Positions 1 through 64,000 of a stretch of 64,000 bases of DNA are shown here, one piece after another; the stretch's first letter is position 1; each line of letters opens with the position of its first letter. The stretch comes from Halocalculus aciditolerans (GTDB lineage: Archaea > Halobacteriota > Halobacteria > Halobacteriales > Halobacteriaceae): contig NZ_BMPG01000001.1 of the NCBI RefSeq assembly GCF_014647475.1, positions 372,001-436,000 of the forward strand. Reading direction: 5' to 3'. The notes under the pieces are model-generated. The model did no database searches, had not been told where the DNA came from, and was given only the letters and a program-made list of their open reading frames with translations. The position numbers were made by a program, and so were the translations under genes.

Positions 1-54
1 GCTGCGCTCCGTCGACGCCGCGGTCGCGAGAAAGAAACCGGATGGGGTGGCCGC

Positions 55-1425
55 TCAGAACGTCTCGAGGTACTGCTCCAGCTCCCAGTCGGAGACCTGG
101 ACGCGGTAGCCCGTGTGTTCTTCGCGTTTCGCCTCGATGAACTTGTTCGTGATGTGGTCGCCGAGCGCGTCTTTCACGACGTCGTTCGTTTCGAGCGCGT
201 CCACGGCTTCGCCGAGGTTCGTGGGGAGCGTCTCGATGCCGTACTCCTCGCGTTTCTGCTCGTCGAACTCGTAGATGTTCTCGCGGACCGGGTCGGGGGC
301 GTCGAGGCCCTTCTCGATGCCGTCGAGGCCCGCGCTGATGAGCGCCGCGAACGCGAGGTAGGGGTTGCAGGACGGGTCGGGGAAGCGCGCTTCGATGCGG
401 GACGCGGCCGGGATGCGCGCCGCGGGCTTCCGGATGAGCGCGGAGCGGTTCCGGTCGGACCACGCGACGTAGACCGGGGCCTCGTAGCCGGGGACGAGGC
501 GCTTGTAGGAGTTCACGGTCGGGTTCGAAATCGCCGTGATGGCGGGCGCGTGTTCGAGGATGCCCGCGAGGAACTGGTGGGCGACCTCAGAGAGGTTGAA
601 GTCGTCGTCCTCGTCGTGGAACGCGTTCTCGCCGTCCTCGAAGAGCGAGAAGTGCGTGTGCATCCCGGAGCCGTTGATGTTCGCGATGGGCTTCGGCATG
701 AACGTCGCGTGCAGGTCGTGCTCCGCGGCGATGGCGCGAACGACCGTGCGGAACGTCGCGACGTTGTCCGCGGTCGCGAGCGCGTCGTCGTACTCGAAGT
801 TGATCTCGTGTTGGGATTCGGCGACTTCGTGGTGGGACGCCTCGATCTCGAAGCCCATCGACTCCAGGCCGCGGATGATGTCGCGGCGGACGTCGGAGGC
901 GGGGTCTTTCGGCGCGAGGTCGAAGTAGCCGCCGAAGTCGGAGAGCTCCGTCGTCGCGCGGCCGCGTTCGTCCTCCTCGAAGAGGAAGAACTCGGGCTCC
1001 GGTGCGGCGTTCACCGTGTACCCCATGTCCTCGGCGCGTTCGAGGACGTTCTTCAGGACGCGGCGCGGGTCGCCCTCGAACGGCTCACCCGTGGAAGTGT
1101 TGATGACGTCGCAGATGAGGCGGGCGGACGCGCCGTCGTCGAGGTCCCGCCACGGCAGCACGGCGAACGTCTCGGGGTCCGGCTTGAGGCGCATGTCGGA
1201 CTCCTGAATCCGGACGAACCCCTCGATGGAGGAGCCGTCGAAGTAGATCCCGTCGGTGAAGGCCTTCTCCGCCTGCTCGGCGGGGACGGAGACGTTCTTC
1301 ACCGTGCCGAGGATGTCCGTGAACTGGAGGCGGAGGAAGTCAACGTTCTTCTCCTCGATCTCGTCCAGCACGTCCTGTTCCGTCTCGCTCAGACCGCCGT
1401 CTGTCATCAGTTTCCCGTTTGTCAT
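55..1425 (-). CDS. glnA: glutamine synthetase, type I
   Basis: Makes glutamine from glutamate, ammonia and ATP in the cytoplasm. The 456-residue product has the usual GSI length and carries the family motifs: the N-terminal beta-grasp segment ([11 protein letters not shown]), the [10 protein letters not shown] active-site stretch and the [25 protein letters not shown] nucleotide and glutamate-binding stretch. An upstream in-frame GTG at 1437 would extend it by four residues. I prefer the ATG at 1425 because the TATA-like CTTTAGTAG near 1456-1464 predicts a transcript starting near 1433. It is divergent from the Lrp-type gene at 1551, an arrangement that suggests Lrp control of glnA (inference). 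Confidence 0.96.
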
Positions 1426-1550
1426 CGGTTTCGTCACCCGAATCCTACACTCCCACTACTAAAGCGCTGGCGGTCCGCGCAAATCTGCCGACGGTGAAAG
1501 AGAACTGGACATTCGTAAAATTCTAATCCCCCCGTGTCCAATGGAACGCC
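1426..1550. promoter_or_regulatory. divergent glnA / Lrp-regulator promoter region
   Basis: This short spacer holds both promoters. For glnA the minus-strand TATA-like element is at about 1456-1464. For the regulator, GTAAAATTCTAA lies at about 1515-1526, some 25-35 bases before its ATG. The hexamers TGGACA (1506-1511) and TGTCCA (1535-1540) form an inverted repeat that flanks the regulator's TATA box, a plausible autoregulatory Lrp site, though six-base arms are weak evidence. Confidence 0.5.
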
Positions 1551-2009
1551 ATGACCTACGAGAACCTCGACGGCCAACTCATCAACGCGCTGCTCGGCGA
1601 CGGCCGCGCCAGCCTCCGCAGCCTCGCCGAAGACCTCGACGTCTCCGTCACTACCGTCTCCAACCACCTCTCCGACCTTGAAGACGCCGGCGTCATCAAA
1701 GACTACACGCCCGTCGTCGACTACGACGCCCTCGGCTACGACGTCACCGCTATCCTCCAGCTGAAGGTGGAGGGCAACGCCCTCCCCGACCTCTCCGACC
1801 GCCTGCGCGGCCACAAACAGATGGTCTCCGTTTACGAAGTCACCGGCGACTACGACATCGTCGCCGTCGGCAAATTCAGAGACACCGACGACATGAACCA
1901 CCTCATCAAGAAACTCCTCGGCGACGCCGACATCAAGGAGTCCAACACCAGCGTCGTCCTCAACGCCGCCGCCGAACACGAACAGTTCGAACTCGACGTC
2001 GACGAGTGA
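1551..2009 (+). CDS. lrp: Lrp/AsnC family transcriptional regulator
   Basis: A 152-residue feast/famine regulator. Residues 1-60 form the winged helix-turn-helix ([40 protein letters not shown] in sense, split here as [18 protein letters not shown] then [16 protein letters not shown]). Residues 65-150 form the RAM/AsnC ligand-binding domain with the [16 protein letters not shown] strand pair. Length is normal for the family. Its position divergent from glnA suggests that it senses an amino acid, perhaps glutamine, and controls nitrogen assimilation; that ligand and target are inferred from context only. Confidence 0.93.
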
Positions 2010-2069
2010 GGCGGGTTTCGAGGGAGGAGTGATCTCGGAGGAGGTCGCTTTAGAGTCGGCGTTATAGTC

Positions 2070-2152
2070 GACATTCCGAAAGCCGGCTCGCCGACGACTC
2101 GCGAGGCTCCCTCTCGATACCCCGCCCGCGTGGTCGGGTCGAACTTCTGACG
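2070..2152 (-). repeat. dispersed repeat family R1, copy 1 (degenerate)
   Basis: Read on the minus strand this stretch runs GAAGTTCGACCCGACCACG ... ATCGAGAGGGAGC ... GAGTCGTCGGCGAGC ... CGGCTTTCGGAATGTCG. The same succession of blocks, with variation, occurs at 20000-20245 (plus) and 25509-25640 (minus). It lies in the 250-base gap between the Lrp regulator and the next gene, where I see no coding region. Confidence 0.55.
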
Positions 2153-2259
2153 GCGACTGCGAGGACCCGTGGTGGCCGCGCCGTCGCTGGACGCGTCCGC
2201 CCGCCGGTCATCAACTCGCCACGCTATCACTTTTCGCGGTGGTGGGAGAACGGCTTGGT

Positions 2260-2544
2260 ATGCCCTCTACATCCGACGACGAAGTTCGAGAAGTTGCGCG
2301 CGAGGCAGCGCGAGCGGAGGTCCGCCGGCTCTTCGAGAAAGTCGTCTACTTCCTCGCGGGCGTCTCTCTGCTCTGCGGGAGCTTCTACGCGCCGAGCGCC
2401 GTCGCGGGTGCAGACAGCACGGTCGAGGCGACAGTCACCGCGGGAATCGGCCTCTTCTTCCTCGGCGGCGGCGTCTACCTCCTCGCGTACGTCTTCGACG
2501 TCGACCGCCGGGTCGCGCGCTGGCTCCGAAACCGCTTCGCGTAG
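2260..2544 (+). CDS. small two-TM membrane protein, unknown function
   Basis: I do not recognise this 94-residue protein. It has a charged amphipathic N-terminus (about residues 1-25, rich in Glu, Arg and Ala), a hydrophobic helix at about 28-45 (VVYFLAGVSLLCGSFY), a short external loop, a second helix at about 58-80 and a basic C-terminal tail (DRRVARWLRNRF) that would sit in the cytoplasm. The ATG at 2260 is chosen over the GTG at 2239 because the extra residues do not look coding and the AT-rich stretch around 2228-2235 is at promoter distance from 2260. Confidence 0.7.
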   Translation: MPSTSDDEVREVAREAARAEVRRLFEKVVYFLAGVSLLCGSFYAPSAVAGADSTVEATVTAGIGLFFLGGGVYLLAYVFDVDRRVARWLRNRFA

Positions 2545-2620
2545 CCGTCGCTCACCTACGAAATCAGTCGAAAGAAAACGACGGGCCGAACGGAGTTAGC
2601 GAACGAGACAGCGACGGGGC

Positions 2621-2730
2621 GAGCGTTCGCGACCCGAGTGGTTCGAAGAACCCGGAAGGGTCGCGATTCACTCGCGCGAAGCGCGAGGCCCGAGCGACCC
2701 CCGAAGCGGGGTCGCGACGGGCTTTTAGTG
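2621..2730 (+). repeat. dispersed repeat family R2, copy 1
   Basis: A copy of an element also found at 25699-25861 (plus) and 37343-37410 (minus). Shared blocks are GAGCGTTCGCG, then CCCGGAAGGGTCGCGATTC, then ACTCGC-GCGAAGC-GCGAGGC (a hairpin), CCGAGCGACCCC, and the end block GGGTCGCGACGGGCTTTTAG at 2709-2728. It lies between a plus-strand and a minus-strand gene whose 3' ends converge. Confidence 0.75.
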
Positions 2731-2733
2731 CAG

Positions 2734-2774
2734 GTTTTGCCGAGCGCCGGCGAAGCCGGCGCGCAGAGCAAAAC
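2734..2774. terminator. probable bidirectional terminator, 3' of thermosome gene
   Basis: An outer stem GTTTTGC (2734-2740)/GCAAAAC (2768-2774) encloses a GC hairpin GCGCCGGC (2744-2751)-GAA-GCCGGCGC (2755-2762). It starts six bases after the thermosome stop codon. The A/T outer arms place a T-run on each strand, as at 25865-25909 and 37254-37298. Confidence 0.65.
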
Positions 2775-2780
2775 GTGCGT

Positions 2781-4445
2781 TTACATCATGCCGCCCATGC
2801 CGCCGCCCATGCCGCCTGCGGGCGGGCCGCCGGCGTCGTCGTCTCCCTTGTCGGTGGAGAGGTCGCCGGCGGAGATGATGTCGTCGATTTTGAGGACGAG
2901 GTTCGCGGCTTCGGTGGCGCTGGAGAGCGCCTGTTCTTTGGCGTGTGCGGGCTCGACGATGCCGGCTTCGTAGGTGTCTTCGAGGGAGTCGGTGAAGACG
3001 TTGAGGCCGACGGTCTCGTTCCCGGATTCGTGCTCGGAGCGGAGGTCGACGAGGATGTCGATCGGGTCGAGGCCGGCGTTCTCCGCGAGGACGCGCGGGA
3101 CGAGTTCGAGCGCGTCGGCGAACGCCTCGACGGCGAGCTGCTCGCGGCCGGAGACGGAGTCGGCGTGCGAGCGGAGGCGGTCGGCGACTTCGACTTCCAC
3201 GGCGCCGCCGCCGGGGAGGACGCGACCGTCGCTGACGGTCTGCGCGACGACGTCGAGGGCGTCGGTGACGCCGCGTTCGAGTTCGTCGACGACGTGGTCC
3301 GTGGAGGCGCGGAGGAGGATGGTGACGCCGTGGGCGTCCTCGCCCGTACCTTCGACGTAGAAGAGCTCGTCCTCGGAGTCACGGCTGATTGCGCCCTGAC
3401 CGAGGTCGGCTTCGGTGACGGCGTCGAGGTCCGTGACGACGCTGCCGCCGAGGATGTCGTGGAGGAACTCGATGTCCGACTTCTTCGTGCGGCGGATGGC
3501 GAGGATGCCCTCTTTCGCGAGGTAGTGCTGCGCCATGTCGTCGATGCCCTTCTGGCAGAAGACGACGTCAGCGCCGACGTCGACGATCTGCTGGACCTTC
3601 TCCTTCAGCTGCTTCTCCTCCTGGTCGAGGAACTGCTGGAGCTGGTCGGGGCTGTCGATGGAGACGTTCGTGTCGGCTTCGGCTTCCTCGACCTCGATGG
3701 CTTCGTTGAGGAGGAGGACGGAGGCGTCGTCGAACGCGGTCGGCATGTTGTCGACGACGGGGTCCTTGTCGATGGCGGCACCGCGGAGGAGCTCGGACTC
3801 GCTGACGCCGCGTCCGGTCTGCGTCTCGATGTTGATGTTCCCGGCGTCGACGATGGTGGAGCCGTCGTCGGCGTCGACGGCGACCTGGCGGACGGCGTCG
3901 ACGATGATCTGGGAGAGGAGCTCCTTGTCGAGCTCCGCGCCCTTGCCGGTCATGGAGGTCTCGGCGACGGAGCGGAGGAGGTCCTCGTCGTCGGTGTCGA
4001 CGTCGATGGCGACGTTGTCGACTTCCTCGCGGGCCTTCTCGCTGGCGAGGTGGAAGCCCTTGATGATGGCCGTCGGGTGGATGTCCTGCTCGAGGAGGTC
4101 CTCGGCGTTCTTGAGGAGTTCACCCGCGATGGCGACGGCGGTCGTCGTCCCGTCGCCGGCCTCGTCCTCCTGGGTCTCGGCGACTTCGACGATCATCTCG
4201 GCCGTCGGGTTGTCGATGTCCATCTCCTGGAGGATGGTGACGCCGTCGTTCGTGATGGTGACGTCGCCCATCGAGTCGACGAGCATCTTGTCCATCCCTT
4301 TCGGGCCGAGCGTCGAGCGAACGGCGTCCGCTACGGCGCGAGCGGCGGAGATGTTGTGTTCCTGCGCGTCCTTGTCTTTTACGCGCTGTGCGTCGTCCCC
4401 CATGATAATCATGGGCTGACCCTGCATCCGCTGTTGCTGTGACAT
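2781..4445 (-). CDS. thsA: thermosome subunit (group II chaperonin)
   Basis: A subunit of the archaeal CCT-like double-ring chaperonin that folds proteins with ATP. The 554-residue product has the full family architecture. The equatorial domain includes STLGPKGMDKMLVD and GDVTITNDGVTIL, and the ATPase motif GDGTTTAV is near residue 90. The C-terminal tail is rich in Gly and Met (GGMGGGMGGMM), as in other haloarchaeal thermosomes. A TTG at 4454 lies in frame upstream. The ATG at 4445 fits better because the TATA box at 4471-4478 predicts a transcript starting near 4447, giving an almost leaderless mRNA. It is the only chaperonin gene in the window; haloarchaea usually have others elsewhere. 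Confidence 0.97.
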   Translation of the reverse strand: MSQQQRMQGQPMIIMGDDAQRVKDKDAQEHNISAARAVADAVRSTLGPKGMDKMLVDSMGDVTITNDGVTILQEMDIDNPTAEMIVEVAETQEDEAGDGTTTAVAIAGELLKNAEDLLEQDIHPTAIIKGFHLASEKAREEVDNVAIDVDTDDEDLLRSVAETSMTGKGAELDKELLSQIIVDAVRQVAVDADDGSTIVDAGNINIETQTGRGVSESELLRGAAIDKDPVVDNMPTAFDDASVLLLNEAIEVEEAEADTNVSIDSPDQLQQFLDQEEKQLKEKVQQIVDVGADVVFCQKGIDDMAQHYLAKEGILAIRRTKKSDIEFLHDILGGSVVTDLDAVTEADLGQGAISRDSEDELFYVEGTGEDAHGVTILLRASTDHVVDELERGVTDALDVVAQTVSDGRVLPGGGAVEVEVADRLRSHADSVSGREQLAVEAFADALELVPRVLAENAGLDPIDILVDLRSEHESGNETVGLNVFTDSLEDTYEAGIVEPAHAKEQALSSATEAANLVLKIDDIISAGDLSTDKGDDDAGGPPAGGMGGGMGGMM

Positions 4446-4470
4446 CGTACTCAATGATTGAAAGCCATTC

Positions 4471-4478
4471 TATATAAA
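4471..4478 (-). promoter_or_regulatory. TATA box of thermosome gene
   Basis: TTTATATA on the minus strand sits about 26 bases before the ATG at 4445, typical spacing for a strong archaeal promoter giving a leaderless transcript. Confidence 0.75.
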
Positions 4479-4668
4479 ACTTGGCTGGTACGCGTTGGCA
4501 CGCGCCAGTGGTCCGTCGGTCGAACCGCGCCATATTCACCGCCTCCCGACCGTCCCCCGGCGTTTCAGCCACGTCCCCGGCGCACCCCGCGAAACGCCCG
4601 ATGCGGCCAGTATTTATACTCCCCGTGCGGCCCCCAGACACTTCACGCGGCCGTGCGACACCCCGACC

Positions 4669-4908
4669 ATGGCGACACTCACCAGCGAAGACGTCGGAAA
4701 AGTACTCGTGGACATCGAAGGCGAAGAGCTCGGCGTCGTCACCGAAGTCGAAGACAACACCGCCTGGGTCGACCCCGAACCCGGCCTCGGCGAAGCCGTC
4801 CTCGCCGCCTTCGGCTGGACCGAGAAGAACGAGGACGACTACTCCCTCGACGGCGACCTCGTCGACACCGTCACCGACGAGGAAATCCGCGTCAACGCTG
4901 ACCTCTAA
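4669..4908 (+). CDS. PRC-barrel domain protein
   Basis: A 79-residue protein that is almost entirely one PRC-barrel-like beta domain: the opening LTSEDVGKVLVDIEGEELG followed by strands around VVTEVEDNTAWV is typical of this fold. These small archaeal proteins are usually of unknown function; related barrels bind RNA or partner proteins. It is very acidic and has no membrane segment. The ATG at 4669 is preferred over upstream in-frame starts because a TATA-like TATTTATACT at 4611-4620 would start the transcript near 4640. It is divergent from the thermosome gene. Confidence 0.8.
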   Translation: MATLTSEDVGKVLVDIEGEELGVVTEVEDNTAWVDPEPGLGEAVLAAFGWTEKNEDDYSLDGDLVDTVTDEEIRVNADL

Positions 4909-5119
4909 CCGCCACTCCGCCTCGTAACGCCGGCTCTCGGACGCGCCCGGCGCGCTTGTTCACGCACGTCAACGCCCGAGCACTGGCCCTGAAACATCAT
5001 ATCGATGGGATGACTCGCCCCCGCTATCCCTTCACTCTCACTCCGCTTCGAGAAAGTACACGTCTCTGAACCAACCGAAACCATCGGCCACTCAACATAT
5101 CCGTGTGGGCGTCTTCGAC

Positions 5120-5280
5120 TAACCCGCCCCCGTCCGGAGGCCCTCGGGGCTCCGCCGACGGAGCAAACCCGAGAACCGAGTATCCGGCCGTCCACTCCGG
5201 GGGGAGTGGACGACAGGGGGCTGGCTTGCCACCGCACGACACCGCTGCGACCGTCCGCTTTCGGGCGGTCGCGGCGGCGC
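5120..5280 (+). other. structured non-coding stretch, possible RNA
   Basis: The 570 bases between the PRC-barrel gene and the tRNA (4909-5481) contain no convincing gene. Within them are three stable hairpins in 130 bases: CTCGGG+GCTCCG (5143-5154) with CGGAGC-AAA-CCCGAG (5159-5173); a perfect nine-base stem GTCCACTCC (5190-5198)/GGAGTGGAC (5203-5211) with a GGGG loop; and GCGACCG (5247-5253)/CGGTCGC (5266-5272). A TATA-like ACATAT at about 5094-5099 lies about 25 bases upstream of 5120. I did not find RNase P or SRP RNA signatures. Confidence 0.35.
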
Positions 5281-5481
5281 TCGTCGCAGATACCCCGCAA
5301 CCGCGCGGCCGACGCGCGACCGAGACGGATTCAGTCACCACTCTCGCGGACTCGCTAAGGGATACCGACGTCGTCGACGAGCCGTACCGACGGGACCGGC
5401 CACGACTGTTGAGGATTCGGTAGACAGGGTGTTGACTCGCGCCGACAGCCGGCGCTCGTCGGTGTGGTTCGCGGAGAGAAA

Positions 5482-5563
5482 CGCCGGGACAGGGATTTGA
5501 ACCCTGAACCCCGTAAGGGGACACGCTTTCCAGGCGTGCGCTTTGCCATTCGGCCATCCCGGC
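5482..5563 (-). tRNA. tRNA-Ser (anticodon GGA)
   Basis: On the minus strand the gene begins GCCGGGATGGCCGAATGGC. It has a seven-base acceptor stem (GCCGGGA with TCCCGGC), an anticodon stem CACGC/GCGTG around the loop CTGGAAA (anticodon GGA), a long variable arm typical of class II tRNA-Ser, and the T-arm CAGGG-TTCAAAT-CCCTG. The base after the acceptor stem is G, the usual serine discriminator. CCA is not encoded. It reads UCC and UCU codons. There is no sign of an intron or of a duplicated 3' end that would mark an integrated element. Confidence 0.95.
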
Positions 5564-5590
5564 CTGCACCCAGATGTACTGTCGTGTCGC

Positions 5591-5600
5591 GTTTAAACCC
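5591..5600 (-). promoter_or_regulatory. TATA box of tRNA-Ser gene
   Basis: GGGTTTAAAC on the minus strand is about 30 bases upstream of the tRNA 5' end at 5563, the spacing expected for a stable RNA promoter. Confidence 0.65.
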
Positions 5601-5623
5601 TTCTTTTCGCGACGGGGTGCGAG

Positions 5624-5815
5624 TCAGGCGGTCACCGACGCGTACGTGCGGGCGAGCCACGTCGCGACGACGGTGACGGCGGTGACGAGGAGGCAGACGC
5701 CGACGAGCGCGGGGACGCCCGGAGTGTCGCCGCCGAGGAGTCGGTAGCCGAACGCCAACACGAGGAAGGAGAGCGCGGCGAGCGCGCCGTCGAGCGCGAG
5801 CTCGCGGGCGTGCAT
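5624..5815 (-). CDS. small two-TM membrane protein downstream of ridA
   Basis: A 63-residue protein I cannot name. Two hydrophobic helices (about residues 10-25, LAALSFLVLAFGYRLL, and 36-55, LVGVCLLVTAVTVVATWLA) are separated by a short Gly/Pro turn. Its ATG follows the ridA stop codon with no spacer (5815 after 5816-5818), so the two are almost certainly co-transcribed and perhaps translationally coupled. Confidence 0.65.
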   Translation of the reverse strand: MHARELALDGALAALSFLVLAFGYRLLGGDTPGVPALVGVCLLVTAVTVVATWLARTYASVTA

Positions 5816-6199
5816 TTAGTCGCGCTGCGCGGCGACGGCTTCGATTTCGACGCCGACGCCCTTCGGGAGCGCGCCCGCCTGGACGGCGCTGCGGGCGGGC
5901 GGGTTGTCCTGGAAGTACTCCCTGTACGTGCTATTCATCTCGTCGAAGTCGTCGATGTCGCCGAGGAAGACGGTGGTCTTGAGGACGTCCTGCATCGTGA
6001 GCCCCTCCTCTTCGAGGATCGCCTTCACGTTCTCGAGGCTCTGCCGGGTCTGCGTGGCGATGTCCTCGTCGTCGAGGAGGTCGCCGTCGGGCGTCATGGG
6101 AATCTGACCGGCGGTGAAGACGATGTCCCCGTTCGTCGTCGCCTGGCTGTACGCGCCGACCGCGGCAGGAGCATCAGGGGTCTCGATAGTGCGCTTCAT
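5816..6199 (-). CDS. ridA: RidA family enamine/imine deaminase
   Basis: RidA hydrolyses the reactive 2-aminoacrylate and 2-aminocrotonate released by PLP enzymes such as threonine dehydratase. The 127-residue protein has the usual length and the family landmarks: APAAVGAYSQA near the N-terminus, the GQIPMTPDG turn, and the C-terminal PPARSAVQAGALPKGVGVEIEAVA with the conserved Arg and Glu of the active site. The ATG at 6199 is used; the longer in-frame extension has no RidA similarity. The threonine dehydratase gene, its likely client, is about 1 kb away at 7176-8387. Confidence 0.93.
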   Translation of the reverse strand: MKRTIETPDAPAAVGAYSQATTNGDIVFTAGQIPMTPDGDLLDDEDIATQTRQSLENVKAILEEEGLTMQDVLKTTVFLGDIDDFDEMNSTYREYFQDNPPARSAVQAGALPKGVGVEIEAVAAQRD

Positions 6200-6287
6200 A
6201 CTCCCCTCTCGGCCGTGACGCGACTTAATACCCGGCGTCGCTCGCCGAACCCAGCGCGCTCTTCCCCGCGGAGCGCGAAGACCGAGT

Positions 6288-7166
6288 ATGAACTGGCGGT
6301 CCGCGGCGGCGGCCGGGCTCGGCGTCGCGGCGCTCTCGCGCGAACCCGACCTCCCGCTCTCGCCGGTGTTCGCCCGCGGCCGCGTCGGCGCGGACTTCGG
6401 CGAGCGCACGGGCCTCGCCGGCGAGCGCGCGCACAGCGAGATGGACGACCTCGACGCCTTCGCCCGCGACGACTTCGACCCCGGCCGCGTCCACCCTACG
6501 ATTCGCGACTTCTACGAATCGACGCTCGACTACGCGATGTGGTTCGACGTCGACTGGCACCGGGGGTTCCGCGCGGGCGCGGCGGGCGCGGCACACCTGA
6601 CTCGCTGGCTCGAACAGCTGAACCTCCCCGGACCGGGCGCGGACGGCCCCTGGAACGTCGAGAGCGACCTGCGCCGCGTCCCCGACGACGCCGACCCGCG
6701 CGAGGACGTGCGACTGTGGACGCGCACGCGAACGGGCACGGGCGAGGCGGTGGCTGACCCGTCTGTCGAACCGGGTCAGACCGTATTCGTCGCGCTCTAC
6801 GGCGCACACGAGACCCCTTCCGGCGACCGGCTGGTGAACGTCGCCGTGCCGCTCCCGGGGTCGAACCTCTCGACCGTCCTCCGCCCCGACCACCTCGGCG
6901 CGGGCGACGCCACCGGCCTCGAACTGACGACGTTCGCGCCCGGCCAGCCCGGCCTCTTCGCGGTGACGCCCGCGGGCGCGTTCCGCCTCCCGATGCACCA
7001 GCGCTTCCGCACCTACCCCACGACCTCGCCCGCCGCCCCCTCGACGCCCGTCGCCGACGCCGACGTCGTCACGACACAGGAGATGTGGCTCTGCGGCCGC
7101 CAGTTTCTCACCGTCACCTACGGGATGCGCCGACGCCGACAGCGCGAGAACGAGCGCGAGTCGTGA
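6288..7166 (+). CDS. conserved haloarchaeal protein of unknown function
   Basis: A 292-residue soluble protein. I recall related haloarchaeal proteins sharing the HPTIRDFYEST, LYGAHE, VNVAVPLPGSNLSTVL and EMWLCGRQFLTVTYGM stretches, but no function is known to me. Trp, Tyr and Phe are frequent. Residues around 156-166 (ADPSVEPGQTV, bases 6753-6785) are encoded by a 33-base segment that matches, on the opposite strand, the dispersed repeat found at 12505-12602 and 40080-40130. It looks like an in-frame insertion between GTGEAV and FVALYGAHE. Confidence 0.72.
   Translation: MNWRSAAAAGLGVAALSREPDLPLSPVFARGRVGADFGERTGLAGERAHSEMDDLDAFARDDFDPGRVHPTIRDFYESTLDYAMWFDVDWHRGFRAGAAGAAHLTRWLEQLNLPGPGADGPWNVESDLRRVPDDADPREDVRLWTRTRTGTGEAVADPSVEPGQTVFVALYGAHETPSGDRLVNVAVPLPGSNLSTVLRPDHLGAGDATGLELTTFAPGQPGLFAVTPAGAFRLPMHQRFRTYPTTSPAAPSTPVADADVVTTQEMWLCGRQFLTVTYGMRRRRQRENERES
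6753..6785 (-). repeat. 33-bp dispersed element inside a CDS
   Basis: On the minus strand it reads TACGGTCTGACCCGGTTCG then ACAGACGGGTCAGC, with eight-base arms CTGACCCG/CGGGTCAG. It is the same length (33) and shares the core GACCCGGTTCG-CAGACG-G with the tandem copies at 12505-12602 and 40080-40130. Its length keeps the host reading frame open and adds 11 codons. Confidence 0.6.
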
Positions 7167-7175
7167 GCCGACGGC

Positions 7176-8387
7176 TCAGACGAGGAGTTCGACTTCGTAG
7201 CCCGCGGCCTCCATGCGGTCGAGGAGGCCGGCGACGTGTTCTTCGCCGCGCGTTTCGAGGTCGAGTTCCACCTCGGCGGCGTTCATCGCGATGTCGCGGT
7301 TCGTCCGGTCGTGCTGGATGGCGTAGATGTTCGTGCGCTCCTCCGTGAGAATCTCGAGGAGGTCTTCGAGCGCGCCCGGCCGGTCTTTTAACACCGTTCG
7401 GAGCTTCACGTAGCGCCCCTGGTCGACGAGACCGCGCATCACGACGGTCGTCAGGAGGTTCAAGTCCATGTTCCCGCCGGAGAGCACCGGCGCGATAACC
7501 TCGTCCTCCTCGTAGACGAACTTCCCCTCGAGCAGCGCGGCGAGCGGCACCGCGCCCGCGCCCTCGACCATCGTCTTCCCGCGCTCTAAGAGGTAGACGA
7601 CGGCTTTCGCGATTTCGCCGTCGGAGACGGTGACGACTTCGTCGACGCGCTCGCGGATGACGGGGAAGGTGTTCGCGCCCGCGCTCCGCACGGCGATGCC
7701 GTCCGCGATGGTGTCGACGCTCCCCAGCGTCTGGCGCTCGCCCTTCTTCAGGCTGTCCGCGACGCTCGACGCCCCTTCGGCCTGCACGCCGACGACGCGC
7801 ACGTCCGGTTTCCGCGCTTTCACCGCCGTCGCGATACCCGAGATGAGCCCGCCGCCGCCGATGGGGACGACCACCGTCTCGACCTCCGGGAGGTCGTCGA
7901 GGATTTCGAGCCCGATAGTCCCCTGTCCCGCCATGACGTCCTCGTCGTCGAACGCGTGCACGTACGTCCGCCCCTCCGCCTCCTCCAGCTCGTGCGCCTC
8001 GTCCTGCGCCTCGTTGTAGTCGACGCCGTGTAAGAGGACTTCCGCGCCGTACGCGCGCGTCGCCTTCACCTTCGAGATGGGCGCGGTCTCCGGCATCACG
8101 ACCTTCGCGTCGACGCCGGACCGCGTCGCCGCGAGCGCGACGCCCTGCGCGTGGTTCCCCGCCGACGCCGTCACCACGCCCGCGTCCTGCTCTGCGTCCG
8201 TCAGCGTCCGAATTCGGTTCGTCGCGCCCCGAATCTTGAACGAACCCGTCCGCTGGAAGTTCTCCAGCTTCATGTGCACTTCCGCCCCCGACATCGAAGA
8301 GAACGTGTGCGTGTAGTCCAGCGGCGTGTGGCGGGCGACGTCGGCCACGCGGTCCTGCGCCGCGAGCACGTCGTCGAGTTCGAGCAT
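7176..8387 (-). CDS. ilvA: threonine ammonia-lyase (threonine dehydratase) with ACT domain
   Basis: Deaminates threonine to 2-oxobutanoate, the first step towards isoleucine. The 403-residue protein has the PLP lysine at residue 51 in TGSFKIRGA, the phosphate-binding SAGNHAQG and IGGGGL loops, and a C-terminal ACT domain (from about residue 325, LRTVLKDRPGALEDLLEIL) for allosteric control by an amino acid. Size matches the TdcB/IlvA class with one ACT domain. It is divergent from the MATE gene across a 330-base spacer and close to ridA, which removes its toxic enamine by-product. Confidence 0.94.
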   Translation of the reverse strand: MLELDDVLAAQDRVADVARHTPLDYTHTFSSMSGAEVHMKLENFQRTGSFKIRGATNRIRTLTDAEQDAGVVTASAGNHAQGVALAATRSGVDAKVVMPETAPISKVKATRAYGAEVLLHGVDYNEAQDEAHELEEAEGRTYVHAFDDEDVMAGQGTIGLEILDDLPEVETVVVPIGGGGLISGIATAVKARKPDVRVVGVQAEGASSVADSLKKGERQTLGSVDTIADGIAVRSAGANTFPVIRERVDEVVTVSDGEIAKAVVYLLERGKTMVEGAGAVPLAALLEGKFVYEEDEVIAPVLSGGNMDLNLLTTVVMRGLVDQGRYVKLRTVLKDRPGALEDLLEILTEERTNIYAIQHDRTNRDIAMNAAEVELDLETRGEEHVAGLLDRMEAAGYEVELLV

Positions 8388-8719
8388 ACCCCGACTTTAC
8401 CGCGGGCTCTCTAACGGTTTGTGGTTCCGCAGAAACGGGGAGGTGCGGGCGTGTGACGCACCCGACGATTGGGAGTATCCGCGCCTCGAACTTAAACCCG
8501 ACCCAAGCAGAGTGAAAGTGAAACCCTGCGCCGTCGACACCGCCGTCCCGCCCCACGAGCCGCCTCGTTCACGGCGACTCTACATCCACCACGCCCCGAC
8601 GCACCTGACACCACCACCGACACCACACCCCGTCGCCGCGTCCGCCGTCGCTATCGAGCCGCGGGGCACTGCGTGCCGCTACCAGTATCCCTATTCGCGC
8701 GCCGCGCGGCTACGGAAAC
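8388..8719. promoter_or_regulatory. ilvA / MATE divergent intergenic region
   Basis: No gene is visible here. On the minus strand, two tandem TTTCAC hexamers (8511-8523) are followed by a TATA-like GGGTTTAAG at about 8491-8500. That would start a transcript near 8470 and give ilvA a leader of about 80 bases, unusually long for a haloarchaeon. A weak TATA-like CCCTATTC at about 8689-8696 could serve the MATE gene. Confidence 0.35.
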
Positions 8720-10093
8720 GTGCAGGGTCGGCTCTTCCGGACGTGGCGGCGCGTCCTCGCTCTCGCCTGGCCGGTGATGACGGAGCAGACGCTCCGCACG
8801 CTCATGCGGACCGTCGACGTCCTCGTCACCGCCACCTTCTCCCCCGTCGCCGTCGTCGCGGTCGGCCTCGCCGACCTCTACGGCCGCATCCCGCTCCGCG
8901 TCGGCATCGGCCTCGGCGCGGCCGCTATCGCGCTCTCCAGTCAGGACACCGGCGCGGGTGCGGACGCCAACCGTGACAGCGCCGTCAGCGCCGCGCTCGC
9001 CATGGGCGTCCTCGCCGGTGTCCCGGTCGCGCTCGCCGGCGTCTTCTTCGGCGTTCCCCTCATCGGCGTCTTCGGCGCGGACGCCGACACCGCCGCGCTC
9101 GGCGCGACCTACCTCGGCATCGTTCTCGCCACCGCCCCGGCCCGCCACGTCTCCATCATCTCCGCCCGCGCGCTCCAAGGAACGGGTGACACCCGCACCC
9201 CGATGTACGTCAACTTCGTCGCCAACGGGCTCAACATCACTGGTTCGCTCACGCTCGGCCTCGGCCTCTTCGGCCTCCCCCGCCTCCAGGTCGTCGGCGT
9301 CGCCGCCGCTACCGCCACCGCCAACCTCGTGTCCGCTGCACTTCTCGTCGCCACTACCTACACCTCGCGGACCCCCATCCGCCTCGTTCGCCCCAGAGAC
9401 CTCCGCGTCGCCCGTCAGCTCGTCTCCCTCGCCGTCCCCAAAATCGCCGAGGGCCTCTCCAGCACTGTCGCCGAGTTCCCCTTCAACGCGGTTCTCCTCG
9501 GCTTCGGCACGCCCGTCAACGCCGGCTTCCAGATCGGCCGCCGCGTCTACCAGCAGGTCACCGGCCCGCTCTCTCGCGGCTACCGGACCGCGGTCAGCGT
9601 CCTCGTCGGGCACGCGCTCGGCGACGCCGACCCCGGCGAGGCCCGCTACCTCGGCTGGTCCGTCACCCTCCTCGGCGTCCTCACCGTCGGCGGCGTCGGC
9701 GTCCTCACCGTCCATTACGCCGACTCTCTCGTCGCTCTCCTCGCCGCCGGGTCCCCCGAGGCGCTGCCGTACGCCGCCGATTTCGCGCGCGTCTACGGTA
9801 TCACGGCTGGCTTCGTCGTCGCCTTCACCGTTCTCTCCGGCGCGCTCAACGGCGCGAGCGAGACCCGCATTCCGTTCGCCGCTCGCCTCACCGGCGTCTT
9901 CGGCGGGATGCTCGGCGTCACTTACCTCCTCGGCGTTCGCGCCGGCTGGGGCCCGCTCGGTGCCTACGCCGGTATCGCCGTCCAGTACGTCTGGATGGCC
10001 GCCGTCGCCGCCTTCGGCTTCCACTTCTCCGACTGGGCCGCTCGCGCCGCCGACATGATGGCCGCCCGCGGCACCCCCGCCGGCGACGACTGA
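8720..10093 (+). CDS. MATE family efflux transporter
   Basis: A 457-residue polytopic membrane protein with about 12 predicted helices, the length and repeat pattern of MATE (multidrug and toxin extrusion) antiporters, which use a Na+ or H+ gradient to export organic cations. Typical stretches are LAWPVMTEQTLRTLMRTVD in the first helix, ARALQGTGDTRTPMYVN in the loop after helix 4, and the corresponding FTVLSGALNGASETRIPF in the second half. The start is a GTG at 8720. Substrate cannot be told from sequence. Confidence 0.9.
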   Translation: MQGRLFRTWRRVLALAWPVMTEQTLRTLMRTVDVLVTATFSPVAVVAVGLADLYGRIPLRVGIGLGAAAIALSSQDTGAGADANRDSAVSAALAMGVLAGVPVALAGVFFGVPLIGVFGADADTAALGATYLGIVLATAPARHVSIISARALQGTGDTRTPMYVNFVANGLNITGSLTLGLGLFGLPRLQVVGVAAATATANLVSAALLVATTYTSRTPIRLVRPRDLRVARQLVSLAVPKIAEGLSSTVAEFPFNAVLLGFGTPVNAGFQIGRRVYQQVTGPLSRGYRTAVSVLVGHALGDADPGEARYLGWSVTLLGVLTVGGVGVLTVHYADSLVALLAAGSPEALPYAADFARVYGITAGFVVAFTVLSGALNGASETRIPFAARLTGVFGGMLGVTYLLGVRAGWGPLGAYAGIAVQYVWMAAVAAFGFHFSDWAARAADMMAARGTPAGDD

Positions 10094-10138
10094 CCCGCCT
10101 CGTCACGACGGCAACGCGACGACACCGAACCTGCCACC

Positions 10139-11032
10139 CTACTCCGCGGGCCGTTCGTCGCGCTCGGCGAGGTAGTCTTTGATGACGTCGTCGTCGAGGT
10201 GGTCGAGGAGGCGGCGGTGTGCGCGCTCTCGGAGCGCCTCGACCGCCTCGTCCGTGCGCTTCGTCTCGAACGCCGCGTCGATGTAGGTCTCGCGGAGCTC
10301 GTCGAGGTCCACGCCCTCGGCCGGCTCGTAGTCCTCGGGAATCTCGCTCTCGAACCACTCGCGCCAGCGCGGGCGTTCGGCCCAGTCGCCCGTGAACTCG
10401 CTCTCCGAGCGCAGCCAGTCGTAGTGTTCGGCGAGCGCGGGCGGATACCCCTCTCTCTCGCGGTCGTCCTTGATGAGGCGGCGGGCGACGTGTGCGCCCT
10501 GACCGGCGGCGACGACGGCTTGGGCGTTCCGCTGGCCGGCGGGGGCGACGACGTAGAGGCCGTCGACGGGCGTGCGGCCGTCGGCGTCGACGTAGTCCGG
10601 ATCGAAGTGCTCGTGTTCGTCGCCGTCGTGCTCGTGCGCCTCGAACGCCTCGCCGCCCGTGAGCGGTCGGAGGTACTCGCCGTCGTACCAGGACGCCGCG
10701 ACGACGTAGCGCGCCGCGACCTCGCGGCCCTCTTGCGTCTCGACGACGAACCCCTCGCTCTCTCCGTGGTCGACGGATTCGACCATGTCCGGAACGACGT
10801 CGCAGCCGGCCGTCTCGGCGTGGTCGTGGAGGAGGTCGGTGAACGTCTCGATGTCGATGCCCGCGGGGAACCCCGGGTAGTTCGCGAGGAACGCCGAGCG
10901 CGGGAGCGCGGCGACGCCGCGGTCGAACACCCGCGTCTCGAAGCCGTAGCGCGCCAGGAAGACGCCCGCGGAACAGCCGGACGGGCCGCCGCCCACCACG
11001 ACGACGTCCACGTCGAACGCGTCGCCCGTCAT
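10139..11032 (-). CDS. FAD-dependent oxidoreductase, thioredoxin-reductase-like
   Basis: A 297-residue flavoprotein. The N-terminus VDVVVVGGGPSGCSAGVFLARYG is a Rossmann FAD-binding motif (GxGxxG variant GGGPSG), and the VDGLYVVAPAGQRNAQAVVAAGQG stretch matches the second FAD-contacting segment of thioredoxin-reductase-like proteins. The redox CxxC pair of true thioredoxin reductases is absent. The last ~100 residues are charged and not recognisable. A DtxR-type palindrome at 11107-11122 in its promoter suggests iron- or manganese-dependent repression. Its ATG overlaps the stop of a 24-codon upstream reading frame. Confidence 0.82.
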   Translation of the reverse strand: MTGDAFDVDVVVVGGGPSGCSAGVFLARYGFETRVFDRGVAALPRSAFLANYPGFPAGIDIETFTDLLHDHAETAGCDVVPDMVESVDHGESEGFVVETQEGREVAARYVVAASWYDGEYLRPLTGGEAFEAHEHDGDEHEHFDPDYVDADGRTPVDGLYVVAPAGQRNAQAVVAAGQGAHVARRLIKDDREREGYPPALAEHYDWLRSESEFTGDWAERPRWREWFESEIPEDYEPAEGVDLDELRETYIDAAFETKRTDEAVEALRERAHRRLLDHLDDDVIKDYLAERDERPAE

Positions 11033-11103
11033 CGTCGACCCTCCGTCCTCGCTGGGACGTTCGTGCGTGCGTTGCGTCCGTCGGTAGCCGACCGTGACTC
11101 CAT
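11029..11103 (-). CDS. possible 24-residue leader peptide (uORF)
   Basis: An ATG at 11103 opens a 24-codon frame (MESRSATDGR...) whose TGA overlaps the ATG of the flavoprotein gene (ATGA). The TATA-like CATATTTG at about 11123-11130 predicts transcription starting at or next to 11103, so the mRNA would be leaderless for this small frame and the flavoprotein would be translated by coupling. The peptide is Arg- and Ser-rich and has no known relatives to me. An alternative is that it is simply a 5' leader. Confidence 0.35.
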   Translation of the reverse strand: MESRSATDGRNARTNVPARTEGRR

Positions 11104-11106
11104 AGT

Positions 11107-11122
11107 TTTAGGCACACCTAAA
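11107..11122. promoter_or_regulatory. DtxR/SirR-type operator
   Basis: TTTAGG-CACA-CCTAAA is a perfect six-base inverted repeat with a four-base centre. The TTAGG-N4-CCTAA core and spacing are the same as in the classic DtxR box. It lies between the TATA-like element and the predicted start of the flavoprotein transcript, where a metal-loaded repressor would block initiation. Haloarchaea are known to use DtxR-family iron regulators (Idr/SirR). Confidence 0.7.
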
Positions 11123-11290
11123 CAAATATGGTTCTTTCGGCATCCGTGAGTGCCCTACACCGGGTTGGTCAGATCGCCTCAAACGGCCGACCGGCCCACC
11201 GGCACTCGAGCGCGAACGCGACAGAGAACCAACAGCCGTCGGTTACGCGGCTTTTTTCTTAACGCGCGTGCGTCCCGGAGCGTCGCGATT

Positions 11291-12427
11291 CTACCGCTCG
11301 TCGATGGGCGTCCAGGACTGGTCTTTCGCGCCGGCGTAGCGGGCGCGCGGGCGGATGAGGCGATTGTCCTCGTACTGTTCGAGGACGTGTGCGACCCAGC
11401 CGCCGGCGCGCGACATCGCGAAGATGGGCGTGTAGATGTCGACGGGGATGCCCATCTGGTAGTAGGTGGTGGCGGAGTAGAAGTCGACGTTCGGCGCGAG
11501 ACCCTTCTCTTCCTTCATGTAGTTCTCGATGGCGGCGCTCATCTCGTACCACTTCTTGTCGCCGGCGGCCTCGCCGAGCTCCTCGGACTGCTCGCCGAGA
11601 ATCTTCGCGCGCGGGTCCTTGACGTTGTAGACGCGGTGGCCGAACCCGGCGACGCGCTCGCCGTTGTCGAGGGCGTCCTCGACCCACTGGACGGGGTCTT
11701 TGCCGGACGCGTCGACCTCTTCGAGCATCCGCATGACGTTCGCGTTCGCGCCGCCGTGCAGGCTGCCGGAGAGCGTGCCGACCGCCGAGGTGACGGCGGA
11801 GTGGACGTCGGCGAGCGTAGAGGCGGTGACCATCGCGGAGAACGTGGAGGCGTTCAGGCCGTGGTCGGCGTGCAGGACGAGCGCCTGGTCGAAGACGTCG
11901 GCGGCGACCTCGGTTGGCTCCTCGCCGTTCAGCATGTAGAGGAAGTTCGCGGCGTGGTCGAGGTCCTCGCGGGGCTCGACGGGGTCCTCGCCGTTCCGGA
12001 TGCGCGTGAACGCCGCGACCACCGTCGGGAGTTTCGCCGTGATGCGCTTCCCCTTCGCGAGGTTCGCGGCCTCGTCGGTCGGGTCGGCGTCCGCGTCCGG
12101 GTCGGCCGCGGAGAGCGAGGACGTCGCCGTGCGGAGCGCCGCCATCGGCTCCTCGTCCGCCTCGGCGAGCGACCGCACGAGCTCCTGTGTCTCCGCGCTC
12201 AGCGCGCGTTCCTCGGCCATGTCCGTGCGGAACGCGTCGAGCTCCTCGCGCGTCGGGAGCTCACCGTGCCAGAGCAGATAGAGGACTTCCTCGTAGGTCG
12301 CGTTCGCCGCGAGGTCCTCGATGGTGTACCCGCGGTAGACGAGCTTCCCGACGTCCCCGTCGATGTAGCTCAGCGACGATTCGGCGACGAGGACGCCTTC
12401 GAGACCCTTCTTCAGTTCGTCGGACAT
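11291..12427 (-). CDS. gltA: citrate synthase
   Basis: Condenses oxaloacetate with acetyl-CoA to citrate in the TCA cycle. The 378-residue length is that of the compact archaeal/Gram-positive type. Recognisable are the N-terminal LKKGLEGVLVAESSLSYIDG, the SLHGGANANVM stretch with a catalytic histidine, GFGHRVYNVKDPRAKIL with the second catalytic histidine, and the C-terminal PVDIYTPIFAMSRAGGWVAHVLEQ. The ATG at 12427 is supported by a TATA-like TACTTTTC about 26 bases upstream (12451-12458), giving a leaderless mRNA. Confidence 0.95.
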   Translation of the reverse strand: MSDELKKGLEGVLVAESSLSYIDGDVGKLVYRGYTIEDLAANATYEEVLYLLWHGELPTREELDAFRTDMAEERALSAETQELVRSLAEADEEPMAALRTATSSLSAADPDADADPTDEAANLAKGKRITAKLPTVVAAFTRIRNGEDPVEPREDLDHAANFLYMLNGEEPTEVAADVFDQALVLHADHGLNASTFSAMVTASTLADVHSAVTSAVGTLSGSLHGGANANVMRMLEEVDASGKDPVQWVEDALDNGERVAGFGHRVYNVKDPRAKILGEQSEELGEAAGDKKWYEMSAAIENYMKEEKGLAPNVDFYSATTYYQMGIPVDIYTPIFAMSRAGGWVAHVLEQYEDNRLIRPRARYAGAKDQSWTPIDER

Positions 12428-12504
12428 ACCCCGCGGTTCGCAATCCGTCAGAAAAGTACCTTCGGTTTTCAGGTATCCGTTCGTCGATCGTCGAGGGGTG
12501 GGGT

Positions 12505-12602
12505 CGATACGACCCGGTTCGGCAGACGGGGCAGTGCCGATACGACCCGGTTCGGCAGACGGGGCAGTGCCGATACGACCCGGTTCGGCAGACGGGGCAG
12601 TG
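12505..12602 (+). repeat. three tandem copies of the 33-bp dispersed element
   Basis: Copies begin at 12505, 12538 and 12571 and are virtually identical. The unit starts CGATACGACCCGGTTCGGC and continues AGACGGGGCAGTGC. The array sits in the divergent promoter region between gltA and the PhoU/TrkA-C gene, just upstream of the latter's predicted TATA box. Related copies are at 6753-6785, 32621-32694 and 40080-40130. Confidence 0.9.
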
Positions 12603-12644
12603 TCGGTGCGAACGTTTTTCGGGGCTGCGAGCGCACGCAGAGGT

Positions 12645-13874
12645 ATGGCCGGCCGCGTCGCGTACGAACCCGCGAGCGTGAAAGACCTCCTCGTGGAGAT
12701 GAAGGACACGGCGGAGCTCCTCATCGACCTCTCGTACTCCGCCGTCCTCCACGGGAGCGACGACATCGCCGCGGAAGTCCTCAAGCTCGAAGAGCGGATG
12801 GACGTCCTCCAGCTGCGCGCGCGCATGAGCCTCATGATGGCAGCGCGCAACCCCGAGGACGCCGAGACGCTCGCGCCGGTGTTAGGAATCGTCGGCGCGG
12901 CCGAGAAGATTAGCGACGCCGCCGGCGACATCGCGAAAGTCGTCGTCGAGGACATGGGCGTCCCCGAGGCGATTCGCACCGCGCTCCCCGAAGCCGTCGA
13001 GTCCGTCGCGCGCGCCTACCTCGACGCCGCCTCCGAGTACGCCACGCGCACGCTCGGCGACGTCAACCTCGAAACCGAGACGGGCGTCCGCGTCATCGCC
13101 ATCCGGCGCGGCGACGCCGACACCGAGTGGCTCCTCAACCCCGACGCCGAGACGACCCTCCAGCCCGACGACGTCCTCTTCCTCCGCGGCGTCGAGGACG
13201 GCCTCGCCGACGTCTACGAGGCCGCGACCGGCGCGGACTACGAGCCCGCCGCGCACGTCGAACCCGACATCGCCGACCTCGAACGCGCCGTCGACTCGCT
13301 CGTCATGATGAAGAACATGAGCGAACTCGCCGTCGACCTCGCCTACGGCGCGGTGCTCTTCGACTCCGAGGAGATCGCCGCCGAAGTCGTCGAACTCGAA
13401 GCCGAGGTCGACGCGCTCAAGACGCGCTTCGAGGCGTGGGTGCTCCGCGCCGCCGCCGACGTCCACGACCCGGTCAGCCTCCGCGGCCTCGTCCACCTCG
13501 CGAACGCCACGGAAGTCATCAGCGACGCCGCCCTCGAAATCTCCGAAGGCGTGCTCCGCGGCCTCGACACTCACGTCGTCGTCCAGGAAGCGGTCGAGGA
13601 GTCCGACGAAGTCATCGTCCGCGAGACCGTCGAACCCGGGAGCGACCTCGACGGCCGCACGCTCGGCGACGCCGACGTCGAGACCGAGACGGGGATGCGC
13701 GTCATCGCCGTCCGCCGCCCCGAGGAGTACGACGCCGGCCGCGGCCTCGAACGCGACGGCGAGGACCGCTGGGTCGTCCAACCCGGCCCCGACACCACCG
13801 TCTACGCGGGCGACGTCCTCCTCGCGAAAGGCACGCGCGCCGGCGCGGACCGCCTCGCCGACGCCACCAGCTAA
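12645..13874 (+). CDS. PhoU / TrkA-C domain protein (duplicated)
   Basis: A 409-residue soluble regulatory protein made of two copies of the same module. Each begins with a PhoU-like helical bundle (residues about 5-110, VKDLLVEMKDTAELLIDLSYSAVL, and 212-320, LVMMKNMSELAVDLAYGAVL). Each ends with a TrkA-C/RCK-C beta domain (about 130-200 and 330-405), recognisable from TLGDVNLETETGVRVIAIRR and TLGDADVETETGMRVIAVRR. Such proteins usually gate cation channels or transporters by binding a nucleotide or ion. None is adjacent, so the partner is unknown. An in-frame upstream extension runs through the 33-bp repeats; the ATG at 12645 is preferred because TATA-like AACGTTTTTC lies at 12611-12620. Confidence 0.85.
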   Translation: MAGRVAYEPASVKDLLVEMKDTAELLIDLSYSAVLHGSDDIAAEVLKLEERMDVLQLRARMSLMMAARNPEDAETLAPVLGIVGAAEKISDAAGDIAKVVVEDMGVPEAIRTALPEAVESVARAYLDAASEYATRTLGDVNLETETGVRVIAIRRGDADTEWLLNPDAETTLQPDDVLFLRGVEDGLADVYEAATGADYEPAAHVEPDIADLERAVDSLVMMKNMSELAVDLAYGAVLFDSEEIAAEVVELEAEVDALKTRFEAWVLRAAADVHDPVSLRGLVHLANATEVISDAALEISEGVLRGLDTHVVVQEAVEESDEVIVRETVEPGSDLDGRTLGDADVETETGMRVIAVRRPEEYDAGRGLERDGEDRWVVQPGPDTTVYAGDVLLAKGTRAGADRLADATS

Positions 13875-13977
13875 CACTCGCTGACGCCGCTTCCTGACGC
13901 TCCCCCTCGGCGGGTCTCGCCGCCACCGTCTCGCGAGCGACCGAACCGCTTACGGCGCTCGCCGTGGGTCTTCGGGT

Positions 13978-14937
13978 ATGACAGTGACGTTCGGGTCGGC
14001 GTCGGCCGACCCCGGCGAGATGGACGTCGGGCGGTTGACGGTCGGCGAGACGCGGGACGGGTCGTCGTTCGGGCTGCCGGTCGCGGTCGTGAACGGTGCG
14101 GGCGACGGGAAGACGCTCTACGTGCAGGCGGCGAGCGACGGCGACGAGCTGAACGGCGTCGGCGTGGTGAACCGCCTCGTCCCACAGCTCGACCCCGCGG
14201 CCCTCTCGGGGACGGTGCTCGTGACGGGGATCACGAACTGGCACGCGTTCCAGGTCGCCGAACACCGGAACCCCATCGACGACACGAAGATGAATCGGGC
14301 GTACCCCGGCGACCCGAACGGGTCGTCCTCCGAGCGCATCGCGGCGGCGACGCTGGACGCGGCCGCCGACGCCGACTTCATCCTCGACCTCCACCAGGGG
14401 TCGACGAGCCGAATGCTGAACGAGGTGCGGGTGCGCTGTGGCCGCCACCACCGCCTCCACAAGGCCTGCCTCGAACTCGCGCAGGTCTTCGACTGCGGGT
14501 ACGTCCTCGACCAGAAAGGGCCGAACGGCCAGCTCGCTCGCGTCGGCCCCGACGAGGGCGTCCCCACTATCGACCCCGAACTCGGCGGCTGCGTCGGCTG
14601 GGACGAGGAATCCATCGAGTACGGCGTCCGCGGCGTCTGGAACGTCCTCGAGTACTACGGGTTCGTCGAGGGCGACGCGGGGCCGGTGACGCAGACGCGC
14701 GCGACCGGGTTCGACCGCTACGGGTCGCCGGCCGGCGGGCTCGTCCAGTTCGAAGCCGACCTCGGGGACGCCGTCCGCGTCGGCGACGTCCTCTTCCGCG
14801 TCACCGACGTCTTCGGCCGCCTGAAGGCCGAGGTGACGGCGGACGGCGACGGCGTCTTCTGGCGCTCCCGCCGCCTCCCGCAGGTCGCCACCGGCGAGTA
14901 CGTCTGCTCGGTCGGCACGGGCGTCACCGAATACTGA
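13978..14937 (+). CDS. AstE/AspA-family zinc hydrolase-like protein
   Basis: A 319-residue member of the succinylglutamate desuccinylase/aspartoacylase family (M14-like), which cleaves N-acyl amino acids or related amides. The first metal motif, normally HGxE, reads DGDE here (AASDGDELNG near residue 55), so the usual histidine ligand is aspartate. The later DLHQGS supplies a second histidine. The C-terminal ~80 residues resemble the biotinyl/barrel-like domain of this family (GGLVQFEADLGDAVRVGDVLFRVTD). Its stop overlaps the next ATG (TGATG), so the two genes are coupled and probably act together. Confidence 0.8.
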   Translation: MTVTFGSASADPGEMDVGRLTVGETRDGSSFGLPVAVVNGAGDGKTLYVQAASDGDELNGVGVVNRLVPQLDPAALSGTVLVTGITNWHAFQVAEHRNPIDDTKMNRAYPGDPNGSSSERIAAATLDAAADADFILDLHQGSTSRMLNEVRVRCGRHHRLHKACLELAQVFDCGYVLDQKGPNGQLARVGPDEGVPTIDPELGGCVGWDEESIEYGVRGVWNVLEYYGFVEGDAGPVTQTRATGFDRYGSPAGGLVQFEADLGDAVRVGDVLFRVTDVFGRLKAEVTADGDGVFWRSRRLPQVATGEYVCSVGTGVTEY

Positions 14938-16022
14938 TGCGCGACGACGCCCGCTCGCTCGTCTGCCCGGACTGCGGGGCGACCTACGACGCCGGCCCCG
15001 ACGAGCCCTGGCGGTGTACCTGTGGCAGTCCGCTCGAATTCGACTGGACGCCCGACCCGCCCGCAGAACCCAATATCGACTCTCGGGAGGGGCTGTGGGC
15101 GTTCCGCGACCTCCTCCCCGTCGCCCCCCGCGTCACCTTCGACGAGCAGTGGACGCCGCTCGCCGACGCTCCCGCGTGGAGCGCGGACTTCAAGCTCGAC
15201 TACACCCACCCGTCAGGAAGCTTCAAGGACCGCGGCGCGACGGCGACGCTCTCTCGCGCCGCCGAACTCGGCGTCGAGCGAGTGGTGGAGGACTCGTCGG
15301 GGAACGCGGGCGCGGCCGTCGCGCAGTACGCCGCCCGGGCGGGCGTCGACGCCGACATCTACGTCCCGGCGGACGCGAAACCCTCGAAGCTCCGCGCCAT
15401 CGAGGCGGCCGGTGCGACGCCCGTGCGAGTCGAGGGGAGCAGACAGGACGTCACCGACGCGTGCGTCGCGGCCGTCGAGGACGGGGACGCGTGGTACGCG
15501 AGCCACGCGTGGAACCCCGCGTTCTTCGCGGGGACGTCGACGTTCGCGTTCGAACTCGCGGCGCAGCGGGACTGGGACATCCCAGACGCGATCGTCCTCC
15601 CGCTCGGCCACGGCACGCTCTTCCTCGGCGCATACCGCGGATTCTCGCTCCTCCGCGACGCCGGCTGGACAGCGGGAATCCCCAGACTGCTCGGCGTGCA
15701 GGCCGCCGGCGTCTCTCCGATCGCGGACGCCCTCCACGGCCCGCGCGGCGGCGCGAACGACGTCGCCGACGGCATCCAGATCGAACAGCCGGTTCGCGGC
15801 GCGGAGATTCGCCGCGCCATCGAAGCCACCGGGGGTGACGCAATCGCGGTGACGAGCGAGGAGACCGACGCCGCTCTCGACCGCCTCCACGCCCGCGGGT
15901 TCTACGTCGAGCCGACGAGCGCCGCCGGCCCCGCCGGTCTCCGCCGCTACCGCGACCGCGGCGTTCTCGACGAGGGCGACGACGTCGTCGTCCCGCTCAC
16001 GGGCAGCGGCCTAAAAGCGTAG
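14937..16022 (+). CDS. threonine synthase-like PLP enzyme
   Basis: A 361-residue fold-type II PLP enzyme. It starts with a zinc-ribbon-like segment (Cys10, Cys13, Cys27, Cys29) common in archaeal threonine synthases. It then has the PLP lysine at residue 97 in HPSGSFKDRGA, the SSGNAGAAVAQYAARAG phosphate loop and VLPLGHGTLFLGAYRGF. It is probably threonine synthase or a paralogue acting on a related phosphoester. Typical threonine synthases are somewhat longer and have a glycine-rich loop, replaced here by LGHGT, so a paralogous function is possible. It is translationally coupled to the AstE-like gene, which suggests a shared, unidentified amino-acid pathway. Confidence 0.78.
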   Translation: MRDDARSLVCPDCGATYDAGPDEPWRCTCGSPLEFDWTPDPPAEPNIDSREGLWAFRDLLPVAPRVTFDEQWTPLADAPAWSADFKLDYTHPSGSFKDRGATATLSRAAELGVERVVEDSSGNAGAAVAQYAARAGVDADIYVPADAKPSKLRAIEAAGATPVRVEGSRQDVTDACVAAVEDGDAWYASHAWNPAFFAGTSTFAFELAAQRDWDIPDAIVLPLGHGTLFLGAYRGFSLLRDAGWTAGIPRLLGVQAAGVSPIADALHGPRGGANDVADGIQIEQPVRGAEIRRAIEATGGDAIAVTSEETDAALDRLHARGFYVEPTSAAGPAGLRRYRDRGVLDEGDDVVVPLTGSGLKA

Positions 16023-16078
16023 AGCGTCGGCTCGCCGGGGCACGGGAACCGCGAGAACAAGGCGTCGAACTTTCGAAC

Positions 16079-16294
16079 TTATCGCATCTCGTCGAGGTCG
16101 ACGAAGGCGTCGTCGCGCGCGGACAGCCACGTCGTGACGAGGGTGTCGTCGTCGGCGTCGGCCGGGTGGATGGTGCAGAGTTCCTCGTCGTCGTAGCGCT
16201 CGATGCGCGCGTCGAGTTCGAGGGCGTCGTGGTCGCCGCGCGCGGGGTCGCGCCGGCGGGACGCGTCGAGCGGGGGACGCTCGATACGGCTCAT
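16079..16294 (-). CDS. small conserved haloarchaeal protein (DUF7511-like)
   Basis: A 71-residue acidic protein. The second half (IERYDDEELCTIHPADADDD, then TLVTTWLSARDDAFVDLDEMR) matches a small haloarchaeal family I remember as DUF7511; the number is from memory. There is no known function, membrane segment or catalytic motif. A TATA-like CATATATAC on the minus strand (about 16359-16368) is about 70 bases upstream of the ATG. Confidence 0.7.
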   Translation of the reverse strand: MSRIERPPLDASRRRDPARGDHDALELDARIERYDDEELCTIHPADADDDTLVTTWLSARDDAFVDLDEMR

Positions 16295-16424
16295 GCGAAC
16301 ACCGCCTCCGGGGGGCTGGGTGCGAGGGGCATCGCGTACCTCCCTCTTTCCGACCGCAGTATATATGTTCGGCGGCCGGTTCAGAAATTAAACCGAAATT
16401 CTATAAGTGGGATTGGGTAGCGGT

Positions 16425-17693
16425 TCATCCTTCGGGGTGAGTGGGCGCGTCGAACCCGCCGCGGACGAGCGGTTTCGCGACGTGCCGGCGCGCACACGGC
16501 GGCACCTCGTACCAGCCGGGCGCGAGGTCGCGAGCAACCACCCGTCGATCCTTCTCCGCGCGCCGCGTGCCACAGTCCCGACACCGGTAGCCCTGGCTCC
16601 GGCCGGCGGACTCCATCCGCGACCCGCACTCCGGGCAGTCGGGGACGACGCGCTCCACGACGTCGAGGCCGTGCACGCGGAACTTCTCGAGTTTCAGCGT
16701 TCCCTCCGTGAACTCGCCGCAGACGGTGAGGTCGTCGCCGGGGCGGAGCGCGCGCACGCGGTCGCGAAAGCGCTTCGTCGGCTCGAACGCGACACAGGAA
16801 AGCGTCTCCTCGCCGTCGCGGAGGTCGACGAAGACGTGGCCGCCCTCGCGCGTCTCGGGGGCGCTCGCCACCGCTCCGCGGACGCGATACCCCCGGCCGT
16901 CCGCGAGGTCGCCCATCTCCCCGTCGCGGAGGTGGGCGTCGGTCCCCTGGTTCGTGACGAAGAGCCGGGCGTCGTGGACGGGTTCGGCGTCGATGGCGTC
17001 CGCGGCCGCGCGGCACGCGTCCGGGTCGTCGCCGCGGACCGCGTGGAGGACGGGACCGGGCGTGTGCGGCACGCAGACGGCTTCCGCCTCTCCGCGGTCG
17101 ACGGTGTCCCACACATCGGGGTAGGCGGCGTCCGCCGCCGCGAACACGGAGGCGTCGTCGACGTCTCTCGGGGTGCCCCAGCGCTCGGGCGCGCGGTAGG
17201 AGATCTGCTCGTACGTCCAGTCGTCGAACGCCCGCCACGCGCCGACGGCGGCGAGCGCGCCCACTTGGCCGCGGCCCGACTTCCACCCCTCGCGCTCGAA
17301 CCCCGCGTCGTCGGCGAGCGCGACCGCGTCCGCGACGTCGAGGTCCTCGCGGAGCGCGCGCCGCGCCCACTCGGCGACAGTATCCGTAACGTCTCCGGGG
17401 TCGCCGGGCGCGACGACGACGCCGGGGTTCGTCCGGTCGTCGGCGACCTCGGCCGCGTCGCTCACGTGCTCGCGTGCGACCGCGAGCGCCGCCGCAACGG
17501 GCGCGTCTGTGTGCACCGCGAGCGCCGCGTTCCCCCGCGTCTTGTACGGGACGGCGGGGTTCAAGCGCACGAGGAGGCAGCGCTCGACGCCGTGCCCGCG
17601 CTCGCGGAGCGCCCGCGCGACCCGCGACGCGACGTACGTCGTACACATCCCCCGCGTCCGCGAATCCGTATCATCCAGACCGACGACAGTCAC
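16425..17693 (-). CDS. tiaS: tRNA(Ile2) 2-agmatinylcytidine synthetase
   Basis: TiaS modifies C34 of tRNA-Ile2 with agmatine so that it reads AUA as isoleucine; it is archaea-specific and essential. The 422-residue protein has the expected domain order: the N-terminal VVGLDDTDSRTRGMCTTYVA kinase-like motif, a ferredoxin-like/FLD region to about residue 250, an OB-fold (about 285-345) and a C-terminal zinc ribbon (CPECGSRMESAGRSQGYRCRDCG, given in two parts: CPECGSRMESAG and RSQGYRCRDCG). Length is normal. It is followed by the small gene at 16079 after a 130-base spacer. Confidence 0.95.
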   Translation of the reverse strand: MTVVGLDDTDSRTRGMCTTYVASRVARALRERGHGVERCLLVRLNPAVPYKTRGNAALAVHTDAPVAAALAVAREHVSDAAEVADDRTNPGVVVAPGDPGDVTDTVAEWARRALREDLDVADAVALADDAGFEREGWKSGRGQVGALAAVGAWRAFDDWTYEQISYRAPERWGTPRDVDDASVFAAADAAYPDVWDTVDRGEAEAVCVPHTPGPVLHAVRGDDPDACRAAADAIDAEPVHDARLFVTNQGTDAHLRDGEMGDLADGRGYRVRGAVASAPETREGGHVFVDLRDGEETLSCVAFEPTKRFRDRVRALRPGDDLTVCGEFTEGTLKLEKFRVHGLDVVERVVPDCPECGSRMESAGRSQGYRCRDCGTRRAEKDRRVVARDLAPGWYEVPPCARRHVAKPLVRGGFDAPTHPEG

Positions 17694-17858
17694 GCCCGAG
17701 CGTTCGACGCACGCCCGCTAACGCCTTTCGCTCTCCTTCAACTCGGCCTCACCCCCACCCCCGGCCGCCGCCTCCGCCTCACGTCCTGTCGCCGTCGCCG
17801 AATCTCCCGCCTCCGGACGACACAAACCATATATGGCGTGAATGGCCTATGAATGGGT

Positions 17859-18821
17859 ATGTCCAGGGAGGCGCTCATCGGGAACGTCACCGCGATGCTC
17901 AGTGACGCCGGCTTCACGGTGAGTGACCAGTGCGTCATTCGCCCGAAGAGCTTCGACGTCGCGGCGCGCCGCGGCGAGGACCTCGTCCTCCTGAAGGTCC
18001 TCGGTAACATCGACGCCTTCGACGGCCCGACCGGCGCGGAGATGCGTCGCCTCGGAACCTACCTCCAGGGAACCCCCATCGTCATCGGGCTCCGCACCCG
18101 CAACCAGGACCTCAAACCCGGCGTCGTCTACTTCCGCCACGGCGTCCCCGTGATGAGCCCCGACACCGCCATGGACCTCTTCTTAGAGGGCGTCCCGCCG
18201 CTCGTCTACGCCGCCCCCGGCGGCCTCTACGTCAGCATCGACGCCGACGTCGTCCACGACGAGCGCGAAGAGCGCGGCTGGAGCCTCGGCCGCCTCGCGA
18301 ACGAGCTCGGCGTCTCCCGGCGCACCGTCGCGAAGTACGAGGACGGCATGAACGCCTCCGTCGAGGTCGCCATGCAGCTCGAAGACCTCTTCGGGGACGG
18401 CCTCACCAGCCCCGTCGACGTCCTCGACGGCGCGGAGGACGTCCACGACGCCGAGCCCACGCCCGACGACCCGGACGCCGAACCCGAAGACCAACCCATC
18501 ATCACCGTCCTCACCATGGCCGGCTTCGACGTCCACCCCACCGTCCGCGCGCCCTTCAAAGCCGTCGGCGAGGGCGAACGCCGCAGCGAGCGGCTCCTCA
18601 CCGGCCACTCCGCATTCACCGAATCCGCCGTCAAACGCGCCCGCATCATGAGCTCGCTCAGCCGCGTCACCCGCACCCGCTCCGTCTACTTCGTCGACAA
18701 GGCCAAACGCGACTCCATCGAGGGCACCGCCATCATCGAACGCGACGAAGTCGAGGACATCCGCGACCCCGAGGACTTCCGCGACCTCCTCAAAGAACGC
18801 GCCGACGCCACCGAAGCTTAA
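17859..18821 (+). CDS. HTH-type transcriptional regulator, archaeal COG1395 type
   Basis: A 320-residue regulator. A Cro/C1 helix-turn-helix lies in the middle (about residues 130-185, [18 protein letters not shown] then [14 protein letters not shown]). The N-terminal ~125 residues ([20 protein letters not shown]) look like a degenerate nuclease-type fold, and the C-terminal ~110 residues after an acidic linker appear to be a related alpha/beta module. This architecture belongs to the widespread archaeal family of putative HTH-type regulators, whose targets are unknown to me. ATGs at 17853 and 17859 are both possible; the second fits a leaderless start from the TATA box at 17829-17834. Confidence 0.82.
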
Positions 18822-18891
18822 GCCTGAATCTTCGCCGTTAATCGTTCTCTCCCGGTGTTGTCATCGTGCTTCTAACCATGTAACGAGTGGA

Positions 18892-19488
18892 CTACACTGA
18901 GTTGTCCAGCTCACCGCCAGCACTATTTTTCAGTGACGTTCTGACGTCTACACTCGTACGGTACGTGCGCTTGTTGTCATCCACTGCTATGCTGAAAGTG
19001 AAGACTCCGCTGCTGCCTTCTCTCATCAGATTACCGAGATCGCTATCTCGGACAATAAATGGGAGGATGGCGGTCCGAGCGTCCGTACGCCCAGATAGGA
19101 TACGCCCATGGTAGTCAGTCCGAGATCTAAATTCAATTCTCGCTGTATCATCCTCGTAGAACCGCTCAAGCACGATTTTATATACACTATCGGTGGGGTC
19201 TGTGACAACGATATTATCACCCCTCACGTTCACGACTGCTTCGTCCAAGCATACTTCACAAATGACGCCATCGCGCCAGCCCTCGTTAGATGACTGCACC
19301 TGACACCTCCGAGACCAGACAGGGACGTCATCGATGACAGTATCACGCCATTCTGAGTCCTCGATGACTTCTGACCGAGATAGCGATATTCGGGACTTGT
19401 TTCCCCAGACATAGCGGTAATAGATACCACATAGACCCAACAAACTCGCTCCGGAACCGATCATCGTCCAAGTCAATCCACTAAGCAC
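18892..19488 (-). CDS. low-GC orphan protein with N-terminal TM segment
   Basis: I do not recognise this 198-residue protein. It has one N-terminal hydrophobic helix (about residues 8-25, MIGSGASLLGLCGIYYRYVW), then a soluble beta-rich region with several acidic stretches and five cysteines. GC content and third-position bias are clearly lower than in its neighbours (stretches such as 18890-19560 are near 50% GC), which points to recent transfer. The start is GTG at 19488; an ATG at 19464 is equally possible and would fit the promoter-like TGATTTAG near 19500. Confidence 0.65.
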   Translation of the reverse strand: MLSGLTWTMIGSGASLLGLCGIYYRYVWGNKSRISLSRSEVIEDSEWRDTVIDDVPVWSRRCQVQSSNEGWRDGVICEVCLDEAVVNVRGDNIVVTDPTDSVYKIVLERFYEDDTARIEFRSRTDYHGRILSGRTDARTAILPFIVRDSDLGNLMREGSSGVFTFSIAVDDNKRTYRTSVDVRTSLKNSAGGELDNSV

Positions 19489-19662
19489 AACGCCGCTAAA
19501 TCATCGCGGAATCACTATGGGTATGTCGTTCGCGCTCTCAATCTCGCACAGAATCGGTCGAAGAATATGCTGAGGGGTGAGTAGTCGGTTGGATTTCGAA
19601 CATCGACTCTGTCTCGCTACCGAAGAACAAAATCTGGTCGTCGTCGCGTCCCGTGACTCCGC

Positions 19663-19917
19663 TTACGCGCCGTATTCGGTTTCGAGGTATTCGACGATAT
19701 CGTCGCTCTCGGGCATCCCCTCGATGCCGTTCGTGTTGTCGACGAGCACCGGAACGCCCGTCTGCCCGCTCACCTTCTCGACTTCCGTGCGCTCGGGGTG
19801 CGGCGACGGGACGGTGTGCTCTTCGTAGTCGAGGTCGAGTTCGTCGAGTTTCGTCTCGACTTTCGCGCAGAACGGACAGCCGGGCAGGACGTAGAGTTCG
19901 AGGTCTGGTTCGCTCAC
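19663..19917 (-). CDS. glutaredoxin-like protein
   Basis: An 84-residue thioredoxin-fold protein with the redox motif CPFC (VLPGCPFCAKVETKLDEL), the cis-proline turn TGVPVLVD and the C-terminal ESDDIVEYLETEY helix seen in glutaredoxin/GST-N domains. It probably reduces disulfides with a low-molecular-weight thiol; haloarchaea use gamma-glutamylcysteine. The start is a GTG at 19917, since the longer in-frame extension is not glutaredoxin-like. Confidence 0.88.
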   Translation of the reverse strand: MSEPDLELYVLPGCPFCAKVETKLDELDLDYEEHTVPSPHPERTEVEKVSGQTGVPVLVDNTNGIEGMPESDDIVEYLETEYGA

Positions 19918-19999
19918 ACTCTCTCTACGCTGCCGAGCGCCTTGGGGCCTGCGGTGGCGGCGACGGAGGACGAGACAGCCGACGTTCAGTAGCCGACGA

Positions 20000-20245
20000 C
20001 ACAACCACGGCGGGGTGGGAATCGAAAGGGGGCGAGTTCTCGGCCGGTCCGCGGGACCCCTATCGTGAGCCGAAGGCGAACGATATGTCCCGCAGAGCGT
20101 CCGAGAAGGAGCGGGCTTTCGGAGACGTCGTTTACCTCAACGAATCCGTTTTCAGGGAGCGGGCTTTCGGAGACGTCGTTCACCTCAACGAATCCGTTTT
20201 TAGGGAGCGGGCTTTCGGAAACATCGGAAGAATGAGCGTCGGCGG
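20000..20245 (+). repeat. dispersed repeat family R1, copy 2, with 48-bp tandem units
   Basis: The first part (20000-20107) matches the minus strand of 25551-25640: GTGGGAATCGAAAGGGGGCG, then CCGCGGGACCCCTATCGTGAG, then GGCGAACGATATGTC. The second part is a 48-bp tandem repeat starting at 20108, 20156 and 20204 (third copy partial), each beginning GGAGCGGGCTTTCGGAGAC and ending near AACGAATCCGTTTT. Confidence 0.75.
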
Positions 20246-20270
20246 CGAGTCAGTGCGTGACTACTCCTAG
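20085..20270 (+). CDS. possible small protein with 16-residue repeats
   Basis: The repeat locus can encode 61 residues from an ATG at 20085. The product contains ERAFGDVVYLNESVFR repeated with a 16-residue period because the 48-bp DNA unit keeps frame. The minus-strand copy near 25551 encodes a related 21-residue start, MSHGTAEGERAFGDVEVEAR. This may be a real small protein or only a by-product of the DNA repeat. It ends inside the 3' end of the permease gene on the other strand. Confidence 0.25.
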   Translation: MSRRASEKERAFGDVVYLNESVFRERAFGDVVHLNESVFRERAFGNIGRMSVGGESVRDYS

Positions 20271-21685
20271 ACGGCGTTCTGGAGGATGCCGCCGGTGCGG
20301 ACGACGAAGTAGATGACGAAGAGGATGGCGAGGATCCACTGGCCGGGGGAGACGTCGTCGGCGTCGCCGGTGGCGGCTTTGACGATGGGGTAGGAGATGA
20401 TGCCGGCGGCGATGCCGTAGGCGATGCTGTAGGTGAACGGCATGATGATGATGGTGAGGGCGGCGGGGACGCTGTTGGTGATGTCGCTCCAGTCGACTTC
20501 GGTGACGTTGCCGAGCATGAGGACGGCGACGACGACGAGGGCGATGTGGCTCGCGTACTGGGGGATGACGGCGGCGAGCGGGACGAAGACGAGGGAGACG
20601 AGGAAGAGGAGGGCGACGGTGAGCGCGGTCATTCCGGTGCGGCCGCCTTCTTCGACGCCGGTGGCGGACTCGACGTAGGTGGTGACGGTGGAGGTCCCGA
20701 GGATGCCGCCGAGGGTGGTGCCGACGGCGTCGGCCATGAGGGGTTTGTCGGCGTCGGGGAGGTTGCCGTCTTCGTCGAGGAAGTCGCCGGATTGGCCGAC
20801 GCCGACGAGCGTCCCAGCGGTATCGAAGAAGTCGACGAAGAAGAAGGTGAAGACGATGAGCGCGAAGCCGAACGGTTCGACGTTCGAGAAGCCGGAGAGG
20901 AACGCGCCGACGAGCGGCGTGATGTCGTACTGGGCGGCGGGGAGCGCGTTCGCGTTGAAGCCGCCGGACTGGACCCAGCCGCCGATGAGCGTGCCGGGGG
21001 AGACGAGGCCGGCGAGCGTCGCGAGGACGCCGATGACGGTCGTGCCGAGGATACCGATGATGATGGAGCCGGTGACGTCGCGGGCGTAGAGCGCGAGCGT
21101 GACGAAGAGGCCGACGGTGGCGAGCATCGCGACGGGGTTGCTCGCGATGTTGCCGAGGGTGACGAGCGTCGCGTCGTCGTTCACGACGATGCCCATCGCT
21201 TGCAGGCCGATGATGGCGAGGAAGAGCCCGATACCCGTGCCGACCGCGAACTTCACGGGTTCGGGGAAGAGCTTGATGACGTACTCGCGAGCGCCGACGG
21301 CGGTGAGGACGATGAAGATGACGCCTTCGGTGACGACGGCGGCGAGCGCGGTCTGCCACGGGATGCCGAGGCCGAGGACGACCGTGAACGCGAAGAAGGC
21401 GTTCAGGCCGAGGCCGGGCGCGAGGCCGAACGGCCGGTTCGCGTAGAACGCCATCACGAACATCGCGACGGCGGACGCGATGAGGGTGACGACGGCGACC
21501 ATCTGCACGACCTGGTCCTGCGTGTAGCCGGATATCTGGATGGCGTTCGCGAGAATCGTCGGGTTGACGACGACGATGTAGGACATCGCGAGGAACGTCG
21601 TCAGGCCGGCGAGGAGTTCGGTGCGGAGGTCCGTGTCGTGTTTGGCGAACCCGAAGTAGTCGGCGAGGGAGTCTGTGAGCCCCAT
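20267..21685 (-). CDS. NCS2 family purine permease (AzgA-like)
   Basis: A 472-residue membrane protein with about 12-14 helices. It has the AzgA-type opening (TDLRTELLAGLTTFLAMSYI and VVVNPTILANAI) and the substrate-binding GLAPGLGLNAFFAFTVVLGLGI segment, so it is likely a proton symporter for adenine, guanine or hypoxanthine. It lies downstream of gfcR and pyrE on the same strand. A 17-bp palindrome at 21737-21753 lies just upstream of its TATA box, so it is probably regulated separately. Confidence 0.92.
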   Translation of the reverse strand: MGLTDSLADYFGFAKHDTDLRTELLAGLTTFLAMSYIVVVNPTILANAIQISGYTQDQVVQMVAVVTLIASAVAMFVMAFYANRPFGLAPGLGLNAFFAFTVVLGLGIPWQTALAAVVTEGVIFIVLTAVGAREYVIKLFPEPVKFAVGTGIGLFLAIIGLQAMGIVVNDDATLVTLGNIASNPVAMLATVGLFVTLALYARDVTGSIIIGILGTTVIGVLATLAGLVSPGTLIGGWVQSGGFNANALPAAQYDITPLVGAFLSGFSNVEPFGFALIVFTFFFVDFFDTAGTLVGVGQSGDFLDEDGNLPDADKPLMADAVGTTLGGILGTSTVTTYVESATGVEEGGRTGMTALTVALLFLVSLVFVPLAAVIPQYASHIALVVVAVLMLGNVTEVDWSDITNSVPAALTIIIMPFTYSIAYGIAAGIISYPIVKAATGDADDVSPGQWILAILFVIYFVVRTGGILQNAV

Positions 21686-21720
21686 GTTGGACGTTCAAGC
21701 GTATCCGCCGAGCCGTACTT

Positions 21721-21753
21721 AATATTTACCACTCTCTTGCGCGACTAGCGCAA
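21721..21753 (-). promoter_or_regulatory. permease promoter with palindromic operator
   Basis: The minus-strand TATA-like GGTAAATATT (21721-21730) is about 25 bases upstream of a predicted start near 21699. Immediately upstream is TTGCGC-GACTA-GCGCAA (21737-21753), a perfect six-base inverted repeat. Its place directly upstream of the TATA box suits an activator, or a repressor that blocks TFB. The adjacent phosphoribosyltransferase-type regulator GfcR is a candidate binder. Confidence 0.55.
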
Positions 21754-21817
21754 AAATACGGACGAAGTTCCAATTGGATGGGCATGTTTGTGCCTAGTTG
21801 CGCGGCCGGGTTCGTGT

Positions 21818-22531
21818 CTAGTCGAGGCGGACGAGGGCGTCGGTGGGCGCGTCAGTGCGGGCGCGAGCGCGGTCGATGCCTTCGTCCCCGGCGGCGATGA
21901 GCGCGAAGACGCCGCCGACGTCGGCGTCCGCCGTATCGGTGATGTCGAGGAGGAGTTCTTGGGTCTCGCCGGAGCGGATGAGGTCGTCGACGACGAGCAC
22001 GGTCTCGCCGGCGTCGATGGCGGACGCAGGGAGGTAGTAGGTGAGTTCGATGCCGGATTCGAGGCGCTGGCGCGCCTCGATGAAGTCGTCGACGGCGGTC
22101 TCCTTCGACTTCTTCGCGTACGCACACCGCGCGCCGTAGTAGGAGGCGAGCGCGGCGGCGAGCGTGATGCCGTCGGTCGCCGCGGTCAGCACGACGTCGG
22201 GCGTGTCGAAGTCGAAGGATTCGGCGGCGACGGGCGCGACGAGGTCGAGGAAGGGCTGGTCGAAGACGACGCCGGAGTTGTCGACGTAGCCCTCGTCGTC
22301 GACGCGAACGCGGTCTTCGAGTTCGTTCGCGAGCGTCTCGCGGCCGACGCTGTCCACGACGTCGCGCGCGCGGTCGGCGCTCGGGAGGACGTGGCCGTTC
22401 ACGTAGCGGTTCAGGTCGCCGGCGGGGAGGTCGGTCTCTGCGGCGAGTTCGTCGTACGTCCGCGTCTCCTTGAGGGTGCGGAGGACGGAGACCGCCTGCA
22501 GCTGCAGTGCGGCCTTCTCTGCGCGGTTCAT
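21818..22531 (-). CDS. gfcR: GfcR-type HTH / phosphoribosyltransferase-like regulator
   Basis: A 237-residue protein with an N-terminal helix-turn-helix (about residues 5-60, LRTLKETRTYDELAAETDLP then AGDLNRYVNG) fused to an orotate-PRTase-like domain with the PRPP loop VLVVDDLIRSGET (about 180-192). This architecture is that of GfcR, known in Haloferax as a regulator of sugar catabolism; earlier annotation called it a PRTase. It lies between pyrE and the purine permease, so a role in sensing PRPP or purines is also possible. The target here is not shown by sequence. Confidence 0.85.
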   Translation of the reverse strand: MNRAEKAALQLQAVSVLRTLKETRTYDELAAETDLPAGDLNRYVNGHVLPSADRARDVVDSVGRETLANELEDRVRVDDEGYVDNSGVVFDQPFLDLVAPVAAESFDFDTPDVVLTAATDGITLAAALASYYGARCAYAKKSKETAVDDFIEARQRLESGIELTYYLPASAIDAGETVLVVDDLIRSGETQELLLDITDTADADVGGVFALIAAGDEGIDRARARTDAPTDALVRLD

Positions 22532-22612
22532 ACGCGTCTATTCACGTTTCCGCAACCATGAATATCTCGGATTCGTCCGGGAGCTAAAAGGACACCTCCG
22601 TGGGAATCCGTT

Positions 22613-23137
22613 TCAGGCGTCGTCGAGGAGGTCGGACGCCGTGACGAGCGCCTCCATCTCGACGCCGTGCTCGGCGAGCAGCTCCTCGCCGCCCTCCTCG
22701 CGGTCCACGACGATGAGCGCGCGGTTCACCTCAGCGCCCGCGTCGCGCAGCGCCTCGACGGCGTCAACCGCGGACTGGCCGGTCGTGGCGATGTCCTCCA
22801 CGACGACGACCTCCTCGCCGTCGTCGAGGCGGCCCTCGATGCGCTTCGCCGTACCGTACTCTTTCGCCTTCTTCCGCGCGATGACGTACGGCACGTCCGC
22901 GGTGATGGCCGTCGCCGCCGCGAGCGGCACGCCGCCGAGCGCGACGCCTGCGAGCTTCGCGTCGTCCTCGACACGCTCGTCGAAGGCTTCCGCGATGAGT
23001 CGGAGACACGTCGGGTCCGTCTCGAAGAGATACTTGTCCACGTAGTACTCCGACGTCCCGCCGTGCGACAGCTCGAACTCGCCGAACTGGACGGCGTCGG
23101 CGTCTCTGAGCGCCGCGATGAGTTCCTCGTTCGCCAT
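22613..23137 (-). CDS. pyrE: orotate phosphoribosyltransferase
   Basis: Converts orotate and PRPP to OMP in pyrimidine synthesis. The 174-residue protein has the normal archaeal length, the orotate-side [19 protein letters not shown] segment, the [16 protein letters not shown] loop, the flexible-loop basic stretch [16 protein letters not shown] and the PRPP motif [13 protein letters not shown]. It starts at the ATG at 23137. It precedes gfcR by 81 bases on the same strand. Confidence 0.95.
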
Positions 23138-23219
23138 TAGGAGAACCCGTGGCTCGCGCGGGCATAAGAGATTCGTGTTCCGGCGAAACACTTTCCACGG
23201 CGGACGGTACTGATGAGGT

Positions 23220-23906
23220 ATGCGACGAGGGAGCGATGGAGACGATCCGCGGCCCTACGCTCACCTTGCAGACTCCCGTGAGACCGTCACCGAGCAGGAC
23301 GACGCCGCCCTTCGTACGGCAGTCTCCGAGGCGAGGCTGACGATCGACCACCAGATCGATTCGCTGGACGATATCGACACCAAGGCCGTTCGTCTCATTC
23401 GCGTCAACGTAATTCTCCTCGGTCTCATTCTCACGGCACTAAGCTTCGCCACCCGGTCGACATCTCTCTCCGTCACCGATTTCATCAACGTCCGATTCGG
23501 TGCCGGAATCACGCTCCTCCTCGGATCGACTGCCGTGGCCGCGCTGACGTACACCGCCTCGGACTACCGGGTCGGCCTCAGCGCTGAGAACATCGAACAG
23601 ATCCATTCACTCTCGCTCACGGACGAAGAACTCCAGCGAGTGCTCAGTAACAGCTATCGGGACTGGATCAAGCACAACGAAGGGACGAATATCCGAAACA
23701 CCCCTTGGATCACGCTCACCTTGTTCTTCTTGGTCGCGGCGATCACGTACCTCTCGCTCGGGTGTTATTACGCGATTGTCGGACCGCTCCCCGTCTGGGC
23801 CGACGCGCTCGTGATTCTCTCCCTCTGCGTCTTCCTCTTCGGGACGCAGTTCCACTCCCAACTTTCCGACTGGTGGGATGAAGTCACTCCCCTCCGCGAC
23901 CGGTGA
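23220..23906 (+). CDS. four-TM protein with DxKA-type first helix
   Basis: An unnamed 228-residue membrane protein. A charged N-terminal helix (about residues 28-55) leads through [20 protein letters not shown] into TM1, TM2 is at about 95-115, a cytoplasmic helical segment (about 125-165) follows, and TM3 and TM4 are at about 168-215. The DxKA entry to TM1 and the 2+2 helix layout recall the SLATT/PycTM-type effectors of nucleotide-signalling defence systems, but similarity is only by eye and no cyclase gene is nearby. Base composition is slightly less GC-rich than its neighbours. Confidence 0.65.
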
Positions 23907-23988
23907 AGCGCGGTGTCCGCTTCTCGCGTACCGCCCGTTTTTCCGTCCCGAAGCTATTTGCGGGAACAGGCCGTACGAGCCGATAGAG

Positions 23989-24099
23989 ATGGACTCAGAG
24001 AAACGATCCCGCGACCGGAAGAAAAAGATCGCGGAGCTGAGCTTCGACGGCCAGCGCGTGTCGAAAGGTCGTCGTCGGGACGATAGCGACGACGAGTAA
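23989..24099 (+). CDS. small charged protein, 36 residues
   Basis: A short frame beginning MDSEKRSRDRKKKIAELSFD and ending in an Asp-rich tail (RRDDSDDE). It is alternately basic and acidic with no hydrophobic core. It stops 6 bases before the convergent carS stop. The ATG at 23989 is chosen because upstream residues do not look coding. I believe similar tiny proteins exist in other haloarchaea, but cannot name a family. Confidence 0.5.
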   Translation: MDSEKRSRDRKKKIAELSFDGQRVSKGRRRDDSDDE

Positions 24100-24105
24100 G
24101 TCGTC

Positions 24106-24651
24106 CTACCACGGTTCTTCTTTGTAGCCGAGATAGTACGCGCCGACGTTGGTGGTGACGTGGAGGACGGGAGTGAGAACGAGGATGGCGAGGAGGACGG
24201 GGAGGGTGAAGGTGGCGGCGAACCACTCTGGGGCGCTGAGGGCGGTGAGGGCGAGGGCGACGACGACGAAGTCGAGCTGGTCGAGGAGGGGGAAGGACGC
24301 GCCGCGTTCGCGGCCGGTGCGTCGCTTGACGAAGGAGGCGAGGATGTCGCCGAGCATCGCGCCGGCGGGGAGGGCGACGACGGCGGCGAGCGGGAACCAG
24401 GGCAGTGAGACGCCGAGCGCGGCCGAGGCGGCGGGGCGGACGGCGTCGAGCGCGAGCGCGAGGAGCGCGCCGGCGGCGACGCCGACGGCGGTGCCGCGCC
24501 ACGTCTTCCCGTCGCCGAGGAGGCGTCGTCCGCCGAGCGTACGGCCGGCGTCGATGGGGCGGCCGCCGCCGGCGAGGACGGCGGCGTTGTTGGGGACGTA
24601 CGCCGGGAGCATCACCCACAACGCGGTGGCGACGACGGCGAGCGGATTCAT
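24106..24651 (-). CDS. carS: CDP-archaeol synthase
   Basis: Activates digeranylgeranylglyceryl phosphate with CTP, the step before polar head-group attachment in archaeal membrane lipid synthesis. The 181-residue protein has five hydrophobic segments and CarS hallmarks: [23 protein letters not shown] at the N-terminus (as [16 protein letters not shown], then GRPIDAG), [11 protein letters not shown] and the cytoplasmic [20 protein letters not shown] loop. The ATG at 24651 gives the normal length. Confidence 0.95.
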
Positions 24652-24835
24652 GTCCGGGGCGACGCGGCGGGCGGAAATAAAGGCGGGGAATCGCAGCGTT
24701 CCGGACGGGGCCGTCCGATGGGGTCGACGCTGCGGGTCGCGGAGCGCGAGGAACCCCCGTTCGCCGCGCGCGCCGTCCTCAGCTAGAAAAGCACTACACT
24801 GAAGCCCCCGGCCGCCGTCGGTTCCTATCAACTGA

Positions 24836-25426
24836 ATGTCCTCCTGGAAGCGTGACGTCGCGTCCGGCCTCATCGTCCTCGTCCCCATTCTCGTCACGCT
24901 CTACATCGTCTACTGGCTCTACCAGGCCATCGCGGGCCTGCCGTTCCTCGCGAACACGAACCTCCATCCGGCGACGCGCGTCCTCCTGACGCTCGTCATC
25001 TTCGTCCTCCTCGTGTTCGCCATCGGCTACCTCATGCGGACCGCGCTCGGCACGTTCGTCGAGGCGCAGATCGACGACCTCATCAACCGCCTCCCCGGGC
25101 TCCGCGTCGTCTACAACGCCTCGAAGATGGCGGTCGAAACCGCGCTCTCCGACGGCAGCGAGTTCCAGCGCCCCGTCAAGATCGAGACGTGGCCCGGCCA
25201 CCGCATGACCGCGTTCAAGACCGGGAAGACCACCGAGGACGGCCGCGAAGTCCTCTTCATCCCCACCAGCCCCAACATCACTACCGGCTTCGTCGTCGAA
25301 GTCGACCCCGACGACATCGTCGAGACCGACGAGAACGTCGAAGACGCCCTCACGCGCGTCCTCTCCGCCGGCTTCGGCGAGAGCGAACGCGACGTCGACG
25401 TTCAAGACGTCCTCGGCGACGAATAG
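24836..25426 (+). CDS. DUF502 family membrane protein
   Basis: A 196-residue protein with two N-terminal transmembrane helices (about residues 9-30, [20 protein letters not shown], and 48-68) and a soluble C-terminal domain with [15 protein letters not shown], the conserved core of DUF502. The function of the family is unknown to me. The acidic tail is haloarchaeal. It is divergent from carS over a 184-base spacer, which has nothing else that I can recognise. Confidence 0.85.
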
Positions 25427-25508
25427 AGCCGAGCTGACGATCTCTTGTCGCCCTGTCCTGTGGTTCCCGCGTACTTGATGCTCGGTTAGAGGCGGGCCTC
25501 GACTTCGA

Positions 25509-25640
25509 CGTCTCCGAACGCCCGCTCGCCCTCGGCGGTTCCGTGCGACATATCCGTCGCTGGCGCTCCGGATAGAGGTCTCACGGAACCGCCGACGACT
25601 CGCCCCCGCTCGATTTCCCAGCCAGGGTGGTCGTTCGAAC
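25509..25640 (-). repeat. dispersed repeat family R1, copy 3
   Basis: On the minus strand: GCAGTTCGAACGACCACC, GGGAAATCGAGCGGGGGCG, GAGTCGTCGGCGGTTCCGTG, AGACCTCTATCCGGAGC, GCGACGGATATGTC, then GAGCGGGCGTTCGGAGACG. It matches 20000-20130 block for block. It could encode a 21-residue peptide from an ATG at 25551 (stop at 25486). Confidence 0.7.
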
Positions 25641-25698
25641 TGCGGACCCTCGCCGGCTCGTCAATCCCCAGAAACGGCCGACTGAACGAACCGGTTTC

Positions 25699-25861
25699 GA
25701 GCGTTCGCGCGACGAGTGGCCCGGAGGGCCCGGTAGTCGCGCGATTCACTCGCCGCGAAGCGGCGAGGCCCGAGCGACCCCGGGAGTCCGCGCGAGCAAA
25801 GCGAGTGCGGGCAAGGAGGAGCGAAGCTCCGACTGAGCGGGGTCGCGACGGGCTTTTAGTG
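25699..25861 (+). repeat. dispersed repeat family R2, copy 2
   Basis: Matches 2621-2730 from GAGCGTTCGCG through GCGATTCACTCGC-hairpin-GCGAGGCCCGAGCGACCCC to the common end GGGTCGCGACGGGCTTTTAG, but the last hairpin is longer here by about 50 bases. It lies between the convergent DUF502 and ilvE genes. Confidence 0.75.
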
Positions 25862-25864
25862 ACG

Positions 25865-25909
25865 GTTTTTATCGAGCGAGTCGCGAAGCGACTCGCTTGC
25901 AGTAAAAAC
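25865..25909. terminator. probable bidirectional terminator, 3' of ilvE
   Basis: Outer stem GTTTTTA (25865-25871)/TAAAAAC (25903-25909) encloses GCGAGTCGC (25876-25884)-GAA-GCGACTCGC (25888-25896). It begins two bases after the ilvE stop codon and gives a T-run on both strands. Confidence 0.7.
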
Positions 25910-25911
25910 GT

Positions 25912-26859
25912 TCAGAGGTAGGTGAACCAGTCGTCGTGGGCGTCGGTTTCGCGTTCGACGAGGTCGAAGAAGGCCTGTTGGAGGTCTTCGGTGACGGGGC
26001 CGCGGGTGCCTTCGCCGATAGTGACGTTGTCGACCTGCTTGATGGGGGTGACTTCGGCGGCACTACCGGTAAAGAAGAGCTCGTCGGCGGTGTTGAGCTG
26101 GCCGCGGGAGATGGAGACGTTGTCGTGGACCTCGTAGCCGCGTTCTTCGGCGAGGGTGATGACGGCGTCGCGCGTGATGCCGTCGAGGATGGACTCGCTG
26201 AGGCCGGGGGTGTAGATTTCGCCGTCGTTGACCATGAAGATGTTCTCGCCCGGGCCTTCGGCGACGTTCCCTTCCTTGTTCAGGACGATGGCTTCCTGGT
26301 AGCCGTTGCGGCGGGCTTCCTCGCCGGCGAGGAGGCTGTTGACGTAGAGACCGGTGGTCTTGGCGTTCGTCGGAATCTGACTGGAGGCGTGTTTCCGCCA
26401 GCTGGAGACCATGACGTCGATGCCGTTCTTGAGGGCGTCCTCGCCGAGGTACGCGCCCCACGGCCACGCGGCGATGGTGACGTCGGTCGGGCAGTCGCCG
26501 GGGGAGACGCCGAGGCTCTTGTAGCCGTAGTAGGCGATGGGCCGGATGTAGCAGGACTTGAGGTCGTTCCGCCGCACGGTCTCCAGGGTCGCCTCAGTGA
26601 GTTCTTCGCGGGAGAACGGAATCTCCATGTCGTAGGGCTTCGCGGACTGGAAGAACCGGTCGAGGTGGTCCTCCCAGCGGAAGATGGCGGTGCCTTCCTG
26701 GGTGTCGTAGGCGCGGACGCCCTCGAAGATTCCCGTCCCGTAGTGGAGGCCGTGCGAGAGGACGTGGACGTTCGCGTCGTCCCAGTCGACGAACTCGCCG
26801 TTCATCCAGATGGTGTCGAGGGAGTCGCGCTCCGCCCGCATCTCGTCGAATCCTGGCAT
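25912..26859 (-). CDS. ilvE: branched-chain amino acid aminotransferase
   Basis: Catalyses the last step of valine, leucine and isoleucine synthesis, and their first breakdown step, with PLP. The 315-residue class IV aminotransferase has the IWMNGEFVDWDDANVHVLSHGLHYG opening (split: IWMNGEFVDWDD, ANVHVLSHGLHYGTG), the TTGLYVNSLLAGEEARRNGY stretch with the PLP-lysine context, EGPGENIFMV and FFTGSAAEVTPI. A TTAAG promoter element at about 26884-26888 is 26 bases before the ATG, so the mRNA should be leaderless. Confidence 0.95.
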   Translation of the reverse strand: MPGFDEMRAERDSLDTIWMNGEFVDWDDANVHVLSHGLHYGTGIFEGVRAYDTQEGTAIFRWEDHLDRFFQSAKPYDMEIPFSREELTEATLETVRRNDLKSCYIRPIAYYGYKSLGVSPGDCPTDVTIAAWPWGAYLGEDALKNGIDVMVSSWRKHASSQIPTNAKTTGLYVNSLLAGEEARRNGYQEAIVLNKEGNVAEGPGENIFMVNDGEIYTPGLSESILDGITRDAVITLAEERGYEVHDNVSISRGQLNTADELFFTGSAAEVTPIKQVDNVTIGEGTRGPVTEDLQQAFFDLVERETDAHDDWFTYL

Positions 26860-27135
26860 ACGACTACGTTAACCGAATCGGTCCTTAACGATTTCCGTCC
26901 GGCTGCGCTCCTCAGTGACTGGTCCGTTTTCACTGCGTCTCCCGTCGTCGACGACGCCTCGAAAGCCCCTCGCAGCGTCGCGAGCCCCTTTCGGTCCCGC
27001 CCGGAGTGGCCGGACGATTGCGCTGGTTCGTCGGCGGTGTCGGCCTTGGTTCGCCGGCGGCGTCGTCGCTGTCGCTCGTCGAGAACTTGTGGGCGAGGCG
27101 CGTGGTGGCGTGGTCCGCTGGAGAAGCGAGCGTGG
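26860..27135. other. 276-base intergenic region, ilvE promoter side
   Basis: Apart from the ilvE promoter (GTTAAGGAC on the minus strand at 26881-26889, which forms a loose inverted repeat with GTTAAC near 26868) I see no gene, repeat or RNA here. It is GC-rich and lies downstream of ribB. Confidence 0.5.
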
Positions 27136-27795
27136 TCAGGCGAGGGCGGCTTTGAGTTCGGTGCCGGTGACGTAGACGAGGCCGTGGCGGTCGGCGTAGG
27201 CGGCGGCGTCGTCGGGGGAGAGCGCCGCGCCGGTCTCGTCGTCGAGCATCTCGCAGACGACGGCGGCGGGGGCGCGGCCGGCGGCGCGAGCGAGGGCGAC
27301 GCCGTACTCGGTGTGGCCGTCGCGGTCGGCGAGGAGGCCGGGGGCGGCGCGGAGGAGGAAGACGTGGCCGGGCGTCCGGAACTCGGCGGCGAAGTCGGTC
27401 GCGTCGGGGGTTTCGGCGGCGCGCGCGACCTCGGTGATGGTGAGCGCGCGGTCCTCGTCGGTGATCCCCGTGTAGGTGTCGCGGTGGTTGACGGGGAGGC
27501 TGAAGGAGGCGCGGTCGTCGTATTCGAGGTCGCCGCTCTCGCTCGCGGGGTGGTCGAGGCTCTCTTGGAGGAAGGGGAGGCCGAAGGCGTCGGCGATGTC
27601 GTCGCTGAGCGCGACGCAGATGAGGCCGCCGGCGTCGTTCCGGAGGCGCGCGACGTCGCCGGGGGTGACGGCGTCGGCGGGGTAGATGAGGTCGACTTCG
27701 CCCTCGCGGTCGTCGGCGTCGTAGACGAGCACGGGCTTCCCGTCGCGGAAGGCGGCGATGGCGTCGGCGGCGGCGGTGGATTCGCTGGCCGCCAC
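27136..27795 (-). CDS. ribB: 3,4-dihydroxy-2-butanone 4-phosphate synthase
   Basis: Converts ribulose 5-phosphate to the four-carbon precursor of riboflavin. The 219-residue protein carries the DADDREGEVDLIYPADAVTP motif with the acidic metal- and phosphate-binding residues, NDAGGLICVAL, and the C-terminal TEYGVALARAAGRAPAAVVCE stretch. There is no GTP cyclohydrolase II fusion, as expected for archaea. It starts two bases after the rbkR stop, so the pair forms an operon. Confidence 0.95.
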   Translation of the reverse strand: MAASESTAAADAIAAFRDGKPVLVYDADDREGEVDLIYPADAVTPGDVARLRNDAGGLICVALSDDIADAFGLPFLQESLDHPASESGDLEYDDRASFSLPVNHRDTYTGITDEDRALTITEVARAAETPDATDFAAEFRTPGHVFLLRAAPGLLADRDGHTEYGVALARAAGRAPAAVVCEMLDDETGAALSPDDAAAYADRHGLVYVTGTELKAALA

Positions 27796-27797
27796 GG

Positions 27798-28508
27798 CTA
27801 GTCCTCCCGCGGGGTGACGCGCACGGCGACGGTGTCGTCGTCGACGAGGCCGAGTTCGTCGCGGAGTTTCTCGGGCGCGATGATTTCGAGTTTGCTCTCG
27901 TCGTGGTGGGTGCGGTCGGGGACGATGACGTGTGCGGGCGCGAACGCATCGCCTTCGGTGTTCTCGACCGTGCAGGGGTAGCAGGACGCCGAGCCGTAGG
28001 TGCGTTCTTCGTCCTCCCAGGCGTCGATGGGGACGGCGTCGAGGCGCTCCATCGCGGCGCGCTCCCGCCGGCTTTGCTCCGTTAGTTCGACGTTCAGCGT
28101 GCCGGGATAGGGGTCGTAGCCGAGTTTCTCGTTGAACTGGCGGTTGTAGCCGGAGAGGCTGATGTAGTGTCGGCCTTCGCCCATCCCGCCCGTGACGGTT
28201 CCGTGGAGGGTGACGTCGGTCGGGCCGTCGAAGATGCGGCGGTAGTCCTCGTACTCGTGTTGGAGGGCGCGTTCGCCGGCGTCAGTGATGTCGACGAGCT
28301 GGCCGTCGGTGACGAGGTCGCGTTCGACGAACCCGGCGTCCTCCAGCGCTTGGAGGCGGCGCGAGGCGGTCTGGTTCGAGGCGTCGAGGCGGCCGGCGAG
28401 GTCGGAGCAGGAGACTTTCACTTCGCCGCGGAGGCCGCCGTCGAGCGCGAGCAGTTTGAGGACGGCGAGTTCGTCGTACCCGACGTCGGCGTCCATGCGC
28501 TGAGCCAT
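27798..28508 (-). CDS. rbkR: RbkR: HTH regulator fused to CTP-dependent riboflavin kinase
   Basis: A bifunctional 236-residue protein. Residues 1-95 are a winged HTH ([30 protein letters not shown], shown here as [19 protein letters not shown]), and residues 100-232 are the DUF120 riboflavin kinase with [19 protein letters not shown] and YPGTLNVEL. The archaeal enzyme uses CTP to make FMN, and the fusion is known to regulate riboflavin genes. Co-transcription with ribB suggests autoregulation of the operon. Confidence 0.93.
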
Positions 28509-28560
28509 ACTGGGAGAATTCTCGGCCCGCGCCCATAACCCTACCGGAAATGATAACCAT
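28509..28560 (-). promoter_or_regulatory. rbkR-ribB promoter
   Basis: Two direct repeats GGTTAT occur on the minus strand at 28535-28540 and 28553-28558, 18 bases apart. The nearer one is at TATA distance from the ATG at 28508; the pair may include an RbkR operator, which is inference. Confidence 0.35.
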
Positions 28561-28586
28561 CCCAGAAACGGAAACGATTGCCTCGG

Positions 28587-29528
28587 CTACGCCCAGAACT
28601 CCGAGTCCGGCCGGAGCTTCGGCACCCACGTGTCCTCGGTCTTCGAGAGCAAGGAGACCCGAGAGGCCTCCTGCGTGAACCGGTGGTCGAACCCGTCCAT
28701 GTATTCTTGCACGTCGCTCGCGAATTCGTCGACGCGCTCCGGCGACGGCATCGACTCCCGGCTCAACCGCCCCCGCGAGTGCCCGACGTGCATGTACCCC
28801 TTCATCTCGACGAAGTCCGGGTCCGCGCGCTCGTAGAAGCCCGCGTACCAGTCCGGATTTCTCATATTTTCGCCCTCGACGAGCGTCGTCCGCAACACCG
28901 TCCGCGTCTCCTCCTTCCCGTGCAGGACGTCCATCGTCTCCACGAGGTTCTCCCACGCGTCGTCCTCCATCGCCCCGACGACGTCGTCGAACGTCGCGCG
29001 CTCCGGCGCATCCACAGAGACGTAGAGCTGCGTCGGGTCACACTCTCGCAGGACTTCCGGACGTGTTCCGTTCGACACGAGGAACGTCGTGAGCCCGCGG
29101 TCGTGGAAGGCCTCTAGGAGTTCGGGGAGGTAGGGGTAGAGCGTGGGTTCGCCGTCGAGGCTGATGGCGACGTGCCGGGGCTCCATCGCCTCCTCGAAGC
29201 GTTCGCGGGGGACCTCGTCGTTTCCGCCGAACCCCGAGAGGAGTTTCTTCTGGAGCTCGATGGAGGCGTCGACGACGGCCTCCGGGTCGTCCCACTCGAC
29301 GCCGTCGAGCTCGTAGGCGTGGCCGTTGTGGTCCCGCCAGCAGAACACGCAGCGCTCGTTGCACCGAACGACGGGCGTCATCTGGATGCACTGGTGCGAC
29401 CGGATGCCGTACCAGGCGTGTTTGTAGCAGGTGCCCTCGCCGCGGAGCGCGTTCGCCGTCCACCCGCACGTCTGCGCTGCCGTATGTCCCTCGTGGTGGT
29501 AGTTCGGCGAGTCGACCTGCTGTGGCAT
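28587..29528 (-). CDS. taw1: tRNA 4-demethylwyosine synthase (TYW1/Taw1)
   Basis: Radical-SAM enzyme that builds the tricyclic wyosine core on G37 of tRNA-Phe. The 313-residue protein has the cluster-binding motif RCNERCVFCW (Cys56, Cys60, Cys63; CxxxCxxC), additional N-terminal cysteines (Cys21, Cys34, Cys47) that bind the second cluster in this family, and HVAISLDGEPTLYPYLPELL. It lacks the flavodoxin domain of the eukaryotic enzyme, as normal for archaea. The ATG at 29528 is used. Confidence 0.95.
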   Translation of the reverse strand: MPQQVDSPNYHHEGHTAAQTCGWTANALRGEGTCYKHAWYGIRSHQCIQMTPVVRCNERCVFCWRDHNGHAYELDGVEWDDPEAVVDASIELQKKLLSGFGGNDEVPRERFEEAMEPRHVAISLDGEPTLYPYLPELLEAFHDRGLTTFLVSNGTRPEVLRECDPTQLYVSVDAPERATFDDVVGAMEDDAWENLVETMDVLHGKEETRTVLRTTLVEGENMRNPDWYAGFYERADPDFVEMKGYMHVGHSRGRLSRESMPSPERVDEFASDVQEYMDGFDHRFTQEASRVSLLSKTEDTWVPKLRPDSEFWA

Positions 29529-29622
29529 ACCGCGTAGAAGGGGCGCGGAGAAGGAAAAACGTGGCGTCACGCGCCGCCGCGCGTCGGGTGGCTTTACGGC
29601 GCTCTGTGCCCACAGTCCAGCT

Positions 29623-30522
29623 ATGACCGCGCCCACCGTCGTCACGCTCCTGCCGTCCGCGACGGAAACCGCCTACGCGCTCGGCGTCGAACCCGCCGCC
29701 GTCAGCCACGAATGCACCTACCCGCCCGCGGCCGCCGACCGCCCGCGCGCCACCGCCTGCCGCGTCGACCCGAATGCCGACTCCGAGACCATCAACGCCC
29801 AGCTCGACGCCGACGACCCCATCTACGAGGTCCACGAGGACGTCCTCGAACGCGTCGACCCCGACCTCGTCGTCACGCAGGGCGTCTGCGACGTCTGCGC
29901 CGTCGACTCGGCGTTCGTCGCCGACGCCGTCGCCGCCCTCGACCTCGACTGCGAGCTACTCACGACCGACTCGCACTCGCTCGACGGCGTGCTCGACGAC
30001 GTCGAACGCATCGGCACCGCGCTCGGACGAGAACGGAAGGCCGCCGACCTCGTCGCCGACCTCGACGCCCGCGTCGAGCGCGTCCGCGACGCCACGCGCG
30101 ACCTCGACGAGCGGCGGTGTCTCGTCCTCGACTGGATGACGCCGCCGATGGTCGCCGGCCACTGGGTCCCCGAACTCGTCGACCTCGCCGGCGGCGAGTA
30201 CGGCATCACCGACGCCGGCGCGTACAGCGGCCCCGAGGACTTCCAGGACATCGTGGACTTCGACCCCGAGACGCTCGTCGTCGCGCCCTGCGGCTACTCG
30301 CCCGCGCACACGCGCCGCGACCTCGACGAACTCCGCGAACGCGACGGCTGGGACGACATCACCGCCGTGCAGGAAGACGACGTGCACGTGATGGACGGCG
30401 ACGTGTTGAACTGCCCGAGCCCCCGCCTCGTCGACGCGCTGGAAGACCTCGCCGGAATCCTCCATCCGGACGCTCTCGACGACGAGGGACGCTCGCGCCG
30501 CACGCCGGCCGCTAGTCGCTGA
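29623..30522 (+). CDS. BtuF-like cobalamin-binding protein without signal peptide
   Basis: A 299-residue periplasmic-binding-protein fold of the BtuF/FhuD class (VVTLLPSATETAYALGVEPA, then VTQGVCDVCAVDSAF and GHWVPELVDLAGGEYGI). There is no signal peptide or lipobox, so it is probably cytoplasmic and not the external receptor of an ABC importer. The two close cysteines are typical of this subgroup. No BtuCD genes are nearby. The 3' end overlaps the convergent surface-protein gene by 11 bases. Confidence 0.82.
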   Translation: MTAPTVVTLLPSATETAYALGVEPAAVSHECTYPPAAADRPRATACRVDPNADSETINAQLDADDPIYEVHEDVLERVDPDLVVTQGVCDVCAVDSAFVADAVAALDLDCELLTTDSHSLDGVLDDVERIGTALGRERKAADLVADLDARVERVRDATRDLDERRCLVLDWMTPPMVAGHWVPELVDLAGGEYGITDAGAYSGPEDFQDIVDFDPETLVVAPCGYSPAHTRRDLDELRERDGWDDITAVQEDDVHVMDGDVLNCPSPRLVDALEDLAGILHPDALDDEGRSRRTPAASR

Positions 30523-31819
30523 CGATTCGGCGGCGGAGTGCCACGGCCACGGCGGCGACGGCGACGAGCAGGAGGGCCGCGCTGACTCCGACGGCGGCGG
30601 CGGACCAGATGAGCGACGAACCCATGTTTTCGTCTCCGACGCCCGTCGTCTGCGCGCCGATGGTCGGCGTGGCGGTCTCCGCGACGAGCGCGCCGTTCCG
30701 CGCGTACGGCTCGTCGGCGTCGGGGTCGAAGTCGCCGTTCCCGTTCGTGTCGTTGTAGGCGACGACGCGGAGCGTCGTCTCGCCCGCGAGCCCGTCGGGC
30801 AGGTCGATGCGGACGCCGCCGTCGGTCTCGATGGGGTCGTCCGGCGCGACGAGCGCGCTGTGCCCGAGCCGGGTGCCGTTTTGCTCGGCGACGAAGAACG
30901 CGTGCGCACCGACCGGCGCGCGGTAGGAGACGTCGAGTTCGCCCGCGACGGGCGCGGTGTCGGCGACGGATTCGATGGTCGGCACGGCGCGCTCGACGTC
31001 GACTGTCGCGGTGTCCGTCGCGGCGTCCGGCGACCGCGGGTTCACGGCGACGGAGAGCGTTCGACTGCCGACGCGGCCGGGCGTCCGGCCGGGGAGCGAC
31101 ACGACGGCGTAGTCGTTCTCGGCGAGGGCGTACGAGCGGTCGAGGTCGATTACGGCGACGCCGCTCCCGGTCGTGGTGACGTTCGCCACGGGCGCGCGAG
31201 TCAGGTTCCCACTGATGCTCAGGTTCACGCTGGCGGCTCGTCCGTCGATGCGGAGTCCGGTGTGGCGCGCGTCTATCGCCAGCGCGGACACCGTGAGCGG
31301 GCCGGACGCCGGAACCGTCACCCGGTAGGTGGTGGTGACGTTCCGCGTGGCCGGCGTGGCTCCCGCCGCGACGTTCCCGAGCGCGGGGTCGTCGCCGGCG
31401 AAGAAGAACGTTCGCGTCGCGTTCGTCGCGAGCCGCCGGTCGGCCGCCGGGTCGAAGGCGCGGTCGCCGTCGTCCACGTACGCGGTCACGGTGAGCGTGC
31501 GGAGGCCGGCGAGGTCGTCGACGGGGACGCGGCGGCCGTCGACGGCGCTCCCGGCGCGCGTCTCGACCGGGCCGGTGTGCCCGACGAACGCGCCGTCGGC
31601 GTCCCGGAGCGCGAAGAACACGGTCGCGTTCGCCTGCGCGCTGTAGCCGACGCGTATCGTCGGGTCGCGGCCGTGTTCGACCGGCGACGAGACGGTGTGG
31701 AAACCGAGGCCGCTCACGGCCTCGACGTCCTCGCTGGCTCCCGAGCCGGCGGCGACGCCCGGCGCTGCACCGGCCGCGAACGCGACGCAGACGACGACCG
31801 CGAGGAGGGTGCGACGCAT
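30512..31819 (-). CDS. secreted surface protein, signal peptide and C-terminal TM anchor
   Basis: A 435-residue exported protein. Residues 1-24 are a signal peptide (RRTLLAVVVCVAFAAGAAPG). Two similar beta domains follow (about 40-140 and 290-385), each with a VGYSAQANATVFFALRDADG-like strand and a DxDGDxxFDP-like turn, resembling the haloarchaeal DUF7282 domain (number from memory). A C-terminal helix (about 405-428) before RRRIVSD anchors it in the membrane. The protein is rich in NxT/NxS sequons, so it is probably N-glycosylated. Confidence 0.75.
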   Translation of the reverse strand: MRRTLLAVVVCVAFAAGAAPGVAAGSGASEDVEAVSGLGFHTVSSPVEHGRDPTIRVGYSAQANATVFFALRDADGAFVGHTGPVETRAGSAVDGRRVPVDDLAGLRTLTVTAYVDDGDRAFDPAADRRLATNATRTFFFAGDDPALGNVAAGATPATRNVTTTYRVTVPASGPLTVSALAIDARHTGLRIDGRAASVNLSISGNLTRAPVANVTTTGSGVAVIDLDRSYALAENDYAVVSLPGRTPGRVGSRTLSVAVNPRSPDAATDTATVDVERAVPTIESVADTAPVAGELDVSYRAPVGAHAFFVAEQNGTRLGHSALVAPDDPIETDGGVRIDLPDGLAGETTLRVVAYNDTNGNGDFDPDADEPYARNGALVAETATPTIGAQTTGVGDENMGSSLIWSAAAVGVSAALLLVAVAAVAVALRRRIVSD

Positions 31820-31891
31820 ACCGGACCGTATCTCTCTCGTGGTATGTGCCTTCGGGGTAGTTTCAACTCGCTGTAGACCGAAGCGTCGCGT

Positions 31892-32629
31892 ATGGACGTG
31901 ACTCTCCTGCGGCACGCGACGCTCCTCGTGGAACTGGACGGCGTGCGCTTCCTCGTCGACCCGATGCTCTCCGACGCCGGCGCGAACCCACCGGTCGAAA
32001 ACACGCCGAACCAGCGGCGGAACCCGCTCGTCGACCTCCCCGACGCGGTGACTGATGGCGATTCGGCCCTCGCTCACGACGCGGTCCTCGTCACGCACCG
32101 CCACACGGACCACTGGGACGCGTGGGCGGACGCCGTCGACCCGAGCACGCCCGTCTTCTGCAACCCCGCGGACGCCGAGCACTTCGAGGCGGACGGCCTC
32201 ACCGACGTTCGCCCCGTCGACGGGGGCGAGACGTTCGAGGGCGTGACGCTCCATCGGACGCCGGCCCGTCACGGCCACGGCGACCTCGCGGAAGCGATGG
32301 CTCCCGTCTGCGGGTTCGTCCTCGACGGCACCGAATCCCTCTACATCGCCGGCGACACCGTCTGGTACGACGCTGTCCCTGAGACCATCGACGACCACGA
32401 CCCGGACGCCGTCGTCCTGAACGCCGGCGCGGCGCAGTTCTTGGAGGGCGAGCCCATCACGATGACCGCGGAGGGCGTCGCGAACGTCCGCGACCACGTG
32501 AGCGACGGCACCGACGTCCTCGCCGTCCACATGGACGCTATCAATCACTGCCTCCTCTCCCGCGACGACCTCCGCGAGGCCGTCGACGACGTCGCGATCC
32601 CCGACGACGGCGAGACGGTCACCCTCTGA
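31892..32629 (+). CDS. MBL-fold metal-dependent hydrolase (UlaG-like)
   Basis: A 245-residue metallo-beta-lactamase-fold protein with the metal motif THRHTDHWD (near residue 70), RHGHGDLAEAM supplying another histidine, and IAGDTVWYD with the bridging aspartate. The family includes L-ascorbate-6-phosphate lactonase and many uncharacterised hydrolases; the substrate is unknown. Its last codons are duplicated just downstream as part of a 37-bp tandem repeat. Confidence 0.85.
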   Translation: MDVTLLRHATLLVELDGVRFLVDPMLSDAGANPPVENTPNQRRNPLVDLPDAVTDGDSALAHDAVLVTHRHTDHWDAWADAVDPSTPVFCNPADAEHFEADGLTDVRPVDGGETFEGVTLHRTPARHGHGDLAEAMAPVCGFVLDGTESLYIAGDTVWYDAVPETIDDHDPDAVVLNAGAAQFLEGEPITMTAEGVANVRDHVSDGTDVLAVHMDAINHCLLSRDDLREAVDDVAIPDDGETVTL

Positions 32630-32694
32630 CCCGGTTCGACGGGCGGGGGAGTGGCTCACCCTCTGACCCAGTTCGACGGGCGGGAGAGTAGTGC
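32621..32694 (+). repeat. 37-bp tandem duplication related to the 33-bp element
   Basis: ACCCTCTGACCCGGTTCGAC at 32621 recurs at 32658 as ACCCTCTGACCCAGTTCGAC, each followed by GGGCGGG. The unit starts in the last codons of the MBL gene and shares the GACCCGGTTCG core of the elements at 6753, 12505 and 40080. Confidence 0.7.
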
Positions 32695-32772
32695 GCTGTG
32701 GTGGCGTGGGGCGGGGCGTTCGACCGTCGATTCTTCGGAACGCTCTTGCCTGCGCGCGGTGGAATCCTCTCT

Positions 32773-34524
32773 ATGTTCCTGGCTTTCCGCGAGGAGGTCG
32801 AGGACGCCCTCGCGGGCGCGCTCGACAGCCTCGGTTATCCGACCGACGACCTGGGTATCGAGGAGCCGCCGGAGGGTGTCGACGCCGTGTTGGCGTCGAG
32901 CGCGGCGTTCCGGCTCGCCGGCGTGGCGGAGTCGCCGCCGCCGGCGGTCGCGGCCGACGTCGCCGACGCCGTCGACGTGTCGGGGTACACCTACCTCGGC
33001 GGCGTCTCGTCGCAGGGGCCGTACGTGAACTTCACGCCGACCGCTGACTACTACGCGGACACCATCGAGACGGCCGACGAGGACCACGGCCGCCTCCCCG
33101 CGACCGGCGAGGACGTCGTCGTCGAGCACACGTCGGCGAACCCGACTGGTCCCGTGCACGTCGGCCGCGCGCGGAACCCCATCGTCGGCGACGCCGTCGC
33201 GCGCCTCCTCGACTACGCCGGCCACGACGTCGACCGCCACTACTACGTGAACGACGCCGGCCGCCAGATGGCGGTCTTCACGTGGGCGTACGAGACGTTC
33301 GACGAGGACGACTTCGACGAACCGCCGGCGCGAGACCGCGTCGAGTACGACCTCGTTCGGTACTACCGGAAAGGAAACGCCTTCCTCGAAGACGCCGACC
33401 CGGCGAAGGTCGAGGAAGCAGAAGACGAGATTCAGGCCATCATGCAGGGCCTCGAAGAGGGCGACGAGGAGACGAAGGCGCGCGTCACCGAAGTCGTCGA
33501 CCAAGTCCTCGGCGGGATGCGGGAGTGTCTCGCGCGCCTCCCCGCGGAGTTCGACGAGTTCGTGAAGGAGACGCGCTTCATGCCCGAACCCACGCGCGAC
33601 CTCGCGAACACGCTGAAGGAGATGGACGAAGCCGTCTTCGAGGAGGGCGCGTGGCAGCTCGACCTCGGCGAGTACGGCATCGACAAGAACCTCGTCTTCT
33701 TACGTTCTGATGACACGAGCCTCTACCCGACGCGCGACCTCGCACACCACCAGTGGAAGTTCGAGCACTACGACCGCGCCGTCACGGTGCTCGGCGAGGA
33801 CCACACCCTCCAGGCCGACCAGATTCGCACGACGCTCGACCTCCTCGGCGAGGACACGAGCCAGCTCGAACAGATCCTCTTCGGCTGGGTGAACCTCCCC
33901 GGCGGCGAGTCGATGAGCACGCGCGCCGGCACCGGCATCGACCTCGACGACCTCCTCGACGAAGCCATCAGTCGCGCGCGCGCCGAGGTCGAAGACCGCC
34001 TCGAAGACCGCATCCGCGACGACGACCTCGACGCGGACGACGTCGACCGCATCGCCCACCAGGTCGGCATCGGCGCGGTCCGCTACGACATCGTCTCCAA
34101 GCAGCCGTCGAAAGCCATCACGTTCGAGTGGGACGACGCCCTCGACTTCGAAGGCCAGTCCGCGCCGTACGTCCAGTACGCCCACGCCCGCGCCTGCGGC
34201 ATCCTCGACGCTGCCGACGGCGCGAGCGACACCGTCGACGCCAGCCTCCTCGACGCCGACGAAGAACGCCACCTCGTCCGCGAGGTCGCGCGCTTCCCCG
34301 GCGTCATCGAAGGCGCGGCCGAAGACCTCCGCCCCCACCAGGTCGCCACCTTCACCCGCGAGTTCGCCGACGCCTTCAACCAGTTCTACCGCGCCTGCCC
34401 CGTCCTCGCCGACGACGTCGACCCCGCCACGCGCGACGCCCGCCTCGCGCTCGTGGCGGCTGCGCGGGATACGCTGGCGAACGCCCTCGACGTGCTCGGG
34501 GTCGAAGCGCCAGAATCGATGTAG
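32773..34524 (+). CDS. argS: arginyl-tRNA synthetase
   Basis: Charges tRNA-Arg with arginine. The 583-residue class I synthetase has the N-terminal additional domain ([15 protein letters not shown]), the HIGH-equivalent [21 protein letters not shown] (as [17 protein letters not shown]), [21 protein letters not shown], the KMSKS-region equivalent [19 protein letters not shown], and the C-terminal DALR-type anticodon-binding domain (about 470-583). The ATG at 32773 is the first that gives the normal N-terminus. Confidence 0.95.
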
Positions 34525-34547
34525 ACGTGGCTCCGCAGGAGCCACGT
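34525..34547 (+). terminator. hairpin immediately after argS
   Basis: A perfect ten-base stem ACGTGGCTCC (34525-34534)/GGAGCCACGT (34538-34547) with a three-base loop directly follows the argS stop codon and is followed by TTAAA. Confidence 0.6.
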
Positions 34548-34835
34548 TAAACCGAGCGGGAGCGACCTGTGGGAGCGACACGCGAGCAGCGTGACTCGGA
34601 ACGAGCGATAGCGAGTGAGAGTCACGTCGAAGCGAACGGCGCGAAGCGCCGTGAGCAGGACGAGGTTCGAAGCGCCGAACGGAACGAGGCGCTTCGAACC
34701 TCGGTAAAGCGAGCGGGGAGGGACGACCAGCGAGCACGCAGTCGTGGCTGAGTGGCGCAGCCGAACCAGCGAGCGGCGAAGCCGCGCGTCACGCGGTTCG
34801 GGCTGCACGAGCGAGGCGAACGGCGGCGTCGCGTG
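34548..34835. repeat. cluster of long inverted repeats between convergent genes
   Basis: No gene is visible between argS and the convergent DHH gene. The strongest structure is a perfect 16-base stem CGAGGTTCGAAGCGCC (34661-34676)/GGCGCTTCGAACCTCG (34688-34703). Weaker ones are GTGACTC/GAGTCAC at about 34590-34625 and AGCCGAACC/GGTTCGGGCT at about 34760-34805. The GAGCGAGCG-type sequence resembles the other convergent gaps in the window. Confidence 0.55.
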
Positions 34836-35873
34836 CTATTCTCTCTCGCTTCGGTCTTCGTCTTCTTCGACGCTGAGGTTGAGGCCGGCGACGAGGCGGG
34901 CGGTGACGATCTGTTCGACGATGGCGAGGAGTTGGGTGTCGTCGGTGGTGTAGTCGGCGAAGATGCCGAGGGGGATTTCGCCGCCGGCCATCTCGCGGTG
35001 GCCGCCGGCGCTCCCGACTGTTTCGAAGGCTTCGCGGATGGCGTCGCCGATGTGGATGCGGCTGTCGGTGGAGCGCGCGGAGAGGTGGATGGCGTCGTCG
35101 ACGATGCCGTAGACGATGGCGGTTTCGACGCCTTCGAGGGTGGCGAGGTAGTCGGCGGCTTGGGGGAGGGCGTCGCGGTCGGTGGTGCGGCCGACGTGGG
35201 TGATGAGGGACGCGCCGCGGATCTTCCGGTTCTCGATGGCGGTGGCGATGGCGTCGATGGTCGCGCCGGTGACGGAGGGAGTGGAGAGCTTGTTGAGGAG
35301 GTCGATGTCGGCGTGTTCGTGGAGGCGGCCGGCGGCGTCGTATTCGGCGCGGGTGACGCCGCGGAGGAAGCCGAGGGTTTCGCGGCGGATGGCGAAGAGG
35401 AGGGCGGTGGCGAGCGTGGCGTCGAGTTCGACGTCGAGGGCGTGGACGTATTCGGTGAGGATGGTGGCGGTCGCGCCGGCGGTTTCGCGGTGGTCGACGA
35501 AGCGCGCGGCGACGTCGTCGGCGGGGTGGTGGTCGATGACGATGTCGACGGGGGTGCCGTCGGGGACGCGGTTGTTCGCGCCGGGGACGGAGTGGTCGAC
35601 GAAGGCGAGGAGTGTGTCGGCGGCGCGGTCTTGGACGAGCGCGGGGTCGAAGGGGAGAAGGTCGATGTCGAGGAGGTTGACGAACGCGCGGTTCTGCTGG
35701 TGGGAGATGTCGCCGCTGTAGAGGATCTTCCGGTCGTCGATGCCGGCGGCGGCGGCGATGCGGCCGAGCGCGAGCGCGCTCGCGAGGCAGTCGGGGTCGG
35801 GGTTGTTGTGGCAGACGACGAGGAGTTCGTCCGCGCCCGCGAGGAGTTCGTGGAGGCCGGTGGCGTCGGTCAT
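34836..35873 (-). CDS. DHH family phosphoesterase (NrnA/RecJ-like)
   Basis: A 345-residue DHH/DHHA1 protein. The metal motifs are VVCHNNPDPDCLASALALG (motif I, DPDC in place of DADA), LAFVDHSVPG, and IVIDHHPADD (the DHH motif, here DHH of IDHH). The C-terminal DHHA1 domain contains VGSAGGHREMAGGEIPLG, where GGH binds substrate. Such proteins degrade short oligonucleotides or cyclic dinucleotides. There is no cation-transport or CBS domain. A role in removing nanoRNA is likely. Confidence 0.87.
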   Translation of the reverse strand: MTDATGLHELLAGADELLVVCHNNPDPDCLASALALGRIAAAAGIDDRKILYSGDISHQQNRAFVNLLDIDLLPFDPALVQDRAADTLLAFVDHSVPGANNRVPDGTPVDIVIDHHPADDVAARFVDHRETAGATATILTEYVHALDVELDATLATALLFAIRRETLGFLRGVTRAEYDAAGRLHEHADIDLLNKLSTPSVTGATIDAIATAIENRKIRGASLITHVGRTTDRDALPQAADYLATLEGVETAIVYGIVDDAIHLSARSTDSRIHIGDAIREAFETVGSAGGHREMAGGEIPLGIFADYTTDDTQLLAIVEQIVTARLVAGLNLSVEEDEDRSERE

Positions 35874-35987
35874 CGCCGTGGTGTTTCGACTCCAGGTAGT
35901 TAGCGTGTCGCCCGCGTTCACGCGGCGTCTCGGGCGGCCCGCGAAACGTCAAAGGGTACTTACCGCGTCGTAGGGTAGAAATAGGTA

Positions 35988-37247
35988 ATGAGCGAGCAGG
36001 AGGGCGAGGAGGTGTCCGAAGACCGCCGAAAGTACGAGTTCCGGAAGCTCATCGAGGATCTCCAGGACTACTCGGGGTCAGGGACACAGCTCGTCACCAT
36101 CTACGTGCCGCCGGACAAGCAGGTTTCCGACGTCGTCGCGCACGTCACGCAAGAGCACTCGGAGGCGTCGAACATCAAGTCGAAGCAGACGCGAACTGCG
36201 GTACAAGACGCTCTCACGTCTATCAAGGACCGCCTTCGGTACTACGACACGTTCCCGCCGGAGAACGGTCTCGTGCTCTTCTCGGGCGCGGTGGACTCCG
36301 GCGGCGGCCAGACGAAGATGGTCACCGAAGTCCTCGAATCGCCGCCGCAGTCCATCCAGTCCTTCCGCTATCACTGCGACAGCGAGTTCCTCACGGAGCC
36401 CCTGGAGCACATGCTCGCCGACAAGGGCCTCTACGGCCTCATCGTCCTCGACCGCCGCGAGGCGAACGTCGGCTGGCTAAAAGGCAAACGGGTCGAACCC
36501 GTGAAGTCCGCGTCCTCGCTCGTCCCCGGGAAGCAGCGGAAAGGGGGTCAGTCCGCCCAGCGTTTCGCTCGCCTGCGCCTCGAAGCCATCGACAACTTCT
36601 ACCAGGAGGTCGCCGGGATGGCGAACGACCTCTTCGTCGCCCAGCGCCACGAGCTCGACGGCATCCTCGTCGGCGGCCCCAGCCCCACGAAGGACGAGTT
36701 CCTCGACGGCGACTACCTCCACCACGAACTCCGCGATAAAGTCCTCGGCAAGTTCGACGTCTCCTACACGGACGAATCCGGCCTCTACGACCTCGTGGAC
36801 GCCGGCTCCGAGGCGCTCGCCGACGCGGAGATCATGGAGGACAAGAACCTCATGCAGCAGTTCTTCAAGCAGCTCAACGCCGGCGAGGAGGCCACGTACG
36901 GCTTCGAACCCACGCGGAAGAACCTCGTCATGGGATCCGTCGAGACGCTCCTCATCTCCGAGGACCTCCGCAAGGACGTCGTCACCTACGAGTGCTCGAA
37001 CGGCCACGACGAACGCGAAGTCGTCGACGCCCGCCACGAGACCAAACCCCACGAGTGCACGGAGTGCGGCGAGGAAGTCGACGCCAGCGACGCCGAACGC
37101 GACGACCTCATCGAACACCTCATGAACATCGCCGACCAGCGCGGCACCGACACCAAGTTCATCTCCACCGACTTCGAGAAGGGCGAACAGCTCCTCAACG
37201 CCTTCGGCGGCGTCGCCGGCCTCCTCCGCTACTCCACCGGCGTCTAA
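35988..37247 (+). CDS. prf1: peptide chain release factor aRF1
   Basis: Recognises all three stop codons and triggers peptide release. The 419-residue protein has the NIKS decoding motif (EASNIKSKQTRTAVQ, near residue 62), the catalytic GGQ in KGGQSAQRF (near residue 186), and a C-terminal domain with the zinc-type cysteines (CSNGHDE ... CTECGEE). Length and order match archaeal aRF1. It is followed by a T-rich hairpin and an R2 repeat. Confidence 0.97.
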   Translation: MSEQEGEEVSEDRRKYEFRKLIEDLQDYSGSGTQLVTIYVPPDKQVSDVVAHVTQEHSEASNIKSKQTRTAVQDALTSIKDRLRYYDTFPPENGLVLFSGAVDSGGGQTKMVTEVLESPPQSIQSFRYHCDSEFLTEPLEHMLADKGLYGLIVLDRREANVGWLKGKRVEPVKSASSLVPGKQRKGGQSAQRFARLRLEAIDNFYQEVAGMANDLFVAQRHELDGILVGGPSPTKDEFLDGDYLHHELRDKVLGKFDVSYTDESGLYDLVDAGSEALADAEIMEDKNLMQQFFKQLNAGEEATYGFEPTRKNLVMGSVETLLISEDLRKDVVTYECSNGHDEREVVDARHETKPHECTECGEEVDASDAERDDLIEHLMNIADQRGTDTKFISTDFEKGEQLLNAFGGVAGLLRYSTGV

Positions 37248-37253
37248 AAGTAC

Positions 37254-37298
37254 CTTTTACGCTGCGCTCGTTCGCTTCGCTCACTCGCTCGGTAAAAG
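37254..37298. terminator. probable bidirectional terminator, 3' of prf1
   Basis: Outer stem CTTTTAC (37254-37260)/GTAAAAG (37292-37298) encloses a GC-rich GCTCG/CGAGC-type hairpin. It starts six bases after the prf1 stop and has the same layout as 2734-2774 and 25865-25909. Confidence 0.65.
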
Positions 37299-37342
37299 CT
37301 ACGACAAAAGCACTGCGTCACCCCCTACCGGGGGTTCCTTGG

Positions 37343-37410
37343 CCTCGCGGCGAAGCCGCGAGTGAATCGCGACCCTTCCGGGCTCTTCGAGCCGCTCGGG
37401 TCGCGAATGC
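37343..37410 (-). repeat. dispersed repeat family R2, copy 3
   Basis: On the minus strand: GCATTCGCGACCCGAGCGG, CTCGAAGAGCCCGGAAGGG, TCGCGATTCACTCGC, and a GGCTTCGCC hairpin ending GCGAGG. It matches 2628-2690 closely. It lacks the GGGCTTTTAGTG end block. It lies between the convergent prf1 and metallophosphoesterase genes. Confidence 0.75.
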
Positions 37411-37507
37411 CTGACTCTGGTTTCTCCCCGTTGAGCTAGACGTCTGTCTGCGCGGCTGCTGACCGTACGGGTCTTCTCTTCCAGCAACAGAAGTGTGGGC
37501 GTACTCT

Positions 37508-38050
37508 TCAGGCTTCGTGGACGGTGACGTCGACGTCGCCGTCGTCGACACTGGCGGTCATCATCGTCGCGCTGTCGACGCCGACGCCGCACGCAGTGCC
37601 GGGGTTGAGCGCGCGAATTCCGTCGTGGATTTCGTCGACGACTTCGTGGATGTGACCGCCGACGGCGATGACGGTCTCCTCGCCGCCGGCGCGCGCTCGC
37701 GCGGTGTCGGTGACGGCGTCGAGCCAGTCGTCGCGTGAGAGCACGAGCCCCGCGGAGGAGGGGTAGACGGCCGCGCGAACGTGGTTTATCATCCCGTGCG
37801 TGACGACGAACGTGACGTCCACAACGTCGAGTGCGGCGACCTTCGGCAGGTCGATGTCGTCGGGGTCCGCGTTCCCGTAGACGGCCGTCAGGTCGCCGGT
37901 GAGACTCCGGAGGTCGGCAAGCGCCTGTTCGGAGGCCGTGTCGCCCGCGTGAATCACGTGGTCGGCGTCCGCGATTCGCTCGCGGAAGGCGTCGGGGAGT
38001 TCGTCCGCCGGCTCGGGCAGGTGGGTGTCAGAGAGGATGGCGACCTGCAT
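37508..38050 (-). CDS. metallophosphoesterase, YfcE/MJ0936-like
   Basis: A 180-residue calcineurin-like phosphodiesterase with the metal motifs ILSDTHLPEP (motif I), VIHAGDTAS (II), VYGNADPDD (GNxD variant), VVTHGM and VGGHIHE (the usual GHTH reads GHIH). The size and motifs fit the small YfcE/MJ0936 group of cytoplasmic phosphodiesterases. The physiological substrate is unknown. Confidence 0.88.
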   Translation of the reverse strand: MQVAILSDTHLPEPADELPDAFRERIADADHVIHAGDTASEQALADLRSLTGDLTAVYGNADPDDIDLPKVAALDVVDVTFVVTHGMINHVRAAVYPSSAGLVLSRDDWLDAVTDTARARAGGEETVIAVGGHIHEVVDEIHDGIRALNPGTACGVGVDSATMMTASVDDGDVDVTVHEA

Positions 38051-38098
38051 ACCTATCGACAGTACGGGTACGGGAAGGTATATTCTGGGGTGCGCTCG

Positions 38099-38497
38099 CT
38101 ACTCGTAGAGCAACTGTTCTAACTGCCTGTTCCGCCGGTCGACGTCGAAGTAGGGCTGCAGGGCTTCGTCGGCGTCGAGGCGGTCGAGGAAGAGCATGAC
38201 GTCGACGCCGCGGGATTCGGCGTCGCGGGCGAGCGCCGACAGCTCGCTCCGGTAGAGCGCGACGGAGTCGACGACGGCGAGCAGGCACGCGAGCACCGCA
38301 CCCGCCTCGCTATCGCGGGGGAAGGCGTCGCTGATAGTTTGAAAGTCCGGATACTCGCTCGGTGGGTCGTCCGTCGGCGTCACGCGGAGGCAGGTGGTAC
38401 AGAGCTCGCCGCCCGGCCGGTCGTCCGGCAGGTGGTCGCGCGCCGCCTCCGGCACGGGAAAGGCGAGCGTCTCGCCGCCGCAGTGCTGACAGGTCAT
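38099..38497 (-). CDS. DUF6276-like protein with N-terminal zinc ribbon
   Basis: A 132-residue protein. Two Cys pairs, CQHCGGE (Cys3, Cys6) and CTTCLRV (Cys33, Cys36), form a probable zinc ribbon; the rest is helical (LACLLAVVDSVALYRSELSAL). I associate this pattern with the haloarchaeal DUF6276 family (from memory). The function is unknown. It is in the same direction as the metallophosphoesterase, with a 48-base gap. Confidence 0.75.
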   Translation of the reverse strand: MTCQHCGGETLAFPVPEAARDHLPDDRPGGELCTTCLRVTPTDDPPSEYPDFQTISDAFPRDSEAGAVLACLLAVVDSVALYRSELSALARDAESRGVDVMLFLDRLDADEALQPYFDVDRRNRQLEQLLYE

Positions 38498-38552
38498 ATC
38501 TCGACTACTCCCGCGACCGGGAAAACACTACGCGAAACCCGCGCGTCCGGGG

Positions 38553-39944
38553 TTATTCTTCGTCTTCGTCGACTTCCTCGACCGCGCTCTCGAGTTCCTC
38601 TCCGTTTTCGCCGCGCGGGAAGTTCCCGATGGTGTCGGCGCGGAAGGCCTCTTCGTCGAACTCGTACTCGCCGTCGAAGAAGTCCATGACGGTGTGCGTG
38701 TCGCGCATCGCGTTCTTCAGGCAGGTGGACGCGCCCGGCGACGGCGTGATGTTGAAGATGACGTCGTCGCCGACGATCTTCGCTTCACCCATGTCGAGCG
38801 ATTTCTTCTTCGTGTCGACGATCTGCGGGCGGACGCCGCCGTAGCCCTTCGCGCGCTCGATGTCGTCGAGCTCTGCGCTCGGCACGACCTTCTGGACTTC
38901 GGGGAGGAAGGTTCGCTTTCCGACCTCGGGGACGTCGTAGACGAGGTTCCGGAGGACGTACGGCAGGAGGATGCGGTCGGCGAGGATGTTCCCGTAGGAC
39001 AGGAAGGACGCGACGTTCAGCCCGAAGACGTCGAGGAAGTCGCCGACGGTGTTCAGGCGACCGCGTTCGAGGGTCGGGACGAGCTTCGCGGTCGGCCCGA
39101 AGCGCGTGATGGAGTCGTCGTGGACGTCCGCGTCCCCGTGCACGGCCGCGAACGGGAGCTTCTTCATCTGGAGCGTGTACACCTTCCCGTTCAGGAAGTC
39201 CTCGGCGAGGAAGAAACTCCCCGCGACCGGGAGGAGGACCTTCCCCTCGCCGTACCCCATCTCCTTCGCGATCTGGAGGCTGTGCGAGCCCGCGGCGACG
39301 ACGGCGACGTCCGCGTCGAACGGCCCCTCGTCCGTCGTGAGCGTGTAGCCCTCCGTCGTCTCCGTGACGTCCTCGACCTTCGTCCCCGTGAAGACGTCGA
39401 CGCCCTCCTCTTCCTCCGCTTTCTCGACGAAGGACTGGGCGGTCTGCCCGTAGTCGACGACGTAGCCGTCCGGCGTCTGGAGCGCGAGCAGGTCCTTCGC
39501 GGGGTCGCGGCCCTCCACGACCTTCGGCTCTAACTCTGCGATTTCGTCGCGCTCGATGGGGCGGAGTTTCGGGTAGAGGTCCCCGAAGCCCTCCTCGTGG
39601 TAGCGCTCTTCGAGCTTCGCGACCTCCTCGTCGCCGACGCCGAGCACCATCTTCGAGCGCTTCGAGTGCATCTCGCGCTCGCCGTCGTGGTTCTCGAGGT
39701 AGCCCGCGAGGAGCTCCGCGCCCTCTTTGACTTCTTCGGCCTTCTCGAGCGTGTAGTTCGTCTCGATGTCGCCGAAGTGGAGCGTCTGCGAGTTGTTCGT
39801 GACGTGGGAGTTGATCGCCGCGATCTCGTCTTCCTTCTCGACGAGCGCGACCGACTCGACGTCGGTGAACTTCGCAACGGTGTAGAGGAGCGATGCGCCG
39901 CTGATGCCGCCGCCGACGATGACTAGGTCGTATTTCCCTGACAT
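38553..39944 (-). CDS. mqo: malate:quinone oxidoreductase-like FAD protein
   Basis: A 463-residue FAD oxidoreductase of the DAO/Mqo type. It has the dinucleotide motif LVIVGGGISGASLLY at the N-terminus, NSHVTNNSQTLHFGDIETNY (equivalent to the NNAGTGH region of Mqo), VVAAGSHSLQIAKEMG, and the C-terminal FNITPSPGASTCLKNAMRD FAD contact. It probably oxidises malate to oxaloacetate and passes electrons to menaquinone at the membrane surface. It has no membrane helix and ends in an acidic tail. Related hydroxyacid oxidases cannot be ruled out. Confidence 0.83.
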   Translation of the reverse strand: MSGKYDLVIVGGGISGASLLYTVAKFTDVESVALVEKEDEIAAINSHVTNNSQTLHFGDIETNYTLEKAEEVKEGAELLAGYLENHDGEREMHSKRSKMVLGVGDEEVAKLEERYHEEGFGDLYPKLRPIERDEIAELEPKVVEGRDPAKDLLALQTPDGYVVDYGQTAQSFVEKAEEEEGVDVFTGTKVEDVTETTEGYTLTTDEGPFDADVAVVAAGSHSLQIAKEMGYGEGKVLLPVAGSFFLAEDFLNGKVYTLQMKKLPFAAVHGDADVHDDSITRFGPTAKLVPTLERGRLNTVGDFLDVFGLNVASFLSYGNILADRILLPYVLRNLVYDVPEVGKRTFLPEVQKVVPSAELDDIERAKGYGGVRPQIVDTKKKSLDMGEAKIVGDDVIFNITPSPGASTCLKNAMRDTHTVMDFFDGEYEFDEEAFRADTIGNFPRGENGEELESAVEEVDEDEE

Positions 39945-40079
39945 GACTGGCTAACCGGTGACTACGTCGTTCGTCGTACTCCAGCCGCTTAACTCATGTT
40001 TTATGTGACCGCAGAACACCGACAGATGTCCTATCGGGGGTTCGACAGACGTACGAAAAGCCGGCGTCGTCGCCGGTGC

Positions 40080-40130
40080 CAATACGACCCGGTTCGGCAG
40101 ACGAGTCGGTATCAATACGACCCGACCGAG
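40080..40130 (+). repeat. 33-bp dispersed element, one and a half tandem copies
   Basis: CAATACGACCCGGTTCGGC then AGACGAGTCGGTAT (40080-40112) is followed by a partial second copy CAATACGACCCGACCGAG at 40113. The 33-base period and sequence match the array at 12505-12602. It lies in the 217-base gap between mqo and atpD, which holds no gene. Confidence 0.8.
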
Positions 40131-40161
40131 AACCCCACGCCGAACGCGGAAAACTGATTTC

Positions 40162-40854
40162 TCAGTCCGCAGTGACTTCCGCTTCCCCTTCGGCCTCGGC
40201 CTCCGCGGCCTCCCGCGCCGCGCGCTCTTCTTCTTCCTTCTTGTTCTTCACCTTCTTCATCCGGAAGATCTCCTCGCGCTCTTGCTCTTCGAGCTTCTGC
40301 TCGATGTACTCCTGGGACTCGTAGAGCTCCGGCAGGACCTTGTGCTCCAGCGCGTTCACGCGGCGCTTCGTCCGCTCGATCTCGCGCAGGAGCTTCTTCA
40401 TCGCCGTCTCCACTTCCGCGGCGAGGATGATCTGGTCGAGGAGGTTCTCGTAGGCGTCCGCGACCTCGTCGATACGCCCGGACGTCCCGATGACGCCGTA
40501 CCCGCGCTCGTCGAGGCTCTTCTGGACCTTCGACGACTCGATGTGCGGCACGACGACGCCCATGATGTTGCTCGACTCCACCGTGATCTCGGGGTGCTCT
40601 TTCAGCGCCGCCGCCGCCCCGCGAACGGCGACGTCGCCCTCCATCGCCCGCGCCATGTTGATGGTCTGCTGGGCGTCGTCGTAGGACGTCTCTAAGTCCT
40701 CGCGCACGTCCTGCGCGCGGTCGAAGATGTCCATGAACTCCATGATGAGCCCGTCACGCTTCTGCTCCAGCGTGTCGTGGCCCTGCTCGGAGAGCTCGAT
40801 GCGGTCCTCGATCTCCATCAGGTTCTTCCGCGTCGGTTTGACGTCCTCGGCCAT
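40162..40854 (-). CDS. atpD: A-type ATP synthase subunit D
   Basis: Central-stalk subunit that couples rotation to the catalytic A3B3 head. The 230-residue protein is a long antiparallel coiled coil ([20 protein letters not shown] at the start; [20 protein letters not shown] and [11 protein letters not shown] near the end), with an Ala/Glu-rich acidic C-terminal tail. It follows atpB after a 204-base gap, the only long gap in the cluster, so it may have its own promoter. Confidence 0.95.
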
Positions 40855-41058
40855 GGTCTATTGTGATTGGCTTGCGAGCGGAGCCAGTTAACCGTTTTCA
40901 GTCCCACCGCGCGCGGACGGCCGTGACACTCCCGTTCCGCCTGTCGACGACCCGCTCGCCGCCACGCCGAAGCGTCGACGCCGACGGCAGAATCAGCCCA
41001 CACCTTCGACTCGTCGGCGTCGCCACTACGGGTTCGAGAACGAGGAAAGAGAAGCGAG

Positions 41059-42498
41059 TTAGGCTTCGGCTTCCGCTTCCGCGTCGCCGTCGGCTTCGTC
41101 CGATTCGGACTCCGCCGTGTCCTCGCCGTAATACTGCTCGATGTACTCCTCGTCGACGCGGTTGAGCTCCGACTTCGGGAGCATCGAGAGGAGGTCCCAG
41201 CCGATGTCGAGCGTCTCGACGATGTCGCGGTTCGTCTGGTAGCCCTGCTGGACGAACTTGTTCTCGAACGCGTCCGCGAAGTCGAGGTAGCGGTTGTCGC
41301 GTTCCGAGAGCGCCTCGCGACCGACGATGTTCACGAGGTCGCGGAGGTCCTCGCCTTCCGCGTACGCCGCGTACAGCTGGTCGGAGACCCCGGAGTGGTC
41401 GCCGCGAGTGAGGCCCTCGCCGACGCCGTCGTCCATCAGCCGACTCAGGCTCGGCAGGACGTTCACCGGCGGCTGGATGCCCTGACTGTTCAGGTCGCGG
41501 TCCATCATGATCTGGCCCTCCGTGATGTACCCCGTCAGGTCGGGAATCGGGTGCGTCTCGTCGTCACCCGGCATCGTCAGGATGGGGATCTGCGTGACGG
41601 TCCCCTCGCGGCCCTTGATGCGGCCGGCGCGCTCGTAGAGCTGCGCCAGGTCCGTGTACATGTAGCCCGGATAGCCACGGCGGCCCGGGACTTCCTCGCG
41701 GGCCGCGCCGATCTCGCGGAGCGCCTCGCAGTAGTTCGTCATGTCCGTCAGGATCGTGAGGACGTGGTAGTCCTTCTCGAACGCGAGGTACTCCGCGGCC
41801 GTGAGCGCCATCCGCGGCGTAATCGTCCGCTCGACCGCCGGGTCGTCGGCGAGATTGAGGAAGACGACGCTGCGTTCGAGCGCGCCCGTGCGCTCGAAGT
41901 CGTCCATGAACTCGTTCGCCTCCTCCGCCGTGATGCCCATCCCGGCGAAGACGACTGCGAACTCCGTATCCTCGCCCGCTTCTTCGTCCTCGGGGACGGT
42001 CGCCTGTCGGGCGATCTGGAGCGCGAGCTCGTTGTGCGGCAGGCCGGACGCCGAGAAGATCGGAAGCTTCTGCCCGCGAACGAGCGTGTTCATCCCGTCG
42101 ATAGAGGAGACGCCCGTCTGAATGAACTCCTCCGGATACTCGCGAGCGTGCGGGTTGATCGCTTTCCCGACGATCTCCTGGCGCTTGTCCGGCACGATGT
42201 CCGGGCCGCCGTCGATCGGATTCCCGGCACCGTCCATCACGCGACCGAGGAGGTCCTCGGTCACCGGGAGCTTCAGGGTCTCGCCCAGGAAGCGAACGCT
42301 CGCGTCCTGCCCGATCCCCGTCGTCCCCTCGAAGACCTGCACCGCGACGAGGCCGTCGGACGTCTCGAGCACCTGGCCGTGTTTCACGTCGCCGTCCGGC
42401 GTCTCGATCTCGACGATCTCGTCGTACCCGATGGGTTCGTCCGTCTCGACGTACACCAGCGGGCCGCTAATCTCCGTTATCGTCTGGTATTCCTTCAT
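41059..42498 (-). CDS. atpB: A-type ATP synthase subunit B
   Basis: Non-catalytic nucleotide-binding subunit of the A1 head (479 residues). Recognisable are [15 protein letters not shown] at the N-terminus, [20 protein letters not shown] in place of a full P-loop, [16 protein letters not shown], and [20 protein letters not shown]. The acidic [12 protein letters not shown] tail resembles that of atpD. The start is one base after the atpA stop. Confidence 0.97.
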
Positions 42499-42499
42499 C

Positions 42500-44251
42500 T
42501 TAGTAGAGCTCCTGGAGCTGTTCGGTGATCTCCGCTTCGAGGTCGTCGATGTAGGACTCCCACTCCTCCTGCACGCCGATGCGGTTCAGGCGCGGCGCGG
42601 CCTCGATGGCCGTGATCTCCTCGACGGGCGCGCCGCCCTCGAGGGCCTTGAACGCCTCGTCGTTGAGCGTCTTGATGGCACCGAGCATCCGGTAGGTCTT
42701 CTCCGGGGAGCAGTACGTGTCCGTGTCGTGGAACGCGTTCTGCTGGAGCCACGCCTCGCGCAGGTAGCGCGCGACCTCGAGCGTGAGCTGCTGGTCGTCG
42801 GGGAGGGCGTCCTTCCCGACGAGCTGCACGATCTCCTGGAGCTCGTCCTCCTCGTCGAGGACGTCGACCGCCCACTGGCGGCGCTCCGGGAAGTCCTCCG
42901 CGACGTTCTCTCGGTACCACGGGTCGAGCTGCTCCTTGTAGAGCGAGTACGACTCGTTCCAGTTGATGGACGGGAAGTGCCGGCGTTCGGCGAGGTCCGC
43001 GTCCAGCGCCCAGAACGTCTTCACGATACGGAGCGTGTTCTGCGTGACCGGCTCGGAGAAGTCGCCGCCCGGCGGGCTGACCGCGCCCACGACGGACACC
43101 GACCCCTCGGTCCCGTTGATGTTCTCGAAGTAGCCGGCGCGCTCGTAGAACTGCGCGAGGCGCGCGGCCAGATAGGCCGGGTAACCCTCCTCGCCGGGCA
43201 TCTCTTCGAGGCGCGAGGAGATCTCGCGCATCGCTTCCGCCCAGCGGGACGTGGAGTCCGCCATCAGCGCGACGTCGTACCCCATGTCGCGGTAGTACTC
43301 CGCGATGGTGATGCCCGTGTAGATGCAGGACTCGCGCGCTGCGACGGGCATGTTCGACGTGTTCGCGATGAGGCTCGTCCGCGCCATCAGCGGGTTCCCG
43401 GTCGTCGGGTCTTCGAGGTTCGGGAAGTCCTCGATGACTTCCGTCATCTCGTTCCCGCGTTCGCCGCAGCCGATGTAGATGACGATGTCCGCGTCGCTCC
43501 ACTTCGCCAGCTGCTGTTGCGTGACGGTCTTCCCGGAGCCGAACGGCCCCGGAATCGCCGCCGTCCCGCCTTTCGCGATGGGGAACATCCCGTCCTGCAC
43601 GCGCTGCCCCGTGATGAGCGGCGTCTCCGGCGTCTGCTTGTCGCCGGACGGCCGCGCTTCGCGGACCGGCCACTCCTGGAGCATCGCGATGTCCTCGTCG
43701 TTGTCGAGCTCCACGACCGTCTCGTCGACGGTGTGTGCGCCCGCGTTCACCGCGGTGACCTCGCCGCCCTCGGAGGTCGGCGGGACGAGGACCTTGTGTT
43801 CGATGCTGACGGTCTCGTCGACCGTCCCGACGATGTCGCCGGGCTCGACGACGTCACCGGTCTCGACGGTGGGCTCGAACTCCCACTCTTTCTCCATGTC
43901 GATGCCCGGTGCGTCGACACCGCGGTCGAGGAACGCGCCCATCTCGTCTTCGAGCACGTCCAGCGGGCGCTGCACACCGTCGTAGATGGTGTCCAGGAGG
44001 CCCGGGCCCAGGTCGACCGTGAGCGGGTTCCCCGTGTTGTCGACGGGTTCGCCGGGGGAGACGCCGGACGTCTCCTCGTAGACCTGGATGGTCGTTCGTT
44101 CGCCTTCGATCTCGATGACCTCGCCCATGAGTCCCTCGTCGCCGACGTAGACGACGTCGTTCATCTGGGCGTCGAGGTCCGTGGCGACCACAACGGGGCC
44201 GCTCACGCTCTCGATTACGCCGGAATCAATGGTTTCTACTGCCTGACTCAT
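42500..44251 (-). CDS. atpA: A-type ATP synthase catalytic subunit A
   Basis: Catalytic subunit (583 residues). The P-loop is [11 protein letters not shown] (near residue 235); the Walker B region is [13 protein letters not shown]. The A-type non-homologous insert (about residues 110-190) and [21 protein letters not shown] are present. There is no intein, although archaeal atpA is a common intein site. The start overlaps the atpF stop by four bases (ATGA). Confidence 0.97.
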
Positions 44252-44589
44252 TCTCCTTCCTCGTTGTCGGACTCCATCAGGTCGATCCCGATAGCGCGCC
44301 GAATCTGGTCGCGGAGGCCCGTCTCACCGGCCCCCTCGGTGCCGAGCAGGACGAACGTCGGTTCGACGCTCGTCTCCACTCGCTCCCGGACGTCCCGGGA
44401 GAGATACTCCATGTCGTCTGCGTGCATCACGCCGATGCCGACGTTCCCGTCGTCGAACACGCGCTCGACGGCCGCGTCGAGCTCGGCTGCTTTCTCGTCG
44501 TCGGGAACGTTCTCGAACTTCCTGACGCCGGCGAGCCGGAATCCGGTCGTGAACTCCGGGCTGCCGACGACGGCGATCTCCTGCGTCAT
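44248..44589 (-). CDS. atpF: A-type ATP synthase subunit F
   Basis: Small regulatory subunit of the central stalk (113 residues), with the Rossmann-like [20 protein letters not shown] opening typical of NtpG/AtpF and [21 protein letters not shown] at the end. Overlaps of four bases on both sides tie it to atpC and atpA. Confidence 0.93.
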
Positions 44590-45647
44590 AGGATGACGAG
44601 TTCCTCCTCGATTTCTTCCTCGCTCAGGCCGACTTCGCGGCCGCGAGCGATCGCGCGGATGTTGTCGACCTCGCGTTCCTTCGCGAGGACGTACGCGAGC
44701 GCCGGGCAGACGGAGAGCGGAAAGATGTGCGAGAGGTGGTCCGAGTAGGAGAGCAGCGCCGCGTCGAGCGCGTGCTCGAACGCGATGAGACTCCCGCCCT
44801 CGACTTCGATCTCTTCGAGCGCGGCGTCGAGTTCGTCGCCGTACGAGCTGTCCCGGAGGCGCGTGATGAGTTCGTCACGCTGCCCGACCAGGCTGTTGAG
44901 CTCGCTCGCCGAGAAGAGGCGGCCGCCCTCGATGTAGTACTCCGCGGGGTCGAGGTCGGCACCGGAGCGCGCGAGCCGGAACGCGTTCCGGACGTTCCGG
45001 AAGTCGATCTCGGCCTGCAGGAACTTCACGAACTCCCGCGTTCCCGAATCCGTCGCCGCGCCGAGCCCCTTCAGGAGGTGCTCGTAGAACGCGCGGTCCG
45101 TGGCGTTCTCCAGCGGCACGAGCGACCCCGACTCCTCGAAGTCACCGTACGCCGCGGCGAGCGGCTCGCCGAAGATGGTGTCGGCGAGCACGTCGACGGC
45201 CTCGCCGACGTCGTTCACCTCGCCGAGCTGCGCGAGCGTTCGCTCGTCCAGCTCGCCGGCGCGGATGAAGTCCGTCTCGATGGTCGCCGCGTCCGTCTCC
45301 GAGTAGACACCGCGGAGCGCCGTCTTGACGTTCCACGCGTCGAACTTCCGGAGGTAGCGCGTCAGGAGGTCGTCCATCCGGCCTTCCGCCCACGACAGGA
45401 GGTCCTCGCAGTGCTTCGCGAGGTTCCGGTTCAGGGCGTACTCCACGAGGTCGACGCCCGTGTGCCGGGACGCCAGCTCGTCGATCTCCGTCTGGTACTC
45501 GGACTCCTCGAGGAATCGCGCGATCTCGGCCGGCCCCATTCGCATCAGCGTGCGGTAATCCTCCTCGTCGAGGAGGGCCGCCCACCGAGAGCGAACACGA
45601 GCGTTCACGTACGCGTAGTTCGACGCGTCGCGGCCGATGGTCGTCAT
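44586..45647 (-). CDS. atpC: A-type ATP synthase subunit C
   Basis: Funnel-shaped socket (d/C subunit, 353 residues) that connects the proteolipid ring to the central stalk. It is wholly helical, with NYAYVNARVRSRWAALLDEE and the repeated domain pattern of this family. It overlaps atpE and atpF by four bases each. Confidence 0.93.
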   Translation of the reverse strand: MTTIGRDASNYAYVNARVRSRWAALLDEEDYRTLMRMGPAEIARFLEESEYQTEIDELASRHTGVDLVEYALNRNLAKHCEDLLSWAEGRMDDLLTRYLRKFDAWNVKTALRGVYSETDAATIETDFIRAGELDERTLAQLGEVNDVGEAVDVLADTIFGEPLAAAYGDFEESGSLVPLENATDRAFYEHLLKGLGAATDSGTREFVKFLQAEIDFRNVRNAFRLARSGADLDPAEYYIEGGRLFSASELNSLVGQRDELITRLRDSSYGDELDAALEEIEVEGGSLIAFEHALDAALLSYSDHLSHIFPLSVCPALAYVLAKEREVDNIRAIARGREVGLSEEEIEEELVIL

Positions 45648-46228
45648 TGGTCCTCGAAGAGCGTGTCGCTGATGTCCTTCAGGTCGTCGTCCCAGACCGC
45701 TTCGAGCACGCTGTCGAACGTGTTCTTCACGCGGACACGGGACGTCTCGCTCTCCACGACGACGCCGCCGAGACAGTCGAACTCGCCGGCGGGCTCCGCC
45801 GAGGAGTACTCCTCGACGAGGTCCGCGACGAGCTCCGCGTCCTGCGGCGCGTAGTGGACAGCGAGCTGTTCGCCCTCGTCGAACTCCGCGAGCGCCGCGT
45901 CGAGCAGCGCTTCCGTGAGTTCACGGCGTTCGTCGCCGTCGAGCGACGCGATTTGGTCTTCGACCTGCGAGCGGACGTCGTCGAGAGCGTCCCGGCGAGC
46001 GCGCATCCGCTCGTGTTTCGCTTCGAGCTTCGCGCTCGAGAGGCGTTGCTCGCGGAGCTGCTCGATCTCGCGCTCCGCTTCCTGTTCCGCCTCCTCGATA
46101 ATCTCGTCGGCGTCGGATTCGGCTTCGGCGACGATGTCCTCGGCTTCCGCCTCGGCGCGCTCGCGGATCTCCTCCGCCCGAGCGCGGGCATCGTCTCGAA
46201 TCTCCTCGACGACTGTGTCCAGGCTCAT
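45644..46228 (-). CDS. atpE: A-type ATP synthase subunit E
   Basis: Peripheral-stalk subunit (194 residues). The N-terminal half is a heptad-rich coiled coil (ARAEEIRERAEAEAEDIVAE) that pairs with subunit H; the C-terminal half is the globular head that binds A and B. It starts nine bases after atpK. Confidence 0.94.
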   Translation of the reverse strand: MSLDTVVEEIRDDARARAEEIRERAEAEAEDIVAEAESDADEIIEEAEQEAEREIEQLREQRLSSAKLEAKHERMRARRDALDDVRSQVEDQIASLDGDERRELTEALLDAALAEFDEGEQLAVHYAPQDAELVADLVEEYSSAEPAGEFDCLGGVVVESETSRVRVKNTFDSVLEAVWDDDLKDISDTLFEDQ

Positions 46229-46237
46229 CGTCAGCGT

Positions 46238-46516
46238 TTAGACGATGAAGATGACGACGAGCGCGAGGATAACGAGCGTTTCAGGGAGGACCGTGAACAG
46301 GAGACCGACCCCGAAGAAGTCCTCGTCTTCGGCGATCGCGCCGACGGCGGCGGCACCGATTCCACCCTCTGCGACGCCCGCGCCCAGCGCGGCGATACCG
46401 ACGCCGAGGGCGGCGAGGCCCGTCGCGAAGTCGCCGTTGATTTCGGCGAGAGCGAGGTCGGTGAAGCCGGCGAGCGATGCGAGCGCGTTGGCAAAGGCTA
46501 CTGTGATTTCGAACAT
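46238..46516 (-). CDS. atpK: A-type ATP synthase proteolipid (c ring) subunit
   Basis: Membrane rotor subunit. The 92-residue protein has an N-terminal leader-like segment, a first helix with repeated glycines (LAALGVGIAALGAGVAEGGIG), and a second helix FFGVGLLFTVLPETLVILAL containing the ion-binding glutamate (PET). A single hairpin is the usual haloarchaeal form. It starts three bases after atpI. Confidence 0.94.
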   Translation of the reverse strand: MFEITVAFANALASLAGFTDLALAEINGDFATGLAALGVGIAALGAGVAEGGIGAAAVGAIAEDEDFFGVGLLFTVLPETLVILALVVIFIV

Positions 46517-46519
46517 TGG

Positions 46520-48622
46520 TTAGTCTTGTGTAGTGTGCGTTCGCTGGTGACCGAACGGTTCGTATTTCTCCCCACCGCCTTCATAAAACTTCCCAAAGAA
46601 CTCGACGTATTCGAGGCGTATAGCCTGTAAGCCGGCGCTTGTGACGCCAAGCGCTAGCACGAACACGTGGCCGATGAGCAGGACGAGGATGCCGCCCAGC
46701 ACGCCGGCGATGCCGCTGTGAACGAGCCCCGGGAACATGATGGAGGCTTCGGGGTGGTGTTGCAGTGCTTCCGCGGCGGTCTGCCCGGTGAGGAAGTGGA
46801 ACTCCCCTTCGTACTGGTAGGCTCCGAAGAACAGGAGGTTGACGACGAACGCCATCCCCGCCTTCGCGATCATGACCGCGGCGAGCCGCGTGTACGAGAG
46901 CACGTGTGTGACCGTCTTCAGCGCTTCTTCGAGCGCGAGTGCGCCCTCCGCTGCGAGCAGCAGGAGGAGGCCGAGCAGCGCGACGCCGAGCGCGACGACG
47001 CCGGCCGTCGACGAGAACCCGGCGAACCCGAGCGCGACCGGGCTGCCGTTCATGACTTCGTAGATGAAGTCGGGTTTCGAGTCGGCGAGGTGGCGGCTGA
47101 AGATCCAGCCCCAGACGCCGACCATGATGAGGACCCACGAGCCGTTCTCCAGCACGGCCGTCTTCACGCCGTGGCCGCGGGCTTCAGTGATGAAGCCGAA
47201 CGCCTGCCCGACCGTCATGTGGATGACGCCGGCGAAGATGGAGACCGCCAGCCAGAGCTGGGCGTAGCCGAGATAGCCCGGCTGGAGGCCCTTGTGGATC
47301 GGCGGGTGGCCGTGCCAGAGCACCTCACCGAGGACGTGGAATCCGAATATCTCGCCGTAGAGGATACCGAAGAGCACCGTGAACCCACCGGCCCACATGC
47401 CGACGGAGCCGAGGCTCTTGATACCTTCACTGTCGAAGCGCGTGTAGAGGAACGCGCCGGCGAGCGTGTAGAGCAGCCCGTACCCGACGTCCCCGATCAT
47501 GAACCCGTAGAAGACGGGGAACGTGAGGAAGAGGACGACGGTCGGGTCGATCTCCCAGTACTTCGGGCGGTTGATGACGCGCACGAGGAACGCGAACGGG
47601 TTCATCGCGGCGGGGTTGTCCTGGACGACGGGCGGGCGTTCCTCCTCGCCGCCGTCGGCGACGGCGTGGTGGTCGCTCGGCGGCTCGTAGCTCGCGCGTT
47701 CGAGCTCTTCGATCTCGACGCGCTCGCCGACGGCGTCCTTCACGGCGGACGCGAACGACGAGTACTCGCTCGTCGGCACCCAGCCCTCCGCGACGAACGC
47801 GTGCTCCGTGGTCGCGAACTGGAGCGGCGCTTCCGCCTTCTCCACGGCGATGGAGAGCTCCTCTTCGGCGGCGAAGAGGAACCCGGCGTGTTCGAGTCCG
47901 AGCGTCTCCAGCTCGCTCTCGACGCTGTCGAGCTTCGACTGGAGCTTCCGCTTCCTCCGGGAGAGGCGGTCGAGATGCTCCTCGGGGGAGCCGTCGGCGT
48001 CCGGCACGTCGATGGCCAGGAACTCGACGCCGGCGAGGGCGTCGTCGAGCACGTCCGTCGCGCCGTCCGCCGGGTGGGCGAAGACGGCGACGATATCGGA
48101 GTCGTCCCCGGTGAACGTCTCGAACCGGGCGACGTTGCTCGCGTCTGCGAGCGCGTGCTCGACGGCGGCGGCGTCACCTTCGCCGACGGCGACTTCGAGT
48201 GAGTCGTAGCCGGCGAGGAGGTCGAGGTCGAGGCCGAGGTCGACGAACGGCTCGGTGCGCTCGATGGCCTCCTCGACGGCCGCGAGGTCGTCCTCGATGT
48301 CGCTCCGGCGGTCGTCGAGCTCGTTGACTTCCTGCCGGACGGCTTCGAGCTCCGTCTCCAGCGCGTCCTCGGTGACGATGCGCGCACTCCCCGCGTCGTC
48401 GGGCGAGACGTCGAGGATGGAGAGCAGCGACCTGACGGTGACGAGCTTCTCCGCCGCGTCGTTCGCGCCCTCGAGCGGCGACCCGCTCTCGAACCCCTCG
48501 GCGTCTTCCGCGTACGGCGTGAGGTGGACGACGTTCTCGTCGTGTGCGACTTCGATGACGTCTTCGACGACGCCTTTGGTGCCCGTGACGGACACCTTGC
48601 TCATCTGCTCAGGTCTGAGCAT
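46520..48622 (-). CDS. atpI: A-type ATP synthase subunit I (a subunit)
   Basis: Membrane stator that forms the ion half-channels and anchors the peripheral stalks (700 residues). The N-terminal ~330 residues are soluble and helical; seven or eight TM helices follow, including LTHVLSYTRLAAVMIAKAGM-like sequence (here TVTHVLSYTRLAAVMIAKAG) with the essential arginine. The first ATG overlaps atpH by 14 bases; MSKVSV six codons later is the alternative start. Confidence 0.95.
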   Translation of the reverse strand: MLRPEQMSKVSVTGTKGVVEDVIEVAHDENVVHLTPYAEDAEGFESGSPLEGANDAAEKLVTVRSLLSILDVSPDDAGSARIVTEDALETELEAVRQEVNELDDRRSDIEDDLAAVEEAIERTEPFVDLGLDLDLLAGYDSLEVAVGEGDAAAVEHALADASNVARFETFTGDDSDIVAVFAHPADGATDVLDDALAGVEFLAIDVPDADGSPEEHLDRLSRRKRKLQSKLDSVESELETLGLEHAGFLFAAEEELSIAVEKAEAPLQFATTEHAFVAEGWVPTSEYSSFASAVKDAVGERVEIEELERASYEPPSDHHAVADGGEEERPPVVQDNPAAMNPFAFLVRVINRPKYWEIDPTVVLFLTFPVFYGFMIGDVGYGLLYTLAGAFLYTRFDSEGIKSLGSVGMWAGGFTVLFGILYGEIFGFHVLGEVLWHGHPPIHKGLQPGYLGYAQLWLAVSIFAGVIHMTVGQAFGFITEARGHGVKTAVLENGSWVLIMVGVWGWIFSRHLADSKPDFIYEVMNGSPVALGFAGFSSTAGVVALGVALLGLLLLLAAEGALALEEALKTVTHVLSYTRLAAVMIAKAGMAFVVNLLFFGAYQYEGEFHFLTGQTAAEALQHHPEASIMFPGLVHSGIAGVLGGILVLLIGHVFVLALGVTSAGLQAIRLEYVEFFGKFYEGGGEKYEPFGHQRTHTTQD

Positions 48623-48941
48623 GCACCGCCTCCGTGAACCGCGCTACCGCGAGGTCGACCGCCTCGTCGGTGTTTCGCTTCGCGCGCTCCTCGAGGCGCT
48701 CTCGCTCCTGCTTCCCTTCCTTGATGACGCGTTCGCGTTCCGCCTCGATTTCTGCTTTCGCGTCCTCGATTCGGTCGTCTTTTAGTGCAGCCGCTTCCTC
48801 CTCGGCGTCGGTCCGAATCTCCTCGGCTTTCGCGCGCGCCTCGGTGATGCGTTCTTCGGCCTCGGCTTCGGCTTCAGCGACGATGTCGTCGGCGTCCTGC
48901 TCAGCCTCTTTTACTCGTTCGAGAACCTCTTGCCTCGGCAT
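48609..48941 (-). CDS. atpH: A-type ATP synthase subunit H
   Basis: Peripheral-stalk subunit (110 residues), a near-continuous right-handed coiled coil (LERVKEAEQDADDIVAEAEA, then AEERITEARAKAEEIRTDAE) that pairs with subunit E. It is the first gene of the cluster atpHIKECFABD, the standard haloarchaeal order. Confidence 0.93.
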   Translation of the reverse strand: MPRQEVLERVKEAEQDADDIVAEAEAEAEERITEARAKAEEIRTDAEEEAAALKDDRIEDAKAEIEAERERVIKEGKQERERLEERAKRNTDEAVDLAVARFTEAVHAQT

Positions 48942-48971
48942 TGGCTAACGGGCGATGCTTGCACGACTGCG

Positions 48972-48978
48972 TATAAGG
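48972..48978 (-). promoter_or_regulatory. TATA box of the atp operon
   Basis: CTTATAC on the minus strand is about 33 bases upstream of the atpH ATG, predicting a leader of under 10 bases. A second TATA-like GGTTATCCC at 49011-49019 serves the divergent methyltransferase gene. Confidence 0.6.
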
Positions 48979-49042
48979 TAGTTGCGAAAGGGCTGAGTCA
49001 GAACCCGAGGGGTTATCCCGGTCACCCACGAACCCGCGAGTG

Positions 49043-49663
49043 ATGGGAGTCCTCGAGGACAAAGCGCGAGCGCGGACGTTCTACCGCTATCTCTCGCGGG
49101 TCTACGACACGGTGAACGCGTACATCTGGAACGCGGAGATGCGGGACGAAGCCCTCGACTGGTTCGACGCGGACGCGGACGACCGCGTGCTCGACGTCGG
49201 CTGCGGCACGGGCTTCGCCACCGAGGGCCTCCTCCAGCACACGGAGGACGTCGTCGGCCTCGACCAGTCCGTCCACCAGCTCCAGAAGGCGTGGGCGAAA
49301 CTCGGGAAGCACGACCCGGTCTCGTTCACGCTCGGGGACGCCGAACGCCTCCCCTTCGACGACGACGCGTTCGACAAGACGTGGTCGTCGGGGAGCATCG
49401 AGTACTGGCCGAACCCCGCGACGGCGCTCGCCGAAATCCGCCGCGTCACGAAGCCCGGCGGCACAGTGTTAATCGTCGGGCCGAACGAGCCGCACACGTC
49501 GGTCGGGCAGTCGCTCGCGGACGCGATGATGCTCTTCTACGACGACGAGGAGGCGGACGAGATGTTCCACGACGCCGGCTTCGAGGACGTCGAACACCGC
49601 TACCTCGGCCCGTGGTACAAGCCCGACATCGCCATCGTCTCTATCGCCACGGTCCCCGAGTAG
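49043..49663 (+). CDS. SAM-dependent methyltransferase, UbiE/MSBQ-like
   Basis: A class I methyltransferase of 206 residues with motif I VLDVGCGTGFATEGLL, VGLDQSV (motif II), LGDAERLPFDDDAFDKTWSS (motif III region) and RRVTKPGGTVLIVGPNE. It resembles the quinone-ring methyltransferases related to plant MSBQ/MPBQ methyltransferase, so a role in menaquinone methylation is plausible. The ATG at 49043 is preferred to the GTG at 49040. Confidence 0.82.
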   Translation: MGVLEDKARARTFYRYLSRVYDTVNAYIWNAEMRDEALDWFDADADDRVLDVGCGTGFATEGLLQHTEDVVGLDQSVHQLQKAWAKLGKHDPVSFTLGDAERLPFDDDAFDKTWSSGSIEYWPNPATALAEIRRVTKPGGTVLIVGPNEPHTSVGQSLADAMMLFYDDEEADEMFHDAGFEDVEHRYLGPWYKPDIAIVSIATVPE

Positions 49664-50134
49664 TCAGCCGACGCGGACGCGGGCGACGGCGATTCGCTGC
49701 TTCTCGACGAACAGTTCGACTGTCACGGTGTCGCCTCGCTCTGGGAACGGCGCGTTCGTGCGAGCGACGCGGACGCTCGCGGTTTCGCCGACCGACCACC
49801 GCGGGTCGGCGTTCCGGTTGAACGGGCCGGTCGGCCCGCCCTTGAACCCCGACGCGGCGAAGAAGGGAACCGGTGGTTGGTCGGCCAGCGGCCGGCCGTC
49901 GACGCCGATGCGGACGCCGAGTCGCCGGGCGTCGAGCGGGCCGCCGGCGGTGAGCGTGAGCGCCACGCGGCCGCCCGCGGACGCGTCCGCTGTGACGCCG
50001 ACCGGCTCCGCCGGCTGCGGGAGGGCGAGCGCGGTCGCGCCGGCGACGACGGCGGCGAGGCAGACGCTCACGGCGACGAGCGAGACGACCGCAATCGGGC
50101 CGGTGGCGGCGCGCGACCCGCGGCGGGGAGACAC
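49664..50134 (-). CDS. type IV pilin-like / DUF1628 protein
   Basis: A 156-residue protein with a short basic start (RRGSRAATG) followed by one hydrophobic helix (PIAVVSLVAVSVCLAAVVAG) as in haloarchaeal pilins of the DUF1628 type, whose prepilin peptidase cuts just before the helix. The rest is a single beta-rich domain (VGVTADASAGGRVALTLTAG). It may be a minor pilin or an adhesin. It lies 22 bases after the secreted-protein gene on the same strand. Confidence 0.7.
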   Translation of the reverse strand: MSPRRGSRAATGPIAVVSLVAVSVCLAAVVAGATALALPQPAEPVGVTADASAGGRVALTLTAGGPLDARRLGVRIGVDGRPLADQPPVPFFAASGFKGGPTGPFNRNADPRWSVGETASVRVARTNAPFPERGDTVTVELFVEKQRIAVARVRVG

Positions 50135-50156
50135 GCTCCGAGGTCGCCGCGTCTTC

Positions 50157-51377
50157 CTACGTAAGCGTTGAGACGGTCACGTTGTACTGCTCGCCCTCCC
50201 GGAACGCGGTGACGTTGTACGTCCCCTGGGGGGAGAGCGCCCAGAGCTCGCCGTCGGTGCCCGTCTGTCCGACGGTCGTGCCGTTGATGCGGACGCTCGC
50301 GTCGAGCGGCGCGCCGGTCGCGTTCGTCACGGCCACGCGGAGCGGTCCGCCGGCGTACGTCCGATTCACCCAGAGCGTCCGGTTGTCGTGACTGTCACTC
50401 ACCGACGGGCCGGTGGGGAGCGAGGAGAGGTACTGGTACTGCGTCTCGCTGTACACGTTCGTCGTGTTCGCGTCGATGAACGCGACCAGCCGCCCGTGGT
50501 TGTGCGTGATGTCGGCGGTGTAGGCTATCTGCCCCCAGAACCGCTGGTTGCGCCGGTGGTTGTTCTGCCCGGACTGATTCCACCCCCACGGGTAGGCTTC
50601 CTGGAACTGCTGTTGGCCCTCGGAGATGGTGTCGATTGTGCCCTGCGAGCCGGTGAAGGCGTCGGCGTCGACGGCCTCGCGGACGTAGGTGTCGTCGTCG
50701 ATGGTGGCGAGCGTGAACCCGCTCGCGGTCGCGGCGACGTAGATGCGCGTCGGCGGCTGGTCGTCGCGGATCGCCGCGGCCGCGCGCTCGCGGACCGGGC
50801 CGGTGAGCGTCGCGAGGTGCGCGTTCGCCTTGCCGAGCTCCACGCGGATCGACTGCGCGTTACGGAGCTGGCGGGCGCGCGGGAAGGCGTCCTCGACGAG
50901 GCGGTTCACGCCGCGAGCGCGCGAGTCGACGTACGCCATCGTCTGGACGTACTCGGTCGCGGTGAGTTCACCGGCCGCGTACGCCCGCGTCGCGTTCTGT
51001 TGGAGGCGTTCGAGCTCGTCGATACGGGCGTTGATTCGCTCGGTCTCGTTCTCGAGGACGGCGCGTCTGGCGTCGGCGGTAGTGGCGTTCTGCCAGCGCT
51101 CGTCGAACTCGTAGGCGGCGAGCGCGTTCCCGCCGTCGCCGGTGCCGATGCGGACGGCGCTCGTGAGCGTGAGCGAGGGTTCGACAGTGGTGGCGCGCGC
51201 CGCGCCGTCGAGGACGAGGACGTCGGTGGTGTTCTGTGCGGGCGAGACGAGACGTGGCGTCTGCCCGACCTCGTTGTCGACGTTCGCGTTCGGGGTGGTG
51301 CCGCCGAGCGAGACAGCGGCTACGGGGAGGGCGAGGACGAGGAGGGCGACGACGAACGCGGGGACCAACCGCGGCAT
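50157..51377 (-). CDS. secreted haloarchaeal protein, unknown function
   Basis: A 406-residue protein with an N-terminal signal peptide (LVPAFVVALLVLALPVAAV), a helical region (about residues 100-200, rich in Arg, Glu and Asn; ENETERINARIDELERLQQN) and a C-terminal beta domain with carboxypeptidase-regulatory-like sequence (GAPLDASVRINGTTVGQTGT). There is no C-terminal anchor. It is divergent from the membrane-bound HTH regulator at 51496, and I recall related gene pairs in other haloarchaea. A leaderless start at 51377 is supported by the TATA box at 51402-51408. Confidence 0.7.
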   Translation of the reverse strand: MPRLVPAFVVALLVLALPVAAVSLGGTTPNANVDNEVGQTPRLVSPAQNTTDVLVLDGAARATTVEPSLTLTSAVRIGTGDGGNALAAYEFDERWQNATTADARRAVLENETERINARIDELERLQQNATRAYAAGELTATEYVQTMAYVDSRARGVNRLVEDAFPRARQLRNAQSIRVELGKANAHLATLTGPVRERAAAAIRDDQPPTRIYVAATASGFTLATIDDDTYVREAVDADAFTGSQGTIDTISEGQQQFQEAYPWGWNQSGQNNHRRNQRFWGQIAYTADITHNHGRLVAFIDANTTNVYSETQYQYLSSLPTGPSVSDSHDNRTLWVNRTYAGGPLRVAVTNATGAPLDASVRINGTTVGQTGTDGELWALSPQGTYNVTAFREGEQYNVTVSTLT

Positions 51378-51495
51378 ACGTCTGACGGATACGCACGCGA
51401 ACATAAAAACCCACACGGAAGTCCGGGCCGCTCCGTTCATCGTGGTGTCATGCCGATGGAAAGCGTTTTGCCGCGACGGGGAGCACTCACACGTA
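51378..51495. promoter_or_regulatory. divergent promoters of secreted protein and membrane regulator
   Basis: A minus-strand TATA TTTTTATG (51400-51407) is 25 bases before the secreted-protein ATG. On the plus strand, an AAGCGTTTTG element (51461-51470) is about 28 bases before the regulator ATG. Both mRNAs would be leaderless, and the shared region is small enough for one regulator to control both. Confidence 0.55.
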
Positions 51496-52578
51496 ATGCG
51501 GCAGGTCGTCTGCGTCGCCCTCGTCCTCCTCCTCGCGGCCACGGCGCCCGTGGCAGCGGCCAGCGCCGACGCCGACCCCGGGCCGAGCGACATCGTCATC
51601 GGCGTCAACGTGCACGAGAACGGCGACGCCACGTGGAACGTCACCGCGACGTACCCGTTGAACTCCTCCACCGACCGCCGGGCGTTCGCGCGCTTGAGCG
51701 ACGAGTTCACGCGCGGCGGCGACGTCTTCGTCCAGCCGGGCGTGTTCGAGTCGGCGGCGAGCACGGCGAGCGAGCGCACGGGTCGCCCGATGTCCGTCAC
51801 GGACGTCCGCTACGGCACTGACGTCCGGAATCGGACGGGCGTGAACGCGACCGGCGTGTTGACGCTGAAGTTCCGGTGGAACGGCTTCGCGAACGCGACG
51901 GCCGGGAACATCACGGTCGGCGACGCCTTCTCCGGGTCGCTCCTCGGCGACCTCACCGAGCGGGAGACGCTGTACATCGCGCCGCCCGATGGCTATCGGC
52001 CGCTGAGCAGCAGCTCGTCCGATCAGGTACGGAACGGCGCGATCTACTGGACGGGCCCCTACGAGTTCGCGAGCGGCGGGCCGAGCGTCCAGTTCACCGA
52101 GGGGTCGGGGCCGCTGTTCGGCGGGTTCGGCGCGGTCGCGGTGCTCGTCGTGCTCGCGCTCGTCGTCGGCGGCGCGGTCGCGTACGTCGTCGTCGGCCGC
52201 TCCGACCGCGACCTCCCGGGTCTCGGCTCGACGTCGGACGCGCCACCGGACGAAGCGTCGGCGACGGAACCCGACGAGGAAGCCGCCGAGGAGCCCGACG
52301 GCGACGCCGAGGCGGCGGGCGGCGGGGCCGCTGGCGCGGCCGGGGCGGCCGGTGATTCGGGCGTCGACGAGGAGCTGCTGAGCGACGAGGAGCGCGTCGA
52401 ACGCCTCCTCGAAGCCAACGGTGGCCGGATGAAGCAGGCGAAGATCGTCGAGGAGACCCGCTGGTCGAACGCGAAGGTCTCCCAGCTCCTCTCCAGCATG
52501 GCGGAGGAGGGCCGCGTCGAGAAGCTCCGCATCGGCCGCGAGAACCTCATCAGCCTCCCCGAGGAAGCCGAAGAGTAA
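51496..52578 (+). CDS. membrane-spanning one-component regulator (extracellular sensor, TM, wHTH)
   Basis: A 360-residue protein. It begins with a signal peptide (1-22, VVCVALVLLLAATAPVAAAS), followed by an extracellular beta domain (about 25-205, with IVIGVNVHENGDATWNVTAT and several NxT sites). A TM helix lies at about 213-236, then an acidic Ala/Gly-rich linker, then a winged HTH (about 292-355, LLEANGGRMKQAKIVEETRW then SNAKVSQLLSSMAEEGRVEK). The layout resembles haloarchaeal DUF7345-DUF7343 proteins (numbers from memory). It would sense an external or envelope signal and act on DNA from the membrane. The divergent secreted protein is the obvious candidate target. Confidence 0.78.
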   Translation: MRQVVCVALVLLLAATAPVAAASADADPGPSDIVIGVNVHENGDATWNVTATYPLNSSTDRRAFARLSDEFTRGGDVFVQPGVFESAASTASERTGRPMSVTDVRYGTDVRNRTGVNATGVLTLKFRWNGFANATAGNITVGDAFSGSLLGDLTERETLYIAPPDGYRPLSSSSSDQVRNGAIYWTGPYEFASGGPSVQFTEGSGPLFGGFGAVAVLVVLALVVGGAVAYVVVGRSDRDLPGLGSTSDAPPDEASATEPDEEAAEEPDGDAEAAGGGAAGAAGAAGDSGVDEELLSDEERVERLLEANGGRMKQAKIVEETRWSNAKVSQLLSSMAEEGRVEKLRIGRENLISLPEEAEE

Positions 52579-52837
52579 ACGGCGGTCTCTGGTTGCTCCC
52601 CGGTGCGACCGCTAGCGTCGGCTATCGATAGGCGTCGAATCCTCGTGGGGGACTCCGTGTCGAGGCCTGGCCCCGACGCCCTTCGCGCGCTACTCACACC
52701 CACGAAACCCGCAAACAACGAAATTCTACGAGGCCGATATGGCATCGAGAGTTAGCTCGACGTGTGGCTTCGGTTACAGTGGTAGATGTGCGTGGTTTCG
52801 AAAACGTTTACCGGCCCGCGGCGGGAGTTGTTCAGTG
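52579..52837. other. intergenic region before etfB
   Basis: No gene is visible. A TATA-like AAAACGTTTA at 52801-52810 is at the correct distance for an etfB transcript starting near 52832. A ten-base palindrome CTATCGATAG lies at about 52621-52630. Confidence 0.45.
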
Positions 52838-53632
52838 ATGAAGGTTCTCGTCACGGTGAAGGAGGTGGCGGCGGTCGAAGACGACTTCGAGATCGCCGGC
52901 ACGGAGATCGACGACACGTACCTCGAGTACGACCTGAACGAGTGGGACGACTACGCGGTCGAAGAAGGCGTTCAGCTCAGCGAGGCCGGAGACGACGTCG
53001 AAGTCGTCACCGTCACCATCGGCCCGGAGCGCGCCGAGGAGACGATTCGGATGGCGCTCGCGAAGGGCGCGGACCGCGCGATTCGCGTGTGGGACGACGC
53101 GCTGGAGGACGCAGAGCTCCTCGACGTCGAGTCGAAGTCCAAGATTCTCTCGGCGGTCGTCGAAGCCGAGGACCCCGACCTCGTGCTCTCCGGCGTGCAG
53201 GCGAGCGACGACTCCTTCGGCGGGACGGGCGTCGCGCTCGCCGACGAAGTCGGCTTCGAGTGGGCGGCCGTCGTGAACAGCCTCGACCTCGACGTCGACG
53301 AGCAGGTCGCGCACGTCCGCCGCGAACTCGAAGGCGGCGTCGAAGAGCTCGCGGACGTCGAAACGCCGGCCGTGCTCACGATTCAGACGGGTATCAACGA
53401 GCCGCGATACGCGAGTCTGCGCGGGATTCGGCAGGCTCAATCGAAGGAGATCGACCCGCAGTCGTTCGACGACCTCGGCCTCGACGCCGCGGTCGCGGAC
53501 TCCGCCCTCGAAATCACGGACATGTACGAGCCCGAATCCGAGAGTGACGCACAGTTCCTCGACGGGAGCGCAGAAGAGCAGGCCGGCGAGCTCGCTGGCG
53601 TGCTGCGGGACCTGGGGGTGGTCGGCCAATGA
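52838..53632 (+). CDS. etfB: electron transfer flavoprotein, beta subunit
   Basis: The AMP-binding half of ETF, which carries electrons from acyl-CoA dehydrogenases to the quinone pool. The 264-residue protein has MKVLVTVKEVAAVEDDFEI at the start, the conserved ALAKGADRAIRV and DLVLSGVQASDDSFGGTGVA segments, and LADVETPAVLTIQTGINEPR. The ATG at 52838 is chosen; the upstream in-frame extension is not ETF-like. Its stop overlaps etfA by four bases. Confidence 0.94.
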   Translation: MKVLVTVKEVAAVEDDFEIAGTEIDDTYLEYDLNEWDDYAVEEGVQLSEAGDDVEVVTVTIGPERAEETIRMALAKGADRAIRVWDDALEDAELLDVESKSKILSAVVEAEDPDLVLSGVQASDDSFGGTGVALADEVGFEWAAVVNSLDLDVDEQVAHVRRELEGGVEELADVETPAVLTIQTGINEPRYASLRGIRQAQSKEIDPQSFDDLGLDAAVADSALEITDMYEPESESDAQFLDGSAEEQAGELAGVLRDLGVVGQ

Positions 53633-54603
53633 GTAACGTCCTCGTGGTCGCCGACCACCGCCGCGGCGAACTCCGCGACGTCTCCTTCGAACTGCTCACC
53701 GCGGGCCGCCAGGTCGCCGACGCGACCGGCGGCGACCTCCACGCGGCCGTCGTCTCCGGCGACGTCGAGGAGTTCGGCGACCAGCTGAACCGCGAGGGCG
53801 TCGACGCCGTCCACACGGTCGCGAACGGCGAGGAGTTCAACCACGACGTCTACGTGCAGGCGACGGAAGCGCTCGCCGCCGACGTGGACGCCGAGTTCAT
53901 CGTCCTCCCGAACTCCGTGAACGGCCTCGACTACGCGCCCGCCGTCGCGAACCGCCTCGACCGCCCCTACGTCTCCGACGTCATCGACGCCGCCTACGAC
54001 GGCGGCGTCCTCGAAGCGACCCGAGAGATGTACGGCTCGAAGGTCGAGACGACCGTCGAAGTCGCGGACGGCCCGTTCGTCGTCTCCATCCGCCCCGGCG
54101 AGTGGCCGGCCGCGGAAGGCGTCGGTGACGCGTCCGTCGAAGCCGCCGACGTCGACATCGACGACTCGCAGGTCCGCTCCACCGTCACCGGCTTCGAGGA
54201 AGTCGGCGGCGGCGACGTCGACATCGCGGACGCCGAGTTCCTCGTCTCCATCGGCCGCGGCATCGAAGAAGAAGAGAACCTCGAACTCATCGAAGCCCTC
54301 GTCGAAGCCACGGGCGCGACCATGTCTTCGTCTCGGCCCATCGTCGACAACGGCTGGCTCCCGAAGAACCGGCAGGTCGGCCAGTCCGGCAAACAGGTCA
54401 CGCCGAAAGTCTACCTCGCCATCGGCATCTCTGGTGCCGTCCAGCACGTCGCCGGCATGAAGAACGCCGAGACCATCATCGCCATCAACACCGACCCGAA
54501 CGCTCCTATCTTCGACATCGCCGACTACGGCATCGTCGGCGACCTCTTCGACGTCGTCCCCGCGCTCATCGAGGAGTTCGGCGGCGACGCCCCGAACGTC
54601 TAA
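53629..54603 (+). CDS. etfA: electron transfer flavoprotein, alpha subunit
   Basis: The FAD-binding half of ETF (324 residues). The C-terminal domain has the ETF-alpha signature: STRPIVDNGWLPKNRQVGQS-like sequence (here SSRPIVDNGWLPKNRQVGQS), GKQVTPKVYLAIGISGAVQH and AINTDPNAPIFDIADYGIVG. There is no ferredoxin domain or EtfCX gene next to it, so it is probably the ordinary beta-oxidation ETF and not a bifurcating one. Confidence 0.95.
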   Translation: MSNVLVVADHRRGELRDVSFELLTAGRQVADATGGDLHAAVVSGDVEEFGDQLNREGVDAVHTVANGEEFNHDVYVQATEALAADVDAEFIVLPNSVNGLDYAPAVANRLDRPYVSDVIDAAYDGGVLEATREMYGSKVETTVEVADGPFVVSIRPGEWPAAEGVGDASVEAADVDIDDSQVRSTVTGFEEVGGGDVDIADAEFLVSIGRGIEEEENLELIEALVEATGATMSSSRPIVDNGWLPKNRQVGQSGKQVTPKVYLAIGISGAVQHVAGMKNAETIIAINTDPNAPIFDIADYGIVGDLFDVVPALIEEFGGDAPNV

Positions 54604-54810
54604 GCGGCGCTCTCCTCTCCTTCGTTTCTCGCTCTCGGTCCGTTCTTTCTTCTGCCCCCCTCTCTCTCTCCCGTCTCACACCTTCCAGCGCTTCGTCTCG
54701 GCGTGCGTCCCTGGCGGTCGACCGCTATCGAGCGTCGAGGCCGACGGCGTCGCGGCGGCCGCGCGGGTAAGCCGCGGGAGTCAAAAGGGCGGAGCGCCGA
54801 GATTCAGGTA
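54604..54810. other. polypyrimidine intergenic region after etfA
   Basis: About 80 bases after the etfA stop (54605-54685) are almost pure C and T on the plus strand, including GTTCTTTCTTCTG and a CTCTCTCTCTCCC run; this may act as a T-rich terminator. The rest of the gap has no recognisable feature apart from promoter-range sequence before 54811. Confidence 0.4.
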
Positions 54811-55695
54811 ATGGAGTACGTGGAGGAGCGTCGAGCCGCGGTCGAGGACCACTTGCGGGCGACGCTGTCGCGAGTGGAACCGGCGGCGCTCCGCGAGTCG
54901 TTGGAGCACGTGACGTTCGCGGGCGGGAAGCGCGTCCGCCCGACGGTTACGGTGCTCTGCTGTGAGGCGGCGGGCGGCGAGGTCTGGACGGGAGGGACGC
55001 CGGAGTCGACGCTCGCGCCCGCCGGCGAGCGCGCGCTCGACTTCGCCGTCGGCATCGAACTCGTTCACTCGGCGAGCCTCGTCGTCGACGACATCATCGA
55101 CCGCTCGGAGCTCCGCCGCGGCGAGCAGTCAGCGTGGGCGGCGTTCGGCTACGGCGACGCCATCGTCGCGTCCGACGGATTGCTCGGCGAGGCGTTCGCG
55201 CTCTTCGACGCCGACCCGCGCGCGACGACGACCGTGGCCGACGCGATGATCGAACTCGGGCAGGGCGAAGCCTCGGAGCTCGTCGCGAAACCCGAATCCG
55301 AGGAGGCCTACCTCCGGCTCGCCCGCCGAAAGACGGGCGCGCTCTTCCGCGCCGCCGCCGAGCTCGGCGCTATCGCCGCGGACGCCGACGACGAAGTCGT
55401 CGCGGCGTTCGGTGAGTACGCAGAACGCGTCGGCGTCGCCTTCCAGATTCGCGACGACGTCCTCGACGCCACCGGCGACGCCGAACGCCTCGGGAAGCCC
55501 GCCGGCGTCGACGACGAGATGGACCGCCCGTCCGTCCTCCGCGTCACCGGCCGCTCCGTCGAGGAAGTGAACGCGCTCGCCGACGAACAGCGCGACGCCG
55601 CCCTCGCCGCCCTCGACCGCATCGACGGCCCCACCGGCCACGCCCGCGACTACCTCGACGACCTCGCGGTCTTCGTCGTCGAGCGGGAGCGATAA
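54811..55695 (+). CDS. idsA: polyprenyl (geranylgeranyl) diphosphate synthase
   Basis: Chain-elongating trans-prenyltransferase (294 residues) that supplies C20 chains for archaeal lipids or longer chains for quinones. It has FAGGKRVRPTVTVLCCEAAG, the first aspartate-rich motif in SLVVDDIIDRSELRRG (DDxxD), and the second in FQIRDDVLDATGD. Residues before the first motif (HSAS) are small, which favours products of C20 or longer. It starts at the ATG at 54811. Confidence 0.9.
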   Translation: MEYVEERRAAVEDHLRATLSRVEPAALRESLEHVTFAGGKRVRPTVTVLCCEAAGGEVWTGGTPESTLAPAGERALDFAVGIELVHSASLVVDDIIDRSELRRGEQSAWAAFGYGDAIVASDGLLGEAFALFDADPRATTTVADAMIELGQGEASELVAKPESEEAYLRLARRKTGALFRAAAELGAIAADADDEVVAAFGEYAERVGVAFQIRDDVLDATGDAERLGKPAGVDDEMDRPSVLRVTGRSVEEVNALADEQRDAALAALDRIDGPTGHARDYLDDLAVFVVERER

Positions 55696-55824
55696 CGCGG
55701 TTCGGAGAGAACGAGCGCCAGCGAGTGAGCGAGAACCACGGGAACGCGAGCGGTGCAACCGCGAGCAGCGAGAGCGGGGCGGACGAGGAGGAGCAGACGG
55801 GAGCGGTCGGTTCTCGGGTGTTGT
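55696..55824. other. convergent gap of GAGCGAG-type sequence
   Basis: This 129-base gap between convergent genes holds no gene. It is purine-rich on the plus strand with GAGCG repeats and short inverted repeats (GGTGCAACC), like the other convergent gaps of the window. Confidence 0.4.
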
Positions 55825-56913
55825 TCAGGCGGTTCTGGTTCGTTCGTCGCGGCGTGATTCGATGACGGCGAAGGTGAGGGTGGAGACGACGCCGAGGATG
55901 GTTCCCGCGGTCAGGACGCCGGCGAGGACGGGGAGGCTGACGATGCCGAGGAAGAACGCGCTGAGGGTGTGGAGGACGGCGGCGATGGCGGCGACGTAGA
56001 AGGGGGCGTTGAGGTAGCGCCATTCGAAGCGGTCGGCGAGGTATTCGTCGGTGATCTGGCCGAGGCTGGTGGTGAGGCCGGCGGCGGCGAACCAGCGGAC
56101 CGCGCCGTAGGTGAGGGCGGCGAGGACGCTGGTGGGTGGGAGGCCGCCGGGGGCGTCGGCTCTGGCGGTTTCGAGAGTGTTGTAGGCTTCGACGCCGCCG
56201 ACGACGAGGAGGGCGGCGGCGACGACGTACGTGAGGAGGGTGACTCTGCCGGTGTAGAGGCCGCTGAGGGCGCGTTCGACGAGGTTGTCAATGGCGTCTT
56301 CGAGGCCGAGGCCGCGGAAGAGCGCGTAGAGGCCGAGGAAGGCGGAGGAGAGTCCTAAGACCGTTCCGGGGAGGCCGAGGTATTCGGCGAGGACGGCGAG
56401 CGGGTAGATGAGGAGGAGGACGCCGAGCGGGACGAGGATCGTCCCCCTCGTTTCGGGGTCGTCGAGGACCTGTTTGATGGTGTAGTACATCGATTCGAGG
56501 TCCTGGGCTTGCCGGACGACGACGCGGCGGACGCTGTCGATGGGGACGCGTGAGCGGATGACGGGAATCACGCTCTCGTCCTGTGCGCCGTCGGTGACGA
56601 CGATTGCGCGCACCTGTTCGTCGGCGCGGATGGCGGCGAGCACTTCGTCGACTTCGTCGCCGACGGCGCGGTTCGCTTCGACGTCGCTCGCGTCGACGCC
56701 GGTGACGGCGGCGACCTCCATGCGTTCGGTGGTGTCGAGGTCGTCGTAGAGGTGGACGCCCTCGAAGAGGACGTTCACGTCGGAGTCCTCGGGGTCCGCG
56801 GTGGCGAGCGCGACCGCGGCGTCCTCGACGGCGTCCCGGCCGACGACCGGCGTGTCCATGCCGGTCTTCCGTCCGAGGTCGTCGTCTAAGTCGACGCAGA
56901 GGACGAGCAGCAT
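55825..56913 (-). CDS. DUF373 family membrane protein
   Basis: A 362-residue archaeal protein. The N-terminal ~140 residues form a soluble alpha/beta domain (LLVLCVDLDDDLGRKTGMDT, then VRAIVVTDGAQDESVIPVI), followed by seven or so hydrophobic helices. This is the DUF373 layout, conserved in Euryarchaeota with no known function. An acidic motif CVDLDDDLG at the start may bind metal. Confidence 0.87.
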   Translation of the reverse strand: MLLVLCVDLDDDLGRKTGMDTPVVGRDAVEDAAVALATADPEDSDVNVLFEGVHLYDDLDTTERMEVAAVTGVDASDVEANRAVGDEVDEVLAAIRADEQVRAIVVTDGAQDESVIPVIRSRVPIDSVRRVVVRQAQDLESMYYTIKQVLDDPETRGTILVPLGVLLLIYPLAVLAEYLGLPGTVLGLSSAFLGLYALFRGLGLEDAIDNLVERALSGLYTGRVTLLTYVVAAALLVVGGVEAYNTLETARADAPGGLPPTSVLAALTYGAVRWFAAAGLTTSLGQITDEYLADRFEWRYLNAPFYVAAIAAVLHTLSAFFLGIVSLPVLAGVLTAGTILGVVSTLTFAVIESRRDERTRTA

Positions 56914-56966
56914 TCACTCACCCCTTGACCGCAGAGGGTTAAGGAGGTTCGGGGGGACGGTCGGAA

Positions 56967-58298
56967 TCACCGGGCGTGACCGGGGTCGGGGAGCGGCGGC
57001 TCCTCGGCTTCGGCGTCGTCACTGCGGGTGAAGCGCGCGGTGATGACGAGTGCGAGGAGCATGAGGGCGGCCCCCGCGAGGAAGGGGAGGGCGTAGCCGA
57101 GGACGTAGAGCGCGCCCATGAGGACGGGGCCGACGGTGCGCGCGAGGCTGCCCGCGCCCTGCGTGACGCCGAACGCGCTCCCCTGTGTCTCCGCGCTCGC
57201 GCGGCCGGAGACGAGCGCGGCGAGCGTGACGTTCAACACGCCGTTCCCGAAGGAGAGGAGGGCGAGGGTCGCGAGCAGGCCGACGAGCGCCGGCGTGAAC
57301 CACGGCGTGACGGCGGGCACCCAGGCGAAGAAAACGTCGCCGACGGTCGGGCTGAACGGGACGGCGGCGAGCGCGACGACGAGCACGCCCGCGCTCGCGA
57401 CGGTCAGCGTCACCTCGTCGTACCGGCGGGTGAGCGGGCCGACGATGCCGCCCTGAACGACGACGGCGAGCACGCCGATGTACGCGAGGAGGACGGCGGC
57501 CTGCGAGCTCCCGTAGCCGTACTGGCCGGCGACGAACGGGATGAACATCACCTGGACGCCGGAGAAGGCGAGGGAGAGGAGGAAGAACGCGGCGACGAGG
57601 CCGCGGAGGCCGGGCGTTCGGAGGGCGGCGAGGAGCTGGCCGACCATCGTCCGGCGCGCCGACCGCCCGCCGGGGCCGACGCGTCGGGATTCGGGGAGAG
57701 CGACGAACGCGAACGCGAGGTTCGCGGCGGCGAGGAAGGCCGCGCCGAACGCGGGGAGCGTGTAGTGCGTTATCGGGAGGACGGGGATGACGGCGTCCGC
57801 CGCGGCGACGACGGCGGGATAGGAGAGGACAGCGCCGAGCGCGGGCCCGAAGACGAAGCCGAGGCCGAACGCCGCGCCGAGGAGGCCGAGCGCCTGCGCG
57901 CGCTTCGCGGGCTCGGTGACGTCGGCGACGTAGGCCTGCGCGGCGGCGAGGTTCCCGCCGGCCGCGCCGGCGAGGAGTCGGGAGCCGAACAGCCAGAGGA
58001 GCGAGGGTGCGAGACCGAACGCCAGCCACGCGAGCACGGTGCCGCCGACGGAGACGAGGATGACGGGGCGGCGGCCGTAGCGGTCGCTCACGTTCCCGAG
58101 GAGCGGCGCGAAGAGGAACTGCGTGACCGAGTAGGAGGCGGCGAGGAGGCCGATGACGAACTCGTTCGCGCCGAACGAGTAGACGTAGTAGGGGAGAATC
58201 GGGATGACGAGCCCGAACCCGAGGAGGTCGACGAAGACGACGGCAAAGACGACGGCGAGTGCGCGGCGTCGCTTCCCCTCCGCGAGTGAGATGGCCAT
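56967..58298 (-). CDS. MFS transporter
   Basis: A 443-residue major facilitator protein with 12 helices. It has the motif GNVSDRYGRRPVILVSVGGT in the loop after TM2, VDLLGFGLVIPILPYYVYSF in TM1 (typical of tetracycline/multidrug exporters of the DHA1 group) and LAGAAGGNLAAAQAYVADVT. It is probably a drug or metabolite exporter. A TATA-like GTTTAAC (58322-58328) supports a leaderless start at 58298. Confidence 0.9.
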   Translation of the reverse strand: MAISLAEGKRRRALAVVFAVVFVDLLGFGLVIPILPYYVYSFGANEFVIGLLAASYSVTQFLFAPLLGNVSDRYGRRPVILVSVGGTVLAWLAFGLAPSLLWLFGSRLLAGAAGGNLAAAQAYVADVTEPAKRAQALGLLGAAFGLGFVFGPALGAVLSYPAVVAAADAVIPVLPITHYTLPAFGAAFLAAANLAFAFVALPESRRVGPGGRSARRTMVGQLLAALRTPGLRGLVAAFFLLSLAFSGVQVMFIPFVAGQYGYGSSQAAVLLAYIGVLAVVVQGGIVGPLTRRYDEVTLTVASAGVLVVALAAVPFSPTVGDVFFAWVPAVTPWFTPALVGLLATLALLSFGNGVLNVTLAALVSGRASAETQGSAFGVTQGAGSLARTVGPVLMGALYVLGYALPFLAGAALMLLALVITARFTRSDDAEAEEPPLPDPGHAR

Positions 58299-58443
58299 AC
58301 GCCCCCTGCATCTGTCACGCGGTTAAACGTACTGTCCGACTCCGGTCGATTCGTTCGACGCCGCGGGTGTGCCACGAGCCCGCGTCCTGTGAGCCGTCAA
58401 ACCACGTTGTTTTTGCGTCCACGACCGGTAACGGGAGTAGAGA

Positions 58444-59439
58444 ATGATTAGTAAGGGCTGCGAGCAGTGCGCGAAGGGGGGGAAGATGGTCCTCTTCGTC
58501 TACGGCTACTGCGACCAGCGCGACTGTTTCTACTGTCCGCTGGGCGAGAACCGAAAGAACGTCCAGCAGGTCTACGCGAACGAGCGACCCGTCGAATCCG
58601 ACGAAGACGTCGTCGCCGAGGCCAAATCCATGGACGCCCTCGGGACCTCCATCACCGGCGGCGAACCCCAGGAAGTCCTCGAGCGAACCTGCCGGTACCT
58701 CCGCCTGCTCAAAGACGAGTTCGGCGAAGACCACCACACCCACCTCTACACCGGCATCACGGGCGGCCGCGAGAACATGCGCCGCCTCAGCGAAGCCGGT
58801 CTCGACGAGATCCGCTTCCACCCGCCCTACGAGCAGTGGGGCGACCTCCACGGGACCGAGTGGGAGGACATCCTCTACATCGCCCGCGAGGAAGGCCTCA
58901 CGCCCGCCTTCGAGATTCCCGGTATCCGCGCTGAGGAGGAGTTCCTCGACTTCCTCGACGAGGGCGCGGCCGACTTCTGCAACGTCAACGAGTTCGAGAT
59001 GAGCGACGGGAACTACCGCCGCATGCAGGAGGCAGGCTACGAGCTCCAGGACGGCCACATGTCCGCCGTCGACGGCTCCAAGGACGCCATCCTCGACGAG
59101 ATGGCGCAACACGAGAAAGTCTACTTCTGCACGAGCGTCTTCAAGGACGCCGCCCAGCACCGCAACCGCCTCAAACGCATGGCGCAGAACATCTCCCGCG
59201 ACTTCGACGAGATCACCGACGACGGCACCATCGTCTACGGGAAAACCCAGACCACCCGCGAGCGCTTCGCCGAACTCGGCGTCCCCGACGAGTTCTACAC
59301 CGAGAAGACCAACCACATCGAGGTCGCCTGGTGGCTCCTCGAAGAGATGGTCGAAGACGGCGACCTCGACGACGGCGAAATCGTCGAACAGTACCCGACC
59401 TACGACGGCCAAGTCGTCGAGCGAACCCCGCTGGCCTAG
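58444..59439 (+). CDS. radical SAM protein with Cx4Cx2C motif
   Basis: A 331-residue protein. The cluster motif is YGYCDQRDCFYCPLGENRK (Cys23, Cys28, Cys31): spacing is Cx4Cx2C, not the usual Cx3Cx2C. SAM-binding features follow (TSITGGEPQEVLERTCRYL, equivalent to the GGE motif) and the rest fits a partial TIM barrel (LTPAFEIPGIRAEEEFLDFL). An extra Cys pair lies at residues 6 and 9 (CEQC). I recognise related archaeal proteins but no function. It is followed by three strong hairpins. Confidence 0.82.
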   Translation: MISKGCEQCAKGGKMVLFVYGYCDQRDCFYCPLGENRKNVQQVYANERPVESDEDVVAEAKSMDALGTSITGGEPQEVLERTCRYLRLLKDEFGEDHHTHLYTGITGGRENMRRLSEAGLDEIRFHPPYEQWGDLHGTEWEDILYIAREEGLTPAFEIPGIRAEEEFLDFLDEGAADFCNVNEFEMSDGNYRRMQEAGYELQDGHMSAVDGSKDAILDEMAQHEKVYFCTSVFKDAAQHRNRLKRMAQNISRDFDEITDDGTIVYGKTQTTRERFAELGVPDEFYTEKTNHIEVAWWLLEEMVEDGDLDDGEIVEQYPTYDGQVVERTPLA

Positions 59440-59446
59440 CAAGCCC

Positions 59447-59528
59447 TACGCGGTCGCCTTCGGCGACCGCGTACCTGGCTGGAAGGCGCTTCGCGCCTTC
59501 CTGCATCCAGCGGGACCTTCGGTCCCGC
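59447..59528 (+). terminator. triple hairpin after the radical SAM gene
   Basis: Three hairpins with TTC loops stand in a row: TACGCGGTCGCC (59447-59458)/GGCGACCGCGTA (59462-59473); GGAAGGCGC (59481-59489)/GCGCCTTCC (59493-59501); GCGGGACC (59510-59517)/GGTCCCGC (59521-59528). The first begins seven bases after the stop codon. A terminator or a stable 3' end is likely. Confidence 0.6.
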
Positions 59529-60015
59529 CACGACCTTGCAGATTCCCACCCCCGCCGCGGTCGGAGCGAGCTCCTCCCTGCTCGCGTTCGCTCTCGCTCA
59601 CGCGAGCGTCGGCTCACGCAGACGGGCCGCTCCGCGGCCCGCGTCATCACGCGTTGAACTGCTCACAACTGCCCAGCGACCGCGCTACATCCCGCGCAAC
59701 CGCGACCGCTCCGCCACCGCAAGTTCTCCCTCCATCTGCTGTAGCTCGCTCACTCTCCATCCGCTGGTAGCTCGTTGGACACGTTGCCCGGCGCGCGCGG
59801 CGCGGCGGCTGTACGGCCCGGTGCGGGGCGGCGGCGGTTGCGGCGGCTGCGTGTTGCATCGCCGCGCTTCGCGCGGCGTTCCCCGCGAGCGCGACGGCGC
59901 TCGCGGAGCCTTTTTGGTCCAGATTTTTGCGCCGAGCGGTGCGCCTCCGGCGTACCCGAGGCGTAAAAAGGTGGGTCGGAAGCGTTTAGGCGCGTGCCCC
60001 GCTATTTCGGCCTAT
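59529..60015. other. gene-free region with many short inverted repeats
   Basis: I see no gene in these 487 bases. They include GGGCCGC/GCGGCCC near 59627-59642, CGCGCTTCGCGCG near 59861-59875, and similar GC palindromes. The promoter of the TRAM gene lies at its end (GCGTTTAGG at about 59978-59986). Confidence 0.45.
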
Positions 60016-60495
60016 ATGCCGGAGTGCCCGATTGCGGACGAATGCCCGAGTTTCGAGGAGCAAATCGAGGGGATGGGGTGTCAGCATTACGGTGACCGCG
60101 GCGGGATGGAGTGGTGTCAGCATTACAACGTGCCGATCGAGGAGCTGAAGACGGCACCCGTCGTGCCGGGTGAGGAAGTGGTGGTGACGGTGACGGATAT
60201 GCACGAGTCGGGCGCTGGTGTCGGGCACCACGCGGATTCGGGGTTCGTCGTGATGGTGGACGGCGTGCTGCCGGAGGTTCGGGTTCGCGCGAAGATCACG
60301 TCGGTGAAGTCGAACTACGCGCGGGCGGACCTCTTGGAGAAGCTCCCGGAGGAGGAATCCGACGACGAGGAGGACGCGGACGACGCGGTTTCGGGCGAGG
60401 AGTCCGGCGAGGACGAGGGTGAGTCGTCGTCGGATTCGCGCCGCGGGCCGAAGCGCGAGCGGCTGGGGAGTCGGGAGAACTTCTGGGGTAACTAA
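60016..60495 (+). CDS. TRAM domain protein with N-terminal cysteine cluster
   Basis: A 159-residue protein. Residues 1-45 hold four or more cysteines in CPIADECPSFEEQIEGMGCQ and EWCQHYN, a possible metal site. Residues about 55-115 form a TRAM (OB-like RNA-binding) domain (VVVTVTDMHESGAGVGHHAD, VDGVLPEVRVRAKIT). A Glu/Asp/Ser-rich tail ends in RERLGSRENFWGN. Small TRAM proteins in archaea act as RNA chaperones; a similar role is likely. The ATG at 60016 fits the promoter. Confidence 0.83.
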   Translation: MPECPIADECPSFEEQIEGMGCQHYGDRGGMEWCQHYNVPIEELKTAPVVPGEEVVVTVTDMHESGAGVGHHADSGFVVMVDGVLPEVRVRAKITSVKSNYARADLLEKLPEEESDDEEDADDAVSGEESGEDEGESSSDSRRGPKRERLGSRENFWGN

Positions 60496-60527
60496 CGCTT
60501 TTCTCGGGCGGGCGCGTACGTTCGGGC

Positions 60528-60995
60528 ATGAGCGACCTTCCCGACCCGGCGGTGTTGCTCGACCGGGTGGGGTTCGACGCGTCGGCGAGCGTGTTGACGC
60601 GGCGGCAGGCGGAAGTACTGGTTCTGCGGGAACGCGGTGCGTCCCAGGCGGCAATCGCGTCTCGGCTGGGGACGTCGCGGGCGAACGTGTCGAAGGTGGA
60701 GTCGGCGGCGCGCGCGAACGTGGAGAAAGCGCGGGAGACGGTGGCGTTCGCGAACGCGGTCGGCGCACCGGTTCGCGTGGACGTCGAGCCGGGCGCGGAC
60801 GTGTTCGGCGTGCCGGAGCGCGTGTACGAGGCGTGCGACGACGCGGGCGTGAAGGTGGCGCGGGCGGCACCGGAGCTGGTGGCGGCGATCCGGGACGCGG
60901 GGAGCGAGGTCGTCGTGGACCGGGAGGTGGTGCGGCCGGTGACGGTGGCGGTGTCGGCTGACGGGGCGGTCGAGGTGCGCGTCGGCCCCGTGTAG
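60528..60995 (+). CDS. Tfx family DNA-binding protein
   Basis: A 155-residue archaeal regulator. The N-terminal HTH is of the Tfx type (LTRRQAEVLVLRERGASQAA, then IASRLGTSRANVSKVESAAR). The C-terminal ~80 residues form a separate alpha/beta domain (VDVEPGADVFGVPERVYEAC). Tfx was described as activating molybdenum-related genes in methanogens; haloarchaeal targets are unknown to me. It lies 32 bases downstream of the TRAM gene. Confidence 0.88.
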   Translation: MSDLPDPAVLLDRVGFDASASVLTRRQAEVLVLRERGASQAAIASRLGTSRANVSKVESAARANVEKARETVAFANAVGAPVRVDVEPGADVFGVPERVYEACDDAGVKVARAAPELVAAIRDAGSEVVVDREVVRPVTVAVSADGAVEVRVGPV

Positions 60996-61025
60996 TTTTT
61001 CTCGCTGGCGGTCGCGGTATCGGGC

Positions 61026-61811
61026 ATGGAGTTAGCGTTCGACGGCGAGACGGCACTGGTGACGGCGGCGAGCAGCGGCCTCGGGAAGGCGAGCGCGGCG
61101 AGTCTGGCGCGCGAGGGCGCGGACGTCGTCATCTGTAGTCGGAGCGAGGAGAAACTGGAGGCGGCGGCGGTCGAGATCCGCGCGGACGCGGCCGGGGAGG
61201 TCGTGCCGGTGGTCGCGGACATCACGGACCCGGACGACGTCGCGGCGGTCGTGGAGACGACGGTGGAGTCCTTCGGCGGGCTGGACCACGTGGTGACGTC
61301 GGCGGGCGGGCCGCCGTCGGGGCCGTTCGACGACACGCCGGAGCGCGCGTGGTACGAGGCGTACGACCTGCTCGTGATGAGCGTGGTGTGGACGGTGCGG
61401 GCGGCGCGCCCGCATCTCGTGGAGAGCGACACGGGGACGGTGACGTGCATCACGTCGAAGAGCGTGAAGGAGCCGGTGGACGGGCTCGTCCTCTCGAACG
61501 CGGTGCGTCGGGGGGTCGTCGGCCTCGTGAAGACGCTGTCGCGGGAGTGGGCACCGGACGTCCGCGTGAACACCGTGCTGCCGGGGACGCACGAGACGCC
61601 GCGCGTCACGGAGTTGGTCGAACAGGGCGTCGAGCGCGGCGAGTACTCGACGTACGACGAGGGCATCTCGGACTGGGCGGACACGATTCCGATGGGTGGT
61701 CTCGGCGACCCCAGCGCGTTCGGCGACGTCGTGGCGTTCGTGGCGAGCGAGCGCGCGTCCTTCGTGAACGGCGCGAGCATCCCCGTGGACGGCGGGGAGA
61801 CGCGGAGCTAG
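61026..61811 (+). CDS. atypical short-chain dehydrogenase/reductase
   Basis: A 261-residue SDR. The cofactor motif is TAASSGLGKASAASLAREGA, with VVADITDPDD and TSAGGPPSG (NAG-equivalent). The usual catalytic YxxxK is not present: the aligned stretch is LSNAVRRGVVGLVKTLSREW, where Tyr is Leu and Lys is Val. This fits a known SDR subgroup that resembles ketoacyl-ACP reductase but lacks those residues. The substrate and even the activity are unknown. It follows the Tfx gene by 30 bases and could share its transcript. Confidence 0.85.
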   Translation: MELAFDGETALVTAASSGLGKASAASLAREGADVVICSRSEEKLEAAAVEIRADAAGEVVPVVADITDPDDVAAVVETTVESFGGLDHVVTSAGGPPSGPFDDTPERAWYEAYDLLVMSVVWTVRAARPHLVESDTGTVTCITSKSVKEPVDGLVLSNAVRRGVVGLVKTLSREWAPDVRVNTVLPGTHETPRVTELVEQGVERGEYSTYDEGISDWADTIPMGGLGDPSAFGDVVAFVASERASFVNGASIPVDGGETRS

Positions 61812-61820
61812 CGGGTCGAG

Positions 61821-62813
61821 TCAGAAGGCGTCTTCTCCCCTGAGTTCGGCGACGACCTCCCTGACGCGGTCGGCGTCTTCCTTCGGGAGGACGAGCACGC
61901 GGTCGTCGTAGGCGGCGACGACGAGGTCCTCGACGCCGACGAGCGAGACGTGTTTGTCGTCGCTCGCCACGACGTTCCCCGCGGCGTCGATGCCGAGCGC
62001 GTCGCCGAGCACGGCGTTTCCGTCCTCGGCGTCGAGCACGCGTTCGAGGGCGTCCCACGTGCCGAGGTCGTCCCAGCCGAACTCGGCGGGGACGCAGGCG
62101 ACGCGGTCGGCGCGCTCCATGACGGCGTAGTCGACGCTCACCGACTCGACCGCGCGGAACCCTGCTTCTTCGTCCCCGCGGTCGAGCGCGTCGACGAGCG
62201 GTTCGAGCGGCGTCCCCGTCGACTCCGCGACGAACGCGTCGGGCGTCCACGCGAAGATGCCGGCGTTCCAGAGGCAGCCCGCGTCGACGAGGTCCCGGGC
62301 GCGCTCCGCGTCGGGTTTCTCCCGGAACGACGCGACCTCGGCGTAGCCGTCGCGTTCCGCGCCGAGTTCGAGGTAGCCGTAGCCGGTCGCGGGGCGGTCC
62401 GGCTCGACGCCGACGGTGACGAGCGCGTCCGTCTCGGCGGCGACCTCGCAGGCTCGTTCGGCGGTGCTCGCGAAGTCGCCGTCGACGTGGTGGTCGCTCG
62501 GCGTCGCGAACACGACGCAGTCGCCGTGTTTCTCGCGGACGCGGTGGGTCGCGTAGGCGAGCGCAGGCCCGGTGTCTTTTCCTCCGGGTTCGACGAGGAC
62601 GGTCGCTTCCGGGACGATGTCGCGCGCCTCGGTGGCGTACGCGTCGCGGGTGACGACGTAGACGTGGTCGGCGAAGGCGACGCGGTCGGCGGTGCGGCGG
62701 AGGAGCGAGTCGTCGCCGTCGAGCGCGAGGAACTGCTTCGGGCGGTCCGAGCGACTCGCCGGGTAGAGGCGCGTCCCGGTCCCGCCGGCGAGGAGGACGG
62801 CAGCGGTTTCCAT
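61821..62813 (-). CDS. mannose-1-phosphate guanylyltransferase-like
   Basis: A 330-residue nucleotidyltransferase with the signature LAGGTGTRLYPASRSDRPKQ (GGxGTRL..P..PK), PSDHHVDGDFASTAERACEV, GYGYLELG, SFREKPD and CLWNAGIFAW. These match the ManC/GMP group that makes GDP-mannose for glycans. The additional C-terminal isomerase domain of bifunctional ManC is missing, as in archaeal homologues. The ATG at 62813 is used. Confidence 0.87.
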   Translation of the reverse strand: METAAVLLAGGTGTRLYPASRSDRPKQFLALDGDDSLLRRTADRVAFADHVYVVTRDAYATEARDIVPEATVLVEPGGKDTGPALAYATHRVREKHGDCVVFATPSDHHVDGDFASTAERACEVAAETDALVTVGVEPDRPATGYGYLELGAERDGYAEVASFREKPDAERARDLVDAGCLWNAGIFAWTPDAFVAESTGTPLEPLVDALDRGDEEAGFRAVESVSVDYAVMERADRVACVPAEFGWDDLGTWDALERVLDAEDGNAVLGDALGIDAAGNVVASDDKHVSLVGVEDLVVAAYDDRVLVLPKEDADRVREVVAELRGEDAF

Positions 62814-62900
62814 ACCTCCTTCTCCGCGCGCCACGCCGGATAACGGTTACCGCTTTCCGCCGACGTTGCACTCACCGAAGCCGGTGAACCCCGCTCCGCC

Positions 62901-63105
62901 GTGCTCTCGGCCGTGTCGCTCGCGTTCCTCCCCGCGCCGGAGCCCCTCGTCGCGTTCGTGGTCGCGGCGCTCGCGGTCATCCTCGCGCCCGGCCCGGACA
63001 CGGTCTTCGCTCGCGCAGGGCGCGGGCGGGAGTCGGAACGCCGGCCTCCGCGCCGCGCTCGGCGTCGCCGTCGTCTGCCTCGGCGTCGCCGTCGCCCCCC
63101 ACTGA
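62901..63105 (+). pseudogene. truncated, frameshifted LysE/RhtB exporter relic
   Basis: Frame three from 62901 reads FVVAALAVILAPGPDTVFA, the first helix and (A/V)PGPD motif of LysE-type exporters. At about 63005-63020 the similarity moves to frame one, which reads LAQGAGGSRNAGLRAALGVA and VVCLGVAVAPH before a stop at 63103-63105. Intact relatives have ~200 residues; only the first ~65 remain and the frame is broken once. Confidence 0.75.
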
Positions 63106-63207
63106 CGGGCACCGCGAGAAATTCGGGTGACGGCGACGACCAGGCGTTCCAGAGACGGTTCAGGACGCCCGAAAACGCCGTCTTCACTTTCACTACGCCA
63201 TCCGACC

Positions 63208-63216
63208 CTTTATCAG
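63208..63216 (+). promoter_or_regulatory. TATA box of RPA gene
   Basis: CTTTATCAG about 65 bases upstream of the ATG at 63277 predicts a start near 63238 and a leader of about 40 bases. Confidence 0.45.
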
Positions 63217-63276
63217 TGATGACGCCCAAGCTCCGGTTGTCTCCCACAGGAAACACACGCGGAGACAGACACAACC

Positions 63277-64000
63277 ATGAGCGACATAGAGTCTACCGCT
63301 CGACGGATTCACGAGCAGTTCTCCGACCACCTCGACATCACGGAAGACGACGTCCGGGAGCGCCTGGAGCGTCTCGTCACGGACTACAAGGTCCCGATGG
63401 ACGAAGCGCGCCGCAGCGTCGAGAACCACTACCTCGACGAAGCCGGCCTGGAGCGCGACGAGATCGGCCAGGGCGGCAACGACACCGTTCAGGTCGAGGA
63501 CGTCGACGAACCCGAGCAGTGGGTCGACCTGACGGCGAAAGTCGTCGAACTCTGGGAGCCGCGCAGCGACAGCGTGGCCCAGGTCGGCCTCCTCGGCGAC
63601 CCGACCGGAACCATCAAGTTCACGAAGTGGGCGAAATCCGACCTCGAAACCATCGAGGAGGGGAAGACGTACCGCTTCGGGAACGTCGTCACCGACGAGT
63701 ACCAGGGCCGGTACTCGGTCAAACTCAACCGCACGACCACCATCACGGAGGTCGACGAGGAGTTCGAAGTCGGCGACAACGAGACGGACGTCGAGGGCGC
63801 GCTCGTGGACATGCAGTCCGGGAGCGGGCTCATCAAGCGGTGTCCGGAGGAGGACTGCACCCGCGTGTTGCAGAACGGCCGCTGTAGCGAGCACGGCGAA
63901 GTGGAGGGCGAGTTCGACCTCCGCATCAAGGGCGTGCTCGACGACGGCCGCGAGGTCCACGAGGTCATCTTCGACGAAGAGGCCACCGAGGACCTCACGG
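63277..64000 (+). CDS. replication protein A (RPA), N-terminal part
   Basis: Single-stranded-DNA-binding protein for replication and repair; the gene runs off the window after 241 codons. Residues 1-60 are helical (IHEQFSDHLDITEDDVRERL). Residues about 70-165 form an OB-fold (VDLTAKVVELWEPRSDSVAQ, GLLGDPTGTIKFTKWAKSDL). Then comes a zinc-finger-like RCPEEDCTRVLQNGRCSEHG and the start of a further domain. This is the COG1599-type haloarchaeal RPA. Which of the paralogues (RPA1, 2 or 3) cannot be decided without the downstream genes. Confidence 0.87.
   Translation, partial: MSDIESTARRIHEQFSDHLDITEDDVRERLERLVTDYKVPMDEARRSVENHYLDEAGLERDEIGQGGNDTVQVEDVDEPEQWVDLTAKVVELWEPRSDSVAQVGLLGDPTGTIKFTKWAKSDLETIEEGKTYRFGNVVTDEYQGRYSVKLNRTTTITEVDEEFEVGDNETDVEGALVDMQSGSGLIKRCPEEDCTRVLQNGRCSEHGEVEGEFDLRIKGVLDDGREVHEVIFDEEATEDLT

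Follow-up and report, generated by a model that had tools for sequence, protein, structure and literature searches.

A dispersed 33-bp hairpin module, probably a short mobile element, in the genes and intergenic regions of a haloarchaeon

Halocalculus aciditolerans carries a 33-bp palindromic module, composed of a 5-nt lead, a 22-nt hairpin with a constant 10-nt loop (GTTCGNCAGA), and a 6-nt tail, that is probably a short non-autonomous mobile element. The module is dispersed in dozens of copies and has been added in whole 33-bp multiples at the sites that can be resolved; its hairpin is kept while the stem sequence changes, and its copies inside genes are confined to two acidic reading frames. 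Comparison of homologous sites further indicates that it inserted independently at different positions in two genera. The best-known coding-compatible palindromic repeats are those of Rickettsia (RPE), and a first-pass annotation of the window, by which is meant the whole 64,000-nt stretch analysed here (G000:C1:372001-436000 of the 3.38-Mb genome), had read one in-frame copy as their haloarchaeal equivalent. That interpretation is supported overall, and the covarying stem with its constant loop, the head-to-tail 33-bp modularity, and the restriction to acidic frames are additions to it.

Copies in the window and in the genome

The in-frame copy interrupts a 292-aa gene whose product has no Pfam or NCBIfam match (Table 1). 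Read directly on the minus strand, positions 6782-6750 are GGTCT-GACCCGGTTCGACAGACGGGTC-AGCCAC; the arms CTGACCCG (6754-6761) and CGGGTCAG (6772-6779) pair perfectly over 8 bp, and the 24-nt core GACCCGGTTCGACAGACGGGTCAG is identical at 22 of 24 bases to the units at 12506-12604. A palindromic insert with perfect arms had been described here at 6753-6785, encoding ADPSVEPGQTV. The insert is present, with coordinates moved to 6750-6782 by the covariance model, and the added peptide is instead VADPSVEPGQT (codons GTG GCT GAC CCG TCT GTC GAA CCG GGT CAG ACC). V is encoded on both flanks, so that the boundary is uncertain by roughly one codon.

A tblastn comparison of the 292-residue query with fetched relatives found this peptide in none of the homologues aligned across the site (L062-L081, genomes G001-G055). 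The closest read ETGAA-VFVAVYG, ETGEA-VFVALYG, or DTGEA-VFVALYA, leaving a gap of exactly 11 residues, in agreement with the first-pass description of relatives that run directly from one block to the other; in the remaining homologues, the gap is 11-12 residues owing to variation in adjacent residues, and a local duplication near the site in L077 is unrelated. Since no aligned homologue carries the peptide and the closest have the 11-residue gap, the 33 bp appear to have been gained on this lineage. A single-sequence AlphaFold2 model of the protein had a pLDDT of 31, so that placement of the insert in a loop was not taken from it. In L076 and L077 (genomes G003 and G007), the counterpart of the 292-aa gene has in-frame tandem duplications around ER(F/Y)VN that differ in sequence from the 33-bp unit and are not a genome-wide family. 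The CTGGCTCACG repeat near the insert site in G003, G007, and G013 was rejected as a genome-wide family on counts not above the reversed control, and looks like a local tandem duplication.

Table 1. Positions in the window of the interrupted gene and of the repeat units
Feature	Position	Strand	Remarks
292-aa gene carrying the insert	6288-7166	+	Unknown function; insert is residues 155-165
33-bp hairpin module, 5 + 22 + 6 nt, in frame	6750-6782	-	VADPSVEPGQT on gene strand; model match G000:C1:378750-378782, E 1.3e-8
22-nt hairpin core GACCCG-GTTCGACAGA-CGGGTC	6756-6777	-	Two extra foot pairs extend the arms to 6754-6761 and 6772-6779
Tandem array, three 33-bp units	12506-12604	+	Head-to-tail; between citrate synthase gene (minus strand) and PhoU/TrkA-C domain gene
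Decayed unit	32623-32655	+	Model E 1.4e-4
Second decayed unit	32660-32692	+	3 mismatches to core; 37 bp from first
Full unit, intergenic	40081-40113	+	Model E 7.4e-9
Decayed start of second unit, CAATACGACCCGACCGA	40114-40130	+	Sequence

Within the window, the 18-mer core GACCCGGTTCGNCAGACG occurs eight times at up to 3 mismatches, a number reached by none of 100 dinucleotide shuffles (mean 1.66). The repeats previously placed at 12505-12602 and 40080-40130 are indeed copies of the unit, with revised extents: the former spans three whole units (12506-12604), and the latter a full unit (40081-40113) followed by a decayed half unit. The decayed pair at 32623-32692 had not been listed; the TGA of its first unit appears, by eye, to terminate a plus-strand reading frame that ends in VTL. 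A weak model match at 4504-4536 on the minus strand (E 0.0024) is either a decayed unit or chance. The window also contains a 54-nt inverted pair (2623-2676 and 37357-37410), 93% complementary and 34.7 kb apart, which may be a second dispersed palindromic repeat.

Across the whole genome, the 18-mer core has 86 copies (49 + 37) at up to 2 mismatches, against 0 + 0 for the reversed control, and the covariance model (R1) gives 122 matches at E<=1 and 82 at E<=1e-4. Statistics of position and frame were drawn from 484 kb fetched around copies, a copy-enriched sample that alters densities but not frames or pairing. It contains 104 pattern matches at up to 3 mismatches, of which 5 were judged chance and left out; the remaining 99 units make up 67 arrays, namely 40 of one unit, 23 of two, 3 of three, and 1 of four. 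Unit spacing is exactly 33 bp in 21 of 32 cases, and 25 of the 27 multi-unit arrays have their units in the same orientation, mostly head-to-tail. Opposite-orientation pairs, with GCCGCG/CGCGGC stems, occur at L083 (C1:109335-109431) and L104 (C2:209386-209448). Array mates are 83% identical, compared with a mean of 65.5% between loci, and tandem arrays would mostly arise by local duplication. The divergence between loci gives no sign of recent activity.

Model matches are confined to contigs C1-C4 (2.90 of 3.38 Mb) except for one at C7:21478-21510. Contigs C5-C27 (about 0.48 Mb), which may be plasmids, thus hold one unit where the density on C1-C4 predicts about 15. Neither a viral nor a plasmid origin was accepted: viral contigs gave 0 exact matches, and a lone match in a Natrinema plasmid, partial and weak at 80% over 51 nt (E 0.01), was not counted.

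Reading frames and empty sites

The further copies expected by the first-pass annotation, inside as well as outside genes, exist by the dozen. Outside called genes lie 43 of the 67 arrays, compared with 13.8% intergenic bases in the sample (p = 4e-21). Fifteen arrays are within 9 bp of a stop codon, and the TGA at the stem foot, as read from sequence, appears to be the stop codon in several genes; no array comes closer than 24 bp to a called start.

The other 24 arrays lie inside genes as called by a simple codon-usage script, which could itself favour acidic frames, and seven of these "coding" arrays lie within 66 bp of the start as called and may precede the true one. They use antisense phase 0 in 21 cases and sense phase 2 in 3, and homology-confirmed inserts show the same choice. 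Both frames encode acidic products (mean net charge -1.09 and -0.72, respectively), whereas the average product of each of the remaining four is basic (+0.65 to +2.67). Among stop-free frames, the expected share of antisense phase 0 is 19%, an excess (p = 6e-13) for which stop codons alone are insufficient. The acidic-frame peptides are mostly D-T-D-P-S-V/A-E-P-G-Q/R-T, and by keeping to these frames inside genes the module adds 11n residues and survives. Copies would land widely, and selection would then remove any that fell in a promoter, a protein core, or a frame that is basic or contains stops; the survivors would be found at stop codons, between genes, and in loops that tolerate them. 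Haloarchaeal protein loops are often acidic, which could suggest that independent linkers have come to resemble one another through codon usage. Such a coincidence at the protein level is extremely improbable: it is already contradicted by the intergenic copies, the same DNA being found between genes and on both strands with a 33-bp period and a covarying hairpin, and other genomes of similar composition contain matches at background level only.

In-frame inserts that face gaps in homologues are also seen in other genes of the genome. The archease insert ERDP-DTDPSVESGRT-VWY faces a gap of exactly 11 residues in one of four relatives compared and of 9 in another, and that of a metallo-beta-lactamase-like hydrolase faces gaps of 11 and 13 residues (exactly 11 in the best pair). 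For PurK, TusA, CobQ, and a phosphoesterase, the gaps against four relatives are about 9-22 residues in less exact alignments, and the N-terminal units of NAD synthase and fructose-bisphosphatase fall outside the aligned region. Matches of archease and PurK to solved structures stop at or just before the insert. Four histidine-kinase-like paralogues (L084, L091, L100, and L122) have units at a corresponding site, before a VADDGPG/VEDDGSG motif, that could have been inherited through gene duplication or acquired by repeated insertion.

Among 25 other genomes of the family, R1 found convincing units only in two genomes of one genus (G001 and G007), each with one array of three units, 99 bp in length, in frame in a gene for an S9-type peptidase (STDPSAEPGQTNTDPSAEPGQTNTDPSAEPGHTE). 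The orthologue in the genome of the window (L199), 90% identical over residues 214-458, passes from query residue 180 to 214 with no bases between, and in the DNA alignment, where the flanks match closely, the two differ by a net 99 bp. Conversely, the window gene is without the insert in this sister genus (L070 and L077). Such reciprocal empty sites are the strongest evidence for mobility of the module. The two inserts share a common register and both fit the 5+22+6 layout. Clear target-site duplications were not seen at the insertion sites; at the S9 site, the only candidate is a TCG repeat of at most 3 bp.

The distribution of the module is narrow. In 392 haloarchaeal genomes of the order (95 genera), scanned with the reduced sensitivity that follows from scoring 18 candidates per genome, matches at E<=3e-5 came only from the two carrier genera and, in isolation, from G276. 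The single model matches in G276 (E 2.7e-5), G038, and G058, none with a neighbouring unit listed, were taken as chance, as were three single exact matches in unrelated bacteria from a collection of about 85,000 species that may omit the genome of the window and those near it.

Covariation of the stem

The loop and the two pairs that close it are near-invariant, whereas the outer stem varies in concert. Over the named 7-bp stem of 81 units, 85.4% of cells are paired (73.3% when shuffled), 76 cells are changed on both sides (28 in shuffles), and the covariation is 0.365 (0.156 shuffled, with none of 500 shuffles reaching the observed value), all of these being counts that relatedness among units can inflate. 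Sliding one arm abolishes the covariation signal. Perfect 6-bp stems occur in 10 distinct sequences, and when all copies with the commonest left arm are removed, 15 of the remaining 44 are still perfect, compared with 2.0 (maximum 7) in shuffles. In 26 copies, tandem G.A mismatches take the place of two pairs, and 25 of these copies have a Watson-Crick pair outside the mismatches; when a unit of this type is folded as RNA, an outer helix GGUAC/GUAUC encloses the mismatches, and with DNA parameters the inner helix forms alone. In the alignment and base table, the sequences next to the stem feet are GGTAC/GATAY-like in the leads and AGTGTC-like in the tails. Most units fold stably, and the hairpin might be adopted by either RNA or DNA. 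Half-changes to G.T and to A.C are about equal (30 and 26, respectively), which lends no support to selection on one RNA strand.

A covarying stem with a constant loop, stable folding, and proximity to stop codons would also be expected of a functional hairpin, such as a transcription terminator, an mRNA 3'-end element, or a protein-binding site, placed at gene ends by selection with the coding copies as by-products. That the module is of this kind is unlikely. It occurs in both orientations relative to neighbouring genes, its arrays are restricted to two of 95 sampled genera, one of which has one array only, and the copies inside genes all keep to the two acidic frames; G-U bias is absent, and a scan of four loci gave no Rfam match to the elements, so that a known RNA family was rejected as the identity of the module.

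Possible machinery and known small repeats

No mobilising gene was identified. A search for Y1 transposases (PF01797) gave no match in G000, with five control genomes positive, including Haloferax volcanii, and mobilisation by an IS200 or RAYT enzyme of the genome itself was accordingly rejected; among relatives, G001, G006, and G009 have some and G007 has none. The module might instead be a classical REP or MITE that depended on an IS200/IS605 (Y1) transposase acting in trans, since lost from the genome. REPs and REPINs are stem-loop repeats of 20-40 bp whose copies number from dozens to thousands and are mostly intergenic, with some inside genes, and REPs in frame have been described in other bacteria (PMC3733652). 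The module falls within this range in its size, palindromic form, copy number, largely intergenic dispersion, and intragenic copies, and Y1 transposases are present in relatives, the sister-genus genome G001 among them. Unlike in the REP/RAYT system, however, the stem foot bears no GTAG or CGTC (alignment and base table), a conserved 10-nt loop is combined with a variable, covarying stem, and the arrays are predominantly in the same orientation, whereas REP dimers are mostly inverted (HH or TT; PMC3733652). In addition, the Y1 proteins surveyed in archaea are of the plain IS200 subclass only and not of the RAYT classes (PMC6006769), and neither G000 nor G007 has one, which together make a lost Y1 enzyme improbable.

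For the same two reasons, spread of the module without a dedicated enzyme is retained as a serious, if doubtful, rival to the mobile-element reading. Replication stalled at the hairpin, followed by template switching or ectopic gene conversion, would move whole 33-bp units and rewrite one arm from the other, and such rewriting would by itself yield matched arms. The lack of a Y1 transposase, the similarity of array mates, and the near-equal half-changes, which give no sign of RNA-specific pairing, are all consistent with it. So too is a concerted change at an orthologous unit, the first of the S9 array, which differs in both arms between the sister species (GACCCG/CGGGTC vs GGCCCG/CGGGCC) and could have been altered by local conversion from the neighbouring unit. 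Against it are the unrelated sites, which share no visible homology, and the unit ends, which are constant in the two insertions resolved best; these features are more like those of a processed element than of chance template switching. If the module is a mobile element, as we consider probable, copying may proceed through single-stranded DNA folded as a hairpin and recognised at the loop. A tentative extension is that it represents a separate class of archaeal mobile DNA, in which non-Y1 machinery recognises the hairpin loop of a 33-bp module and inserts it in whole units, the two arms are maintained or rewritten together, and the size and sequence of the module add an acidic 11-residue segment to the proteins of a halophile.

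Several other small repeats bear comparison. Known MITEs are far larger than 33 bp. Those of archaea resemble the module in being non-autonomous, dispersed, and archaeal, and may differ in that for the module no IS terminal inverted repeats, parent element, or clear target duplication was recognised (PF01797 search; S9 site). MITEs are listed for Sulfolobus, Halobacterium, and Haloquadratum (PMC10969869). RPE are short palindromic repeats of about 150 bp that lie in frame inside unrelated genes, where the peptide is tolerated, as well as outside genes (PMC10969869), and those of R. conorii end in CGTC (PMC3733652). In-frame insertion in unrelated protein genes is common to RPE and the module, here with 24 coding arrays and with inserts absent from homologues in the window gene, archease, the hydrolase, PurK, TusA, CobQ, and others. 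The module, by contrast, is only 33 bp or 11 residues long, lacks the CGTC end tag, forms head-to-tail 33-bp arrays, and resides in a different domain of life. The proposed equivalence with RPE therefore holds as an analogy, in that in-frame inserts recur and the module seems to work in a similar way, and fails as membership, from which it is set apart, relative to published descriptions of RPE, by its size, end tag, and array geometry. The small dispersed repeats (SDR) of cyanobacteria reportedly are very small units with no known transposase whose mobility was deduced from empty sites; the module is analogous in these respects and belongs to a different lineage.

In a limited and incomplete search of the literature, neither the 33-bp family nor any other coding-compatible palindromic element of archaea was found described, and the module is best classed as a new variant, from archaea, of these short palindromic elements. 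The choice of frame is directly visible in this family, with all 24 coding arrays in acidic frames, which ties the survival of the element to the salt-adapted proteome of its host. The matched stems and fixed loop, in turn, offer a concrete target, a loop-binding protein, in the search for what moves such small elements without a RAYT.

Follow-up and report, generated by a model that had tools for sequence, protein, structure and literature searches.

The gene at 51496..52578 (+) encodes a predicted transmembrane DUF7345-DUF7343 one-component regulator of 360 aa, and it is arranged divergently, in nearly all genomes of its class that were compared, with a gene for a secreted DUF7096 protein. 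Both genes lie in the window, the whole stretch of 64,000 nucleotides analyzed here. In the reading proposed here, the regulator acts as a one-component transcription factor tethered to the membrane and may work with the secreted partner as a co-component pair; we give this reading an even chance of being correct. The range beginning at 51378 in the initial annotation comprised the 118-bp intergenic region and the regulator ORF.

From its N-terminus onward, the regulator is predicted to begin with a signal peptide, which is followed by the exported DUF7345 domain; a single TM helix then leads, through an acidic linker, to the DUF7343 winged HTH. In Pfam, DUF7345 (PF24036) matched aa 37-167 (E 4.5e-36, 124.3 bits vs a cut-off of 27.5) as the core of the exported sensor, aa 32-202 (51589..52101, +), and DUF7343 (PF24034) matched aa 294-355 (52375..52560, +; E 1.8e-30, 105.0 bits vs a cut-off of 27.6). 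The AlphaFold model (mean pLDDT 79.6) contained an N-terminal helix (2-15), a confident sensor (32-202), a TM helix (212-233; 52129..52194, +) that was also found by hydropathy, a low-confidence linker (234-290) and a confident winged HTH (297-353). The linker, aa 234-293 (52195..52374, +), was assigned as disordered from its low pLDDT and was net acidic across the orthologues, and the winged HTH was additionally supported by VIA-align and by near-invariant residues across 71 regulator orthologues. When a simple hydropathy rule was applied to 139 regulator orthologues, an N-terminal hydrophobic segment was found in all 139, a TM-like segment ahead of the HTH in 138, and a hydrophobic stretch within the sensor in none. 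An Arg or Lys was located within 8 residues past the TM-like segment in 133 of the 139. Prediction and comparison together show a topology with DUF7345 outside, a single TM helix and the winged HTH inside, so the exported sensor, single membrane span and cytoplasmic winged HTH claimed in the initial annotation are supported by Pfam, by the model and by the hydropathy of 139 orthologues. A predicted TM region and a DNA-binding domain thus occur in one protein, as in transmembrane transcription regulators (TTRs). The closest named relatives found were from Halarchaeum, with 47-48% identity. The same genome encodes another membrane regulator (L003:1315-1938(+)), in which two N-terminal hydrophobic segments, apparent by eye, precede a DUF7343/MarR-type HTH without an exported domain. 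For the sensor, the best 20 Foldseek rows had TM-scores of only 0.15-0.27 by query length and VIA-align of the regulator model tested mostly the HTH, and therefore no fold was assigned. A sequence search of solved structures gave no significant match, the lowest E values being 0.25 and 0.11.

The TM-to-HTH linker was net acidic with a median length of 63 aa in the 139 orthologues, and a linker of this length could also serve signaling by release, in which processing of the ectodomain would detach the HTH from the membrane, by analogy with regulated intramembrane proteolysis, and the partner would block or trigger the cut. In a TTR survey (PMC10269533), shielding from proteolysis is among the roles described for proteins associated with bacterial regulators. 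Such a linker fits tethered action equally well, however, and we regard release as highly improbable.

The partner gene (50157..51377, -) encodes a protein of 406 aa and is separated from the regulator gene by the divergent 118-bp intergenic region. The domains DUF7096, DUF7094 and Fn3_arc were all found above their Pfam cut-offs. The N-terminus was signal-like in the window partner, a hydrophobic segment was present there in 138 of 139 partner orthologues, and a further TM-like segment was found in none of the 139; the three domains and the N-terminal segment bear out the earlier description of the neighbor as a divergent secreted protein. The model of the partner was of high confidence (mean pLDDT 90.4) and consisted of a helical bundle, an alpha/beta domain and an Fn3 domain. 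The best VIA-align rows were STAT cores with Z about 11, a likeness that was rejected since this value is within the chance level for helical bundles, and Foldseek gave no match at E<=0.001. A YpeB C-terminal row (Z 8.7, rmsd 4.0, 116 aligned) was taken as a hint only. Outside the class, at L198, where the DUF7345 ORF was cut by the contig end, the neighboring DUF7096-like protein (L198:672-2417(-)) also carried PepSY domains. With a YpeB PepSY chain among the structural rows as well, the middle domain of the partner may be PepSY-like.

To compare the arrangement of the two genes, 145 genomes of the class from 58 genera were used. Both families, DUF7345 and DUF7096, were present in all 145, so that their presence or absence is uninformative within the class. 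The pair was adjacent and divergent in 132 of the 134 genomes having both matches among those listed. Loci were fetched for these 132 genomes, for the four separate loci of G029 and G067, and for eight further DUF7096 loci, seven of which contained the divergent pair while the eighth (L167 of G129) ended at a contig border. Both genes were thus carried by 139 loci, on opposite strands in all 139, and the start-to-start spacing, measured after the promoter motif had been used to correct the start codons, ranged from 96 to 382 bp (median 158) and was divergent throughout. With one more divergent pair in G116, the tally over the 145 genomes was 140 with the divergent pair, two with the genes apart (G029 and G067, both genes retained in each), two without the pair and one cut by the contig end. 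In G021, one of the two without the pair, an HTH-less DUF7345 gene was accompanied by a DUF7096-type gene in tandem, and in G128, the other, both families were present but unlinked. That the pair is conserved is close to certain, and on this genome comparison a chance arrangement is excluded; failure to co-occur in other genomes, which had been named at the outset as a ground for refutation, was not observed. Such near-universal conservation suggests that the pair acts as a switch reading the outside of the cell.

Downstream of the partner gene, with a gap of 22 nt, was a type-IV-pilin-like gene (49664..50134, -). Pilin_N matched the window protein with E 0.068, below the cut-off, whereas 53 of 56 aligned members of the family matched at E<=0.01, the window protein being among the three misses. 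The assignment as a pilin-like gene following the secreted protein gene, which had been made from the window alone, is therefore weak for the window protein itself and firm for the family as judged from its alignment. A copy was located on the strand of the partner in 128 of 139 loci, and none was detected in the other 11. The pilin-like gene is abutted by a convergent SAM methyltransferase gene (49040..49663, +; Pfam), which is a conserved neighbor in 135 of 139 loci, and etfB was found within the fetched stretch in 87 of 139 loci. The methyltransferase neighbor is about as conserved as the pair members, both genes of the pair survive separation in G029 and G067, and core-promoter-like elements were found on both sides of the intergenic region, one of them also at a GTPase gene. 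These observations could mean that the pair is an old head-to-head arrangement of constitutive envelope genes, and that the HTH regulates distant genes with its neighbors outside the circuit. We consider this improbable, since linkage of the same two protein families recurs in different clades and in different arrangements.

The evidence for this recurrent linkage came from 17 paralogue loci, a non-random sample made up of the second regulator of the own genome and 16 second matches among those listed. A DUF7096-type ORF was present in 15 of them, adjacent on the same strand in 13, divergent in one (L187) and distant in one (L182, same strand, about 1.7 kb away and cut by the locus end), and was missing at L175 (own genome) and L185. 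Four additional class paralogues comprised L216 with such an ORF and L202, L204 and L215, which join L175 and L185 as the class paralogue loci without one. These ORFs were detected mainly with a profile of the orthologous partners; Pfam DUF7096 was found in six of the seven that were scanned (E 2e-7 to 1.7e-3), L178 being the exception, and the match exceeded the cut-off in L195 alone. Additionally, HTH-less DUF7345 genes adjoined a DUF7096-type ORF in five of six complete cases (L187:25-732(-), L190:4794-5498(+), L216:2076-2798(-), L195:1390-2148(+) and L197:3381-4007(-), the last outside the class). No DUF7096-type neighbor was found at L199, an HTH-less DUF7345 gene outside the class. At L187, L190 and L216, the HTH-less DUF7345 gene, the DUF7096-type gene and an HTH regulator gene formed a three-gene cluster, and the HTH-less protein of L195 had a sub-threshold PGF-CTERM tail. 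A sensor-domain tree of 54 sequences supported the divergent orthologues (98/97, 25 sampled), the main paralogue clade (99/99, 11 sequences) and an HTH-less clade (100/100, three sequences), with deep branches unresolved; the paralogue of the own genome fell into a partnerless clade together with L202 and L215. Outside the class, DUF7096 was missing from 18 of the 20 DUF7345 genomes tested (one more, G153, was left out), and a DUF7096-type ORF was found at none of the 10 fetched HTH-regulator loci (L200, L206-L214), which indicates that a regulator of this type can exist without the partner. The link between DUF7345 and DUF7096 thus appears, from these gene neighborhoods, to be wider than one divergent promoter, yet not universal.

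Co-variation was analyzed in 80 representatives having all genes. The distances of the sensor and the partner were correlated with r=0.77, and the partial correlation given the methyltransferase distances was 0.61. Under the same control, the values were 0.41 for the sensor and the HTH of the same protein, 0.41 for the HTH and the partner, 0.36 for the sensor and the pilin, and 0.38 for the partner and the pilin. That the sensor followed the partner more closely than it followed its own HTH supports a putative contact between the two proteins outside the cell, although the correlation may partly reflect similar evolutionary rates of two exported domains. Because of this correlation and the linkage in other DUF7345 clades, a link between the proteins is favored over a merely shared promoter.

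The intergenic region was searched for promoter elements and operators. The conserved element GATGGAAAGCGTTTT (51455..51469, +), which resembles a core promoter of the BRE+TATA type, ended with its last T 26 nt before the regulator ATG. EM over the 139 loci, seeded with a consensus written by eye, produced SGATRGAAAGNGTTTT upstream of the regulator, a motif of 28.8 bits over 22 columns, and none of the 139 loci had a best site below 10.7 bits. The exact ATRGAAAGNGTTTT occurred in 111 of the 139, its last T lying 19-30 nt from the regulator ATG. In random-start EM with 86 representatives under 65% identity, the best 16-mer reached 24.6 bits at the regulator promoter vs 13.3 at the partner promoter, 14.9 at the methyltransferase promoter, 13.8 at the pilin promoter and 6-7 in shuffles. 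The etfB promoter, with 21.5 bits (n=47), was nearly as conserved as that of the regulator (n=86), and the 20.6 bits for etfA (n=47) probably came from etfB coding sequence. The etfB block, TTnCGAAAnCGTTTAC, was located at 52796-52811 of the window, about -41, with its 21.5 bits spread over 16 columns in 47 representatives. On the partner side, the TATA-like TTTTTATG (51402..51409, -), 25-32 nt before the partner ATG, corresponded to a TTTTTGTA block in the orthologues; this block alone was seen by EM, and no operator was found at the partner promoter. The one Rfam match to an RNA element was far below the gathering score.

The exact pattern of the regulator element was found in 115 of 145 genomes, and the backwards pattern gave five matches over all 145. 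The element stayed with the regulator in the split-pair genomes G029 and G067. In the own genome, the exact pattern occurred once, and up to two mismatches gave seven matches vs six for the reversed pattern, so that no wider regulon was seen there; no copy was seen before paralogues or outside-class regulators among those displayed. In 14 of the 15 genomes examined with a second exact copy, this copy preceded the start of a GTPase gene at about the same distance (L300, L302, L303, L307-L310, L312, L314, L316, L319-L321 and L326), and in the remaining one it preceded an IclR-type gene. The three GTPase proteins scanned contained Pfam MMR_HSR1, its extension and TGS, and we take the gene to be DRG-like. 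The GTPase promoter of the own genome carried the related element GAGGAAAGGGCTTT. Since the GTPase gene has the same element at a similar distance, a private autoregulatory operator was rejected, and the conserved element GATRGAAAGNGTTTT reads, from its sequence and position, as the core promoter of the regulator, presumably a BRE+TATA core promoter of leaderless genes. Promoters of TGS-type GTPases contained a CATGGAAAGNGTTTTTCG-like element at a fixed distance from the ATG, nearly identical to that of the regulator, although the two genes are unrelated.

Further upstream of the regulator core motif, GAC-N0/1-TTT elements were found at 26 sites in 19 of 86 representatives, the window being among those without them, and 23 of the 26 sites were placed at -34 or -14/-13 from the core motif (shuffles averaged 1.55, maximum 4). 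None was found on the partner side in the 86 representatives. Masked EM of the remaining intergenic sequence recovered the same GAC-type element (13.4 bits vs 8.8-9.0 shuffled, 65 sequences). In L046, L052, L076 and others, GAGACNTTTYA and GACGTTTTAT stood about 20 bp apart, at -34 and -14 of the core motif, and may be tandem binding sites for some regulator of the regulator gene.

These elements, present upstream of the core motif in part of the class, together with the short 118-bp intergenic region of the window and the divergent orientation of regulator and supposed target in 140 of the 145 genomes, fit an explanation in which the partner and the pilin are mere targets; the tethered HTH would sense something else outside and control the divergent operon through the shared intergenic region. 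However, most partners at paralogue loci stand in tandem instead of facing away from the neighboring gene over a common promoter, the search of the partner promoter turned up no operator, and the upstream elements were confined to 19 of 86 representatives, excluding the window. The occurrence of HTH-less DUF7345 proteins beside DUF7096-type genes, and the sharing of the conserved element of the regulator with the GTPase gene, also speak against this explanation. We judge it unlikely, although it is compatible with a co-component pair, and it is no more likely that the partner is a target than that the link is a physical or co-sensor one.

Transmembrane one-component regulators are already known, and what is new here is one that is paired, across the class, with a secreted protein and accompanied by a pilin-like gene. 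TTRs likewise combine a TM region and a DNA-binding domain in one polypeptide, and about 56% are single-pass (PMC10269533); a point of difference is that the HTH of the regulator is C-terminal, behind a signal peptide and the exported DUF7345. The survey text contains neither "halobacteria" nor "haloarchaea", and the sole archaeal protein among the characterized TTRs of its Table 1 is ArnR. ToxR/ToxS and TcpP/TcpH also consist of a tethered HTH regulator and a genetically linked protein, and linked proteins of this type are described in the same survey as contributing to the signaling of the regulator by blocking proteolysis or stimulating heterodimers (PMC10269533). A genetically linked second exported protein accompanies the haloarchaeal regulator in 140 of 145 genomes and 15 of 17 paralogue loci. 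Compared with ToxS and TcpH, the partner is larger and secreted, has an Fn3 domain and no second TM segment, and is encoded divergently. PsaE and MyfE, bacterial tethered regulators listed with an associated protein, control fimbriae (PMC10269533, Table 1), which gives a precedent for the pilin-like neighbor. By analogy, the nearest archaeal precedent is ArnR of Sulfolobus acidocaldarius; ArnR and ArnR1 are membrane-bound one-component regulators that act on type-IV-pilus-like surface structures (PMC6396743). The HTH of ArnR is in the N-terminal region according to PMC13286277, whereas that of the regulator is C-terminal, which places the regulator outside the ArnR type, and Table 1 of PMC10269533 gives no associated protein for ArnR, in contrast to the regulator with its partner.

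A literature search for DUF7345, DUF7343, DUF7096, DUF7094, PF24036, PF24034 and PF23379 found no mention in the papers searched, COG2512 matched two papers, both unrelated, and the accessible portion of the CsmR paper (PMC13286277) does not mention the regulator gene. Both families are present in the Haloferax volcanii control genome. HVO_0306 and HVO_0307 turned up in glycoprotein tables only (PMC8241124), where no function is given in the excerpts: HVO_0307 is an N-glycoprotein with 3 sites, 201 PSMs and a Sec SPI signal, and HVO_0306, annotated as a "probable transmembrane glycoprotein/HTH domain protein", has one candidate O-glycopeptide. From this annotation and the adjacent gene numbers, which resemble the pair described here, we infer that HVO_0306 and HVO_0307 are probably its Haloferax volcanii version. 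A match in PMC6801745, in the excerpt retrieved, appears to mean HVO_A0307, an Lrp-type gene, and not HVO_0307.

Taken together, a functional link between the regulator and the partner is very likely. In the co-component reading, the secreted partner would bind or gate the DUF7345 domain outside the cell, and this contact would set the state, dimerization or stability of the tethered HTH. Of the promoters on which the HTH would then act, that of the regulator itself and that of the divergent partner/pilin operon are the most plausible, and the result would be local feedback acting on a surface component. The chances of direct ectodomain pairing are about even, and control of the neighbors by the HTH stands at a similarly balanced level. 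A broader and more tentative possibility is that DUF7345 and DUF7096 form an undescribed archaeal receptor-ligand module, in which secreted DUF7096 docks on the DUF7345 ectodomain, and in the main version this ectodomain drives the tethered winged HTH. If true, the whole class would have in this module an archaeal equivalent of ToxR/ToxS, connected with a pilin-like surface gene. Outside-sensing by tethered transcription factors is little explored in archaea, and the pair, near-universal in the haloarchaea examined, is a potential general model that would give a first function to DUF7345, DUF7343, DUF7096 and DUF7094.
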